64,000 nt of DNA. It comes from Bradyrhizobium ontarionense. Lineage in GTDB: Bacteria > Pseudomonadota > Alphaproteobacteria > Rhizobiales > Xanthobacteraceae. The translations under genes were made by a program, and so were the position numbers. The stretch spans positions 124,001 through 188,000 of the forward strand of contig NZ_CP088156.1 of NCBI RefSeq assembly GCF_021088345.1, read 5' to 3'. The first letter of the stretch is position 1. Each line of letters opens with the position of its first letter. The notes beneath the pieces were generated by a model. It was not told where the DNA came from. It did no database searches and saw only the letters and a list, made by a program, of their open reading frames with translations. Shown here piece by piece: positions 1-64,000 of the stretch.

Positions 1-607
1 CAGGTGAAGATCCGCGGCCATCGCATCGAGCTCGGCGAGATCGAGGCGCGGCTGCGGGCACAGCCTGGCGTGCGCGACAGCGTCGTGGTGGCGCAGGAGC
101 TGGGCGGCAGCCGGCAACTGGTCGGCTACGTCAGCGGCGATGAGGCGCTCGATGGCGCGGACTTGCGCACGGCGCTCGTGTCGGTGCTGCCGGACTACAT
201 GGTGCCGTCGCGGGTGATGGTGCTGCCAAAACTGCCGCTGACCCCGAACGGCAAGGTCGACCGCAAGGCGCTGCCGTTGCCCGATGCGCGCCCGACCGAG
301 ACGCAACGCGTCGCGCCGCGCAACCCGACCGAGGCCGCGCTGGCCGCGATCTGGGCCGAGCTGCTGCACCATCCGGATGTCGGCGTCACCGACAATTTCT
401 TCGAGCTCGGCGGCGATTCCCTGGTCGCGGTCCAACTCGTCGGCCGCATCAAGCGCGATCTCGCGCGCGATCTGCCGCTGAAGCGGCTGTTCGAGCTGAC
501 GACGGTCGAGATGATGGCGTCGGCGCTGGCTGAGGATCCGCCCGAGAACCGGCGCAGCGACGACATCGCCGCCATGTTCGATGCGCTCAGGGAAGTCGAG
601 CTCGCCA

Positions 608-615
<8 letters not shown>
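1..615 (+). CDS. Nonribosomal peptide synthetase, 3' end (A-domain tail plus carrier domain)
   Basis: The gene enters from the left edge in frame; only the last 204 codons are visible. They hold the C-terminal subdomain of an adenylation domain (KIRGHRIELGEIEARL, then the GKVDRKALP lysine motif near nt 250-270) and a carrier domain with DNFFELGGDSL, whose phosphopantetheine serine is the codon at 418-420. No E or TE domain follows, so the chain should pass to the condensation domain that opens the next gene. The stop at 613-615 overlaps the ATG of that gene at 608 (ATGAATGA), which suggests translational coupling. Bases 1-420 are almost identical to 12404-12823. The substrate cannot be read because the code-bearing part of the A domain is outside the window. 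Confidence 0.95.
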
Positions 616-17026
<16,411 letters not shown>

Positions 17027-17033
17027 GGTGATC

Positions 17034-18017
17034 ATGAGTCTTCATCCCGACATCGCGGCGCTGCTCGAGATGATCCAACTGGGAACGGAGTCCGGGGTGC
17101 GGATTCCGTTCGCCCAACTCACGCCGGCGCAGGCGCGCGCCGATTTCGACGCGTCGTCGCCGTTGCTGGATGTCGATCCGCCGCCGCTCCCGTACGAGAC
17201 GCAGCTGGCTCTGCCGATGCGCGACGGAACGGACATTGCTGCCCGTCTCTATGCAGGACGGATGCCGGACTGTGCCCATCCGCTGCCCGTGCTTCTCTAC
17301 ATGCATGGTGGCGGCTTCGTTGTCGGCAGCCTCGAGTCGCATCAGCCGCTGTGTCGCGGCCTTGCGATCGACAGTGGGGCGGCGGTGTTGTCGATCGGTT
17401 ACCGGCTCGCGCCGGAGCATCGGTTTCCGACAGCCTTCGAGGATTGCATGGATGCGCTCGCCTGGATCGGGCGCGAGGGCCCCGCCGTTGGCCTGGACCC
17501 GCGGCGTGTCGCCGTTGGAGGCGACAGCGCCGGCGGCACGCTGGCTGCGGCGCTGGCCATTGCCGCCCGCGACGATCAGGCCTTGCCGCAGCCTCTGCTT
17601 CAGGTGCTCGCCTATCCCGGCCTCAGCTCGCAGCAGATCTCGGAGTCCTACGCCAAATATGGTTCGGGCTTTCTCCTCGAGCGCGAGACCGTGGACTGGT
17701 TCTTCAACCACTACCTGCGCCGGGATGCCGATCGCCACGACTGGCGGTTTGCGCCGCTCGCGGCACCCGACCTGACCGGCGTGGCGCCGGCGCTGATGGT
17801 GCTGCCCGAGTTCGATCCGCTGGTCGAGGAGGGACGGGACTATGCCGCGAGGCTGCGTGCCGCCGGCACCGTGGTCGATCTCAAGGTCTATCCCGGCATG
17901 ATCCACGAGTTCCTGCGCATGGGCAATGTCGTGCCGGACGCTCTGCATGCGCGCGCCGAGATCGGCGCCAAACTCGCCGCTGTCTTCGCCACCCAAATTG
18001 GAGCAGGCCACCGATGA
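17034..18017 (+). CDS. Alpha/beta hydrolase, HSL/acetyl-esterase type
   Basis: 327 residues. ATG 17034 is preferred over GTG 17028 because a TGAGGTGA ribosome site lies just before it. The oxyanion motif HGGG is at residues 91-94, the nucleophile is in GGDSAGG (Ser165), and Asp261 and His291 complete a canonical triad, as in the hormone-sensitive-lipase group of carboxylesterases. There is no signal peptide, so it should act in the cytoplasm. It sits 7 nt after the NRPS stop and its own stop overlaps the exporter start (ATGA), so it is part of the siderophore operon. The role is inferred: release or editing of the peptide, or hydrolysis of an ester in the siderophore. The sequence does not decide between these. 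Confidence 0.9.
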   Translation: MSLHPDIAALLEMIQLGTESGVRIPFAQLTPAQARADFDASSPLLDVDPPPLPYETQLALPMRDGTDIAARLYAGRMPDCAHPLPVLLYMHGGGFVVGSLESHQPLCRGLAIDSGAAVLSIGYRLAPEHRFPTAFEDCMDALAWIGREGPAVGLDPRRVAVGGDSAGGTLAAALAIAARDDQALPQPLLQVLAYPGLSSQQISESYAKYGSGFLLERETVDWFFNHYLRRDADRHDWRFAPLAAPDLTGVAPALMVLPEFDPLVEEGRDYAARLRAAGTVVDLKVYPGMIHEFLRMGNVVPDALHARAEIGAKLAAVFATQIGAGHR

Positions 18018-19747
18018 TGACGTCGTCCAATCCCGGGATCGCATACGTCGGCAGCCTGCTACGGCCGTATTGGATGCTGGTTCTCGGAGGAATCCTGCTT
18101 GGCCTGGTCGGCGGAGCCAGCGTCGCGGGCCTGCTCGCCGTGGTGAACAAGGGCCTCTACGCAGGCTCCGGCGATGTCGGTGGCCTGGTCGCTTCGTTCG
18201 CCGGGCTCTGCGTCCTGATCGTGCTCGGGTCGGTCGGCTCGGACATCAGCGCCAATGTCGTCGGACAACGGATCATCGCGTCGCTTCGCAAGTCGCTGGC
18301 CGCCAAGATCCTGATGGCCCCGATCGACCAGCTGGAATCCTATCGGGCTCACCGCCTCATTCCGGTTCTGACGAAGGACGTCGACGCGATCAGCGATTTC
18401 GCCTTCTTCTTTCCGGCGTTCCTGGTCTCGGGTGTCATCGTCGTCGGCTGCCTGATCTACCTGGCGGTGCTGTCATGGCCGCTCTTTCTCGTCACGGCGG
18501 CGTTGATCGCGCTCGGATCGTTCGCACACGTCCTGGCAAGGCGCCGCGGGATGACCGGCTTCCATCTCGCCCGTCAACACGAAGACGATCTGCAGAAGCA
18601 CTACCGGACGATCGCGGAAGGCGCCAAGGAGCTGCGCCTCCACCGGCCGCGGCGGCGTTACGTCCATGTCGATCTGATCCAGGAGACCGTGGACAGGATC
18701 AGCGACGTCCAGATCAAGGCGATCAATCTCCTCGTCACGGCCCGGGCGCTCGGGACGGTCATGCTGTTCCTGGTGATCGGGACCGCGCTCGTGCTGCGCC
18801 CGCTGCTGTGGCCGGAAGGTCCGGCATCGGTCTCCAGCGGCTTCGTCCTGGTGTTGCTGTTCATGCGCGGACCGATCGATCAGCTCATCGGCATGCTGCC
18901 GTCGCTCGGTCGCGCCCAGGTCGCGATGCGGCGGATAGCCGAACTGTCGGACCGCTTCGCGACCGCAGAGACGGACCTGCTCGGCGATCCGGCCAACCAG
19001 GCTGCCGAACACGTCGAATCGATCGAGCTGCGCGGCGTCTCCTATGCATTCCAGGCGTCCGCCGCCGAAAAGCCCTTCGTGCTCGGGCCGATCGACCTCC
19101 GCATCCGGCGCGGCGAAATCGTCTTCATCGTCGGTGAGAACGGGAGCGGGAAGACGACGTTGATCAAGCTTCTGCTCGGGCTCTACGTGCCCGATCATGG
19201 TCTGCTGTTGCGCGACGGCGTTCCCGTCGTCAGCGAGACACGCGACGACTATCGGCAGCTCTTCACGACCGTGTTTTCGGATTACTACCTGTTCGATGCG
19301 CTGTTGCAGCAGGACGATCATAAGCGCGAGGTCGCGCAGCGCTACCTGAACCGGCTCGAACTCGCCCACAAGGTCTCCGTCGAGAACGGCGTATTCTCCA
19401 CCACCGACCTGTCGACCGGGCAACGCAAACGCCTCGCCTTGATCAATGCCTGGATCGAAGGTCGTCCCGTGCTCGTGTTCGACGAATGGGCGGCCGATCA
19501 GGATCCGGCGTTCCGTCGCGTCTTCTATACGGAGTTGCTCGCCGATCTCAAACGTCTGGGCAAGACGATCATCGTGATCTCGCATGACGATCGCTACTTC
19601 CACTGCGCCGACCGGATCGTGCGGCTTCGCGATGGACGGATCGACGAGGATGAGTCGGACCAACAACGCAAGCCCGTGCGAGCGAAGCGCCCGCCGAAAT
19701 CGTCACCGCAGGATAGAGCTGCGTCACACGAGGCATCGAAGGTGTGA
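18014..19747 (+). CDS. PvdE-type cyclic-peptide/siderophore ABC exporter (fused TMD-NBD)
   Basis: 577 residues. The open frame runs far upstream, but ATG 18014 overlapping the hydrolase stop is the sensible start. The first ~330 residues hold about six membrane segments. The ATPase part has Walker A GENGSGKTT (about 374-382), the signature LSTGQRKR (about 466) and Walker B VLVFDEWAADQDP (about 486). The LSTGQRKR and FDEWAADQDP pair is characteristic of the PvdE/SyrD group, which exports peptide siderophores or their precursors across the inner membrane, probably as a homodimer. Its place directly behind the NRPS supports export of this locus's product. It is followed by about 93 bp without a gene. 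Confidence 0.93.
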   Translation: MMTSSNPGIAYVGSLLRPYWMLVLGGILLGLVGGASVAGLLAVVNKGLYAGSGDVGGLVASFAGLCVLIVLGSVGSDISANVVGQRIIASLRKSLAAKILMAPIDQLESYRAHRLIPVLTKDVDAISDFAFFFPAFLVSGVIVVGCLIYLAVLSWPLFLVTAALIALGSFAHVLARRRGMTGFHLARQHEDDLQKHYRTIAEGAKELRLHRPRRRYVHVDLIQETVDRISDVQIKAINLLVTARALGTVMLFLVIGTALVLRPLLWPEGPASVSSGFVLVLLFMRGPIDQLIGMLPSLGRAQVAMRRIAELSDRFATAETDLLGDPANQAAEHVESIELRGVSYAFQASAAEKPFVLGPIDLRIRRGEIVFIVGENGSGKTTLIKLLLGLYVPDHGLLLRDGVPVVSETRDDYRQLFTTVFSDYYLFDALLQQDDHKREVAQRYLNRLELAHKVSVENGVFSTTDLSTGQRKRLALINAWIEGRPVLVFDEWAADQDPAFRRVFYTELLADLKRLGKTIIVISHDDRYFHCADRIVRLRDGRIDEDESDQQRKPVRAKRPPKSSPQDRAASHEASKV

Positions 19748-19840
19748 GCCGCAGTTTGTACGTAATCCAGGCTCGGCGCGGCGGACTTTCTTGTTTTCGA
19801 CGCGCTGGCCAAATTACTCCCTGAGCGGGAGAGAATAGCC

Positions 19841-20938
19841 ATGACGCCCGTAGAGGTCATTGAAGGTGAGAGTCGCATGAACGCGAGCGCGAGGGTCATC
19901 GAAACAGCCGACGCGTTCCCCGTCGGGACTGATGTCGCGATGTCGGTCGTCCGCGTCAATGAAGGGCTTCGGGTGATCGCCGATGGCGCGGTGATGCTGT
20001 CGCTTGGGCTCGATGACGGTCGGAGGCGGCTGACCGTGCACGACGGCATCGATGATCCGCATCGGCTCTTGAGCGGAGTCTCGGCCGCTGCCGAAGCGCT
20101 GTTTGGTTGGAACCCTGCGCTCGACAGCATTGTCCTGGAGCTCGGCGAGACGCCGGCCGCCGCATCCGCATTGACGGGACACGGCCTTGCCGTGGTGACA
20201 GATGGCCAGTTGGTCCTGCTGCCGGAGATGGTGATGCAGCGGCGAGCGAACTGGCTGAAGGATGCGGCTCGCCCGGCGTGTCCGCCGTCCTACGTCATGA
20301 CCGACGGCAAACGGCATCCGCGGCGTCCGCCGAAGCCCGTTGGCCGGGTCTATGCGCGCTTCATCCCTTGGCTGTCCGACGTCGTCAGTTTTCGTGTCGC
20401 AGACGTCGGGCGGGATCTGTCGCTGGTTCACCGGTGGCTCAACGATCCGCGCGTGGATGCGTTCTGGAACGAAGCGGGTGACCTCGACAAGCACCGGCAG
20501 TATCTGTCGCGGATCTTGTCAGACCCGCATATGCTGCCCTTGATCGGCTGTTTCGGCGAGCAGCCGTTCGGCTATTTTGAGCTCTACTGGGCCAAGGAAA
20601 ACCGGATCGCGCCGTTTTACGACGCCGCGGATTATGATCGCGGCTGGCATGTAATCGTCGGCGAGGATGCCTATCGCGGCCGCGACTTCATCACGGCCTG
20701 GCTTCCGTCGCTCATGCACTACATGTTTATCGACGACTGCCGCACCGAGCGTATCGTCGGTGAGCCGGCCGCCGCGCATTCCCAGCAGCTGCGCAATCTC
20801 GAACTGTCGGGATTTTCCCGGATCAAGAATTTCAACTTTCCGCACAAGCGGGCAACCCTGGTCATGTTGCTTCGTGAACGTTTCTTCGGCGACCGGCTGT
20901 GGCAGCCGGCTGCGAAGAAGGCGATGACAGAGACCTAA
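19841..20938 (+). CDS. IucB/VbsA-like GNAT N-acyltransferase of hydroxamate siderophore synthesis
   Basis: 365 residues, start at ATG 19841 behind GGGAGAG. The C-terminal half (about 170-350) is the Acetyltransf_8 type GNAT fold: VHRWLNDPRVDAFW, FGYFELYW, the acyl-CoA region DRGWHVIVGEDAYRGRDF and a late ERIVGEPAA segment. The N-terminal ~150 residues form the extra lobe usual in IucB, SidF, MbtK and VbsA relatives. The family acylates the N-hydroxyl amine of hydroxy-ornithine or hydroxy-lysine to make the iron-binding hydroxamate. The acyl donor cannot be read from sequence; acetyl is the simplest guess by analogy with VbsA and IucB. The N-oxygenase that supplies its substrate starts 20 nt downstream. 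Confidence 0.88.
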   Translation: MTPVEVIEGESRMNASARVIETADAFPVGTDVAMSVVRVNEGLRVIADGAVMLSLGLDDGRRRLTVHDGIDDPHRLLSGVSAAAEALFGWNPALDSIVLELGETPAAASALTGHGLAVVTDGQLVLLPEMVMQRRANWLKDAARPACPPSYVMTDGKRHPRRPPKPVGRVYARFIPWLSDVVSFRVADVGRDLSLVHRWLNDPRVDAFWNEAGDLDKHRQYLSRILSDPHMLPLIGCFGEQPFGYFELYWAKENRIAPFYDAADYDRGWHVIVGEDAYRGRDFITAWLPSLMHYMFIDDCRTERIVGEPAAAHSQQLRNLELSGFSRIKNFNFPHKRATLVMLLRERFFGDRLWQPAAKKAMTET

Positions 20939-20958
20939 CGCAGACGGAGCATCACCTC

Positions 20959-22284
20959 ATGTCGTATCATCCCGCCCCTGAATATGATGTCGTCGGCGTC
21001 GGCTTCGGGCCGTCAAATCTCGCGCTGGCGATCGCGCTCGACGATTGCGCAAGAAAGCAGCGCGTGAGCTGCCGCTCCGTGTTCGTGGAACGGCAGCCGA
21101 GCTTCAAGTGGCACGGCGGCATGCTGCTGCCCGGCAGCAACATGCAGATCTCGTTCCTCAAGGATCTCGTGTCGCTCCGCGACCCGACCAGTCCGTTCAC
21201 GTTCATCAACTATCTGCACAAATCAGGCCGCCTGCTCGACTTCACCAATTGCAGGACGTTCTATCCGAGCCGGATCGAGTTCAACGACTATCTGCGCTGG
21301 GTGGCCGGCCAGTTCGAGTCGGTGGTCGAGTATGGAGAAACGGTCGTTGCCGTCGAGCCGGTGAGCGCCGGCCAGTCGGTGGTCGCGCTGCGCGTGCTCA
21401 CGCAGACGGAGGGTGGGGAGGAGCGGTCGCGGATCGCGCGCAACCTCGTGGTCGCTGTGGGCGGCCTGCCGCATATCCCCGCGGTGTTTCGAGCCGTCGC
21501 GGGCGATCCGCGTGTGATGCACACGAGTGGGTATCTCGACTCGCCGGTCACTGCAGGATTTGGCGGCTGCGCGCCCCGTGTGGCAGTCATCGGCGGTGGT
21601 CAAAGTGCCGCGGAGGTGACGCTGGATCTCAGCGACCGGATTCCGGATTCCAACATCGATCTGATCTTCCGGGGACACGCGCTCAAGCCGTCCGACAGCA
21701 GCCCGTTCGTAAATGAGATCTTCAACCCGGAGTATACGGACTATTTCTATTCGCAGGCGGACGGGCAGCGCGAAGCGATCGTTCGCAGTTTCCGGAACAC
21801 CAACTATGCGGTGGTCGATCCAGATCTGCTCGATCAGCTGTATCGGATGACGTATCAGCAGCGCGTCACTGGGGCGCGAAGGCTCGCGGTCCATCCGCGG
21901 AGCGAGATCGTCGCCGCCCACGCTCGACCGGAGGGCATCGTGCTCGAGCTCCTGAACAGAGATGAGGATGTACGTCATCGTGCGACCTATGACGCTATCG
22001 TGCTCGCCACCGGCTATGAGCGCTCTCCCGTGCCGGCGTTTCTCGATCCGATTCGTCGCTACATCGAGGGAGGGACGCTCGATCGGGATTATCGTCTCCA
22101 GACCAGTCCGGCCTTCCGTCCCCAGGTCCATCTGCAGGGCTGCGCCGAGACGTCTCATGGCCTGAGCGACACGCTGCTATCCGTGCTGCCGATACGGGCT
22201 CAGGAAATCACGACGTCCCTGGCTTCGACGAGGGCGAAGCAGTTCGACCCGGAGCAGCACCTCGTCGAGCGCGTGTATTTGTAA
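20959..22284 (+). CDS. pvdA: L-ornithine N5-monooxygenase (PvdA/VbsO/SidA family)
   Basis: 441 residues. ATG 20959 is chosen; a longer in-frame start at 20899 would overlap the acyltransferase. The FAD motif VGVGFGPSNLAL is at residues 12-23, the substrate region MLLPGSNMQISFLKDLVSL follows, the NADPH motif VIGGGQSAAE is near 210 and the ATGY motif near 350. FLKDLVSLRDPTSPFTFINYL matches the ornithine group (PvdA, SidA, VbsO) better than the lysine group (IucD), which has GIGPFNL. It hydroxylates the side-chain amine of ornithine with NADPH, FAD and O2, the first committed step to a hydroxamate. It closes the visible siderophore operon. Ornithine rather than lysine is a family-level inference. 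Confidence 0.92.
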   Translation: MSYHPAPEYDVVGVGFGPSNLALAIALDDCARKQRVSCRSVFVERQPSFKWHGGMLLPGSNMQISFLKDLVSLRDPTSPFTFINYLHKSGRLLDFTNCRTFYPSRIEFNDYLRWVAGQFESVVEYGETVVAVEPVSAGQSVVALRVLTQTEGGEERSRIARNLVVAVGGLPHIPAVFRAVAGDPRVMHTSGYLDSPVTAGFGGCAPRVAVIGGGQSAAEVTLDLSDRIPDSNIDLIFRGHALKPSDSSPFVNEIFNPEYTDYFYSQADGQREAIVRSFRNTNYAVVDPDLLDQLYRMTYQQRVTGARRLAVHPRSEIVAAHARPEGIVLELLNRDEDVRHRATYDAIVLATGYERSPVPAFLDPIRRYIEGGTLDRDYRLQTSPAFRPQVHLQGCAETSHGLSDTLLSVLPIRAQEITTSLASTRAKQFDPEQHLVERVYL

Positions 22285-22494
22285 CGAGGCAAAGCGGAAG
22301 GCCGATCGTGAATTTAGTCTACGTGCACGGTCGAGGAACATGAACGGCTTAGTCGACGAGGGTGCCTTCGTGAAGAGCATGATGCTGACAGAGGGTCTCG
22401 GTCGTCTGATCATTGGCGGTCGTCGTGATTGCGCATGCCGGAAAGCCGATGTTGTGGATCGGCCAGCAAGCACGACGGAGTTCGGGAATGGGAA

Positions 22495-22839
22495 ATGGGT
22501 GAGCCGCATCTGCCTGACAAGGTGGTAGCTATATTGGTGTCGAGTGACTATGCGCGGTTGGTTGGCCGAACCATGTCGGAACGGCTCGATTACATTGTCG
22601 ACATTGCATCGCTGCACACGCAGGATGAGTTGCTGCGGCGTCTCGATCTCGGTCGCGTTCTCGTGCGTCAGGTCGAGAAGTGGCTTGGATTTCATGGACG
22701 CCGTCTCCGGCGTCCGAATGAAAGCATCGACATCGCGATGTGCGGGTTGGAATTCCGTAAGCGGCGAATCCGCCGCTCGCGGCCTGGATCGAAGCGGCGC
22801 CGGCCGAATCCGAAGGTCGGTCCGAAGGAGTCGGGCTGA
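22495..22839 (+). CDS. Hypothetical small protein with a possible helix-hairpin-helix-like core
   Basis: 114 residues from ATG 22495; earlier in-frame starts exist (22429). I do not recognise the family. The middle (SERLDYIVDIASLHTQDELLRRLDLG, then VRQVEKWLGFHGRRLR) has the rhythm of an HhH or RNA-polymerase-alpha CTD-like fold (ASLxTxxELLxxxDLGxxxxxxVEKWL). The C-terminus is very basic (RKRRIRRSRPGSKRRRP), which suggests nucleic-acid binding. It lies alone between the siderophore operon and the convergent sugar transporter. A spurious ORF is possible, as the ribosome site is weak. Confidence 0.35.
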   Translation: MGEPHLPDKVVAILVSSDYARLVGRTMSERLDYIVDIASLHTQDELLRRLDLGRVLVRQVEKWLGFHGRRLRRPNESIDIAMCGLEFRKRRIRRSRPGSKRRRPNPKVGPKESG

Positions 22840-22880
22840 TCATCCATCGGCGTCTGTGGAGGGTGCGGATCGCGTGTTCG

Positions 22881-23861
22881 TCACGCTTTCTGGCGGCCGT
22901 AGATCAGGAGCATCAGGATGATGACGGCGCCGTAGATGAGCTGGCGGCCGGCTTCGCTGATCTGCATCACCGACAGGATGGACTGCAGCAGCGTGATCAG
23001 CACGACGCCCGCGATCGTGCCGAGATAGCTGCCGCGGCCGCCAAGGATGTGCGTCCCGCCGAGCACGACCGCTGCGATCGAGGGCAGCAGGTAGGCATCT
23101 CCCATCGACTGTGCCGCCTTGGAGGCGTAGCCCGCGAGCAGCACACCGCCAAAGGCGGAGAGGGCGCCCGATAGCGCGAAGGCCAGCATCGTGACACGCC
23201 GCGTGTCGATCCCCGAGAGATAGGCGGCGCGCTCGCGATTGCCGATGGCGTAGACGGCGCGGCCGAACGTCGTACGCGACAGCAGCCAGATCGCAGCGCC
23301 ACCGATGATCGCCCAGACGAGCACGGCATTGGGAAGGCCGCTCACGATATTGCCGGTGGCGAGATAGCGCATCGCTTTGGAAGCGGAATCCTGCGGCGAG
23401 AAGCCGCCGGTGTAGGCGACCATCAGTCCCTGGGCGACCGCGTTGGTCGCGAGCGTGATGATCATCGAGGGAATGCGCAAGTAAGCGACGCCGATGCCGT
23501 TGACGAGGCCGATGGCCGCGCCGCACAGAATGCCGCAGGGAATGGCGAGGATGATGCCGCTGGTCCCATGAGCGGCCGCGGCGCAGGCCATCATCGCGCC
23601 TGTCGTCACCACCCACGGAACCGACAGATCGATCTGGCCGAGCAGGATGACCAGCATCATGCCGGTGGCGATCACGCCGAGGAAGCTCGCGACCTTCAGC
23701 TGCTGCAGCAGATAGTCCGGCGAGAGGAAGCTGCGCGAATAGAGGCTGCCCACCAGCAGCAGCAGCAGGATGCAGCCGAAGGACGCCGCCACGGCCGGAT
23801 CGATCCGGCGCAGCATGGCCAGTCCGCGGGGGACCGATCGGGATGCGGTCGCGTCGCTCAT
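22881..23861 (-). CDS. CUT2 sugar ABC transporter permease (RbsC family), second copy
   Basis: 326 residues starting MSDATASRSVPRGLAML; the ATG at 23859-23861 overlaps the stop of the upstream permease (ATGA). About ten hydrophobic segments. The BPD_transp_2 landmarks are MLVILLGQIDLSVPWVV near residue 80 and the AIGNRERAAYLSGIDTRRV cytoplasmic loop near 230, which contacts the ATPase, followed by VVLGGTHILGGRGS. RbsC/AraH-like permeases act as a dimer in the inner membrane. It is the last gene of the operon, and the two permeases probably form a heterodimer. Substrate unknown; a monosaccharide is usual for CUT2. Confidence 0.93.
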   Translation of the reverse strand: MSDATASRSVPRGLAMLRRIDPAVAASFGCILLLLLVGSLYSRSFLSPDYLLQQLKVASFLGVIATGMMLVILLGQIDLSVPWVVTTGAMMACAAAAHGTSGIILAIPCGILCGAAIGLVNGIGVAYLRIPSMIITLATNAVAQGLMVAYTGGFSPQDSASKAMRYLATGNIVSGLPNAVLVWAIIGGAAIWLLSRTTFGRAVYAIGNRERAAYLSGIDTRRVTMLAFALSGALSAFGGVLLAGYASKAAQSMGDAYLLPSIAAVVLGGTHILGGRGSYLGTIAGVVLITLLQSILSVMQISEAGRQLIYGAVIILMLLIYGRQKA

Positions 23862-24838
23862 CCGAACCACTCCAGCCGATTGCGCACGCGAATGAGGCCA
23901 AACGCGCCGATCGAGACCGCAAGCATCAGCACGAGACCCTGGAACAGCGGCTGCCATAGCGGATCGAAGTCGAACACGAACAGCAGATCGCCGATGGTCC
24001 GGAACGCGAGCGCGCCGAAGATCGCCCCGATCGCGCTGCCGCGTCCGCCCATCAGCGACACGCCGCCGAGCACCACGGCCGCGATCGAGAACAGCGTGTA
24101 GGCATTGCCGCTCGCATAGGCCGCCTCGCCCGTGTAGGAGAAGAACGTGAGGAACAGGCCGCCGATTGCGGACAGCAGGCCGGCCAGTGCATAGGCAGTG
24201 AACTTGGCGGCGCGGATCGGCGCGCCGGACATGTAGGCTGCGATCTCGGAGGAGCCGGTCGCGAACGCGGCGCGGCCGACGACCGAGCGGCTGTAGGGCA
24301 CCCAGATCACGAGCGCTGTCACAGCCAACGTCACCAGGCTGGTCGGTAGCACGCCGAACAACCGCCCGGTCAAGGCATCTGCCAGGGTCTCGTTGACGGC
24401 CCCGCCGGGATTGGGCCGCAGGAACAGCGCGACGCCATAATACATCGCGCCCGTGGCGATCGTGGTCACGATCGGTTGCAGGCGTCCGAAGATCACGATC
24501 GCGCCGTTGATCATGCCGCACACGAGACCGGTGCCGAGCACCCCGATCACGCCCAGCGCCGTCTCGGTGGCGGTGCCGACCACGATCCAGGACGCGAGGC
24601 AGTTGGTCAGTGTCAGGATCATGCCGACGGACAGATCGATGCCGGCCGTGATCACCACGATCGCCTGGGCCATGGCGACGAAGGCCAGCAAGGTCGCCTT
24701 GTTGGCCGCGGTCTGCACCATGTTAGCGCTGAAGCCGGCGGGATGGTTGGTCGAATAGATCAGGAACATCGCCACGAAGATGCCGACCGCCAGCAGCGTG
24801 CCGCGCTGTTCGGAGAACCAGTACCGCCACTCGGTCAT
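23858..24838 (-). CDS. CUT2 sugar ABC transporter permease (RbsC family), first copy
   Basis: 326 residues, many hydrophobic segments. The family landmarks AIVVITAGIDLSVGMIL (about 58-75), ATGSSEIAAYMSGAPIRAAK and VVLGGVSLMGGRGS are present. The gene overlaps the ATPase stop upstream (ATG at 24836-24838 within ATGA) and the second permease downstream, so all three cytoplasmic-side components are translationally coupled. It is clearly diverged from its partner permease, consistent with a heterodimeric pore. Confidence 0.93.
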   Translation of the reverse strand: MTEWRYWFSEQRGTLLAVGIFVAMFLIYSTNHPAGFSANMVQTAANKATLLAFVAMAQAIVVITAGIDLSVGMILTLTNCLASWIVVGTATETALGVIGVLGTGLVCGMINGAIVIFGRLQPIVTTIATGAMYYGVALFLRPNPGGAVNETLADALTGRLFGVLPTSLVTLAVTALVIWVPYSRSVVGRAAFATGSSEIAAYMSGAPIRAAKFTAYALAGLLSAIGGLFLTFFSYTGEAAYASGNAYTLFSIAAVVLGGVSLMGGRGSAIGAIFGALAFRTIGDLLFVFDFDPLWQPLFQGLVLMLAVSIGAFGLIRVRNRLEWFG

Positions 24839-26376
24839 CCCAGACTCGCTTCCGCCGGTTCGTTGTCGTCGACGTTGAGGGCGCTGCTGACCAGCGCGCG
24901 CTCGGTGATGCCGGCGCCCGCGAGCTCGCGCCTGATCGCGCCATCATACATCACGAGGACGCGGTCGCAGCAGCCGATCAGCTCGTCGTAATCGGTCGAA
25001 TAGAGCAGGATGGCGGCGCCCTCATCGGCCAGCCGGCGCAGCAGCCGGTAGATCTCCTGCTTGGTGCCGACGTCGATCCCGCGCGTCGGATCATTGAGCA
25101 GGATGATGCGCGGCTTGTTCATCAGCCATTTGGCGATGACCACCTTCTGCTGGTTGCCGCCGGACAGCGCGCTCACCGCGAGATCAGGGGAGGCGGTCTT
25201 GATCTCGATCAGGCGGATCATCTCGTCGATCAGGGCGGACTGCCGCTGCCGGTCGATGACGCCGAACCGTGCGAAGCGCTCGAACGCGGCCGCCGACAGG
25301 TTGTCGCGCACCGACATCGGCAGCATCAGTCCTTCGGTCTTGCGGTCCTCCGGAATGAGGGCGAGCCCGATACGGTCGGATTTGGCGGTGACGGGGCTGT
25401 CGATCGTCACTCTTTCGCCGTCGATCAGAATGTCGCCGCGGCAGTCTCTGAGCACGCCGAACAGCGCCAACAGCAGCTCGCGCTGGCCCTGGCCGTCGAG
25501 CCCGCCGAGACCGATGATCTCGCCGGCATGCAGCGAAAAGGAAATGTCCTTGAGCCGGTCGTTCCAGCCGAGGCTCTTGCATTGCAGCGCTGGCGGCCGG
25601 CCGTCCGCCTTGCGCACGGGCTTGTCGGGAAAGGCATGCTTGTACTCACGACCGATCATGAGCTCGATCACCTCAGCATCCGTCTTGGTGCCGGCGGCGA
25701 AGGTCGCGATCCTGCGGCCGTTGCGGAACACGCTGCATTCGTCGGCGAGCTCGGCGATCTCGTGCATGCGGTGGGAGATATAGAGCAGGGCGAGTCCCTC
25801 GGTGCGCAGTCGCTTCAGCACCTCGAACACCTTGCTGACGTCGGAGGCCGTCAAGGCCGACGTCGCCTCGTCGAGGATCAGGATCTTCGGCTGGCGCGAC
25901 AGCGCCTTGGCGATCTCGACCATCTGCCGGCGCGACAGCGGCAGATCCTTCACCAGCGCACGCGGATGGATGTCGCCGGCGCCGGCGCGATGCAGCGCCT
26001 CCTCGGCCATTCTGCGCTGGGCTGGCTGATCGATCATGCCGAACCGTGTCGGCGGATGGCTGATCATGATGTTGTCGGCCACCGACAGATCGGGGATCAG
26101 CGACAATTCCTGGAAGATGCAGACGACGCCCGCGTCATTGGCCGCCGCCGGACGCGCGAAGGCGACCTCGCGGCCTTCGAGCGTCATGCGGCCCTCGTCC
26201 GGCGCGACCACGCCGACCATGAGCTTGATCAGCGTCGACTTGCCGGCTCCGTTCTCGCCGAGGATGGCGTGGATCCGGCCGGGGCGAACGTCGAGGTCCG
26301 CCCGGTCCAGGGCGATGACGCCGCCATAGCGCTTGGAAAGTCCCTCGGCGCGAAACAGCGGCTCGGCTGCAACCAT
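24835..26376 (-). CDS. CUT2 sugar ABC transporter ATPase with two ABC domains (RbsA/MglA family)
   Basis: 513 residues, the usual length for the family. The N-terminal ABC half has Walker A GENGAGKST (about 40-48), signature LPLSRRQMVEIAKAL and Walker B ILILDEATSAL. The C-terminal half has a degenerate Walker A (GLGGLDGQGQREL), signature LSGGNQQKVVIAKWL and Walker B ILLNDPTRGIDVGTK. This asymmetry of one canonical and one degenerate nucleotide site is typical of RbsA, MglA and XylG. It powers uptake through the two permeases that follow. A 205-nt gap with two strong hairpins separates it from the binding-protein gene upstream. Confidence 0.95.
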   Translation of the reverse strand: MVAAEPLFRAEGLSKRYGGVIALDRADLDVRPGRIHAILGENGAGKSTLIKLMVGVVAPDEGRMTLEGREVAFARPAAANDAGVVCIFQELSLIPDLSVADNIMISHPPTRFGMIDQPAQRRMAEEALHRAGAGDIHPRALVKDLPLSRRQMVEIAKALSRQPKILILDEATSALTASDVSKVFEVLKRLRTEGLALLYISHRMHEIAELADECSVFRNGRRIATFAAGTKTDAEVIELMIGREYKHAFPDKPVRKADGRPPALQCKSLGWNDRLKDISFSLHAGEIIGLGGLDGQGQRELLLALFGVLRDCRGDILIDGERVTIDSPVTAKSDRIGLALIPEDRKTEGLMLPMSVRDNLSAAAFERFARFGVIDRQRQSALIDEMIRLIEIKTASPDLAVSALSGGNQQKVVIAKWLMNKPRIILLNDPTRGIDVGTKQEIYRLLRRLADEGAAILLYSTDYDELIGCCDRVLVMYDGAIRRELAGAGITERALVSSALNVDDNEPAEASLG

Positions 26377-26413
26377 TCCGGGCCCCCTTCAGCGCTTGGG
26401 CGACAGCAAGGCG

Positions 26414-26439
26414 CTGGCCGCGGACCGTTGCGCGGCCAG
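26414..26439 (-). other. Intra-operon hairpin between binding protein and ATPase genes
   Basis: Perfect 9-bp inverted repeat CTGGCCGCG / CGCGGCCAG with an 8-nt loop, in the 205-nt gap before the ATPase gene. No T run follows on either strand, so it is more likely an RNA structure that limits decay or readthrough than an intrinsic terminator. Confidence 0.5.
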
Positions 26440-26526
26440 GCCCAGCATCCGACGATGACATCCGGACGACACGTCTGCCTCCCTGCGGGCTTGAGCCGCG
26501 CCCGTCCGTCTTCAAGACATCCATCA

Positions 26527-26566
26527 CCGATCTGCCGCATGCGCCTTCAGGCTTGCGGCAGATCGG
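26527..26566 (-). terminator. Strong hairpin just after the sugar-binding-protein stop
   Basis: Perfect 13-bp arms CCGATCTGCCGCA and TGCGGCAGATCGG around a 14-nt loop that itself holds GCCT/AGGC. It starts 15 nt past the stop of the binding-protein gene (26582). There is no U tract, so it probably protects the 3' end or attenuates, allowing more binding protein than transporter to be made. Confidence 0.6.
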
Positions 26567-26581
26567 GGCGCGCGTTGCGGT

Positions 26582-27721
26582 CTATTGATTTTCCTTCGAC
26601 TGGCCCATGATCTCCTGCGCCGTGAAGTTGATGCCGCAGGTCGGGAAGGAGTTGCCGACGAAGAAGTTGTCGGACTGGGCCGGGAAGTAGTCCTGATCCT
26701 TCTTGAAGTTCGGATCCTCGACGACGGCGAGCGGCAGCTTGACCGACTGCGGGACGGTCTTTCCCTCCAGCGCGGCGAGCGCCACCTTGATCGCGACCGC
26801 GACCTGCGCGGGACCGGTGCCGGCCGAGGAGCATTTCAGGCCTTCCGACGCCTTGGTGGCGCAGAACTTGCGAAAGCCGTTTTCGGTCTCGCCGCCGAAC
26901 GGCACCATCTTGTGCTTGGCGTCGAGCATCGCCTGCACGATTCCGGTGTCGCCGCCCTGGCCGGAGATCGCATCGAACGGGCCGTTGGTCGCGATTGCAT
27001 CCGCCGTGGCCTTCTGGGCGACGCCGTCGTCCCATTTGCCGACCACCTCGGTGACCTGCCACTTCTTGCCGGAGCCGTCGAGAACGGTATGCAGTCCGTT
27101 GTGCCGATCGGTGTCGACCGAGGTGCCGGCGACGCCGCGCACCTCGAGCACCTTGCCGCCACCGGGCACGTTCTTGACCAGCCACTTCGCCCAGAGCTCT
27201 CCCAGTCCCTTCTGGTCGACGTTGACGTTGATGGCGTCTTCGGTTGCGAGGATGTTGTCGAAGGCAACCAGGATCACGCCGGCCTGCTTGGCGCGCTTGA
27301 TCACCGGACCGAACGCTGTCGGGTTCTGTGCGTTGACAACGATCGCGTCATAGCCGGAGTCGATGAAGTTGTTGATCGCCGAGATCTGGGCCGGCACGTC
27401 TTCTCCGGTCGAGACCACCTTGAATTCCTTCAGCTTGGCCTTGACCTCCGGCTGCGCCGCATAGGCCTTCGCAGTCTGGATCATCTGGATGCGCCAGGTG
27501 TTGGCGATGTAGCCGTTCGCAAGCGCGATGCGGTAAGGGCCTTTCTTGGCCGGAAACTTGAAGAGCTTCGTGTCGGCGCTCCACGGCACCATGCATTCAG
27601 GCTCGGCCGCGGGACCTTTGACCGTCTCGGGTTCGGCGAGCGCCTTGCTGGCGAAGGCCGACAGCAGCACCAGCGATGCGCAAGTGGTAAGGCATCGCGC
27701 CCTCATCGACTTGGACGACAT
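26582..27721 (-). CDS. Sugar ABC transporter periplasmic binding protein (RbsB-like, CUT2)
   Basis: 379 residues from the ATG at 27719-27721, which has an excellent GGGGAGGT ribosome site; the frame is open further upstream without one. A Sec signal peptide (CLTTCASLVLLSAFASKALA) ends near residue 28. The Peripla_BP_4 fold is shown by YRIALANGYIANTWRIQMI, INNFIDSGYDAIVVNAQNP, AGVILVAFDN and DAISGQGGDTGIVQAMLD. It should bind a sugar or related polyol in the periplasm and deliver it to the downstream transporter. First gene of the operon, divergent from the LacI regulator. Confidence 0.92.
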   Translation of the reverse strand: MSSKSMRARCLTTCASLVLLSAFASKALAEPETVKGPAAEPECMVPWSADTKLFKFPAKKGPYRIALANGYIANTWRIQMIQTAKAYAAQPEVKAKLKEFKVVSTGEDVPAQISAINNFIDSGYDAIVVNAQNPTAFGPVIKRAKQAGVILVAFDNILATEDAINVNVDQKGLGELWAKWLVKNVPGGGKVLEVRGVAGTSVDTDRHNGLHTVLDGSGKKWQVTEVVGKWDDGVAQKATADAIATNGPFDAISGQGGDTGIVQAMLDAKHKMVPFGGETENGFRKFCATKASEGLKCSSAGTGPAQVAVAIKVALAALEGKTVPQSVKLPLAVVEDPNFKKDQDYFPAQSDNFFVGNSFPTCGINFTAQEIMGQSKENQ

Positions 27722-27839
27722 TCGTGACCTCCCCTGTGTTGTCGCGCCAATGATTGACGCATGTGCGAGATGCCTCACTGTTTCCGGAGGTTGTTCGAGC
27801 ACCGCTCGTCATCTCGACACCGCAAGGGTTACTGGCCTA

Positions 27840-27853
27840 TGACAGCGCTGTCA
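27840..27853. promoter_or_regulatory. LacI-family operator
   Basis: Perfect 14-bp palindrome TGACAGCGCTGTCA with the central CG and AGCGCT core typical of LacI-family sites. It lies between the divergent binding-protein gene (start 27721) and the LacI regulator (HTH begins near 27960), so it could control both. It also argues against the in-frame ATG at 27839 as the regulator's start. Confidence 0.75.
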
Positions 27854-27943
27854 ATTACCGTTACTCGGCTTTTGCCAAGCGGCCAGTATCATGCCATGAC
27901 TGAGGTCCGGACCAGCGCCCTACGGATCAACGCATCGAAGCTC

Positions 27944-28999
27944 ATGTTTCAGAAGCGCCGCACAACATTGGAGGACGTCGCGCGCCTCGCCAATGTCAGC
28001 GCTATCACCGTGTCGCGGGCGCTGCGGCGGCCCGACATGGTCTCGGTGGCGCTGCGCAAGCGCATCGATGCGGCGGTCGAGCGGCTGGCTTACGTGCCGA
28101 ATTTCGCCGCCAGCCGGCTCGCCTCCGCGCGCACGCATGCGATCGGCGTCGTGGTGTCGTCGCTCTCCAACGGCATCTTCGCCGACTATCTGCAGGCGAT
28201 CTACAACACCCTGCTGCCGCTCGGCTTTCGGCCGGTGGTGGTGAGCAGCCGGTACTCGGCCGAGGAGGAGGAGGGGGCGATCAAGGCGCTCCTGGGTCAG
28301 AACATCGAGGCGCTGATCCTGGTCGGCGTCAACCAGACCCGGGCTGCGCGACGTGTCCTGGAACGCTCGCGCATCCCGGTCGTGCAGACGTTCGAGCTGG
28401 CCGATGATCCAATCGACCTCAATGTCGGCCTATCGCAGCGCAAGGGCGGCCATGCCGCGACCCGCTTCCTGCTGGACCTCGGGCATCGGCGTATCGCCTA
28501 TCTCTCCGGACAGCGCGACGACCGTGCGCTCGCACGGCTCGAGGGCTACTCCGAGGCGCTCCAGGAGGCGGGCCTGGACTGCACATCGCTGGTCGCTTCG
28601 CTGCCGGCACAGGCGACCATCTCGCTCGGGCGCAAGCTGACCTTGGACATGCTTGCAGCCGAGGCGCCTGATGCGATCTTCTGCTGTGACGACAATATCG
28701 CGCTGGGGGCGCTGTTCGCCTGCCAGCAGGCGGGACTGGACGTGCCGCAGCGCATGTCGCTGATCGGCTTCAACGACCTGGAATTCGCGGCGGCATCCAA
28801 TCCGCCGCTGTCAACCGTGCTGACGCGGCGCGCCGACATGGGGCGCGTGGCATCCGAGCTGGTGCTTCAGGTGATCGCCACGGGCAAGCGGCCCAGGACT
28901 CGGCAGATCGACCTCGGCTTCGAGATCGTGGCGCGCGGCAGCACAGGGCCACGTGTCGCTCGGCCATCAGACGGCGGTCAAACAGCGGAACGCGATTGA
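27944..28999 (+). CDS. LacI-family transcriptional regulator of the adjacent sugar transporter
   Basis: 351 residues from ATG 27944; ATG 27896 is an alternative, while 27839 would overlap the operator. The N-terminus has the LacI helix-turn-helix TLEDVARLANVSAITVSRAL (about 8-27) and the hinge-helix region NFAASRLASARTHAIGVVV. A Peripla_BP-type effector domain follows (about 65-335; GHRRIAYLSGQRD, DAIFCCDDNIALGAL, SLIGFNDLEFAAASNPPLSTV). The end resembles the GntR-like subgroup. It most likely represses the divergent CUT2 operon and itself through the palindrome at 27840-27853, released by the transported sugar. Confidence 0.9.
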   Translation: MFQKRRTTLEDVARLANVSAITVSRALRRPDMVSVALRKRIDAAVERLAYVPNFAASRLASARTHAIGVVVSSLSNGIFADYLQAIYNTLLPLGFRPVVVSSRYSAEEEEGAIKALLGQNIEALILVGVNQTRAARRVLERSRIPVVQTFELADDPIDLNVGLSQRKGGHAATRFLLDLGHRRIAYLSGQRDDRALARLEGYSEALQEAGLDCTSLVASLPAQATISLGRKLTLDMLAAEAPDAIFCCDDNIALGALFACQQAGLDVPQRMSLIGFNDLEFAAASNPPLSTVLTRRADMGRVASELVLQVIATGKRPRTRQIDLGFEIVARGSTGPRVARPSDGGQTAERD

Positions 29000-29372
29000 T
29001 GCACGGGCACATGCCGAAGACGTCTTCGATCCCGCCGCGATGAGAACTCGCCGACGTCGATCGCCGCCAAGCCAGGCATTCCGTGGGGGCCGCGAGGGAC
29101 GCACTCCCGATCGATGACGATATGCAGATGACGCCGCTGAGGCTGGCGGCTCGCCTGACGCGGGCACGGCTGGATCGTCGGTGTAGCGTCGCCCGGCGCC
29201 GCCAAAGATGACATTTCACGGCAAAATGTGCTATCCAGGCCTCGCAAATTGTCTCGCGAGGCGTTGACCCGGAGACGCCGAGTTAAGCCAGCCATCGGGT
29301 AGATCGGCTGAGCCTCGTGGAACGATCAATTCACAATAAGCCGGCTCGACCCTCTCCTGACATTCTGACGCC
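29000..29372. other. Intergenic stretch without a recognised gene
   Basis: About 370 bp between the LacI gene and the hybrid kinase. It contains only short imperfect inverted repeats (ACATTT/AAATGT near 29210-29230 and CCTCGC/GCGAGG near 29242-29262). No convincing ORF, promoter or RNA gene was seen. Confidence 0.4.
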
Positions 29373-31961
29373 ATGCTGGACCAAACCAAAGCGACAGTCG
29401 ACCATCGGCGGGGCCCGCGGCAGAGAGGCATCATTGGCGCTCTGACCTGGGTGGAACCCGGGTCCGGGATGGATCGGCGCTGGACACCCTGGATCATCAT
29501 CCTGAGCGGCCTTGTGCTGGCGATTTTGTGCGATGCCTTCGTGGCGCACATGCTCTCCGTGAACTATCGGGAGACCTATCGGACGACCGAAGCCGCGAAC
29601 GGCGATCTCGCCCGCGCCCTCGAAGAGTACATGTTGCGCAATATCCAGGGCGTCGACGTTCTTCTGAATACAACCATAGACAATCTCGCGCAGAATCCAT
29701 CCCTGCTGACCGCCGGTAATCCGGCCCTGATCAATGAATTGAAGCACAGGGTGGCGCCGTACCCCGTGGCAAACGCGATCGTCGTTCTCGATGCCGATGG
29801 AAACCTGCTGGGCGACAGCTTGGGCAACGGAGGGCCGGGCCGGGAAAAGAACTTCGCCGATCGAGCTTACTACAAGGTCCAGCGCGATGATCCCGCTCGC
29901 GGTCTCTACATCGACGTGCCGGTGGCCTCACGCGTTCGTGGGAGTCTCGTTATCGCAGTGAGCCGCGCATTTCTGACGCCCGACGGACGTTTGGGCGGCG
30001 TCGTCTTCGTGCCTCTCGACTACGAGAATCTCCGGCAGTTCTTTCTGTCACTGAACGTCGGGCAGCGCGGCACAGTGACACTCTACCGCGACGACGGCAC
30101 GATTCTGCTCCGGACGCCGAACGCGGACGAGTTTGCCGGTCGCAACGTCCGATCCAATCTCTTGTTCTCGCGCTATCTCCCGCAGGCTCCGAGCGGAAGC
30201 TTCGAAGGCAGCGGAATCACGGACGGGACGTCGCGGAGCATCAGCTATCGGCGGGTCGCAGGCATGCCGCTGGTGGTGTCAGTCGCGCGCGACCCGGTCG
30301 AGTTCCTGGCTGGCTGGAAGAACAATGCGCTGTACTACAGCTTCATCGCCGCCGGGCTCAATCTGCTGATTGCCGCATTCGGCCTGAGTCTGGCGCGGCA
30401 ATGGCGGCTGCGCGCGACGTCGGAACAGGCGCTACGGGACAGCCTCGAGCAGCATCAGCTGGTCACCGAAAACGTGCCCGCCCTGATCGTCCATGTCGGC
30501 GCCGATGGTTACATCCGCTACGCCAACCGTGTCGCACTCGAATGGTATGCCCAGCCGTCCGCCGAGGCCATCCGTCGCCGCAAGATCGACGATTTCATCG
30601 ACCCCTTGCGAGTTGGCGAGGCGAGGCTGAAGATCGAGACCGCGCTGGCCGGCCGAGCCACTGGCGGCGAGGAGAAGGCTGCGTTTCCCGACGGCCGCGA
30701 ACGCTGGTGCGAGACCATTCGGGTGCCGGATTGCGGCCAAGACGGCACGGTACGCGGCTATTTCGTGCTGTCGGTCGACATCACCGAGCGCAAGCGCATC
30801 GAGGACGAACTGCGTCAGGCGCAGAAGATGGAGGCCATCGGGCAGTTGGCCGGAGGGATCGCGCACGACTCCAACAACATGCTGGCGGCGACGCTCGGCA
30901 ATCTCGATCTGCTGCTCGATGCCTTGCCGCCCGCCGAGGGCTCCTGCCGCAGCCTGGCCGAACGGGCGATCGAGGCGGCGGAGCGGGTCGCCGATCTCAA
31001 CCGCCGCCTGCTCGCGTTCGCCCGCAAGCAAACGTTGCGGCCGCAGATCACCGACGTGAACCAGCTGGTCAGCGGGATGACGACGATCCTGCAGCGGACG
31101 CTCGGCGAAGCCATCGAGATCGAAGTTGCGCAGGACCCGATGCTGTGGCACTGCCTGATCGATCCGACGCAATTGCAGAACGCGCTGCTCAACCTGGCCC
31201 TCAACGCGCGGGATGCGATGGCGGGTAGCGGGTGCCTGACGATCACGACCGCGAATGCCGTGCTCGATCAACCACTCGATGACGGCGACGAACGCATCGC
31301 TCCCGGTGACTACGTGACGATCGCTGTGTCGGACGTGGGCGCCGGCATGCCGCCTGAAATCGCGCGGCGCGCCTTCGAACCATTCTTTACCACCAAGCAG
31401 TTCGGCGAAGGCAGCGGGCTCGGCCTCAGCATGGTCTATGGCTTTGCCAGGCAGTCGGGAGGCACGGTGGTGATATCGAGCCGAGTGGCGCACGGTACGC
31501 GCGTCACGCTGTATCTGCCGAGCGCAGGCCCAGGAGTCACCGACCGGCCGCGCGCCGGCGCGGTGCGACCGTTGCGGCCGGAGACCGGCGAACGGATTCT
31601 GGTGGTGGAGGACAATTCGCTGGTGGGGGCCATGGCGTCCACCATGCTGTCCTCGATAGGTTACAGCCCAATTGTCGTCATCAATGCTTCCCTGGCGATC
31701 GCCGAGTTGGAACGGCCGGACCCGATCGCGCTGCTGCTGACCGATATTCTCCTGCCCGGCGGCATGACCGGCATTGAATTGGCGCGTCAGGCCCGCCGCA
31801 GATGGCCCGACCTGCCGATTCTCTTCATGTCCGGTTTTGCGGATCCATCGCTGCTGCCCGACGAATTCCGAGCTAATACGAAGCTCCTCGCGAAGCCGTT
31901 TCGTCTGGGGCAATTGTCCGAAGCGATCGTGTCGACCTTGGCCGGCATGAAAGTGACCTGA
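29373..31961 (+). CDS. Membrane hybrid sensor histidine kinase (Cache-like sensor, PAS, HisKA, HATPase, REC)
   Basis: 862 residues from ATG 29373; ATG 29469 (MDRRWTPW) is a plausible alternative, as neither has a strong ribosome site. Membrane segments at about 39-60 and 320-345 flank a ~260-residue periplasmic domain of the double-Cache type (NFADRAYYKVQRD, GRLGGVVFVPLDYENL). A PAS domain follows (about 360-470), then HisKA with His498 in GGIAHDSNN, an HATPase domain (NLALNARDAM, SDVGAGMP, GSGLGLSMVYGF) and a C-terminal receiver with Asp791 in LLLTDILLPGG. The H-box has Ser where most relatives have Phe (AHDFNN). No partner regulator gene is adjacent, so phosphate may pass through the fused REC. 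The signal is unknown. Confidence 0.9.
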   Translation: MLDQTKATVDHRRGPRQRGIIGALTWVEPGSGMDRRWTPWIIILSGLVLAILCDAFVAHMLSVNYRETYRTTEAANGDLARALEEYMLRNIQGVDVLLNTTIDNLAQNPSLLTAGNPALINELKHRVAPYPVANAIVVLDADGNLLGDSLGNGGPGREKNFADRAYYKVQRDDPARGLYIDVPVASRVRGSLVIAVSRAFLTPDGRLGGVVFVPLDYENLRQFFLSLNVGQRGTVTLYRDDGTILLRTPNADEFAGRNVRSNLLFSRYLPQAPSGSFEGSGITDGTSRSISYRRVAGMPLVVSVARDPVEFLAGWKNNALYYSFIAAGLNLLIAAFGLSLARQWRLRATSEQALRDSLEQHQLVTENVPALIVHVGADGYIRYANRVALEWYAQPSAEAIRRRKIDDFIDPLRVGEARLKIETALAGRATGGEEKAAFPDGRERWCETIRVPDCGQDGTVRGYFVLSVDITERKRIEDELRQAQKMEAIGQLAGGIAHDSNNMLAATLGNLDLLLDALPPAEGSCRSLAERAIEAAERVADLNRRLLAFARKQTLRPQITDVNQLVSGMTTILQRTLGEAIEIEVAQDPMLWHCLIDPTQLQNALLNLALNARDAMAGSGCLTITTANAVLDQPLDDGDERIAPGDYVTIAVSDVGAGMPPEIARRAFEPFFTTKQFGEGSGLGLSMVYGFARQSGGTVVISSRVAHGTRVTLYLPSAGPGVTDRPRAGAVRPLRPETGERILVVEDNSLVGAMASTMLSSIGYSPIVVINASLAIAELERPDPIALLLTDILLPGGMTGIELARQARRRWPDLPILFMSGFADPSLLPDEFRANTKLLAKPFRLGQLSEAIVSTLAGMKVT

Positions 31962-31963
31962 GC

Positions 31964-32080
31964 TCGCAGCAATTTTGGATTGCCGGCCGGCATTGCATTG
32001 GTGGCTTGCGTCGAGAGACCCGCTGCAAGTGTAGCGCCGGTTGCTGCCGCCACAGTGAGGAACGAGCGGCGATCCGGGTT
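31964..32080 (-). pseudogene. Remnant of a Tat-exported protein gene (signal peptide only)
   Basis: On the minus strand the frame reads NPDRRSFLTVAAATGA and continues TLAAGLSTQATNA: a twin-arginine motif, hydrophobic stretch and AxA cleavage site. About 30 codons on, the frame runs into the antisense of the sensor-kinase 3' end, where it has no protein-like content. It looks like the 5' end of a secreted-protein gene whose body was lost when the kinase gene came to lie here. Nothing identifies the parent gene. Confidence 0.5.
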
Positions 32081-32545
32081 GGGTCGCTCCCCGCAGATAA
32101 TGGATCGCTCCCTGCAGATAGATGTTCGCACGAAGAATCCTCCGTTGAAGAACCTTTCAGCGTGGCTGCTCAACTGACAATTTGAGATTGGCGTGCGAGG
32201 GCGGCGGGAGTTGAAATCCCCAACACATGAACCCTACGTCGGATCGACCGAGGGTTTCGGGACGCCCGGCGGGACGTCGTTGAGGACTTGCTTGACGAGC
32301 GCATACCGACCGCGGCAATCGAGGCGTGGCGACCGGCCCCGAGGGATGCCGTTCTGCTTCAGGAGTGCCGTTAATATCCTGCGTATTGGCTGCCGAACGC
32401 AAAGCTCGTCGCACGAGCCGCTTCGGTAGCGTGGCAAAGGGCTGCCAAAAAAACTGGCCGGATGATCGAACCATCTCTAAAAACCCAACGAAATCAGGAT
32501 AGACACGCCTTGTCTTCCCAGGACTGGACCAATAGAGACGTCTAA
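32081..32545. other. Intergenic stretch, probably degenerate
   Basis: About 465 bp before dusA. It contains a short tandem repeat (tGGATCGCTCC-CTGCAGATA type, two copies near 32085-32121) and short ORFs on both strands without ribosome sites or recognisable content. The dusA promoter should lie in the AT-richer last 100 bp, but no clear -35/-10 pair was picked out. Confidence 0.4.
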
Positions 32546-33541
32546 GTGGTTGAAAAGAATTTGAAATTTTGCGTAGCCCCGATGATGGATTGGACCGACC
32601 GGCATTGCCGGGTGTTCCACCGGCTGCTGTCGCGCCACGCGCTGCTGTATACCGAGATGGTCACGACCGGCGCCGTCATTCATGGCGATCGCAAGCGGCT
32701 GCTGGGCTTCGACCCGAGCGAGCAGCCGGTGGCGCTGCAGCTCGGCGGCTCGGACCCCGACGATCTCGCGACCTCGGGCCGGATCGGCGAGGACTTCGGC
32801 TACGACGAAATCAACCTCAATGTCGGCTGCCCGTCGGACCGGGTGAAGGACGGCCGCTTCGGTGCCTGCCTGATGGCCGAGCCCGCGCTCGTCGCCGCCT
32901 GCGTCGCCGCGATGAAGCGGGCCGTGCGGATTCCGGTGACCGTGAAGTGCCGCATCGGCATCGACGATCAGGATCCGGAGATCGCGCTCGATGCGCTGGC
33001 GCATGCGGTCGTGGATGCGGGGGCCGACGCGCTGATCGTGCACGCGCGCAAGGCCTGGCTGAACGGCCTGTCTCCGAAGGAAAATCGTGACGTTCCGCCC
33101 CTGGACTACGACCGGGTGTACCGGTTGAAGGCCAGGCTGCCGCACGTGCCCATCATCATCAATGGCGGGATCACCAGCATCGAGGCCGCGCGGGAGCATC
33201 TCGCCCATGTCGACGGAGTTATGCTCGGGCGTGCGGCCTATCAGGAGCCGTGGCGGCTGCTCGACGTCGATCCCGTGGTGTTCGGCGAGCCAGCGCCACA
33301 TGCGGCCATGAAGGCGGCGCTGGCGGCGCTCGAACCGTATGTTGCGCGACAACTCGCGCAGGGCACGCGGCTGCACGCCATCACGCGGCATCTCGTCGGC
33401 GCCTATCACGCCGTGCCTGGCGCGCGCGCGTTCCGTCGCCATCTCGCCGAGTGCGGCGTCAAGCCGGGCGCCGGCATCGAGGTGTTGCGCGAAGCCGTTG
33501 CGATGGTCGAGGATCGCGTACCAGCCTCGGCGCTCGTCTGA
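32546..33541 (+). CDS. dusA: tRNA-dihydrouridine(20/20a) synthase DusA
   Basis: 331 residues with a GTG start (MVEKNLKFCVAPMMDWTD). Family landmarks are present in order: FCVAPMMDWTDRHCR at the N-terminus, the FMN and tRNA region LYTEMVTTGA, QLGGSDPDDL, the catalytic cysteine in NLNVGCPSDRV (about 100), TVKCRIGIDD, IVHARKAWLNGLSPKENR and the FMN-phosphate site INGGITS...GVMLGRAAY. It reduces uridines in the D-loop of tRNAs with NADPH and FMN. The length and KAWLNGLSPKENR match DusA rather than DusB or DusC. A single gene with no operon partner. Confidence 0.96.
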   Translation: MVEKNLKFCVAPMMDWTDRHCRVFHRLLSRHALLYTEMVTTGAVIHGDRKRLLGFDPSEQPVALQLGGSDPDDLATSGRIGEDFGYDEINLNVGCPSDRVKDGRFGACLMAEPALVAACVAAMKRAVRIPVTVKCRIGIDDQDPEIALDALAHAVVDAGADALIVHARKAWLNGLSPKENRDVPPLDYDRVYRLKARLPHVPIIINGGITSIEAAREHLAHVDGVMLGRAAYQEPWRLLDVDPVVFGEPAPHAAMKAALAALEPYVARQLAQGTRLHAITRHLVGAYHAVPGARAFRRHLAECGVKPGAGIEVLREAVAMVEDRVPASALV

Positions 33542-33545
33542 ACAA

Positions 33546-33605
33546 TTAGATCGGCGGCAGCTCCGCCACCGACTGCCACGCCATCGCATTGTCCACCGGC
33601 GGGCC
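33546..33605 (-). pseudogene. Remnant of a HisC-like aminotransferase 3' end
   Basis: The minus strand here reads GPPVDNAMAWQSVAELPPI followed by a stop, clearly related to GLPEENAAARQAVADLLPPM, the last residues of the intact aminotransferase ending at 39729. The DNA is also similar over ~58 bp apart from one 3-nt gap. Upstream the frame decays. It suggests that an aminotransferase gene once lay next to dusA and that the DUF2189/cox block now lies between. Confidence 0.55.
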
Positions 33606-33660
33606 AACCAGACAGGCCGCAACGGGGCGGAAATGGTGCAGCCGATCGTGGCCGCTCCGG

Positions 33661-34563
33661 CTAGCGTTCTCGACTCCATGGGAAGAGCGACGCCGGGAAA
33701 TCTGCCGCATAGCGATGACCTATCGCCGGGCGGACTTCTTCTTGCTCTTGTGAAGGACTTTGGTCAGGCTCCACCACCTTCCGGTAAAGATGCCAGGTGG
33801 CATGACCAAGCATCGGCAGAACCACGCAGAGGCCAAGGAAGAGTGGCAGCGAACCCAAAACCAGCAATACCGCAACAATCAATCCCCACGCGGCTATCTC
33901 GATCGGATTCATCATCACTACTTTTATCGACGTGCGGATCGAGTCAATTGCTGTCGCGTGCCGGTCGAGCATCAGTGGGAACGCGACAACGCTGATGCAC
34001 AAGGCGACCACTGCGAAGATGAAACCGACGCCGCATCCGACGACGATGAGGCTCCAGCCTTCAGGAGTCGTCAGCACGCGCTTGGCGAAATCAGGAATGC
34101 TTGCAGCCGGAGCATAGCCAAAGGTTGCAACGTAGATCGCGTCCGCGGCGGCGATCCAGATCCCGAACAGAACGAACAGGAGGACGCCAAGTTCGAGCAT
34201 GGCGCCGAATGACGGCGCGCGCAGCACGCGCATTGCATTCCAGGCTGTTGCTTCCTCTCCGCGCTCGCGGCGGCGGCTCAGTTCGTAGAGGCCGAGCGCG
34301 GCAAAAGGACCGACCAGCGCAAAGCCGGCGGCGAGCGGAAAGAATAGCGGCAGCACCGAATTGCCAAGAACAAATCTGAACACGGCAAGTCCGAGGACGG
34401 GATACATCACGCACAGGACAATCGCGTGGGTCGGGACGGCTTCAAAGTCTTCCCAACCTCGGCGCAGCGCCTCGCCCAAATCGGAAAAGCTGATCTTGCG
34501 AGCGACGTAGGTCGTAGAGACGCCAAAGAATTGCAGCTTTGGCCTTGCGAAGACTGTGGCCAT
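33661..34563 (-). CDS. DUF2189 integral membrane protein
   Basis: 300 residues from the ATG at 34561-34563, which has an AAGGAGG ribosome site; the frame extends upstream without one. Six or so hydrophobic segments (AIVLCVMYPVLGLAVFRFVL, LPLFFPLAAGFALVGPFAAL, LELGVLLFVLFGIWIAA, WSLIVVGCGVGFIFAVVAL, IAAWGLIVAVLLVLGSLPLF) and the LYELSRRRERGE loop are characteristic of DUF2189. These proteins are often found beside cytochrome oxidase genes in Proteobacteria, as here, on the opposite strand from the cox operon. No biochemical function is established that I know of; a role in oxidase assembly or in the membrane is only an association. Confidence 0.85.
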   Translation of the reverse strand: MATVFARPKLQFFGVSTTYVARKISFSDLGEALRRGWEDFEAVPTHAIVLCVMYPVLGLAVFRFVLGNSVLPLFFPLAAGFALVGPFAALGLYELSRRRERGEEATAWNAMRVLRAPSFGAMLELGVLLFVLFGIWIAAADAIYVATFGYAPAASIPDFAKRVLTTPEGWSLIVVGCGVGFIFAVVALCISVVAFPLMLDRHATAIDSIRTSIKVVMMNPIEIAAWGLIVAVLLVLGSLPLFLGLCVVLPMLGHATWHLYRKVVEPDQSPSQEQEEVRPAIGHRYAADFPASLFPWSRER

Positions 34564-35063
34564 GACTCCGGCCTCCTTGCCTGTAGTTGCAGGGAACGGA
34601 ACGCCTGGAAAACACGCGCAACCGTCTCGCGCGCGAAAAATCGCGACTATGTCCGGCAAATCCAGACTCGACGAGGAAGGGCTTGCCGGACCCACATCTG
34701 TCGCAACCCGCGCAAGGAGGTTAGCGCGACGAAAGCGAGTCAGTACTCACGGTTGCGTGATTGTGCGTCTGCACAGTTGGGTTGTTGCGCCGCATTGTCG
34801 GCTTACTTCGACAACGCGCGACAGCCCGGGGTAGCATCTCGACTATTGACGCCAGCCTGGACGAGTACCATGCTGATGCGAATACCCCTAGCTCCGATGA
34901 GTCTTGCGGTCGTAGCGTGCATCTGGCGTCGCGACCTGTTAGTTGGGCAAGCTACAAGCTAAGAGGCACCGCGAAAGCGGACGTAAAGTCCGCTAACGCG
35001 GCACGCGGGAGCTCTGCCCTTCGGTTCGTATCCGCAGCCTTTAGCGGCAAGGATGCATGAGCG
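34564..35063. promoter_or_regulatory. Upstream region of the cox operon, with a hairpin at 34976-34994
   Basis: 500 bp between divergent genes. A perfect 7-bp hairpin (AGCGGAC, loop GTAAA, GTCCGCT) lies about 70 nt before coxB and may sit in its leader RNA. No FixK/FNR box (TTGAT-N4-ATCAA) and no convincing sigma-70 pair were seen. The ribosome site AGCGGCAAGGATG precedes the start at 35064. Confidence 0.4.
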
Positions 35064-35897
35064 ATGGCTGTAGCAATCCTATTGCTTTTGATCGCGATCG
35101 CCTCGGTGTTGTTTCACCTCCTGAGCCCGTGGTGGTGGACGCCGCTCGCCTCGAACTGGCACTACATCGACGACACGATCACCCTGACGTTCTGGATCAC
35201 TGGAGCGGTGTTCTCAGCGGTCGTGGTGTTCATGGCCTATTGTGTGTTCCGCTTTCGTCACAAAGAGGGACGCAGGGCCGACTACAATCCCGAAAACAAG
35301 AAGCTCGAAGGGTGGCTCACCATCGCGACCGCAGTGGGCGTCGCAGCGATGTTGGCCCCCGGCCTTGTTGTCTGGCACCAGTTCGTCACCGTCCCAGCCG
35401 ATGCGACCGAAATCGAGGTCATGGGGCAGCAGTGGATGTGGAGTTATCGGCTGCCCGGAAAGGATGGCCGGCTCGGGACATCAGATGCTCGCAAGATCAG
35501 CGCTGAGAATCCTATGGGATTGAGTCCGAACGATCCAAACGGACAGGACGACATTGTCATTCAGAACGACGACCTGCACCTCCCGGTTGGGAAACCGGTG
35601 AAGGTGTTGCTCCGCTCGATTGACGTCTTGCATGATTTCTATGTGCCCGAGTTCCGCGCGAAGATGGATATGATACCGGGGTCGGTGACCTATTACTGGT
35701 TCACGCCCACGCGCGCCGGAACGTTCGATGTCCTTTGTGCTGAGCTCTGCGGTAGCGCGCATGCGCAGATGCGAAGCAAGGTTATTGTCGAGGAAGAGAA
35801 AGACTATCACGCGTGGCTCGAGAAGCAGCGGACTTTCGCCGAACTGTCGGGACAGCCCAACGTTGCGAAGGCCGCTTACAAGACAAAGAGCGAGTGA
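35064..35897 (+). CDS. coxB: Cytochrome c oxidase subunit II (CuA)
   Basis: 277 residues. Two N-terminal membrane segments (about 2-22 and 42-64) anchor a periplasmic cupredoxin domain. The CuA ligands are intact: Cys225 and Cys229 with His233 and Met236 in CAELCGSAHAQM, plus the upstream His in LHDFYVPEFRAKMD and the electron-entry region GQQWMWSY. This is the cytochrome c-type subunit, not the quinol-type CyoA, and it has no fused heme-c domain. First gene of the coxB-A-C-C'-D operon. The N-terminal anchor serves instead of a cleavable signal. An alternative oxidase such as B. japonicum CoxMNOP is a possible relative. Confidence 0.95.
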   Translation: MAVAILLLLIAIASVLFHLLSPWWWTPLASNWHYIDDTITLTFWITGAVFSAVVVFMAYCVFRFRHKEGRRADYNPENKKLEGWLTIATAVGVAAMLAPGLVVWHQFVTVPADATEIEVMGQQWMWSYRLPGKDGRLGTSDARKISAENPMGLSPNDPNGQDDIVIQNDDLHLPVGKPVKVLLRSIDVLHDFYVPEFRAKMDMIPGSVTYYWFTPTRAGTFDVLCAELCGSAHAQMRSKVIVEEEKDYHAWLEKQRTFAELSGQPNVAKAAYKTKSE

Positions 35898-35984
35898 AGA
35901 CAGACCGAGTGAAGACAGACGAAGAGACGCCACATCTTGTCAGGCGAAGTCTTCGTCAAAGAGAGGACCAGGGAGGTTGTTCCG

Positions 35985-37760
35985 ATGGTCGATATCCCGT
36001 TGGACACAGTCGCAGGCATTCCGCCGGCTGAAGTGGGCGAGGTTGAACTCTATCATCCGAGAAGCTGGTGGACGAGGTACGTCTTTTCTCAGGATGCCAA
36101 GATTATCGCCGTGCAGTACTCGATCACGGCGATGGCGATCGGAATGGTCGCGCTGGTGCTGTCCTGGCTGATGCGGCTGCAGCTGGGATTCCCCGGTACA
36201 TTCTCATTCATCGATGCGAACCAGTATCTCCAGTTCATCACCATGCACGGCATGATCATGGTGGTCTATCTTCTCACCGCGCTGTTTCTGGGAGGTTTTG
36301 GTAACTACCTTATCCCGCTGATGGTCGGCGCCCGCGACATGGTGTTCCCCTATGTGAACATGCTGAGCTACTGGATCTACCTGCTCGCCGTCGTGGTTCT
36401 GGTCTCGACCTTCTTCGTGCCCGGCGGGCCCACCGGCGCCGGCTGGACCCTGTACCCCCCGCAGGCAATTCTCTCCGGTACTCCCGGGCAGGATTGGGGC
36501 ATCGTCCTCATGCTGGCTTCCCTGATCCTGTTCATCATTGGCTTCACCATGGGCGGGCTGAACTACGTGGTGACGGTGCTGCAGGGGCGTACGCGCGGCA
36601 TGACGTTGATGCGCATGCCGTTGACGGTGTGGGGCATCTTCACGGCCACCGTGATGGCGCTGCTGGCCTTCCCGGCACTGTTCGTCGCCTCGGTCATGCT
36701 GCTGCTCGACCGCCTCTTGGGAACCAGCTTCTTCATGCCTACGCTGGTCGAGATGGGGCAGCTCACCAAGTATGGCGGCGGCAGCCCGATCATGTTCCAG
36801 CACCTTTTCTGGTTCTTCGGTCATCCCGAGGTCTACATCGTCGCCTTGCCGGCCTTCGGCATCATTTCCGATCTGATCAGCGTCCACGCGCGAAAGAACA
36901 TCTTCGGCTATCGCATGATGGTCTGGGCCATCGTGGGAATCGGCGCCCTCAGCTTTGTCGTCTGGGCGCACCACATGTACGTGAGCGGCATGAACCCGTA
37001 TTTCGGGTTCTTCTTTGCCACGACGACGCTCATCATTGCCATCCCGACTGCGATCAAGGTCTACAATTGGGTGCTGACCCTTTGGCGCGGCGACATTCAT
37101 CTCACCATTCCAATGCTGTTCGCGCTGGCGTTCATCGTCACCTTCGTGAACGGCGGCTTGACCGGTCTGTTTCTTGGCAATGTGGTCGTGGACGTTCCGT
37201 TGTCCGACACGATGTTCGTTGTCGCCCATTTTCACATGGTGATGGGTATTGCGCCGATCATGGCCGTGTTCGGCGGACTCTATCATTGGTATCCGAAAGT
37301 CACCGGACGAATGCTCAATGAGGGGCTTGGGCGATTCCACTTCTGGGTCTCGTTCCTCGGCGCCTATGCGATTTTCTTTCCCATGCACTATCTGGGCCTG
37401 CTCGGCATGCCCCGCCGCTATCATGACATCGGCGAAACGTCTTTCGTTCCGGCATCGGCCCATGACCTCAATGCGTTCATGAGCATCGCGGCCCTGATCG
37501 TCGGCTTTGCCCAGCTCGTGTTCCTGTTCAATCTGGTCTGGAGCCTGTTCAAAGGAAAGGAGGCCGGCGGCAATCCCTGGGGAGCCGCATCGCTGGAATG
37601 GCAAACTCCGGAGACCCCGCCGGCGCACGGCAATTGGGGCAAGGAGCTCCCGATCGTCTATCGCTGGGCCTATGATTACAGCGTCCCCGGCGCCGGCAGG
37701 GATTTCGTGCCGCAAAATGAACCACCGGCCGGATTGTCGGCGCAGGGGTCCCACCCATGA
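35985..37760 (+). CDS. coxA: Cytochrome c oxidase subunit I (heme-copper catalytic subunit)
   Basis: 591 residues from ATG 35985 with a GGGAGG site; a TTG at 35937 would extend it. Twelve membrane segments are expected. Low-spin heme ligands are in ITMHGMIM and VAHFHMVMG. CuB ligands are in GHPEVY and WAHHMY. The Tyr of HPEVY can form the His-Tyr cross-link, and its Glu is the D-channel gate, so this is an A1-type oxidase. K-channel Lys (HARKNIFGYRMMVWA) and D-channel Asp (GARDMVFP) are also present. It reduces O2 to water and pumps protons. Its stop overlaps the next start (ATGA). Confidence 0.96.
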   Translation: MVDIPLDTVAGIPPAEVGEVELYHPRSWWTRYVFSQDAKIIAVQYSITAMAIGMVALVLSWLMRLQLGFPGTFSFIDANQYLQFITMHGMIMVVYLLTALFLGGFGNYLIPLMVGARDMVFPYVNMLSYWIYLLAVVVLVSTFFVPGGPTGAGWTLYPPQAILSGTPGQDWGIVLMLASLILFIIGFTMGGLNYVVTVLQGRTRGMTLMRMPLTVWGIFTATVMALLAFPALFVASVMLLLDRLLGTSFFMPTLVEMGQLTKYGGGSPIMFQHLFWFFGHPEVYIVALPAFGIISDLISVHARKNIFGYRMMVWAIVGIGALSFVVWAHHMYVSGMNPYFGFFFATTTLIIAIPTAIKVYNWVLTLWRGDIHLTIPMLFALAFIVTFVNGGLTGLFLGNVVVDVPLSDTMFVVAHFHMVMGIAPIMAVFGGLYHWYPKVTGRMLNEGLGRFHFWVSFLGAYAIFFPMHYLGLLGMPRRYHDIGETSFVPASAHDLNAFMSIAALIVGFAQLVFLFNLVWSLFKGKEAGGNPWGAASLEWQTPETPPAHGNWGKELPIVYRWAYDYSVPGAGRDFVPQNEPPAGLSAQGSHP

Positions 37761-38461
37761 GCGTCATTATCCTGTTCATGGCTGGAATGGTAGCAATCGC
37801 GGGGTGGTGGCTCTCGCAACAGCGACTGACAGCCAAGCCATGGCTGGAGCAGGGAGTGATGGTCGACCTGCGCGAGGAGGGCGTTTCATCGCCCCCCGCC
37901 GCCAAGATCGGATTGGGCGTATTTCTCGCAGTCGTCGGCTCGTTGTTCGCACTCTTCATCAGCGCTTACTCCATGCGCATGACCATGGTGGATTGGCGGG
38001 CGGTGCCGATGCCGAGGCTGCTGTGGTTCAACACAGCCGTCCTGGTCCTGAGCAGTGTGGCGCTGCAAGCGGCATACATGGCCGCGCGCCGGAACGACAT
38101 TGACGGCGTCATCTATGGTCTGTGTGCAGGCGGAGCATCCGTCGTTACATTCCTGATCGGGCAGCTGCTGGCATGGCGCGAGCTGAGCGTCGGGGGGTAT
38201 TTCCTCGCGTCCAATCCAGCCAACTCGTTCTTCTATCTGATTACTGCTGTGCACGGGTTGCATCTGATGGGCGGTCTCGTCGCCCTCGGCAGAACGACCG
38301 CCAAGGTTTGGCATGGAGCGCCGGTGACACAGGTGCGCCTGAGCGTGGAGCTCTGCGCCATCTACTGGCACTTCCTGCTGCTGGTCTGGCTGGTTCTGCT
38401 CGGCCTGCTGACCGGCTGGACGGACAATTTCCTCGACATCTGTCGCCAGTTGCTGAGTTAG
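37757..38461 (+). CDS. coxC: Cytochrome c oxidase subunit III family protein, first copy
   Basis: 234 residues, coupled to coxA by ATGA overlap. Seven hydrophobic segments; typical subunit III pieces are ISAYSMRMTMVDWRAVP, SNPANSFFYLITAVHGLHLMGGLVAL and VELCAIYWHFLLLVWLVLLGLL, the last two resembling helices IV-VII. It starts with an extra N-terminal helix and the polar stretch QRLTAKPWLEQG. Subunit III stabilises subunit I and its proton path. A second, different subunit III follows directly, so this one may be an accessory form. Confidence 0.85.
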   Translation: MSVIILFMAGMVAIAGWWLSQQRLTAKPWLEQGVMVDLREEGVSSPPAAKIGLGVFLAVVGSLFALFISAYSMRMTMVDWRAVPMPRLLWFNTAVLVLSSVALQAAYMAARRNDIDGVIYGLCAGGASVVTFLIGQLLAWRELSVGGYFLASNPANSFFYLITAVHGLHLMGGLVALGRTTAKVWHGAPVTQVRLSVELCAIYWHFLLLVWLVLLGLLTGWTDNFLDICRQLLS

Positions 38462-38477
38462 GGAGGGCGGGGACGAC

Positions 38478-39200
38478 ATGGCAGACACGGCGCTGACAAA
38501 CAACATAGAACCGCCGCCGCAGGCTGCAGGTTGGCGAGCTATTGCCGCCGACTGGTCCTCGGACCAGCGCGCCTTCAAGAACGTTTCCTGGGGGAAGGCC
38601 ATGATGTGGATCTTCCTTCTCAGCGACACCTTCATTTTCAGTTGCTTTCTGCTGTCGTACATGACGGCGCGAATGTCCACGACCGTGCCGTGGCCGAATC
38701 CCAGCGAGGTCTTCGCCCTTAGGATCGGGGGCAAGGAAATCCCGCTCATCCTCATCGCCATCATGACCTTTGTCCTGATCAGCAGCAGCGGGACGATGGC
38801 GATGGCCGTCAACTTCGGCTATCGGCGCGACCGTGTGAAGACGGCAGCCTTGATGTTTGCGACCGCGGCATTCGGCGCGACGTTCGTCGGAATGCAGGCC
38901 TTCGAATGGACCAAGCTGATCATGGAAGGCGTCCGGCCCTGGGGCAACCCCTGGGGTGCGGCCCAGTTTGGCTCAAGCTTCTTCATGATCACCGGCTTCC
39001 ATGGCACCCACGTGACGATCGGCGTGATCTTCCTGATCGCCATTGCGCGAAAGGTTTTGCGGGGAGACTTCGATGTCGAAAGGCGCGGCTTTTTCACGAG
39101 CCGGAAAGGGCACTACGAGATCGTCGAAATCACTGGCTTATACTGGCACTTCGTCGATCTCGTGTGGGTGTTCATCTTTGCGCTTTTTTATCTCTGGTGA
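38478..39200 (+). CDS. Cytochrome c oxidase subunit III family protein, second copy
   Basis: 240 residues, ATG 38478 after a GGGAGGGCGGGGACG ribosome region. It contains GKAMMWIFLLSDTFIFSCFL, FVGMQAFEWTKLI, SSFFMITGFHGTHVTIGVIFL and GLYWHFVDLVWVFIFALFYL, the last two being the classical subunit III (CyoC/CoxC) signatures with the conserved FH-GTH and WHFVD-VW. Alignment by eye suggests this copy is the more canonical of the two. Tandem but dissimilar subunit III genes occur in some proteobacterial oxidase operons. Confidence 0.88.
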   Translation: MADTALTNNIEPPPQAAGWRAIAADWSSDQRAFKNVSWGKAMMWIFLLSDTFIFSCFLLSYMTARMSTTVPWPNPSEVFALRIGGKEIPLILIAIMTFVLISSSGTMAMAVNFGYRRDRVKTAALMFATAAFGATFVGMQAFEWTKLIMEGVRPWGNPWGAAQFGSSFFMITGFHGTHVTIGVIFLIAIARKVLRGDFDVERRGFFTSRKGHYEIVEITGLYWHFVDLVWVFIFALFYLW

Positions 39201-39209
39201 GGTCGCAGC

Positions 39210-39611
39210 ATGACAAACGCCGCGGTACATTTGGAAGCCCAGCAACATTCGCCGCAGGGTCACGCGCATGACGCAGCCGCATCCGAAATCACCCACGCCG
39301 AGGGCCAGCAGCATCCGATCAAGCTTTATCTCGTGGTCTGGGGATGGTTGTTCGTTCTCAGCACCTGCTCGTACCTCGTCGACTATTTCGGCTTCCAGGG
39401 CTATCTCAGATGGTCGCTGATCCTGCTGTTCATGGTGTTGAAGGCTGGCCTGATCGTCGCCGTGTTCATGCACATGGCCTGGGAGCGGCTGGCCTTAACC
39501 TACGCGATCCTGCTGCCGCCGCTGCTGGTGTTGGTCTTCGTGGCGATCATGGTGTTCGAATCCGACTACACGCATCTGCTCCGGGTCTTATTCTTCGCTC
39601 CGACGGCGTAG
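39210..39611 (+). CDS. Cytochrome c oxidase subunit IV (prokaryotic, CyoD-like)
   Basis: 133 residues. A polar, histidine-rich N-terminus (about 40 residues: HLEAQQHSPQGHAHDAAASE) precedes three membrane helices (LYLVVWGWLFVLSTCSYLVD, LRWSLILLFMVLKAGLIVAVFMHM, AILLPPLLVLVFVAIMVFES). The FMHMAWE segment matches the small COX4_pro subunit. It is the last gene of the operon. A hairpin with 7-bp arms (39635-39654) lies just after it. No assembly genes (SURF1, CtaG, CtaB) are present in the window. Confidence 0.85.
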   Translation: MTNAAVHLEAQQHSPQGHAHDAAASEITHAEGQQHPIKLYLVVWGWLFVLSTCSYLVDYFGFQGYLRWSLILLFMVLKAGLIVAVFMHMAWERLALTYAILLPPLLVLVFVAIMVFESDYTHLLRVLFFAPTA

Positions 39612-39634
39612 CTACGGTTGGTTGGTATCCGGGA

Positions 39635-39654
39635 GCGGGCCATTGAGGGCCCGC
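39635..39654 (+). terminator. Weak hairpin after the cox operon
   Basis: Arms GCGGGCC and GGCCCGC around ATTGAG, 24 nt after the subunit IV stop. There is no T run, so intrinsic termination is uncertain. Confidence 0.3.
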
Positions 39655-39728
39655 GGGAGGCCGGCGCGATGGTTGAGGACCGCGAAGGGGCCGCCGCAGT
39701 CGCCTGAGCTGGCGATCGCCGAAATGGG

Positions 39729-40826
39729 TCACATCGGCGGCAGCAGATCCGCCACGGCCTGCCGCGCGGCCGCATTCTCCTCCGGCAGGCCGATCGAGAC
39801 GCGCAGCCAGGTTTCGTAATGCGGCTGGGCGCGGCCGATGATGATGCCGCGCGCCGCGAGCATGGTGGCGGCCTCGGCATGCGGACGACCGCAATCGAAG
39901 AACACGAAATTGGCCTGTGACGCGCTGAAGCGGCGCTTCCGTTCGCGCAGCAGCGCGTGCCAGGCCTCGCGTTCGGCCGCGACCTTGGCGTGGACGGCAG
40001 TCACGTAGTCGCGATCGCCAAGGCTTGCCGACGCCGCCACGAGGCTCAGCCGGTTCAGCCCGAAGAAGGCGCCGATGCCCATCTGCTTGAGCGATGCGGC
40101 GAGCGGTTTCGGCGACAGCGTGTAGCCGATCGCAAGGCTCGCGAGCCCATGGATCTTGGAGAAGGTTCTGAACACCGCAACGTTGGCGCCTGCGCGCACC
40201 AGTGGCGCGACGGTGCGGGTCTCGAAGTCCGGCGTGAACTCGAGATAGGCCTCGTCGACGATCACCAGCGCACGCGTCGACAATTCGCGCACCGCCTCGA
40301 TGAACAGCGAAGCGTCGCTCACCGTGCCCGAGGGATTGTGGGGATTGACGAGGTACACCGCGCGCGTGCTGCGGTCGACGGCGGCTGCGAGCGCCGGCAG
40401 GTCGTTCTCGAGCCGGTCGTTCAGGGGCACGCCGATCACGGTGCCGCCGGCTGGCGCCACGGCGTCGACGAGGGCCGTGTAGCCGGGCTCGGAGTAGACG
40501 AACGCGCCGCCCGGCCCGCCATAGGCGGAGAGATAGAGCCCGAGCACGTTGAGGTTCTCGCCGAGCACGATCTGATCGGCTGCAATGCTTTCGCGCGCGG
40601 CGATCGCGGCCGTCAGTTCGTCGACGTCGTGTCCGGTGTAGCGGGCGAGGCCCGCGAGATCGGCCTTGATCGCCGCGACGGACAGAGGCGATGGCCCGAA
40701 CGGGTTCTCGTTCAGGGCAAGGTGGATCGGTGGATGGGGCGGGGTGTCAGACATCACGGGATATGGCCGGCTCAGGGTTGCGGCCCCGGCCAGCAACAGC
40801 CATGCGCGGCGATCGAGCAGGACCAA
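39729..40826 (-). CDS. HisC-like PLP aminotransferase with a possible Tat signal
   Basis: 365 residues from a TTG start that has a good AGGAG site. The first residues, LLDRRAWLLLAGAATLSRP, look like a short twin-arginine signal. The ATG at 40752-40754 would remove it but has no ribosome site. The body is a class I/II aminotransferase close to histidinol-phosphate aminotransferase: LALNENPFGPS, NPHNPSGT, IVDEAYLEF and the PLP lysine K224 in TFSKIHGLASLAIGY, then LRVSIGLPEEN. Substrate unknown; proteins of this type can act on histidinol-phosphate or aromatic amino acids. It converges on the cox operon. A decayed copy of its 3' end lies beside dusA. Confidence 0.85.
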   Translation of the reverse strand: MVLLDRRAWLLLAGAATLSRPYPVMSDTPPHPPIHLALNENPFGPSPLSVAAIKADLAGLARYTGHDVDELTAAIAARESIAADQIVLGENLNVLGLYLSAYGGPGGAFVYSEPGYTALVDAVAPAGGTVIGVPLNDRLENDLPALAAAVDRSTRAVYLVNPHNPSGTVSDASLFIEAVRELSTRALVIVDEAYLEFTPDFETRTVAPLVRAGANVAVFRTFSKIHGLASLAIGYTLSPKPLAASLKQMGIGAFFGLNRLSLVAASASLGDRDYVTAVHAKVAAEREAWHALLRERKRRFSASQANFVFFDCGRPHAEAATMLAARGIIIGRAQPHYETWLRVSIGLPEENAAARQAVADLLPPM

Positions 40827-40955
40827 GTGACGCTCCTCGCGACTGGAAGAGGCAGATACGCGATCATCCTGCCGCTACCGGCGCAGGGCAAGTCGACTTC
40901 GCCGGCGCGCCTTCAACTCGCGTTGATGTGGGTGATCCGGCCGGCGCGATGCGTC

Positions 40956-41492
40956 TCAGCTGCGGTCGGGATAGCCGTGCAGCATCAGCCGGTCGGAGCG
41001 CACTTCCCAGCGCTCCAGCCGGTCGAGGAAGCTCATGCCGAGCAGGTTGGTTTTCATCTGGCCATGCGGCACGACCAGCGCCGGCACCGAGCGTTCCACC
41101 AGCTTGCCGATCGCGAGCCGGTCCAGCGTGAGCCGTGCCGCCTTGGTGTGGCCGCCCGCGGTCTCGACGTCGACGTCGTATTCCAGCAGCTCCAGCGGCA
41201 GCCCCGCCGCCTTGGCGGTCTCGTAGGTCAGCACGACGGAGGTGGCGCCGGTGTCGACCACCATGGGTGCGGCAACGCCGTTGATCTTGGCGCGCAGGGC
41301 GAACTCGCCGCCCTTCATGCGCTCGATCTCGACCGCGTTGGTGGGGGGGCTCGCCTTGGCCCTGAAGGCCCGGCTGCGCAGGACCTCCGAGACGGTGTCG
41401 CTGGCGAGAGCAGCCTGTTCGGGATCCTTGTAGATGATCACGGCGCCCGCAGTGAGCACCATGGTCACGAGAACGAGCGCCACCTTGTTCAT
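40956..41492 (-). CDS. Membrane-anchored retropepsin-like aspartic protease (TIGR02281 type)
   Basis: 178 residues. An N-terminal hydrophobic helix (KVALVLVTMVLTAGAVIIY) anchors it in the inner membrane with the rest in the periplasm. The catalytic motif VDTGATSVVLT (Asp around residue 80) and the later LLGMSFLDRLERWEV flap/psi-loop region match the clan AA single-lobe proteases common in alphaproteobacteria. These act as dimers, like retroviral proteases. Substrate unknown. The DUF1289 gene lies 28 nt upstream on the same strand, so the two are probably co-transcribed. Confidence 0.88.
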   Translation of the reverse strand: MNKVALVLVTMVLTAGAVIIYKDPEQAALASDTVSEVLRSRAFRAKASPPTNAVEIERMKGGEFALRAKINGVAAPMVVDTGATSVVLTYETAKAAGLPLELLEYDVDVETAGGHTKAARLTLDRLAIGKLVERSVPALVVPHGQMKTNLLGMSFLDRLERWEVRSDRLMLHGYPDRS

Positions 41493-41520
41493 GCGGCGCC
41501 TCCGCTCCGGAAGGACAGGC

Positions 41521-41718
41521 TCAGCCGCGCGTGCGCGTCATCGCGGGCAGGCCGGCGTCGTGCATGCGTGCGGCCAGCCGCTCCATCAGCGCCAGCCGCT
41601 CGTCGCGCGGCATGCGTCCCCAGCGGGCGATTTCCGGCAGCGTGCGGCCGCAGCCGAAGCAGAGCTTCGTTTTCGGGTCGATGATGCAGACGGCGATGCA
41701 CGGCGTGTCCTGGCTCAT
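41521..41718 (-). CDS. DUF1289 small cysteine-containing protein
   Basis: 65 residues, MSQDTPCIAVCIIDPKTKLC and then FGCGRTLPEIARWGRMPRDE. The pattern C-x3-C-x8-C-x2-C followed by RTLxEIxxWxxM is the DUF1289 signature; it probably binds a metal or Fe-S centre through the four cysteines. The family is widespread in Proteobacteria without a settled function. It precedes the aspartic protease gene. Confidence 0.9.
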   Translation of the reverse strand: MSQDTPCIAVCIIDPKTKLCFGCGRTLPEIARWGRMPRDERLALMERLAARMHDAGLPAMTRTRG

Positions 41719-41765
41719 CGTCCGAGTGTGAAAGGTTCTGCCGCCCTCGTGCAAGTGCGATCATC

Positions 41766-43361
41766 TCACAGTCCCGTTCCGGCATTCATGATGGGTTTGC
41801 GAAGCCGCCGCTTCTCCTGGACCGGCGGGGTTGTGGGTTCCGGCTGCAATGGCGGTGCCTCATCGGACAGCGGCGCGAGCGCCGACATCACCCGCTCCGG
41901 CGGGAAAGTGACGATCACCTCGGTGCCGATCCGGACCTTGGACTTCAGCGTGAACGTGCCGCCATGCATCTCGATCAGGTTCTTGGCGATGGGCAGGCCG
42001 AGTCCCGCACCCTGTTCGGCCGACTTGATGGAGTTCGAGCCTTGGCCGAACGAGGCGAGCACGATCGGGATCTCGTTCTCGGGGATGCCGGAGCCGGTGT
42101 CCTTGACGCTGAGATACTGGCCGCCAGAGGCCGTCCAGCCGGCCTTCAGCCAGATGTCGCCGCCCTGCGGCGTGAACTTGATCGCGTTGGACAGAAGGTT
42201 GAGCACGATCTGGCGGATCGCGCGCTCGTCCGCCCACAGCCGCGGCATGCTCCGCTCGAACACCTCGTGAATGGTGATACCGCGGCTCGTGGCGCGCAGC
42301 TTCAGCAGGTGGTGGCAGTCGGCGATCACGTGCACCAGCGCGACGGCCTCCTCGTTGAGCTCGTAGCGGCCGGCCTCGATGCGCGAGAGGTCGAGGATCT
42401 CGTTGATCAGGTTGAGCAGGTGAACGCCTGAATTGTGGATGTCGGCGGAATACTCCTTGTAGACCGGCACGGCATGGACGCCGAAGATCTCGCTCTTCAT
42501 CACTTCGGAGAAGCCGAGGATGGCGTTCAGCGGCGTGCGCAGCTCGTGGCTCATCTGCGCAAGGAAACGCGATTTCGCGACATTGGCGGCCTCGGCGCGG
42601 TAGCGCGCCTCGTCGGAAATCGCCTTGGCCTGCTCGAGCTCGCCGATCAGCGCGTCTTTTTCGGCGCGCGCCTCGAGGGTGGCGAGCGTCGTCGAATGCA
42701 GCTGGTGAGCGAGCAGAACGAAGTAGCCCTCGGCTGCGACCGCGAAACCGGCGAGCAGATAGTTGTCGAACGTGCCTGAGAGCGCGAGGCTGAGCGTGAT
42801 CGCGACCGTCACAGGCGCGGTGACCGCAACCGCCGCAACGGGCAGGTTGGCCGCGAGCATGCTGGAGACGGCGATCACCAGCAGCATCAGGAACATCATC
42901 AGCGTGCCGGACACCTCCGCCAATGCGGGGTGGATCAGGATCGCCATCCAGCACACGCCGTAGAGCAGGTCGAGCAGCACGAAGCGCGTCCGCCAGCGCC
43001 GCGTCGCCGCCAGCGACGGCTGCTCGGCGAGGAAGTTGGTGCAGTTGCGCACGATGGCTGCGTGAATGCAGAGCACGCCGCAGGTCCAGGCGCCGGCCGC
43101 CAGCGCATGCAGCCATGCGCTGAGCATCAGCCCGGTCGCGACCACCAGTAGTATCACGATGTAGGAGGCGGAGATCCGGGTCTGGGCGTATTGGCGCAGC
43201 AGTTCGCGATCGAAGGCCGGCCGTGTTCCCGAGGTCGACGTTAACCGGTCGCGCGCCTCACGCACCCGCTGCTGCGCGGCCCGGCGCTGACTTGCCGGTG
43301 CAAGCGCCGGCGGATCTGCTGGAAGCTCGACCACCTCAGGCTTTTCAGCGGGTTTACTCAT
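41766..43361 (-). CDS. Membrane sensor histidine kinase, PleC/DivJ-like
   Basis: 531 residues from the ATG at 43359-43361. About six hydrophobic segments (residues ~65-225) form the membrane sensor. A short coiled linker (LEARAEKDALIGELEQAKA) leads to HisKA with His272 in MSHELRTPLNAILGFSE and an HATPase domain (NLLSNAIKFTPQGG, DTGSGIP, GAGLGLPIAKNL). The SHELRTPLNAILGFSE-MK and EYSADIHNSGVHLLNLINEILDLSRIEAGRYEL blocks are those of PleC/DivJ/PdhS kinases of alphaproteobacteria. No receiver is fused. A CtrA-type promoter lies upstream, consistent with a cell-cycle role; that role is inferred. Confidence 0.9.
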   Translation of the reverse strand: MSKPAEKPEVVELPADPPALAPASQRRAAQQRVREARDRLTSTSGTRPAFDRELLRQYAQTRISASYIVILLVVATGLMLSAWLHALAAGAWTCGVLCIHAAIVRNCTNFLAEQPSLAATRRWRTRFVLLDLLYGVCWMAILIHPALAEVSGTLMMFLMLLVIAVSSMLAANLPVAAVAVTAPVTVAITLSLALSGTFDNYLLAGFAVAAEGYFVLLAHQLHSTTLATLEARAEKDALIGELEQAKAISDEARYRAEAANVAKSRFLAQMSHELRTPLNAILGFSEVMKSEIFGVHAVPVYKEYSADIHNSGVHLLNLINEILDLSRIEAGRYELNEEAVALVHVIADCHHLLKLRATSRGITIHEVFERSMPRLWADERAIRQIVLNLLSNAIKFTPQGGDIWLKAGWTASGGQYLSVKDTGSGIPENEIPIVLASFGQGSNSIKSAEQGAGLGLPIAKNLIEMHGGTFTLKSKVRIGTEVIVTFPPERVMSALAPLSDEAPPLQPEPTTPPVQEKRRLRKPIMNAGTGL

Positions 43362-43406
43362 CAAACAACACAAATCCTGCCCGGAGTGCACGGGCTGCTT
43401 TCTGCA

Positions 43407-43450
43407 TTGTCTATAACTGGCCCCAAATCCTTAAGACGGATTATAGACAA
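43407..43450. promoter_or_regulatory. Inverted repeat overlapping the kinase promoter
   Basis: Perfect 10-bp arms TTGTCTATAA (43407-43416) and TTATAGACAA (43441-43450) with a 24-bp spacer, upstream of the PleC/DivJ-like kinase. The right arm holds the probable -10 (TATAAT on the minus strand). It could be a regulator site, or a duplicated -10 element facing both ways. Confidence 0.5.
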
Positions 43451-43478
43451 CGAAAAATTTGCGTTAACCGCGCGTTAA
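43441..43478 (-). promoter_or_regulatory. CtrA box and promoter of the sensor kinase gene
   Basis: On the minus strand TTAACGCGCGGTTAAC (43463-43478) fits the CtrA consensus TTAA-N7-TTAAC exactly. Its right half, GTTAAC, lies 17 nt upstream of TATAAT, so the box occupies the -35 position as in CtrA-activated promoters of Caulobacter. The kinase ATG is about 80 nt further on. Confidence 0.7.
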
Positions 43479-43479
43479 T

Positions 43480-44928
43480 TTAACCTTTGCGGCGGAGCGC
43501 GATGCTGAGCACGCGCAGACGCCGCCAGCCGATCACCATGCCCGTCATGCTGAAGGCCAAGCCGAGTGTGGACAGGCCGACGATGATGAGCGTGCGCAGC
43601 GCCGGATAGGCGAGCAGGGTCGGGAAGTCCAGCGTGTGCAGCGCCTGATACAGCCAGCGATAGACGCGCCTGGAAGGATCGAGCTTATCGAGCACGGCGC
43701 CGGAGGCCGCGTCGACATGATACCAGGTGTCGCCGCAGACCACGCGATAGACCGGCGCATCCGGCACGTCAGAGGCGAACGGATGATCGTCGCCCGGCTC
43801 GACATCGATCGATCTCGCGCAATCGCTGCGAAGGCGGCCCGTCACCGCATTGACATCGGCGGGCTGCAGCAAGCGGCCGATGATCCGCGGCGCCGAGCCG
43901 TCCAGCACCGAGATCTGCTGCTGGCTCAGCGCTCGCCGGGCGCGCTGATGGATACGGCCGCCGAACGCAAACCATTCGATCTCGCGGGCCTCGCCGCGAA
44001 CGGCCGCGAGTGCCGTTGCGGCGAGACCAGTCCAGTCCGGTTCGCCGATGAGGACTTCCTCTTCGGAGGCGGTGAGACGGCCGGTCGCGAACAACCGGCC
44101 ATGGTCCATCGACAGCCAGCCGCTGACGATCCACGTCAGCACGAATTGCGCGCAGAGCAGGCCGGCCCAGTGATGCCACAGGTGCCAGCCCCGGTAGCGC
44201 GATGTCAGCCGCGCCTTGCTCAGTCTCAGCCTGATCGGGCCGAGCAGGGCGCCCGTCACGGCGGCGATGACCGCCGCCAGCGACAGCCACCACACCGTGA
44301 CGTCCCAGGCCGCCCAGTCCTTGCGCAGCAGGGTCGGATAGATCCAATGGACGACGCTGCCGGCATAGTTCCAGGAGCGTTCGAAGCGTGTGGTGTCGAG
44401 CACGACCTCGCCGGTCCGCGAGGAGACGTAGAGCTCGGTGCCATCGCCGTCGTTGAGCGCGATCCGATAGAGTGGTCGATGCGCGTCGAACCGGTTCGGC
44501 ACCGTCCACTGATCGTAAGTGTCGAGCGCTGCAACGGCGGCCCCTGTGGCGTCGATTCCACGCCGTTGTGCCGTGGTGCGCGCAACGGACAAGGCGAGGT
44601 CTGGGTTGGCCACGTCGGCCGTGGCCAGCGTGTCGGCATGAACGGCCACGCTGCGGTCGGCGGTGGAGATCACGTAGACGGGACCGTCCACGCGCTGCCA
44701 CAGTCGGATACGGCCGGGACGATCGATGCCACGCGCGGCGAGGGCCTCTGCTGGGCCGTGCAGGGGTGTGGCGAGGTCGAGCGGCGCGAGCCCGGCGAAC
44801 CGCTTGCTCTCCGTCTGCGCCGGGAACGGCACGTAGTGTATCACGATCCCGGTCGCGAACCACAGCACGAACAATGGACCGAGCGGGATGCTCAACCAGC
44901 GGTGCGTGAGGATCAGCGCCCGGATCAT
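43480..44928 (-). CDS. PepSY-associated transmembrane protein (FsrB/FoxB-like)
   Basis: 482 residues. Four membrane segments: WLSIPLGPLFVLWFATGIVI near the N-terminus, VTVWWLSLAAVIAAVTGALL, LCAQFVLTWIVSGWLSM and a C-terminal LRTLIIVGLSTLGLAFSMTG. Between them are two periplasmic PepSY-like regions (GPVYVISTADRSVAV; PDAPVYRVVCGDTWYHVDAASG). HRW, WHLWHHW and ALHTLDF histidines are spaced as in b-heme-binding ferric-reductase partners (FoxB, PiuB, FsrB). The gene starts 6 nt after the TonB receptor stop, so it shares that operon and its Zur-type control. A job in reducing or releasing the imported metal complex is an inference. Confidence 0.85.
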   Translation of the reverse strand: MIRALILTHRWLSIPLGPLFVLWFATGIVIHYVPFPAQTESKRFAGLAPLDLATPLHGPAEALAARGIDRPGRIRLWQRVDGPVYVISTADRSVAVHADTLATADVANPDLALSVARTTAQRRGIDATGAAVAALDTYDQWTVPNRFDAHRPLYRIALNDGDGTELYVSSRTGEVVLDTTRFERSWNYAGSVVHWIYPTLLRKDWAAWDVTVWWLSLAAVIAAVTGALLGPIRLRLSKARLTSRYRGWHLWHHWAGLLCAQFVLTWIVSGWLSMDHGRLFATGRLTASEEEVLIGEPDWTGLAATALAAVRGEAREIEWFAFGGRIHQRARRALSQQQISVLDGSAPRIIGRLLQPADVNAVTGRLRSDCARSIDVEPGDDHPFASDVPDAPVYRVVCGDTWYHVDAASGAVLDKLDPSRRVYRWLYQALHTLDFPTLLAYPALRTLIIVGLSTLGLAFSMTGMVIGWRRLRVLSIALRRKG

Positions 44929-44934
44929 GCGGCC

Positions 44935-47328
44935 TCAGAACTTGAACGAGGCTTCGACCTCGTAGGTGCGGGGCGCCCCGAGGAAGATCTGATCTGGATA
45001 GAACGGATCGCTCCAGGCCGCATAGCGCTTGTCGGTGACGTTGCGGGCGCGGAAGGTCAGACGTGTGCTGGTTGCGGTGGCGAACATCGGCACCCGCGGC
45101 AGATCGACGAAGGCAAACAGGTCGGCGGTGGTGTAGGCGAGCAGCTTCGCGGTGTTGGCATCGGTGCTCCAGCGGTCGCCGACATGGCGCACCGAGAAGC
45201 CGAGCTCGACCGGCCACCAGCCCGGATTGAGGAAGCGGTAGGAGCCGCCGCCATTGACGATCACGGCGGGGATGTTGGGCGGCGTGTTGCCGGAGAAGGA
45301 GCCGCCGCCCGCGAGATCGTAGTCGGCGTAGCGCGCGCGCACATAGGTGACGTTACCCCACAGCTTGCTCTCCGGCGTCGGCCTGATCGCAGCGGCGATC
45401 TCGATGCCTTGCGATTTCACCTTGCCGGCGAGGTTGAGCTGCTGGCCGGCCTGGGCGCTGTAGACGTTGTTGCGCACGATGTCGAAGGCGGAGAAGGTCC
45501 ACTCGGCCCGCCCGTTCCACAGCAGCTGCTTGACACCGGTCTCGTAGCTGCGTGAGTCCGAAAGCGTCAGGTTCTGCGTCGGGCTCAGCAGGAAGATGCT
45601 GTCGGCCGAGATGTCGGTTGCCGTGGCATATTGGCTATAGAAGGTCGTGCCAGGGAGCGCTTCCCAGGTATAACCGATGCGCCCGGTGACCGGCTGCCAG
45701 CTTGTCGAATAGGGAAAGCCAGGCCTCACGGCGCCGTCCCTGATCCAGTTGCGATCAAGCGTGAACGGGTTGTAGCGCAGGCCGCCGACCAGCGCGAAGC
45801 TGTCCGTGAGCTTCAACCGGTCTTCGAGGTTGAGTGCGACGCTGTCGATGGTGGCGGTCTGCAACTGTGTCCTCAGGTCGCCATAGGTCCCCCGGTCGAA
45901 ACCGACCAACGGGACCGAGTCACCAGGAAAGTTCGCCGCGCCTGGGCGCGTGAAGTCGAGATGCGAGCTCTCGACCGAGGTGACGAGACGGTTGGCGAGA
46001 CCGAGCACGCTGCCGTTCCAGGTGACGTCGGTGATGTTGCCGACCATGTTCTGGTTGTGATGGACGAAGAACCGCTCGCGATCCACCGTGTTGGTGGCTG
46101 CGTTGAAGGCCGACACCTCATTGTTGTACCAGTCGCGGCTGGCATTGTAATTGTAGACTTGGCTTCTCAGCTTGACGTCGTTGCTCAGGTCCCATTCGAA
46201 CCCGCTGCGGACCCAGGATTCCTTGATCGTCTTGTGGCCGTCGACCACGTTGTAGTTGGTCGACAGCGTGCGGCCGTCGATCGTCACGGCACCGAGATCG
46301 GTGCCGTTGTAGGCGGACAACTTGGTGCCGGAGACGATGCCGCTGGTCGCATTGGCGCCGCTGTAGGTGGCCGGCACCAGCGGCGTGCCCTCATAGGGCT
46401 TGGCCTTGTAGTCCTTGAACTCGGCCGCGACGAAGGTCTTGAAGCTGTCGGACAGGCGGTAGCCGAGCTGACCCGAGACGTGCACGTTCTTGAACTCGGT
46501 GTCGTCGATGAAGCCGACCTCCTTGGACCGGCTGATGTCGAAGCGATAGTCGAGCCCTTGGACGGTCGTGCTGCCGCCCGAGCCGAAGCCGCTGCGGAAG
46601 CTGCCGCGCTGGTCGAAGCCGACGAAGGCCTCGTTCCGGACCGGACCGGTATGCGGCGCCTTGGTCACGAAATTGATGGTGCCGCCGACCGCGCCCTGAC
46701 CCGAGATCAGGGAGGAGGGGCCCTTGAGAAACTCGACGCGGTCGAGATTGAAGGTCTCCATCGTCAGCGCGGTGAAGCCGGTCGGGCCGATATTGATGCC
46801 GTTGTAGAGGACGTTGACCTGGTTGCCCTGGAAGCCGCGCATCGCAAAGCCGACGTCGTTCGGCGCATCGCCGGCGCTGACGCCGGTGGCGCCTTTCACC
46901 GCATCGACCGTCGTGTGATAGCCCTGCTCGCGCAGCGTCTCGGCGCCGACCACCTCGAGCGAGGCGGGCACCTCGCGCACCGTGAGGCCCAGCCGGCTTC
47001 CGCTCGCGGGCGTCGCGTTGCTGTTGAGCAGCGTGGCCGCTGCCGTGTCGGAGGAGGCGGCCGATGGACCTGCTGCGGGCAATGGCGCCGCGAGGCGACG
47101 GGGCGCAGGACGCGAGGTTCGATTGGACGTTCGGTTCGGTGATGCCGTACGGCCGGCGGCCTGCCGCTGGCGCGGCGCATCGACCGTAACGTCCGGCAGC
47201 AGCGTGTCGGCGGGCGGCCGGCCGGCCGGATTGGAGGCCGACTGCGCCTGAGCCGCCGGCATGGCCGCCCAGCCTGCTGCCACCAGCCCGATCAGCGATA
47301 TCGACCCCCACACCTCTCGCACGCTCAT
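44935..47328 (-). CDS. TonB-dependent outer-membrane receptor, siderophore-receptor family
   Basis: 797 residues from the ATG at 47326-47328 with a GGGGGCGG ribosome region; the open frame upstream is not used. A signal peptide ends near residue 28 (MPAAQAQS). A long Pro/Ser/Ala-rich linker (to ~115) leads to the plug: LGLTVREVPASLEVVGAETL, MRGFQGNQVNVLYNGINIGP, VEFLKGPSSLISGQGAVGGTINFVTKAP. The barrel ends YEVEASFKF, with the terminal Phe used by the BAM complex. The plug matches TIGR01783-type receptors. The 18-bp Zur-type palindrome upstream suggests it imports a zinc complex or is induced by zinc shortage. It is unlikely to be the dedicated receptor of the NRPS product. Confidence 0.93.
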   Translation of the reverse strand: MSVREVWGSISLIGLVAAGWAAMPAAQAQSASNPAGRPPADTLLPDVTVDAPRQRQAAGRTASPNRTSNRTSRPAPRRLAAPLPAAGPSAASSDTAAATLLNSNATPASGSRLGLTVREVPASLEVVGAETLREQGYHTTVDAVKGATGVSAGDAPNDVGFAMRGFQGNQVNVLYNGINIGPTGFTALTMETFNLDRVEFLKGPSSLISGQGAVGGTINFVTKAPHTGPVRNEAFVGFDQRGSFRSGFGSGGSTTVQGLDYRFDISRSKEVGFIDDTEFKNVHVSGQLGYRLSDSFKTFVAAEFKDYKAKPYEGTPLVPATYSGANATSGIVSGTKLSAYNGTDLGAVTIDGRTLSTNYNVVDGHKTIKESWVRSGFEWDLSNDVKLRSQVYNYNASRDWYNNEVSAFNAATNTVDRERFFVHHNQNMVGNITDVTWNGSVLGLANRLVTSVESSHLDFTRPGAANFPGDSVPLVGFDRGTYGDLRTQLQTATIDSVALNLEDRLKLTDSFALVGGLRYNPFTLDRNWIRDGAVRPGFPYSTSWQPVTGRIGYTWEALPGTTFYSQYATATDISADSIFLLSPTQNLTLSDSRSYETGVKQLLWNGRAEWTFSAFDIVRNNVYSAQAGQQLNLAGKVKSQGIEIAAAIRPTPESKLWGNVTYVRARYADYDLAGGGSFSGNTPPNIPAVIVNGGGSYRFLNPGWWPVELGFSVRHVGDRWSTDANTAKLLAYTTADLFAFVDLPRVPMFATATSTRLTFRARNVTDKRYAAWSDPFYPDQIFLGAPRTYEVEASFKF

Positions 47329-47426
47329 TCCGCCCCCCACCACGGGGACCGGCTGCGCCGGCTCCCGCGTTCCAAGCCTTACGTTCACGACGATGGGGAC
47401 GAGACTTAGTCGAAGTTCTCGGGCGC

Positions 47427-47444
47427 GTAATGTTATAACATTAC
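47427..47444. promoter_or_regulatory. Zur box upstream of the TonB receptor operon
   Basis: Perfect 18-bp palindrome GTAATGTTATAACATTAC, about 100 bp upstream of the receptor ATG. It matches the Zur signals described for alphaproteobacteria (GTAATGTAATAACATTAC and GATATGTTATAACATATC types). TATAAC within it may be the -10, so bound Zur would block the promoter. Confidence 0.8.
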
Positions 47445-47712
47445 ACATCCGACATTCTAACAGAGCCTGTCTCGATCCAGCAACACATGCGAACGATTAG
47501 CGATTGCAACGGGTATCAGCGAGTCGCGAGGCGCGCAATGGCGCTCGGCTGGGGACTCGTCAGGGAGGGCGCAGGCTGGGTCATGGCCATGGCCCGATGG
47601 CGGTGAACGAGCCAGCCAGCCGTCACGAGAGGCCAAGTACGAACGAGCAAATATGAACGTGCCGCCACCCGAAGCGAGTGGCGGCAGCTCGATCGAATCG
47701 AGGAGAACGAGA
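47445..47712. other. Intergenic stretch with a hairpin at 47661-47685
   Basis: About 270 bp without a gene. The arms GCCGCCAC and GTGGCGGC with a 9-nt loop lie 28 nt past the stop of the dehydrogenase gene (minus strand) and may end its transcript, though there is no T run. Nothing else recognised. Confidence 0.4.
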
Positions 47713-48582
47713 TTACTTCTCCAGCCGCGCCAGGAGGCTCGACGTATCCCAGCGCTTGCCGCCGAGCTTCTCGACCTCGGAATAGAACTGGTCGACCAGC
47801 GCGGTCACCGGCAGATGGGCGCCGTTGCGACGGGCTTCGCTGAGGCAGATCGAGAGATCCTTGCGCATCCATTCCACTGCGAAACCAAAGTCATATTTGC
47901 CGTCGTTCATGGTCTTGTAGCGGTTCTCCATCTGCCAGGACTGGGCGGCGCCCTTGGAGATGGTTTCGATCACGGCGGCAACGTCGAGGCCCGACTTCTT
48001 CGCAAAATGGATGCCTTCAGAGAGACCCTGCACGAGACCCGCGATGCAGATCTGATTGACCATCTTGGTCAGCTGGCCGCTGCCGGCGGGTCCGAGCAGC
48101 TTGCACATGCGGGCGTAAGCCGCGATCACCGGCTCCGCGCCGGCATAGGCGTCCGGGGTGCCGCCGCACATCACGGTCAGTACGCCGTTCTCGGCACCGG
48201 CCTGGCCGCCGGAGACCGGCGCGTCGATGAATTTGAAGCCGGCCTTGGTGGCAGCGGCATCGAGTTCACGTGCCACTTCAGCCGAGGCCGTGGTGTGGTC
48301 GACGAAGGTCGCACCTTTGGCCATGCCGGCGAAAGCGCCGTCGGGGCCGATCGTGACCGAGCGCAGGTCGTTGTCGTTGCCGACGCAGCACATCACGAAG
48401 TCCTGGCCCTCGGCCGCCTGCTTCGGGGTGGCGGCGGTCTTGCCGCCGAACTTGTCGGCCCATTCCTTCGCCTTGGCCGCCGTGCGGTTGTAGACTGTCA
48501 GCTCGTGACCACCCTTCTTCACGAGATGTCCTGCCATGGGGAAACCCATGACACCGAGACCGATGAAAGCGACTTTAGCCAT
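47713..48582 (-). CDS. Beta-hydroxyacid dehydrogenase, 3-hydroxyisobutyrate dehydrogenase family
   Basis: 289 residues from the ATG at 48580-48582. The Rossmann motif GLGVMGFPMAGHL (about 7-19) begins the NAD(P) domain, with NRT at the end of strand 2 (VYNRTAAK), which favours NADP. The substrate-binding signature DAPVSGGQAGAENGVLTVM (about 118-136) and the catalytic Lys in GSGQLTKMVNQI are intact. Members include 3-hydroxyisobutyrate dehydrogenase, tartronate-semialdehyde reductase and GLYR-type succinate-semialdehyde reductases; the sequence alone does not separate them. Neighbours do not suggest a pathway. It is divergent from the VOC gene. Confidence 0.9.
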   Translation of the reverse strand: MAKVAFIGLGVMGFPMAGHLVKKGGHELTVYNRTAAKAKEWADKFGGKTAATPKQAAEGQDFVMCCVGNDNDLRSVTIGPDGAFAGMAKGATFVDHTTASAEVARELDAAATKAGFKFIDAPVSGGQAGAENGVLTVMCGGTPDAYAGAEPVIAAYARMCKLLGPAGSGQLTKMVNQICIAGLVQGLSEGIHFAKKSGLDVAAVIETISKGAAQSWQMENRYKTMNDGKYDFGFAVEWMRKDLSICLSEARRNGAHLPVTALVDQFYSEVEKLGGKRWDTSSLLARLEK

Positions 48583-48844
48583 ATGAGCTACCTTGACCTT
48601 GGGGTTCTGCCGGCGGCCTTGGGAGGGCCGGGCTGTTCTTGGAAAGGAACACTTCAGCAGCCGGCCGGGGCGCGGCGGCACGCTGGACGCCGCACCATAA
48701 ACGCTTGAGAGGCGAGGGCAACGGCTTCGTGACGCATGCGAAAGCGCGGGCTCGTGCTAAAGAGGCATCATCATGACGGCTTGCAAAGGCGTCATCCCGC
48801 AACGAAATCCAGACGATCAACGAACCAGTCAGGGAGTGTCTCGC

Positions 48845-49291
48845 ATGGGCGTCAGCGTCGGCGTGCTCGATCATTTCAACATCCGGACCCGCAATCTGCC
48901 AGAGACGGTGCGCTTCTATGAGCACGTGCTCGGGCTCGAAAATGGTGCGCGGCCGAACTTCGCATTCCCCGGCGCCTGGATGTACAGCGAGGGCCGGCCG
49001 GTGGTGCATCTGGTCGACATCTCTTCGACAGAGGAAGCCCAGAAGCCGGACTCCGGCGTCGTCCACCACGTCGCCTTCGTCAGCCGCGGCTTTGCCGGAA
49101 TGAAGGCGCGGCTGGCCGCCAAGGGCATGCCGTTCGACGCGCGGCAGGTGCCCGGCGGGGAGCTGTGGCAGATCTTCGTGCGCGACCCCAACGGCGTGAT
49201 GATCGAGCTCAATTACGAGGCAGCCAAGGAGCAGGCCGAGGACGCGCCGGTGGAGACTGCGTCCGACATCGGAACCAAGGTGGCGTTTTGA
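48845..49291 (+). CDS. VOC-family (glyoxalase/bleomycin resistance/dioxygenase) protein
   Basis: 148 residues from ATG 48845 with a GGGAG site; ATG 48773 upstream lacks one. The two beta-alpha-beta-beta-beta halves are visible: VLDHFNIRTRNLPETVRFYEHVLGL, then VVHHVAFVSRGFAGMKARLAAKGM and WQIFVRDPNGVMIELNY. Candidate metal ligands are His at DHFNI and HHVAF and the Glu in IELNY, so a metal-dependent lyase or dioxygenase is possible. The reaction is unknown. Confidence 0.88.
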   Translation: MGVSVGVLDHFNIRTRNLPETVRFYEHVLGLENGARPNFAFPGAWMYSEGRPVVHLVDISSTEEAQKPDSGVVHHVAFVSRGFAGMKARLAAKGMPFDARQVPGGELWQIFVRDPNGVMIELNYEAAKEQAEDAPVETASDIGTKVAF

Positions 49292-49423
49292 GCCGGCCGG
49301 CATTATGAAGCAGCGCAGCGGAGGGCCGGATCAATCCCGTCGGCGACGACGTAAGATCATGTCCGGCCAATATGATAGGGCGCGACGATGTGGCGCGTTC
49401 TGAACGTTTTCAGGAGACGCGCC

Positions 49424-50554
49424 GTGAGCGTGACGCAGCAACAGGTCATCGAGGCTCTCAAGCGGGTTCGTTCCCCGCGCGGCGTGGCGCTGCCCGACGC
49501 CGGCGCGCTGTCGCCGATCACGGCCAATGACGGCAAGGTGTTCTTCTCGATCAATGTCGAGGCCAGCGAGGCGCGCGCCTGGGAGGATACCCGTGCCCAG
49601 GCTGAGGCCGCCGTGCGCGCCATTCCGGGCGTGACCACGGTCATGGTGGCGCTGACCGCCGAGCGCAAGCCGGGCGCGACGCCGCCTCCGCGGCCGTCCG
49701 GTGTGCAGCCGGCTGCAGCCCACCGTCCGCCGCACCAGCACCAGCACCCGGCCGACTCGCCAATGGCGCGCCAGGCCGCCATTCCCGGCATCACCGCGGT
49801 CATCGCGGTGGCTTCGGGCAAGGGTGGTGTCGGCAAGTCGACGACGGCCGTCAATCTCGCGCTGGGCTTGCGCGATCTCGGGCTCAAGGTCGGCCTGCTC
49901 GATGCCGACATCTACGGACCGTCCGTGCCCAAACTGACCGGCCTGCACGAGAAGCCGCAGCTCACGTCCGACAAGAAGATGATCCCGCTGTCGCGCTTCG
50001 GCCTTGCGATCATGTCGATCGGCTTCCTGGTCGAGGAGGACAGTCCGATGATCTGGCGCGGGCCGATGGTGATGTCGGCGATCAACCAGATGCTGCGCGA
50101 CGTTGCCTGGGGCACGCTCGATGTGCTCATCGTCGACATGCCGCCGGGTACTGGCGATGCCCAGCTGACCCTGGCGCAGAACGTGCCGCTCAAGGGGGCG
50201 GTGATCGTGTCGACCCCGCAGGACCTGTCGCTGATCGACGCCCGGCGCGGGCTCGCGATGTTCCGCAAGGTCAACGTGCCCGTGCTCGGCATCATCGAGA
50301 ATATGAGCTACTTCCAGTGCCCGCAATGCGGCACCCGGTCCGACATCTTCGGCCATGGCGGCGCGCGCCACGAGGCCGAGCGGCTCGGCGTGCCGTTCCT
50401 GGGTGAGATCCCGTTGCACATGGACATCCGCGCCACGTCCGACGCCGGCAATCCCGTGGTCGAGAGCGAGCCCAACGGACCGCACGCGGCGATCTATCGA
50501 ACCATCGCGTCGGCCGTCCGGGACCAGCTCAAGGACGCTATCGCCGCTGCTTGA
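49424..50554 (+). CDS. apbC: Mrp/NBP35-family Fe-S cluster carrier P-loop ATPase (ApbC)
   Basis: 376 residues. GTG 49424 is chosen because AGGAG sits 7 nt before it; ATG 49388 has no site. An N-terminal MIP18/DUF59-like domain (about 1-85) leads through a Pro/His-rich linker (HRPPHQHQHP) to the deviant Walker A GKGGVGKSTT, switch motifs DADIYGPS and VDMPPGTGD, and the cluster-binding CPQC in NMSYFQCPQCGT. This class carries [4Fe-4S] clusters to apo-proteins in the cytoplasm as a dimer. Length and domain order match alphaproteobacterial Mrp. Monocistronic by context. Confidence 0.94.
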   Translation: MSVTQQQVIEALKRVRSPRGVALPDAGALSPITANDGKVFFSINVEASEARAWEDTRAQAEAAVRAIPGVTTVMVALTAERKPGATPPPRPSGVQPAAAHRPPHQHQHPADSPMARQAAIPGITAVIAVASGKGGVGKSTTAVNLALGLRDLGLKVGLLDADIYGPSVPKLTGLHEKPQLTSDKKMIPLSRFGLAIMSIGFLVEEDSPMIWRGPMVMSAINQMLRDVAWGTLDVLIVDMPPGTGDAQLTLAQNVPLKGAVIVSTPQDLSLIDARRGLAMFRKVNVPVLGIIENMSYFQCPQCGTRSDIFGHGGARHEAERLGVPFLGEIPLHMDIRATSDAGNPVVESEPNGPHAAIYRTIASAVRDQLKDAIAAA

Positions 50555-50631
50555 TGCAGTGCAGCGAAGTGCGACTATTGGACGGTTTGTCAGCCCATCG
50601 TCGCGTTTTCGCTTAACCGGTTCCGTGCTAA

Positions 50632-51822
<1,191 letters not shown>

Positions 51823-51852
51823 TCTGAAAAGTTCGATCGGCGGTTTGAGTTC

Positions 51853-51880
51853 AAGCCCGGCCTCGCAAGAGGCCGGGCTT
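51853..51880 (+). terminator. Hairpin terminator between the two TakP-like genes
   Basis: Perfect 12-bp stem AAGCCCGGCCTC / GAGGCCGGGCTT with a GCAA tetraloop, 31 nt after the first binding-protein stop. The tail is TCGCG, so it is weakly U-rich, but the stem is very stable. The two genes are therefore probably transcribed separately. Confidence 0.75.
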
Positions 51881-51997
51881 TCGCGTTGCGACAACGTTTC
51901 GCGATGGCACTCCTGCGCTGTTTGATCCACACTGGAACCGAGGCCTCGCAAGAAGGCTGCCCAGGAATGGACACACATCACACGGGAGGGAAGGACT

Positions 51998-53086
51998 ATG
52001 AAGCGGAGAGACTTCATCAAGGTCACCGGGCTCGGCGCTGCCGGCGCCGCCACGATCGCCGCGCCCGCGATCGCGCAGTCGCTGCCCGAGATCAAATGGC
52101 GCATGACCACGAGCTGGCCGAAATCGCTCGACACGCTGCACGGCGGCGCCGAGATGATGGCCAAGATGGTCGGCGAGGCCACCGACAACAAATTCCAGAT
52201 CCAGACCTTCGCGGCCGGCGAGATCGTGCCCGGCCTGCAGGTGCTCGATGCCGTGCAGAATGCCACCGTCGAGATGGGCCACACCGCGTCGTATTATTAC
52301 TTCGGCAAGGACCCGACCTTCACCTTCGGCTCGTCGGTGCCATTTGGCCCCAACATGCGCATCAATCAGGCGTGGTACCTGATGGGCGGCGGCAAGGAGA
52401 TCCTCAACGACTTCTACAAGAGCTACAACGTCACCTCGCTGCTCGCCGGCAACACCGGCTGCCAGATGGGCGGCTGGTTCCGCAAGGAGATCAACACCGT
52501 CGATGATCTCAACGGCATGAAATTCCGCATCGGCGGCTTCGCCGGCCGGGTCATGCAGAAGCTCGGCTGCGTGCCGCAGCAGCTGGCCGGCGGCGATATC
52601 TATCCTGCCTTGGAAAAGGGCACGATCGATGCCGCTGAATGGGTCGGTCCCTATGACGACGAGAAGCTCGGCCTCTACAAGGTCGCGCCGCACTACTACT
52701 TCCCGGGCTGGTGGGAGGGCGGTCCGATGCTGCTCGCCATGATCAACCTCGACAAGTGGAACGCGCTGCCGAAGCACTATCAGAAGCTCTTGGAGCTGGC
52801 CGGCCACTATGCCAACAACTGGATGATGGCGAAGTACGACTCGGCCAACCCGCTGGCGCTGCGCAAGCTGCTCGCCGGCGGCGCCAAGCTGCACCCGTTC
52901 CCGCAGCCGGTCATGGAGGCCTCGTTCAAGGCCGCCAAGGAGCTGCATGCCGAGGTCGCTGCGACCAATCCCAACTTCAAGAAGGCACTGGAGTCGCTGA
53001 CCGCCTATTCGGCCGCCGGCTATTCCTGGTTCCAGGTCGCCGAGGTCGGTTACGACAACTTCATGGCGCGGCGTTCGCAGAGCTGA
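51998..53086 (+). CDS. TRAP transporter substrate-binding protein, TakP-like, second copy
   Basis: 362 residues, ATG 51998 with a GGGAGGGAAGG site. The Tat signal MKRRDFIKVTGLGAAGAATI ends near APAIAQ. It is a clear paralogue of the previous gene, sharing IKWRMTTSWPKSLDTLHGG, the full [11 protein letters not shown] block and [19 protein letters not shown], and differing mainly in the TASYYYFGKDPTFTFGSSVPFGPN region and near the C-terminus. It converges with dctM on the opposite strand, the only TRAP permease genes nearby. Two binding proteins with one permease pair may widen the substrate range. Confidence 0.92.
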   Translation: MKRRDFIKVTGLGAAGAATIAAPAIAQSLPEIKWRMTTSWPKSLDTLHGGAEMMAKMVGEATDNKFQIQTFAAGEIVPGLQVLDAVQNATVEMGHTASYYYFGKDPTFTFGSSVPFGPNMRINQAWYLMGGGKEILNDFYKSYNVTSLLAGNTGCQMGGWFRKEINTVDDLNGMKFRIGGFAGRVMQKLGCVPQQLAGGDIYPALEKGTIDAAEWVGPYDDEKLGLYKVAPHYYFPGWWEGGPMLLAMINLDKWNALPKHYQKLLELAGHYANNWMMAKYDSANPLALRKLLAGGAKLHPFPQPVMEASFKAAKELHAEVAATNPNFKKALESLTAYSAAGYSWFQVAEVGYDNFMARRSQS

Positions 53087-53110
53087 GGCGGCGGCCAGCG
53101 CTGTTTCCGC

Positions 53111-53191
53111 GTCATTGCGAGCGCAGCGAAGCAATCCAGGGCTGCGCGCGTGATCCTGGATTGCTTCGGCGCAAGGGCGCCTCGCAATGAC
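53111..53191. repeat. REP-like interspersed palindrome of Bradyrhizobium type
   Basis: Starts GTCATTGCGAGCGCAGCGAA and ends CTCGCAATGAC, with GCAATCCAGG / CCTGGATTGC in the middle: an imperfect long inverted repeat. This kind of element is frequent between genes in Bradyrhizobium. It lies between the second TakP-like gene and the bidirectional terminator. Confidence 0.75.
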
Positions 53192-53215
53192 GGGCTGATA
53201 GAGACGGCCCAAACA

Positions 53216-53246
53216 AAAACCCCGGAAGCGTGGCTTCCGGGGTTTT
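53216..53246. terminator. Bidirectional terminator between takP-like gene and dctM
   Basis: Perfect 14-bp stem AAAACCCCGGAAGC / GCTTCCGGGGTTTT with a GTG loop. An A run on the left and a T run on the right make it a good intrinsic terminator for both converging genes. Confidence 0.9.
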
Positions 53247-53269
53247 CTGCATTAGTTCGGAGCCGCCGG

Positions 53270-54871
53270 CTACTGCTTCGGCTGGCCGAAATCGAGCGGC
53301 GGCAGCTCGATCTGCGGTACCTCGATCTTGACCTTGTCGAGATCGACCGCGACCGGCTTGTCGAGCAGGCCCGTCACCGTGATCGGGAAGGCGATCACCA
53401 GCAGCACCATGATCGCCTGCAGCCCGATCCAGGGCATCGCGCCCCAATAGATGTCGGAGCTCTTCACTTCCTTCGGCGCGACGCCGCGCAGGTAGAACAG
53501 CGCGAAGCCGAACGGCGGATGCAGGAACGAGGTCTGCATGTTGACGCACAGCATGACGCCGAACCAGATCAGCGCGGCCTCCGGTCCCACCACCGGCGCC
53601 AGGATCTTCTGCGCGATCGGCGCGATCATCGGCAGGATGATGAAGGCGATCTCGAAGAAGTCGAGGAAGAAGGCCAGGAAGAAGATGAAGATGTTGATGA
53701 AGATCAGGAAGCCCCAGACGCCGCCGGGCAGCGAGGTCAAGAGGTGCTCCAGCCATTCGCCGCCGGAGACGCCCTGGAACACGACCGAGAAGCAGGTCGA
53801 GCCGATCAGGATGAAGGTGACCATGCAGGTGATGCGCATGGTGGTCTCGTAGCCCTGCTTGATCAGGTCGCGCAGGTCGGGAATGGCGGCGGCGCGGATG
53901 CACAGCCAGGCGACGGCGAGATAGGTGGCCGCGAAGCTGAGCTTGAACACGAGGTTCTCGGTGAACAGCATCGCCACGATGGTGCCGACACCGGCGGCGG
54001 CGACGCCGACGATCAGGATGGTGCGGTCGTTCGAGGTGAAGTTCTTGTGGTGGATCACGGCGAGCACGATGGCCCCGACCGCGCCCATGGCGCCGGCCTC
54101 GGTCGGCGTGGCCAGGCCCATCATCATGGTACCGAGCACGACGAAGATCAGCACCGCCGAGGGGATGATGCCCATCAGGCACTTCTTCCACAGCGCCCAG
54201 CCGGTCAGCGTGCGCGCCTCCTTCGGCACCGGCGGCAGGTGGCCCGGCTTGATCAGGCCGAGCACGAAGGTGTAGCCGGCGAACAGCAGCACCTGGAAGA
54301 TCGAGGGGCCCCAGGCGCCGAGATACATGTCGCCGACCGACTTGCCGAGCTGGTCGGCGAGCACGATCAGCACCAGCGACGGCGGCACCAGCTGGGTGAT
54401 GGTGCCGGAGGCGGCCAGCACGCCGGTGATGTAGCGCATATTGTAGCCGTAGCGCATCATGACCGGCATCGAGATCATCGCCATCGCGATCACCTGCGCC
54501 GCCACCGTGCCGGTGATCGCGCCCAGGATGAAGCCGACGATGATGACGGAATAGCCGAGGCCGCCGCGGATCGGACCGAACAGCTGGCCCATCGAGTCCA
54601 GCATGTCCTCGGCGAGCCCGCATCGTTCCAGGATCGCACCCATGAAGGTGAAGAACGGGATCGCGAGCAGGAGGTCGTTGGCGAGCACGCTGCCGAAGAT
54701 GCGGCCCGGGATCGCCTGCAGGAAGTTGAGGTCGAAGAAGCCCAGATGGATGGCGAGGAAGCCGAACGAGAGGCCGACGGCGGCGAGCGTGAACGCCACC
54801 GGGAAGCCGATCAGCATCGCCAGGACCAGGCCGCCGAACATCAGCGGCGGCATCATCTCCAGCGTAATCAT
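53270..54871 (-). CDS. dctM: TRAP transporter large permease (DctM)
   Basis: 533 residues, longer than the usual ~430 because of an insert and a C-terminal tail (PVAVDLDKVKIEVPQIELPP). About 12-14 membrane segments. Family blocks are present: MLIGFPVAFTLAAVGL, LLAIPFFTFMGAILERCGLAE, LGAITGTVAAQVIAMA, LAASGTITQLVPPSLVLIVLA, GLATPTEAGAMGAVGAI, and FVVLGTMMMGL. It performs sodium-driven uptake of the ligand delivered by the periplasmic binding protein. The start overlaps the dctQ stop (ATGA). The extended form is typical of TakM-type partners of TakP. Confidence 0.94.
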   Translation of the reverse strand: MITLEMMPPLMFGGLVLAMLIGFPVAFTLAAVGLSFGFLAIHLGFFDLNFLQAIPGRIFGSVLANDLLLAIPFFTFMGAILERCGLAEDMLDSMGQLFGPIRGGLGYSVIIVGFILGAITGTVAAQVIAMAMISMPVMMRYGYNMRYITGVLAASGTITQLVPPSLVLIVLADQLGKSVGDMYLGAWGPSIFQVLLFAGYTFVLGLIKPGHLPPVPKEARTLTGWALWKKCLMGIIPSAVLIFVVLGTMMMGLATPTEAGAMGAVGAIVLAVIHHKNFTSNDRTILIVGVAAAGVGTIVAMLFTENLVFKLSFAATYLAVAWLCIRAAAIPDLRDLIKQGYETTMRITCMVTFILIGSTCFSVVFQGVSGGEWLEHLLTSLPGGVWGFLIFINIFIFFLAFFLDFFEIAFIILPMIAPIAQKILAPVVGPEAALIWFGVMLCVNMQTSFLHPPFGFALFYLRGVAPKEVKSSDIYWGAMPWIGLQAIMVLLVIAFPITVTGLLDKPVAVDLDKVKIEVPQIELPPLDFGQPKQ

Positions 54872-55410
54872 TGCGTCGGCCTCTCGTATTTGGCGTCGAT
54901 CGTCACTTCACCGCGCAGCGCGGCGGCGCGCTTGATCACCTCGGAGAGACCCTGCAGCGCCAGCAGGACGAAGCCGGCGGGAATCGCGAGCTTGACCGGC
55001 CAGCGCAGCAGGCCGCCGGCATTGGCCGACATCTCGTTGACCGAGTAGGACTGCATGAAGAACGGCCACGACAGATAGGCCAGCAGCAGGCAGGTCGGGA
55101 TCAGGAAGAACAGCGTGCCGATCAGGTCGAGCCAGAGCTGGCCGCGCTCGGACAGATAGAGATAGAGCAGCTCGACGCGGACATGCTCATTGCGGCGGAA
55201 CGTGTAGGAGGCGCCGAACATCACCAGCAGCGCGAACATGTACCATTGCAGCTCCAGCCAGCCGTTCGACGAATAGCTGAAGGCGTAACGGATCATGGCG
55301 TTGATCGCGCTGACCAGGCAGGCCAGCAGCACCATGAGATTGCAGACGTAACCGATCTTTTCGTTGAGCTGATCGATGGCTGAACTGACTGCCAACAAGG
55401 GGCGCATCAT
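54868..55410 (-). CDS. dctQ: TRAP transporter small permease (DctQ)
   Basis: 180 residues with four membrane segments (ICNLMVLLACLVSAINAMI, LELQWYMFALLVMFGASYTF, LWLDLIGTLFFLIPTCLLLAYL, LAIPAGFVLLALQGLSEVI). ELQWYMFALLVMFGASYTFRRNEHVRVELLY is the DctQ core with the conserved EHVRV. It forms the membrane complex with DctM; the two are translationally coupled and expressed from a promoter upstream of 55410. Confidence 0.92.
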   Translation of the reverse strand: MMRPLLAVSSAIDQLNEKIGYVCNLMVLLACLVSAINAMIRYAFSYSSNGWLELQWYMFALLVMFGASYTFRRNEHVRVELLYLYLSERGQLWLDLIGTLFFLIPTCLLLAYLSWPFFMQSYSVNEMSANAGGLLRWPVKLAIPAGFVLLALQGLSEVIKRAAALRGEVTIDAKYERPTQ

Positions 55411-55967
55411 GGTCTCCGCTGCGGGCGCTGATCAGGACAGCGCGCCTGAGCCCAAGGAAGGCGCGGTTTCGCGATCACGCTTGGCGTGCATGTCTTGATG
55501 ACGACGCGCTTGGAGCGAATGCAACGAAACGTCCTCCCCCTCGACTGCTTCCGGCTCTTGTTCGGCGCTTGTGTGAGGGCGCGGAGCCCGATGGCCGCGC
55601 GGGGCCTGAAAGCGGGGGCACCATTTCAGCGCGCCGTCCTGCCGTCAATCGGAAAATGGACAGATTGACGCCGGGCCAACACCTTGCTGGCGCTTCGTAA
55701 ACCGGCCGGGGCGCGGGCGACGGAGCGATGCCGAAAAAGCGGGCGCTCTGGCTGGAGGCGGCCTCTGCGGGCTGTTGCGACGCGATCGCTGCGGGCGAAT
55801 GCGAGCGCCGATGATGGAGGGGCGGGTGCTGGCCTTGTAGGCGCATCCGTGGTCCCGCCTTCGAGACGCCCGCCTGGGCGGGCCCTCAGGATGAGGCCGC
55901 ATTCATCCCGCACTCGACGTTTCCGCGACGATCGCGAAGCGCGCGCCCTGGCGACGCGATCTGCGCC
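55411..55967. other. Intergenic stretch with a repeat element
   Basis: About 560 bp between dctQ and the CDF gene. It carries the repeat at 55858-55896. The rest has only overlapping frames on both strands with arginine-rich, non-protein-like translations. The dctQM promoter should lie in the first 100 bp, but none was pinpointed. Confidence 0.4.
55858..55896. repeat. Short interspersed palindrome
   Basis: The pattern CCTTCGAGACGCCCGCC, then TGGGCGGGCCCTCAGGATGA, has a 7-bp hairpin (GCCCGCC/GGCGGGC) in its centre. The TTCGAGACG...CTCAGGATGAGG frame is a common intergenic repeat in Bradyrhizobium and relatives. Confidence 0.6.
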
Positions 55968-56858
55968 TCAGAGCACGACCACGCCGGAGTGCTTGGCCTT
56001 GCTTTCCGGCTCGATGTGGATCGTGATCCAGCTGTGCTCATCGTCGCCGCGCAAGGCCGCTTCGATCCGGTCGCAGATCTCATGCGCCTGCTGGACCGAC
56101 ATCTGGCCGGGAACGACGAGATGAAACTCGATGAAGGTCATCTTGCCGGCGTGGCGGGTGCGGACATCATGCGCTTCCAGCGCGCCGTCCGCGTGTTCAC
56201 TGATGATCCGGCGGATCCGCGCGAGCGTCTCGTCGGAGACGGCCTCGTCCATCAGCCCGCCGGTCGACTCCTTGAGGACCTGCCATCCCGACCACAGGAT
56301 GTTGATGGCGACCAGCAGGGCCAGCGCCGGGTCGAGGATCGGCAGCTTCAACATCACCGCGAAGAGAAGTCCGATCACGACCCCGCCCGACGAGACGACG
56401 TCCGTCAGCAGATGCCGGCCGTCCGCCACCAGCGCCGGTGACCGCAGCCGCTTGCCGCGGGTGATCAGCAGCCAGCACCAGAAGGCGTTGAGCAGGCTCG
56501 CCAGTCCGTTCACGGCCAGGCCTTCGATCGGCGCCGACAGCAGCCGGGGATTGAAAAAGTTGCCGTAGGCCTCGTGGACGATCAGCAGCGCCGCGACGAT
56601 GATCATGACGCCTTCGATCACGGCGCTGAAGTACTCGACCTTGTGGTGGCCGAACGGATGGTTGGCGTCGGCAGGCTTGGCGGCAATGCGCACGGCGAGC
56701 AGCGCGACGCCAGCGGTGACGACGTTGACGATGCTCTCGAGGGCATCGGAATACAGCGCGACTGAGCCGGTGAGCCAATAGGCGAAATACTTCAGGCCGA
56801 GGACGACCGCCCCGACCACGAGGCTGCCGGCGGCGAGCTTGAGCGATTGCGAATGCAT
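55968..56858 (-). CDS. Cation diffusion facilitator (CDF) metal exporter
   Basis: 296 residues. Six membrane segments with the metal site: ALYSDALESIVNV in helix II, and DGRHLLTDVVSSGG in helix V (HxxxD, as in zinc-selective CDFs such as YiiP/FieF). A charge-interlock HPFGHHKVEYFSA loop lies between. The C-terminal cytoplasmic domain (ARIRRIISEHADGALEAHDV, FIEFHLVVPGQMSVQQAHEI, ITIHIEPE) has the family's regulatory histidines and acidic residues. It exports zinc, iron or related divalent ions by proton antiport as a dimer. No metal-sensing riboswitch or adjacent regulator is visible. Confidence 0.93.
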   Translation of the reverse strand: MHSQSLKLAAGSLVVGAVVLGLKYFAYWLTGSVALYSDALESIVNVVTAGVALLAVRIAAKPADANHPFGHHKVEYFSAVIEGVMIIVAALLIVHEAYGNFFNPRLLSAPIEGLAVNGLASLLNAFWCWLLITRGKRLRSPALVADGRHLLTDVVSSGGVVIGLLFAVMLKLPILDPALALLVAINILWSGWQVLKESTGGLMDEAVSDETLARIRRIISEHADGALEAHDVRTRHAGKMTFIEFHLVVPGQMSVQQAHEICDRIEAALRGDDEHSWITIHIEPESKAKHSGVVVL

Positions 56859-57165
56859 GATGTCCCGTCCAGACCCCGGGTGGGGTACTCAAGGCGGCGA
56901 CCGAACGCAACGGCTGCGTCGAGAGCCGGATATCCGTGCCGAGGGTGACGGTATGCCGATGGTCGCCGGGACTTGGTCGACGCGAGCAGGGCGCTGGACG
57001 AAACTGATGAGACGTTGAACTCGGATGTCGATCGCTGCAGCGGCCTGACCACGTGATTCGAGATTCGAGCCGCCGATCCCGCAGCAGCCTGCCAACGAAA
57101 AGGTCGCGCCCACGGACATGGGCGCGACCTTTCCCGTCGCCGGAGTTCGGTTGAGACGCCGCCGA
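56859..57165. other. Intergenic stretch with one terminator
   Basis: About 305 bp between the CDF gene and the small secreted protein gene. The terminator at 57101-57130 is the only element recognised. Confidence 0.4.
57101..57130 (-). terminator. Intrinsic terminator of the small secreted protein gene
   Basis: Perfect 12-bp stem (AGGTCGCGCCCA / TGGGCGCGACCT, loop CGGACA) followed on the minus strand by TTTCG. It is 36 nt past the stop of the minus-strand gene at 57166. Confidence 0.8.
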
Positions 57166-57438
57166 CTACTTCTCTTTGATGATCGTGGTGGTGCTGGTGC
57201 TGCTGCCGACGGTGCCTTCGTCCTCGCAGACCTTGGTCTGCTTGATCCGATCCTCGGCTTCCACGCGGCTCGTGAACGCCATCGGTCCGATCTGCGTCAC
57301 GATTTCCCTGTCCGCGGGCCGCGTCGTGGTGATCGTGCAGCGATGGCTGGGACCCTGCACGACGTAGTACTCATCAGCGAGTGCCGGGGCCATGGATCCG
57401 ATGATCACTGCGCCAGCAAGAAGAAGGGGTGCTTTCAT
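57166..57438 (-). CDS. Small secreted hypothetical protein
   Basis: 90 residues from the ATG at 57436-57438 with a GAGAGG site; the longer open frame upstream is not protein-like. A Sec signal peptide (APLLLAGAVIIGSMAPALA) gives a periplasmic mature part of about 70 residues starting DEYYVVQGPSHRCTITTTRP. It has two cysteines (HRCTI and TKVCED), which could form one disulfide, and a Ser/Thr-rich tail. I do not recognise a named family; similar short YYVVQ-x-P-x-x-x-C proteins are common in Bradyrhizobium. No role can be given. Confidence 0.75.
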   Translation of the reverse strand: MKAPLLLAGAVIIGSMAPALADEYYVVQGPSHRCTITTTRPADREIVTQIGPMAFTSRVEAEDRIKQTKVCEDEGTVGSSTSTTTIIKEK

Positions 57439-57823
57439 GGTCGCCTCTCTTTCCAGGTACTGCCGAAATCGAGGACTGCGCGACGAACAGTGTTGCTGTT
57501 CCATCCGTCGATCCTCTCCCGCGGCTGTGCAACTCACGTCAGGGGCGGGGGTTCCGATCACGCGTTCAGAACGGTGCGGCCGGACGCGCTTCGCCGAGCC
57601 GGAGCTGGTCGAGCCGGCGATGGCCGCCTGACTGTCACCTTCGCGCTTGCCGCGTGTTCGGGGATCCAGCAGGGCGGTTGAGCGCTGATCCAGGGCGATA
57701 CGAGAACAGTCGTCGAAACTGGCCATCGTGCGGCCGGAAAAAGTGTGTCTGATCGGAATCTGGATATTGCTAAATGTTTCTGAATGTGGTTCTCAGATAC
57801 CGTTCAATCTTTTGCGTCAGTCA
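57439..57823. other. Intergenic stretch; AT-rich 3' part
   Basis: About 385 bp. The last ~90 bp before the aldo/keto reductase are clearly AT-richer than the surroundings and probably hold its promoter (TTGCTAAATG and TTCTCAGATAC type sequences); no exact pair is proposed. Confidence 0.35.
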
Positions 57824-58795
57824 ATGAAATACCGGCAGCTTGGTCCTCTTCCTGTCTCTGAAATCGGTCTTGGTTGTTCCGGATTCTGGGGCAATCGACA
57901 GTTCGAGGACAGGCAAGCCATCCGAATCGTGCATGAAGCGTTCGATCTCGGAGTCAATCTCTTCGATACGGGGCACAACTACTGCAACTACAATGCAGAG
58001 CCCAGGCTCGGTCGCGCACTGGCGGAAATCCTGAAGCGCGCGGATCGATCGAAGATCGTCGTCTCGACAAAGGTCGGGACATTGCGCCCGCGCCCTCTCA
58101 TCTCTCTGCGCGAGGTCAAGACGCAGGATCACAGTCCGGAGTATGTCGAGCTTGCGTGCGCTCGCGCGATCAAGAACTTGAACACGGACTTCATCGACGT
58201 CCTCTATCTCCACAATTTCGCGCCGGCATCGATCACGGATGCGTTGTTGACGAAGCTCGCGTCGATGCGCCGCAACGGCATGTTCAGACTGCTCGGCATC
58301 AACACGCATTCCGAAGCGCACATGCAATATGTCGCCCGACTCAAAGGCGTCTTCGATGTCGCGCTGATCGACCTGAACGTGGCGCAGTTGGACCGGCTCC
58401 CGATCGTTGACCAACTCCACAAGGCAGGCATTGCCGTCGTTGCCGGCACGGTTCTGGCGCAAGGGCATTTGATCCGGGGCAAGATCGGCCACATCCGAAG
58501 CGCTGCCGATCTCTGGTATCTGGCCCGGGCGCTGCTGAAGCCGGATGCCCGCCGACTTGCCTTGGCCGCTCGTGACGTCCGGCCCGCGCTCGCGTCGGTC
58601 GACGGGATGTCGGCGGCGCAAGCTGCGATGTCCTACATTCTCGGACTTCAGCAGGTTTCGGCCTGCATCTTCGGAACCACGAACCTCAACAACCTCAGAG
58701 AAATCGCGGCCGCCCCGGAAAAACGCCTGTCCGAGGCTCACGCCGCATCGATCTACGCGGCGTTTCGTCAGCAGCGCGCATTTGCCAGCGCCTAG
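57824..58795 (+). CDS. Aldo/keto reductase family oxidoreductase
   Basis: 323 residues from ATG 57824 (MKYRQLGPLPVSEIGLGC); an upstream GTG at 57728 is unlikely. The catalytic tetrad is complete: Asp48 in FDTGHNYCN, Tyr53, Lys83 in VVSTKVG and His130 in VLYLHNF. The late NADPH-binding region is ACIFGTTNLNNLREIAAA. The FDTxxxY block is shared with the AKR family of YghZ/galactose-dehydrogenase-like enzymes. It reduces an aldehyde or ketone with NADPH or works in reverse; the substrate is unknown. The ribosome site is weak and the upstream DNA is AT-rich, which may indicate later arrival. Confidence 0.88.
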   Translation: MKYRQLGPLPVSEIGLGCSGFWGNRQFEDRQAIRIVHEAFDLGVNLFDTGHNYCNYNAEPRLGRALAEILKRADRSKIVVSTKVGTLRPRPLISLREVKTQDHSPEYVELACARAIKNLNTDFIDVLYLHNFAPASITDALLTKLASMRRNGMFRLLGINTHSEAHMQYVARLKGVFDVALIDLNVAQLDRLPIVDQLHKAGIAVVAGTVLAQGHLIRGKIGHIRSAADLWYLARALLKPDARRLALAARDVRPALASVDGMSAAQAAMSYILGLQQVSACIFGTTNLNNLREIAAAPEKRLSEAHAASIYAAFRQQRAFASA

Positions 58796-58954
58796 CCGGA
58801 CGACGGTCGGCTGCAATATCGGTGACAGTGCACAAATTGATCTTGCGCGCTGAGGATCGCTACGGTCGAGCACGCGTGCGCATCTGCGCGAATGAACGTC
58901 TGAGCTGGCCGGGCCGAACAAGCGGCTGATGCCATCCTGACCTGCCGCGGCCGT

Positions 58955-59362
58955 TCAGGCCGCGGTGGTCGGACCGACGCGCTCGACGAGATGCGCGCGC
59001 GAGGGCGCCGCCTTGAAGGGATCGCCGAAATACTGCGTCTCGTGAACCACTCCGCCGTCGCCGAACTCCATGATACTGACCACGTAGGAGGGGGCCCCGT
59101 CGTAGGTCAGAACGAGTTCTGTCACCCAGAGATCGCCGCCGCCGATGATCCGTCGCACCGCAAAGCGCTTCTTGTTCGGCTGCACGAAGCGGCTTTCCTG
59201 AATGTTGCGCCGGCCGTGGATGCGCTCGCCTGATTGCGGATAGTCGAGCACGGCATCGTCGCGATAGATGTCATGCTCGGCCTCGAAATCGTTTGCGTCC
59301 GACGCATCCCAATGGCGCTGCAGGGCAGCCAGCCTGCCGCCGTCGTCCATCGCGTTTTCCAT
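58955..59362 (-). CDS. SnoaL-like/NTF2-fold protein
   Basis: 135 residues from the ATG at 59360-59362 with a GGGAG site. One compact domain: RLAALQRHWDASDANDFEAEHDIYRDDAVLDYPQ, ERIHGRRNIQESR, LWVTELVLTYDG, SIMEFGDGGVVHETQYFGDPF. This is the SnoaL_2 pattern: helices, the DDAVxDYPQSGERIxGRxxI block and the final beta-sheet ending QYFGDPF. These are small hydrolase or isomerase-like folds with varied roles. No substrate is suggested by context. Confidence 0.85.
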   Translation of the reverse strand: MENAMDDGGRLAALQRHWDASDANDFEAEHDIYRDDAVLDYPQSGERIHGRRNIQESRFVQPNKKRFAVRRIIGGGDLWVTELVLTYDGAPSYVVSIMEFGDGGVVHETQYFGDPFKAAPSRAHLVERVGPTTAA

Positions 59363-60021
59363 TCAGGTCTCCCGCTCTCACCGACCGGGCCATGCCGCGG
59401 CGCTCCGCTTGGCGTGCCGGAGGATGGGACATTCCCTGCGCCCTCGGCTCGCGGATGCGGGCATCCGCGAAGGCTTCGCAGCCGATGACGCAGCATATGA
59501 CGATGGCCGACGTGTCGCCACTCCGATCTGAGCGGGCGCCGGAGATGTGAGCGATTGATCTTTGCGCGTGCTCGGGCGCGCGCATCTGCGCGGCAGCGAT
59601 GGCGGCGTGACGGCGCGCGGGCGGTGAAGGAGTCTTTCCGGATATCGTAGGCCTGTTGGGCCGCGCTGGAGGACGAGGACGAACCGCTCGGTCGCCTGCG
59701 CGCCGCCGAGCGCATCGGCCGTGGGACTATGCACGCGGGCAGGCGCAACTGTTGGTTAGATTGCGCCGCCGCTGAGATCGATCGAATGAACGTCTGAACT
59801 GGGCGCGCCGAAGGGATGAGCGCTCGACCGTCGGCGCGTCCCTCGAGAGCTTCGGTCGATGGCTCCTGAACGACGGGCCCCTAACTCGCGTGAGTCCGCT
59901 CGCCCGGCTTTACGTGCTTTGGGATCGCATTTCGTGGGTTCACGGGAGCTGCCTAGGAACTCCGTCCTGGCTCCCGCGGTTGCCAAGGTGCCGATCGACC
60001 TTTCGTGGGAAGCATAAGGGA
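59363..60021. other. Gene-poor stretch with degenerate coding traces
   Basis: About 660 bp. All frames are either short or arginine/proline-rich without ribosome sites. Near the right end one plus-strand frame reads LAPAVAKVPIDLSWEA before a TAA at about 60014-60016 and looks like the tail of a small or broken gene. Nothing else recognised. Confidence 0.35.
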
Positions 60022-60090
60022 ATGACGCCAGCCGAGCGGCGGGCGCTGCTTGACGCGGAGGCTCGTGAGCTCGCGCAAGGAGTGAAGTGA
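60022..60090 (+). CDS. Possible 22-residue leader ORF coupled to the HExxH protein
   Basis: MTPAERRALLDAEARELAQG and two more residues, ending with a TGA that overlaps the next ATG (TGATG at 60088-60092). It has helix-forming content and an AAGGGA sequence just before its ATG. It could be a leader peptide, a small real protein, or the 3' end of a broken gene in a frame that is open back to a GTG at 59890. Confidence 0.35.
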   Translation: MTPAERRALLDAEARELAQGVK

Positions 60091-60389
60091 TGGTCGATGC
60101 ATCTTCCGTCCACATCCTCGAGCCACGTCCGGCCTATGTCCACCGCTACGCCGGCCCGCTCCTCACCGTCGTCGGCTCGCAGGCCGACACGCAATGGCGT
60201 TGTGACCTTTTGCGCGTGCCGCACTCTGCCGGCGCGAAAGTCTACGGCTGCCAGGTGTTTTTCGGACGGGATTCGGATCCCCCTCCCTGCGTCATCTACA
60301 TCACGATCCACGAGAGGTCGCAGCTTGTGCGCGCGATCACGACGCACGAGGTCGCTCACTGCAACGGCTGGCGCCATTCTGTCGAGTGA
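60090..60389 (+). CDS. Small protein with a complete HExxHxxGxxH zinc-protease motif
   Basis: 99 residues from ATG 60090; AAGGAG lies 8 nt before it. The only strong motif is THEVAHCNGWRH: His86, Glu87, His90 and His96 fit HExxHxxGxxH, the metzincin zinc site, with the protein ending three residues later. The preceding helix ITIHERSQLVRAITT is as expected for a minigluzincin-like fold: a short beta part (VYGCQVFFG, CVIYITIHE) before the active-site helix. It has no signal peptide. Similar HE-x-x-HCNGW proteins occur in rhizobial accessory DNA. Function unknown; it may be an enzyme or a metal-binding relic. Confidence 0.7.
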   Translation: MVDASSVHILEPRPAYVHRYAGPLLTVVGSQADTQWRCDLLRVPHSAGAKVYGCQVFFGRDSDPPPCVIYITIHERSQLVRAITTHEVAHCNGWRHSVE

Positions 60390-60498
60390 CAGAGATCGTC
60401 GTTCGAAAACGTTGACGGGACGGTGCTGAAGAGACTGGGACGCGCGGGGCAGCGGCCTGCGTGGCCGGGAGCAACGCATGAAGCTGCGCGCCGCGCGA

Positions 60499-61179
60499 TC
60501 ACGCCGGCCGCGTCGCGATCCAGATCACGTGACGCGCGCCGCGACCGCCGGCGCCCGTGGCGCGGATCTTGATCTCCTCGGCGACGAAGCCGGCCTTGCG
60601 CAATTGCGGGGCGAAGTGGTCGGCCGGGTGTGACGACCACACAGCCAGTACACCGGCGGGGCTGAGGGCCGTGAACGCGGCCCGCAGGCCGGAGGCGTCA
60701 TAGAGCGCGTCGTTGGATGTCCGGGTCAGGCCCTGCGGGCCATTGTCGACGTCGAGCAGGATTGCATCATAGCTGCCGCGCGCGGCCGCGATCAGCTTCA
60801 CCACGTCCGCCTCGCGGATGTCGACGCGCGGGTCATTGAGGCTGTCGCCGGACAATTCGGCCATCGGCCCGCGCGCCCAGGCGATCACCGCCGGGACCAG
60901 CTCTGCGACAGTGATGCGCGCCTTCGGACCCAGCACCTTGAGCGCCGCCCGCAGCGTGAAGCCCATGCCGAGGCCGCCGATCAACAGCCGCGGCGCGGGG
61001 CGTGCCTTGATGCGGGAACAACTCAGCGTCGCCAGCGCCTCTTCGGACCCGTACAGCCGGCTGCTCATCAGCTCATTCTGGCCGAGCTTGATGGTGAACT
61101 CCTTGCCGCGCTGCATGAGCCGCAACTGTTCACCGCCGCCGGGCACGTCTGCGGTGTCGATCAGCTTCCAGGGAATCAC
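60499..61179 (-). CDS. Spermidine-synthase-like methyltransferase-fold protein
   Basis: 226 residues. The Rossmann core is clear: LLIGGLGMGFTLRAAL (about 66-81; SAM-binding GxGxG position), ARITVAELVPAVIAWA with the acidic end of strand 2, DPRVDIREADVVKLI and YDAILLDVDNGPQGL. This matches the spermidine synthase-like group lacking the N-terminal strand domain of true SpeE. FTIKLGQNELMSSRLYGSEEALATL resembles the substrate-loop start in that group. It may be a methyltransferase or an aminopropyltransferase relative; no polyamine gene is near. Single gene. Confidence 0.85.
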   Translation of the reverse strand: MIPWKLIDTADVPGGGEQLRLMQRGKEFTIKLGQNELMSSRLYGSEEALATLSCSRIKARPAPRLLIGGLGMGFTLRAALKVLGPKARITVAELVPAVIAWARGPMAELSGDSLNDPRVDIREADVVKLIAAARGSYDAILLDVDNGPQGLTRTSNDALYDASGLRAAFTALSPAGVLAVWSSHPADHFAPQLRKAGFVAEEIKIRATGAGGRGARHVIWIATRPA

Positions 61180-61316
61180 GGGCGTCTCGCGTCAGTTCGA
61201 TGGCGGTATTCCGGGCGACAGAGTCGCCACGCTGGGCGCCTGCTTACCATATTGCTTGCGTCCAACACCAAGGGCAGCCGCCACTCGCGCGACGACCTGC
61301 ATCGCGCCGTTGTGCG

Positions 61317-62138
61317 TCATTGTGGTGGGGACACCAGCATCCAGGCGCCCGCGGCCACGCATGCAATGCCGGCCGCGCGCGCGATCCATCGTCCGACCGG
61401 AGGCAGTTTCTCAAACAGCACGAGCAGGGTCAGAATGGCGATCCACATCACGCTCATCACCCCACCGACGAACAGCAGCGCCATCAGAGCCCAGCAGCAG
61501 CCGACGCAATAGCCGCCGTGCCGGAGGCCCAGCAGCACGCAGCCCTGCAGGTCGCCGCGAAAGCCGCCGTGGCGCATCAGGAACAGAAACGGCGACTGGC
61601 ATTGGGCAAGGCAGACGCTTTTCAGCGGTGTCCACTGATAGACGCCCGCCGCGATCAGCACGATCGCGCCGAGCAGGTGGTTGTCGATCGCCATCCGCGA
61701 ATCCAGCAGCGCAGTCCGCTCCACAACCCATTGCAGGCAGGTCGCCAGCAGCGAAAAGCCGCTCCAGGCGAGCAGATAGCCGGCCGCAAACCAGCCGGTC
61801 GCAGCGAACGGCTGGCCCTGCGCTCGGCCGTGTCGACCCACACGGGCGTACATCAGGATCATGGGCGCGGCCGAAGGCGCCATCATCCCGACCATCATCA
61901 CCGCCCACATCAGGAACACATAGGCGAACTCGATCGCGTGCCACGGCTCGCTGGCCGGCAACATGATTCCGATGCCGGCCGGGATCATGCGGAAGCCGGT
62001 CATGTCCATGCCGCCCATGTCCATGTCGTTGGCGAGCCAGAGCACATAGGCCCATGCGAGGGCGATCATGATCGCGATCGCGCCACCCACAATCCAGCGA
62101 TCGCGCCGCAGTACGGCTTCCAGGGCGCTACCGGTCAT
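61317..62138 (-). CDS. DUF2182 integral membrane protein (putative metal-binding)
   Basis: 273 residues from the ATG at 62136-62138; a GTG at 62166-62168 would add ten. Six or seven membrane helices. The first loop is Met/Asp-rich (NDMDMGGMDMTGF), a pattern often linked with copper. The family core FLMWAVMMVGMMAPSAAPMILMYARVG and the later CLAQCQSPFLFLMRHG and HGGYCVGCCW cysteines/histidines match DUF2182. It follows the DUF1326 gene, its usual partner, by about 35 nt. A role in copper or other metal handling is only suggested by these residues. Confidence 0.87.
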   Translation of the reverse strand: MTGSALEAVLRRDRWIVGGAIAIMIALAWAYVLWLANDMDMGGMDMTGFRMIPAGIGIMLPASEPWHAIEFAYVFLMWAVMMVGMMAPSAAPMILMYARVGRHGRAQGQPFAATGWFAAGYLLAWSGFSLLATCLQWVVERTALLDSRMAIDNHLLGAIVLIAAGVYQWTPLKSVCLAQCQSPFLFLMRHGGFRGDLQGCVLLGLRHGGYCVGCCWALMALLFVGGVMSVMWIAILTLLVLFEKLPPVGRWIARAAGIACVAAGAWMLVSPPQ

Positions 62139-62174
62139 CTGCAAGGCGGGTTGCCGGCCTTGCCGCACGTCGCA

Positions 62175-62807
62175 TCAGGCCTGGTTGGACCAGCTGATCG
62201 AGGCGTACAGGCCGTTCTTGCCGGAATTGTCCCAGTGCATGCCGTGATCATTGTAGGTGTTGCCCGCCGCGCCGACGGCCAGCGCCATCCTGTCGGGGCT
62301 GACGGGATGGCCGATGTTCACCCACATCTCTCCACTCGGATGCATGGTCGGCAGCGGATCGACGGACATGTGCAGAATGTCAGCGACTTCGGCGGACCGC
62401 GTCTTGCCGTCGATCCGGAAGGTGATGGCGGCCTTGCGCACGCCGAGATTGGTGCTGATCAGCGGCGTGAACGCGGCCATCGGGCCGCCGGCCGCACCGG
62501 TGAAGATCGCGGCCATCGCCTCGGTCTGCTGGTCGTCGGCGCGCTGATCGACATAGGCGGCGATCGACCAGTCTCCCTCCGCCATCACTCCGGGCGCATG
62601 GAGCATCACCGCCGCGTTGAGGCCATCGAGCGCGACATCGCCGTAGCGGCCGGTTTCAATGTGGAACAGCAGCGGCACGTTGCAGAACCCCTCGGTCGGT
62701 TGCGCGGTCAGGGGAGGGGCGGCCGACATCAGGCACGGACACAGCAGGCTGCAACTGCAATTTTCGAAATAGTCACCGGACAGGTGCCATGCGACCGGGT
62801 CTGCCAT
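62175..62807 (-). CDS. DUF1326 protein
   Basis: 210 residues from the ATG at 62805-62807. The N-terminus WHLSGDYFENCSCSLLCPCL carries the hallmark four cysteines (CxC-x3-CxC), which could bind a metal ion. The rest (FHIETGRYGDVALDGLNAAVM, ADDQQTEAMAAIFTGAAGGP, GMHWDNSGKNGLYASISWSN) is standard DUF1326. No signal peptide. It is always cited next to DUF2182 genes in genomes, as here; the two likely act together on an unknown substrate or metal. Confidence 0.9.
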   Translation of the reverse strand: MADPVAWHLSGDYFENCSCSLLCPCLMSAAPPLTAQPTEGFCNVPLLFHIETGRYGDVALDGLNAAVMLHAPGVMAEGDWSIAAYVDQRADDQQTEAMAAIFTGAAGGPMAAFTPLISTNLGVRKAAITFRIDGKTRSAEVADILHMSVDPLPTMHPSGEMWVNIGHPVSPDRMALAVGAAGNTYNDHGMHWDNSGKNGLYASISWSNQA

Positions 62808-63254
62808 CGCTGTCTCCCGCTAGGCCAAACCGACAAATTGTTTTCGAACGCGATCTGCACGTCAAAGTTACGCCGCGTGGGGACGTGCCGCAAGCCGGTA
62901 ATTTATTCTCTCTGCGTCAGCACCGTGACCGCGCCTCGCCGATCCCTTCATCTGGAATGTGCGTCATAGGCCGAATGGCCGGTCAACAAGCTTGGCTCCG
63001 ACGGCGGTGATCGCAGGGCTCGGTGGTGATGGATTCCGCCTAGAGCGCTATGAGTTGAGGTCTGGTTGCGAACCGCGAAGGAGGTGCGCTCCCTCTCCCG
63101 CTTGCGGGGGAGGGCTGGGGTGGGGGTGTCTCCACGATTGAGGCTGCCCGAGTGGAGAGAGCCCCGGCCCGTCGCTTCGCGCCGACCTCCCCGGCAAGCA
63201 GGAGAGGTGAACTGAGCCTGCGGCTAAGTCGATTTAACCAAGAAACACCGCGCC
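62808..63254. other. Intergenic stretch with a repeat element
   Basis: About 450 bp between DUF1326 and moaA (3' end). The first 100 bp (upstream of DUF1326) are AT-richer and should hold its promoter. It includes the repeat at 63091-63130; nothing else recognised. Confidence 0.4.
63091..63130. repeat. G/C-rich interspersed repeat
   Basis: CCCTCTCCCGCTTGCGGGGG followed by AGGGCTGGGGTGGGGGTG, an imperfect palindrome plus tail. This is a very common intergenic element of Bradyrhizobium and related genomes. Confidence 0.7.
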
Positions 63255-64000
63255 CTAGCCCCCCGTCACGCTCATGTGCCGGCTGACGCTCGGCCGGTTG
63301 TGGCGGCGGTCGATGATGAAGTCGTGGCCCTTTGGCTTCAGGCCGATGGCGCGGTCGATCGCGGCGCTCAGCTCCTCGTCGCTGGCCGAGGCCCGCAGCG
63401 GCTTGCGCAGGTCGGACGCATCCTCGTGGCCGAGGCAGGTGTGCAGGGTGCCGGTGCAGGTGACGCGGACGCGGTTGCAGCTCTCGCAGAAATTATGCGT
63501 CATCGGCGTGATGAAGCCGATCGTGCCGCCGGTCTCGGCGACGCGGACGTAGCGGGCAGGGCCCCCGGTGGTCTCGTCGAGGTCGGTCATCGTGTACTGC
63601 TGCGCCAGCCGCGCCCGCAGCAGCGACAGCGGCAGATACTGGTCGATGCGGCCCTCGCCGATCTCGCCCATCGGCATCACCTCGATCAGGGTGAGCGCCA
63701 TGCCTTTGCCATGCGCCCAGTCGATCAGCACCGGGATCTCGTCCTCGTTCATGTTCTTGAGCGCGACGGCGTTGATCTTCACGGCGAGACCGGCTGTGCG
63801 CGCGGCCTCGATGCCATCGAGCACGCGGTCGAGATCGCCCCAGCGGGTGATGGCGCGGAATTTGGCGGGATCGAGCGTGTCGAGCGAGACGTTGATGCGG
63901 CGGATGCCGCAATCGGCGAGCTCGGCGGCGTACTTCGCGAGCTGCGTCGCGTTGGTCGTCATCGTCAGCTCTCCGAGCGCGCCGCTCGCAAGGTGCCGCG
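63255..64000 (-). CDS. moaA: GTP 3',8-cyclase MoaA, C-terminal two thirds
   Basis: The gene runs off the right edge; 248 residues are visible. [40 protein letters not shown] is the barrel region of MoaA, followed by [32 protein letters not shown], and the second [4Fe-4S] site [20 protein letters not shown] (Cys-x2-Cys-x13-Cys) that binds GTP. The protein ends SVTGG, the conserved Gly-Gly tail needed for catalysis. It makes the first intermediate of molybdenum cofactor from GTP with S-adenosylmethionine. The N-terminal radical-SAM CxxxCxxC cluster lies outside the window. Confidence 0.96.

Follow-up and report, generated by a model that had tools for sequence, protein, structure and literature searches.

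The window analyzed here, a stretch of 64,000 nucleotides from Bradyrhizobium ontarionense, contains two neighboring minus-strand genes that were recognized by their open reading frames and by domain search and are separated by 6 bp. The first (44935..47328) encodes a CrtA-like TonB-dependent receptor of 797 aa with Plug and TonB_dep_Rec domains, and the second (43480..44928) encodes an inner-membrane protein of 482 aa with PepSY_TM and PepSY domains, its match to PF03929 scoring 33.1 bits against a cut-off of 28.8. Motif scans located a Zur-type operator, the perfect 18-bp palindrome GTAATGTTATAACATTAC, at 47427..47444 (no strand assigned). Beyond it, at 47488..47526 on the minus strand, is a 39-bp block that has no second copy in the genome at up to 3 mismatches and whose 22-bp core also precedes the receptor in four related loci (L014, L015, L016 and L018). 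The receptor start codon is likely the one at 47328 (MSVREVWGSISL), because the protein begins there with what looks by eye like a signal peptide and the receptors of the same four loci align from this position. The mechanical ORF start at 47448 is less likely; the palindrome would fall within the gene. A simple scan found no sigma-70-type promoter, and no metallophore gene was seen among the neighbors identified around the locus. The opine dehydrogenase profile PF10100 gave 0/1 for this genome, and its control likewise gave 0/14 genomes. The next gene upstream of the pair encodes an NAD-binding dehydrogenase, and genes for COX3 and COX4 lie at 37757-39611, about 4 kb from the pair.

The preliminary description of this DNA had placed a perfect palindrome ~100 bp upstream of the receptor, and it is indeed there, perfect and 98 bp before the likely start. 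It is the single match in the window at up to 3 mismatches, it appeared in 0/100 shuffled windows, and the genome (8.44 Mb) contains it once in perfect form, with one further match at up to 3 mismatches (C1:3254016, 2 mismatches), 66 bp beyond which a 43-aa piece of cobW begins. Between the window and four orthologues, 17/18 columns of the box are invariant vs 30/80 in the adjoining flanks. Based on a matrix of 34 sites, a perfect-score site is expected by chance 5e-6 times in the genome; none of these sites stands before a receptor, but they were picked by their likeness to the palindrome, so the matrix is partly circular and the independent part is the identity of the genes beside the sites. 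In 219 kb of the genome, the three best matrix sites were the window box, L013:5017, and the znuC box described below. The shuffles, the genome count and a reversed control on genomes of the family together rule out a chance match.

In that control, the reversed motif was present in 8/296 family genomes, as counted from the control's table, while the motif itself (up to 2 mismatches) was found in 103/296. Among the 29 new loci listed (L031-L059), 24 have a zinc-type gene beside the box (16 COG0523, 5 znuCB and 3 znuA-like), and the rest comprise one TonB receptor, one cobW fragment and three that are unassigned. In congeners, the same box occurs at zur, znuA, receptor and COG0523 genes within one cluster; in L020 these boxes are at 1498, 1225, 5936 and 8542, respectively. 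A Paracoccus Zur site described as bound in EMSA in the portion of the report cited here, GTAATGTAATAACAT, has one difference from the first 15 bases of the window palindrome (PMC5387054). The preliminary description had also suggested a genome scan for boxes at znuABC. We found znuCBA with a box weaker than that of the window, a 4-mismatch match at L008:4282; 11 bp separate its end from a His-rich ORF of 68 aa, which is followed by znuC. We considered whether the spacing of this box (GTTA-N5-TAAC) indicates another regulator and rejected it; congeners have an intermediate form, GTAATGTTATAATATAAC, before znuCB. The genome encodes a Zur-like protein (L012:4660-5160) whose best NCBIfam match is Zur, below the cut-off (116.9 vs 167 bits). 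Counting against Zur control, a Caulobacter pair of PepSY and TonB-receptor genes, CC2927-2928, showed lower expression when zur was mutated, and the pair is part of the Fur regulon (PMC4176598). With the boxes of relatives standing before znuCB, znuA-like, zur, COG0523 and receptor genes, comparison strongly supports the Zur control that had been proposed, and we consider it very likely that Zur represses the receptor-PepSY operon.

The closest solved relative of the receptor is CrtA of Bordetella pertussis (9RVQ, E 4e-68). Some relatives are named siderophore receptors, as the preliminary description expected of automatic annotation, but the window protein itself falls below the cut-off of the siderophore receptor model TIGR01783 (181.2 vs 223.5 bits). 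Its pocket residues include E313, E404, H424 and R461 (numbered with M as 1). Three of the six CrtA pocket residues are identical here (E404, H424, R461), so that the two share the essential histidine, one glutamate and one arginine, whereas W265, Q356 and Y130 of CrtA are replaced by E313, V422 and P182. The essential histidine of CrtA is conserved in 50/50 receptors, and the receptor gene has dN/dS of 0.16-0.19 in four comparisons. The cargo is probably a divalent-metal chelate rather than a ferric siderophore, and kinship with a receptor for metal chelates makes import of zinc as a bound complex plausible.

In the PepSY protein, H9, H194 and H252 are present in 42/42 sequences and H431 in 41/42, and all four histidines occur in 52/52 of a second set. 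The gene is open in the window and in four close orthologues, where all four histidines are likewise present, and dN/dS is 0.19-0.28 in four comparisons. A sequence search found no PDB match for it. The four histidines resemble the haem ligands of PepSY_TM reductases and so point to electron transfer; we favor the protein being an electron carrier, on the strength of these residues. Zn(II) is not redox-active and is not reduced in cells. The preliminary suggestion that the PepSY protein acts on zinc is therefore not borne out: the four histidines that it retains are characteristic of PepSY reductases of the haem type, and a redox metal or the chelate is the more likely substrate. A reductase is not required for zinc, which counts against the explanation favored below. 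Among the 12 Zur-box loci, the PepSY gene is absent or damaged in three: it is absent in L020, has an in-frame stop in L023, and lacks the C-terminal part in L025. A frameshift in L023 was ruled out, as the two pieces share one frame.

We observed three types of control element among 49 homologous receptor loci: a Zur box (12), a NikR box (4, one of them in this genome), and a cobalamin riboswitch (33, all in other genomes), with no locus (0/49) having two. PepSY is absent from 4/4 NikR-box loci and adjacent in 32 of the 33 riboswitch loci, a set that was found via its PepSY. The receptor of the Methylobacterium outgroup (L029) is likewise behind a cobalamin riboswitch. Receptor identity is about 69-70 % for the NikR class, 56-61 % for the main riboswitch group, 44-48 % for L091, L119 and L120, and 30 % for L121-L123. 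E313 is present in 16/16 Zur and NikR receptors, while 27/27 of the main riboswitch group have W; the residue at this position in riboswitch receptors is W, or F in L121-L123. In all, the main riboswitch group has 73 near-fixed differences from the Zur and NikR receptors. No alignment position separates the Zur from the NikR receptors by a fixed difference, and therefore the protein itself does not point to zinc. A single clade for NikR could not be rejected (AU p 0.169), and one for Zur was barely rejected (p 0.0497), so the statement that there were two switches is true of the best tree only. A sign test on PepSY loss had two pairs only and cannot reach significance. A search for NikR boxes that covered 30 further loci (L124-L153), five larger stretches (L159-L163) and five of genome G000 (L154-L158) found them mostly elsewhere, with a close receptor relative only at L154. 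Probably the pair traces back to a cobalt-type pair of receptor and PepSY behind a cobalamin riboswitch, which was later placed under Zur.

We believe the locus is reasonably likely to encode a Zur-controlled receptor for divalent-metal chelates with a redox partner, derived from such a cobalt-type pair. When zinc is sufficient, Zur-Zn would occupy the palindrome and block transcription; when zinc is short, Zur would leave it and the two-gene operon would be transcribed. The receptor would import a divalent metal in a small chelate (zinc, and perhaps a stand-in metal as well) by its CrtA-like pocket with the invariant histidine, the PepSY_TM protein would pass electrons via two haems to a periplasmic substrate, and ZnuABC, encoded elsewhere in the genome behind the weaker Zur-type box, would carry freed zinc inward. 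Sequence comparison shows the operator and its counterparts before known zinc genes, as well as the gene pair, the pocket residues and the histidines; Zur repression, chelate uptake and electron transfer are what we infer.

Zur-controlled TonB receptors are already known, and what is new here is the pairing with PepSY and the exchange of switches. In Caulobacter crescentus, another alphaproteobacterium, znuK/znuGHI, znuL and znuM are described as Zur-repressed TonB receptors with no PepSY gene listed alongside; znuK adjoins ABC-2 genes, as do the receptors of several congeners, whereas the window copy is without them. Pseudomonas aeruginosa CntO/ZrmA and PA2911 are Zur-controlled TonB receptors for metal chelates, and CntO is distant from the window receptor in sequence (E 1.6e-21). 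The Bradyrhizobium relatives differ from the window in their control element, those with a NikR box being also without PepSY and those with a cobalamin riboswitch having it as in the window. FoxB, FsrB and HiuB belong to the PepSY_TM family, as does the window protein, and are described as having four membrane histidines (two per face in reductases of the FoxB/CrpH type), to which the four of the window protein may correspond; they are described as acting on ferric siderophores, whereas the window gene is behind a Zur-type operator. The CrtA-CrpH operon (PDB 9RVQ, 9RVX) also pairs a TonB-dependent receptor for a chelate with a PepSY_TM gene next downstream, an order that one of the two reports cited here (PMC12914433, PMC13038864) gives for over 75 % of CrtA-family loci and that the window pair matches. 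That operon is copper-controlled, with cruR, in contrast to the Zur-type operator of the window.

Given this likeness, the pair could be a copper importer of the CrtA/CrpH type with a copper reductase serving the cytochrome oxidase ~4 kb away. CrtA is the closest solved relative, H424, E404 and R461 are conserved, the COX3 and COX4 genes are nearby, and CrpH, the operon partner of CrtA, supports haem-copper oxidases according to the same two reports. We nonetheless give this very little credence, as the operator is of the type common to znu, zur and COG0523 genes, the adjacent upstream gene is the dehydrogenase and no regulator, half of the CrtA pocket residues are changed, and in congeners the pair is within zinc clusters. 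Less credible still is a conventional receptor for ferric siderophores, paired with a reductase of the FoxB/HiuB type: the Zur-type box, the score under the TIGR01783 cut-off and the zinc-cluster context in congeners are against it, although the receptor is akin to FhuA- and FoxA-type barrels, some relatives have siderophore names in databases, known PepSY_TM proteins such as HiuB are described as reducing ferrisiderophores, and the Caulobacter pair is in the Fur regulon.

The regulatory classes bear on two further explanations. In zinc-sparing cobalt import, the pair would have been recruited from a cobalt/cobalamin system; when zinc is short, a cobalt chelate would be brought in, PepSY would release the metal by reducing Co(III) to Co(II), and cobalt would replace zinc. 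The 33 riboswitch receptors and the outgroup, the PepSY beside nearly all of the 33, and its absence from the NikR-box loci would agree with this, and in P. aeruginosa Zur-controlled import of cobalt-pyochelin offsets zinc shortage, according to the portion of the report cited here (PMC11481552). However, the window pocket is unlike that of the main riboswitch group (E313 against W, among the 73 differences), the receptors behind riboswitches may take up cobalamin itself, and PepSY may be a passenger, and we regard cobalt import as rather unlikely. A passenger PepSY, inherited with the receptor and without a role in zinc shortage, could coexist with control of the receptor by Zur and would explain its loss or damage in Zur-box loci and its absence behind NikR boxes, but the open gene in the window and four orthologues, its dN/dS and its four histidines speak against it, and we hold this to be unlikely as well, slightly more so than cobalt import.

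Because related importers carry a nickel-type or vitamin-B12-type switch in place of the Zur box, the family may import metal chelates in general, with the switch determining which metal. More speculatively, and with considerable doubt, a cobalt-derived receptor-reductase family could have been turned to zinc and to nickel by nothing more than a change of control element, with a metal-promiscuous receptor, regulation that decides which metal it serves, and, under Zur, a PepSY that reduces a redox metal, most likely Co(III). If so, cobalt or the freed chelator would help the cell through zinc shortage, and the CrtA histidine, proposed as a copper filter, would be a general ligand for metal chelates. 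Receptors with the same pocket histidine come with switches of the zinc, nickel and cobalamin types, and one genome has two of these, which sets the receptor apart from its regulator. Since homologous receptors are behind different switches, whether the pocket or the switch chooses the metal is directly testable. The operon also places a protein of a haem-reductase family in the response to zinc starvation, which the zinc-uptake models we considered leave unexplained.

A perfect 18-bp palindrome, a Zur-type operator, lies at 47427-47444 and is the sole match with up to 3 mismatches in the window. Its end is 98 bp from the likely start, at 47328, of the TonB-dependent receptor gene (44935-47328, minus strand), so the preliminary description was right to place a perfect palindrome about 100 bp upstream. 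The whole genome (8.44 Mb, one contig) holds one perfect copy and one copy with 2 mismatches. The 797-aa receptor has Plug and barrel domains, and 6 bp after its gene follows that of a 482-aa PepSY_TM protein (43480-44928, minus strand). A 39-bp block at 47488-47526, separated from the operator by 43 bp on its upstream side, occurs nowhere else in the genome; its 22-bp core was found, among the loci compared, only before the window receptor and its four close orthologues, and the block may be a second regulatory site. Genes for cytochrome c oxidase subunits III and IV lie at 37757-39611, ~4 kb from the PepSY gene.

Four Fur-family proteins are encoded in this genome. One of them (L012:4660-5160), which has Zur as its best NCBIfam match with a score under the cut-off, we take by sequence to be Zur; the other three are presumably Fur/Mur-like and Irr-like. 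A scoring matrix built from 34 sites (12 distinct), all from other genomes and none before a receptor, gave the window box the maximal score, with a whole-genome chance expectation of 5e-6, a score that is partly circular because the sites were themselves picked by likeness to the palindrome. The scan covered 219 kb of the genome: the window plus regions selected for their regulators, znu genes or other boxes. The second-best site in these 219 kb is at L013:5017 (32.0 bits, chance expectation 4e-4 per whole genome), and the next is a box before znuC at L008:4282 (26.0 bits, a 4-mismatch match, chance expectation 0.019 per whole genome), in keeping with the earlier expectation that a genome scan would find znuABC. 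An 11-bp gap separates this box from a 68-aa His-rich ORF, and downstream of the ORF come znuC, znuB, znuA and a COG0523 gene. The ORF, between box and znuC (L008:4311-4517; contig positions 6820310-6820516), has one hydrophobic stretch. The strong L013 box stands before a 43-aa cobW/COG0523 piece (L013:5017-5231; contig position 3254016).

The palindrome motif (up to 2 mismatches) occurs in 103 of 296 family genomes, versus 8/296 for the reversed control. At 29 new loci among the matches listed, the genes adjoining the box were COG0523 (16), znuCB (5, with znuC 73-77% identical to that of the window's genome), znuA-like (3), a TonB receptor (1) and a cobW fragment (1), with no gene assigned at three (L044, L048, L049). 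By this comparison, the earlier proposal that Zur controls the receptor operon is very likely correct. Published material includes a Paracoccus site shown by EMSA to bind Zur, GTAATGTAATAACAT (PMC5387054), 42 Rhizobiales Zur sites from RegPrecise (used in PMC7029138), a review table with many Zur-controlled TonB receptors (PMC6103462), and Zur sites predicted before COG0523 genes, alphaproteobacteria included, with an outer-membrane gene named in such clusters in a figure legend (PMC2770081). In Caulobacter, three TonB receptors and one ABC-2 system are under Zur repression (PMC4176598). The PepSY-receptor pair CC2927-2928 of that organism is a member of the Fur regulon and goes down when zur is mutated, a reason not to take zinc for granted wherever such a pair occurs.

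Scanning genome contigs for receptor relatives gave 17 loci, among them a partial match, L030, that was left out. Of the 15 in Bradyrhizobium, one (L017) has no upstream part. Eleven of the other 14 carry a Zur box (0-3 mismatches) and three a perfect GTATGAT-N14-ATCATAC; adding the window gives 12 Zur loci in 11 genomes, as L021 and L026 come from the same genome. At six Zur-box loci (L019, L020, L023, L025, L026, L027) the neighbours are Zur-like, znuA-like or COG0523 genes, with the same box at several genes of these zinc clusters; a divergent ABC-2 ATPase and permeases are open frames in five of the six, and the ATPase was found by tblastn in all six. In the L019 cluster the ABC-2 genes adjoin a gene (L019:1294-2262) for a penicillin-insensitive murein endopeptidase (Peptidase_M74). 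The four loci close to the window (L014, L015, L016, L018) keep box, receptor and PepSY gene, and the zinc cluster is absent.

We take GTATGAT-N14-ATCATAC, from the NikR consensus, to be a NikR-type operator, and one test supports this: a perfect site in the window's genome ends 33 bp before the NikR protein ORF. Sites of this type (up to 1 mismatch) occur in 92/146 genus genomes versus 0/146 for the reversed control, mostly before genes other than this receptor; no close relative of the receptor was found at 30 such loci or in five larger stretches. The window's genome has a second receptor behind a NikR box (L154:9357-11747; contig positions 5945356-5947746), ~70% identical, adjoining divergent ABC-2 genes and without PepSY, which brings the NikR loci to four.

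With the PepSY protein as query, 35 of the 60 genus genomes searched gave a match (E up to 1e-80), which yielded 34 loci outside the window, or 33 without L110, a probable duplicate of L025 with the same cluster. All 33 (L090-L123 without L110) have a cobalamin riboswitch (RF00174) before the receptor and none has a Zur or NikR box; at L091, PepSY lies upstream of riboswitch and receptor. Rfam scans of 7 of the 12 Zur loci and all four NikR loci found no RF00174 ahead of the receptor; L022 and L024 carry a cobalamin riboswitch elsewhere, before other genes. When the 700 bp preceding the receptor were checked for all three elements (Zur box with at most 3 mismatches, NikR box with at most 2, core string of the riboswitch), no more than one of them was present at any of the 49 loci. 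In the Methylobacterium outgroup L029, a cobalamin riboswitch precedes the receptor, with a weak, 4-mismatch Zur-like site between the two (L029:5641-5658), possibly an intermediate between riboswitch and Zur control. Among the open-access papers listed, none reports, by title or abstract start, a Zur-controlled receptor-PepSY pair or three-way Zur/NikR/riboswitch control, a scope within which the absence of an earlier report does not prove novelty.

In a tree of 50 receptors, the Zur and NikR receptors form one group (support 99/100) that falls among the riboswitch receptors under midpoint rooting, suggesting a change from riboswitch to Zur control. This direction is only likely, because the AU test keeps a single NikR clade (p 0.169), where the best tree requires two origins of NikR control, and barely rejects a single Zur clade (p 0.0497).

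A PepSY match adjoins the receptor at all but one of the 12 Zur loci (in two of these 11 it is damaged), at 0/4 NikR loci and at 32/33 riboswitch loci, the last count following from the search route, as these loci were found by PepSY. Histidines 9, 194 and 252 are kept in 42/42 aligned rows (10 Zur, 32 riboswitch) and 431 in 41, the exception being L025, whose PepSY has lost its C-terminal part; L023 (in-frame stop) and L029 were omitted as short pieces. All four are invariant in a second set, the window and 51 of 120 listed homologues, and, compared by description, are placed like the haem ligands of FoxB and CrpH. Within the clade of the window, PepSY evolves under purifying selection (dN/dS 0.19-0.28 in 4 pairs). 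It is absent, truncated or has inner stops beside otherwise kept receptors at L020, L023 and L025 and in genomes G024 and G242.

In cells zinc undergoes no redox reactions, and the role on zinc earlier suggested for PepSY is thus the weak link of that reading. The pair may instead handle cobalt, for which speak its riboswitch-controlled kin, the missing PepSY under NikR control and a P. aeruginosa precedent (PMC11481552). No position is constant in the 12 Zur receptors and differently constant in the 4 NikR receptors, so the receptor protein by itself does not reveal its metal.

The nearest solved relative of the window receptor is 9RVQ (E 4e-68), deposited with a paper on CrtA, the copper-chelate receptor of Bordetella pertussis, which has the PepSY_TM protein CrpH in its operon (PMC12914433, PMC13038864). 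Three of six CrtA pocket residues are kept (E404, H424 and R461, in window receptor numbering), whereas P182, E313 and V422 take the places of CrtA Y130, W265 and Q356. H424 and E404 are kept in 50/50 receptors, and R461 in 43/43 of the Zur, NikR and main riboswitch groups versus 0/7 of the others. Position 313 is E in all 16 Zur and NikR receptors versus W in all 27 of the main riboswitch group, and position 423 is H in the former and A in the latter. Since the pocket histidine is kept across Zur, NikR and riboswitch receptors, the copper-filter role proposed for it in CrtA may be too narrow. The window receptor is likely a metal-chelate receptor of the CrtA kind.
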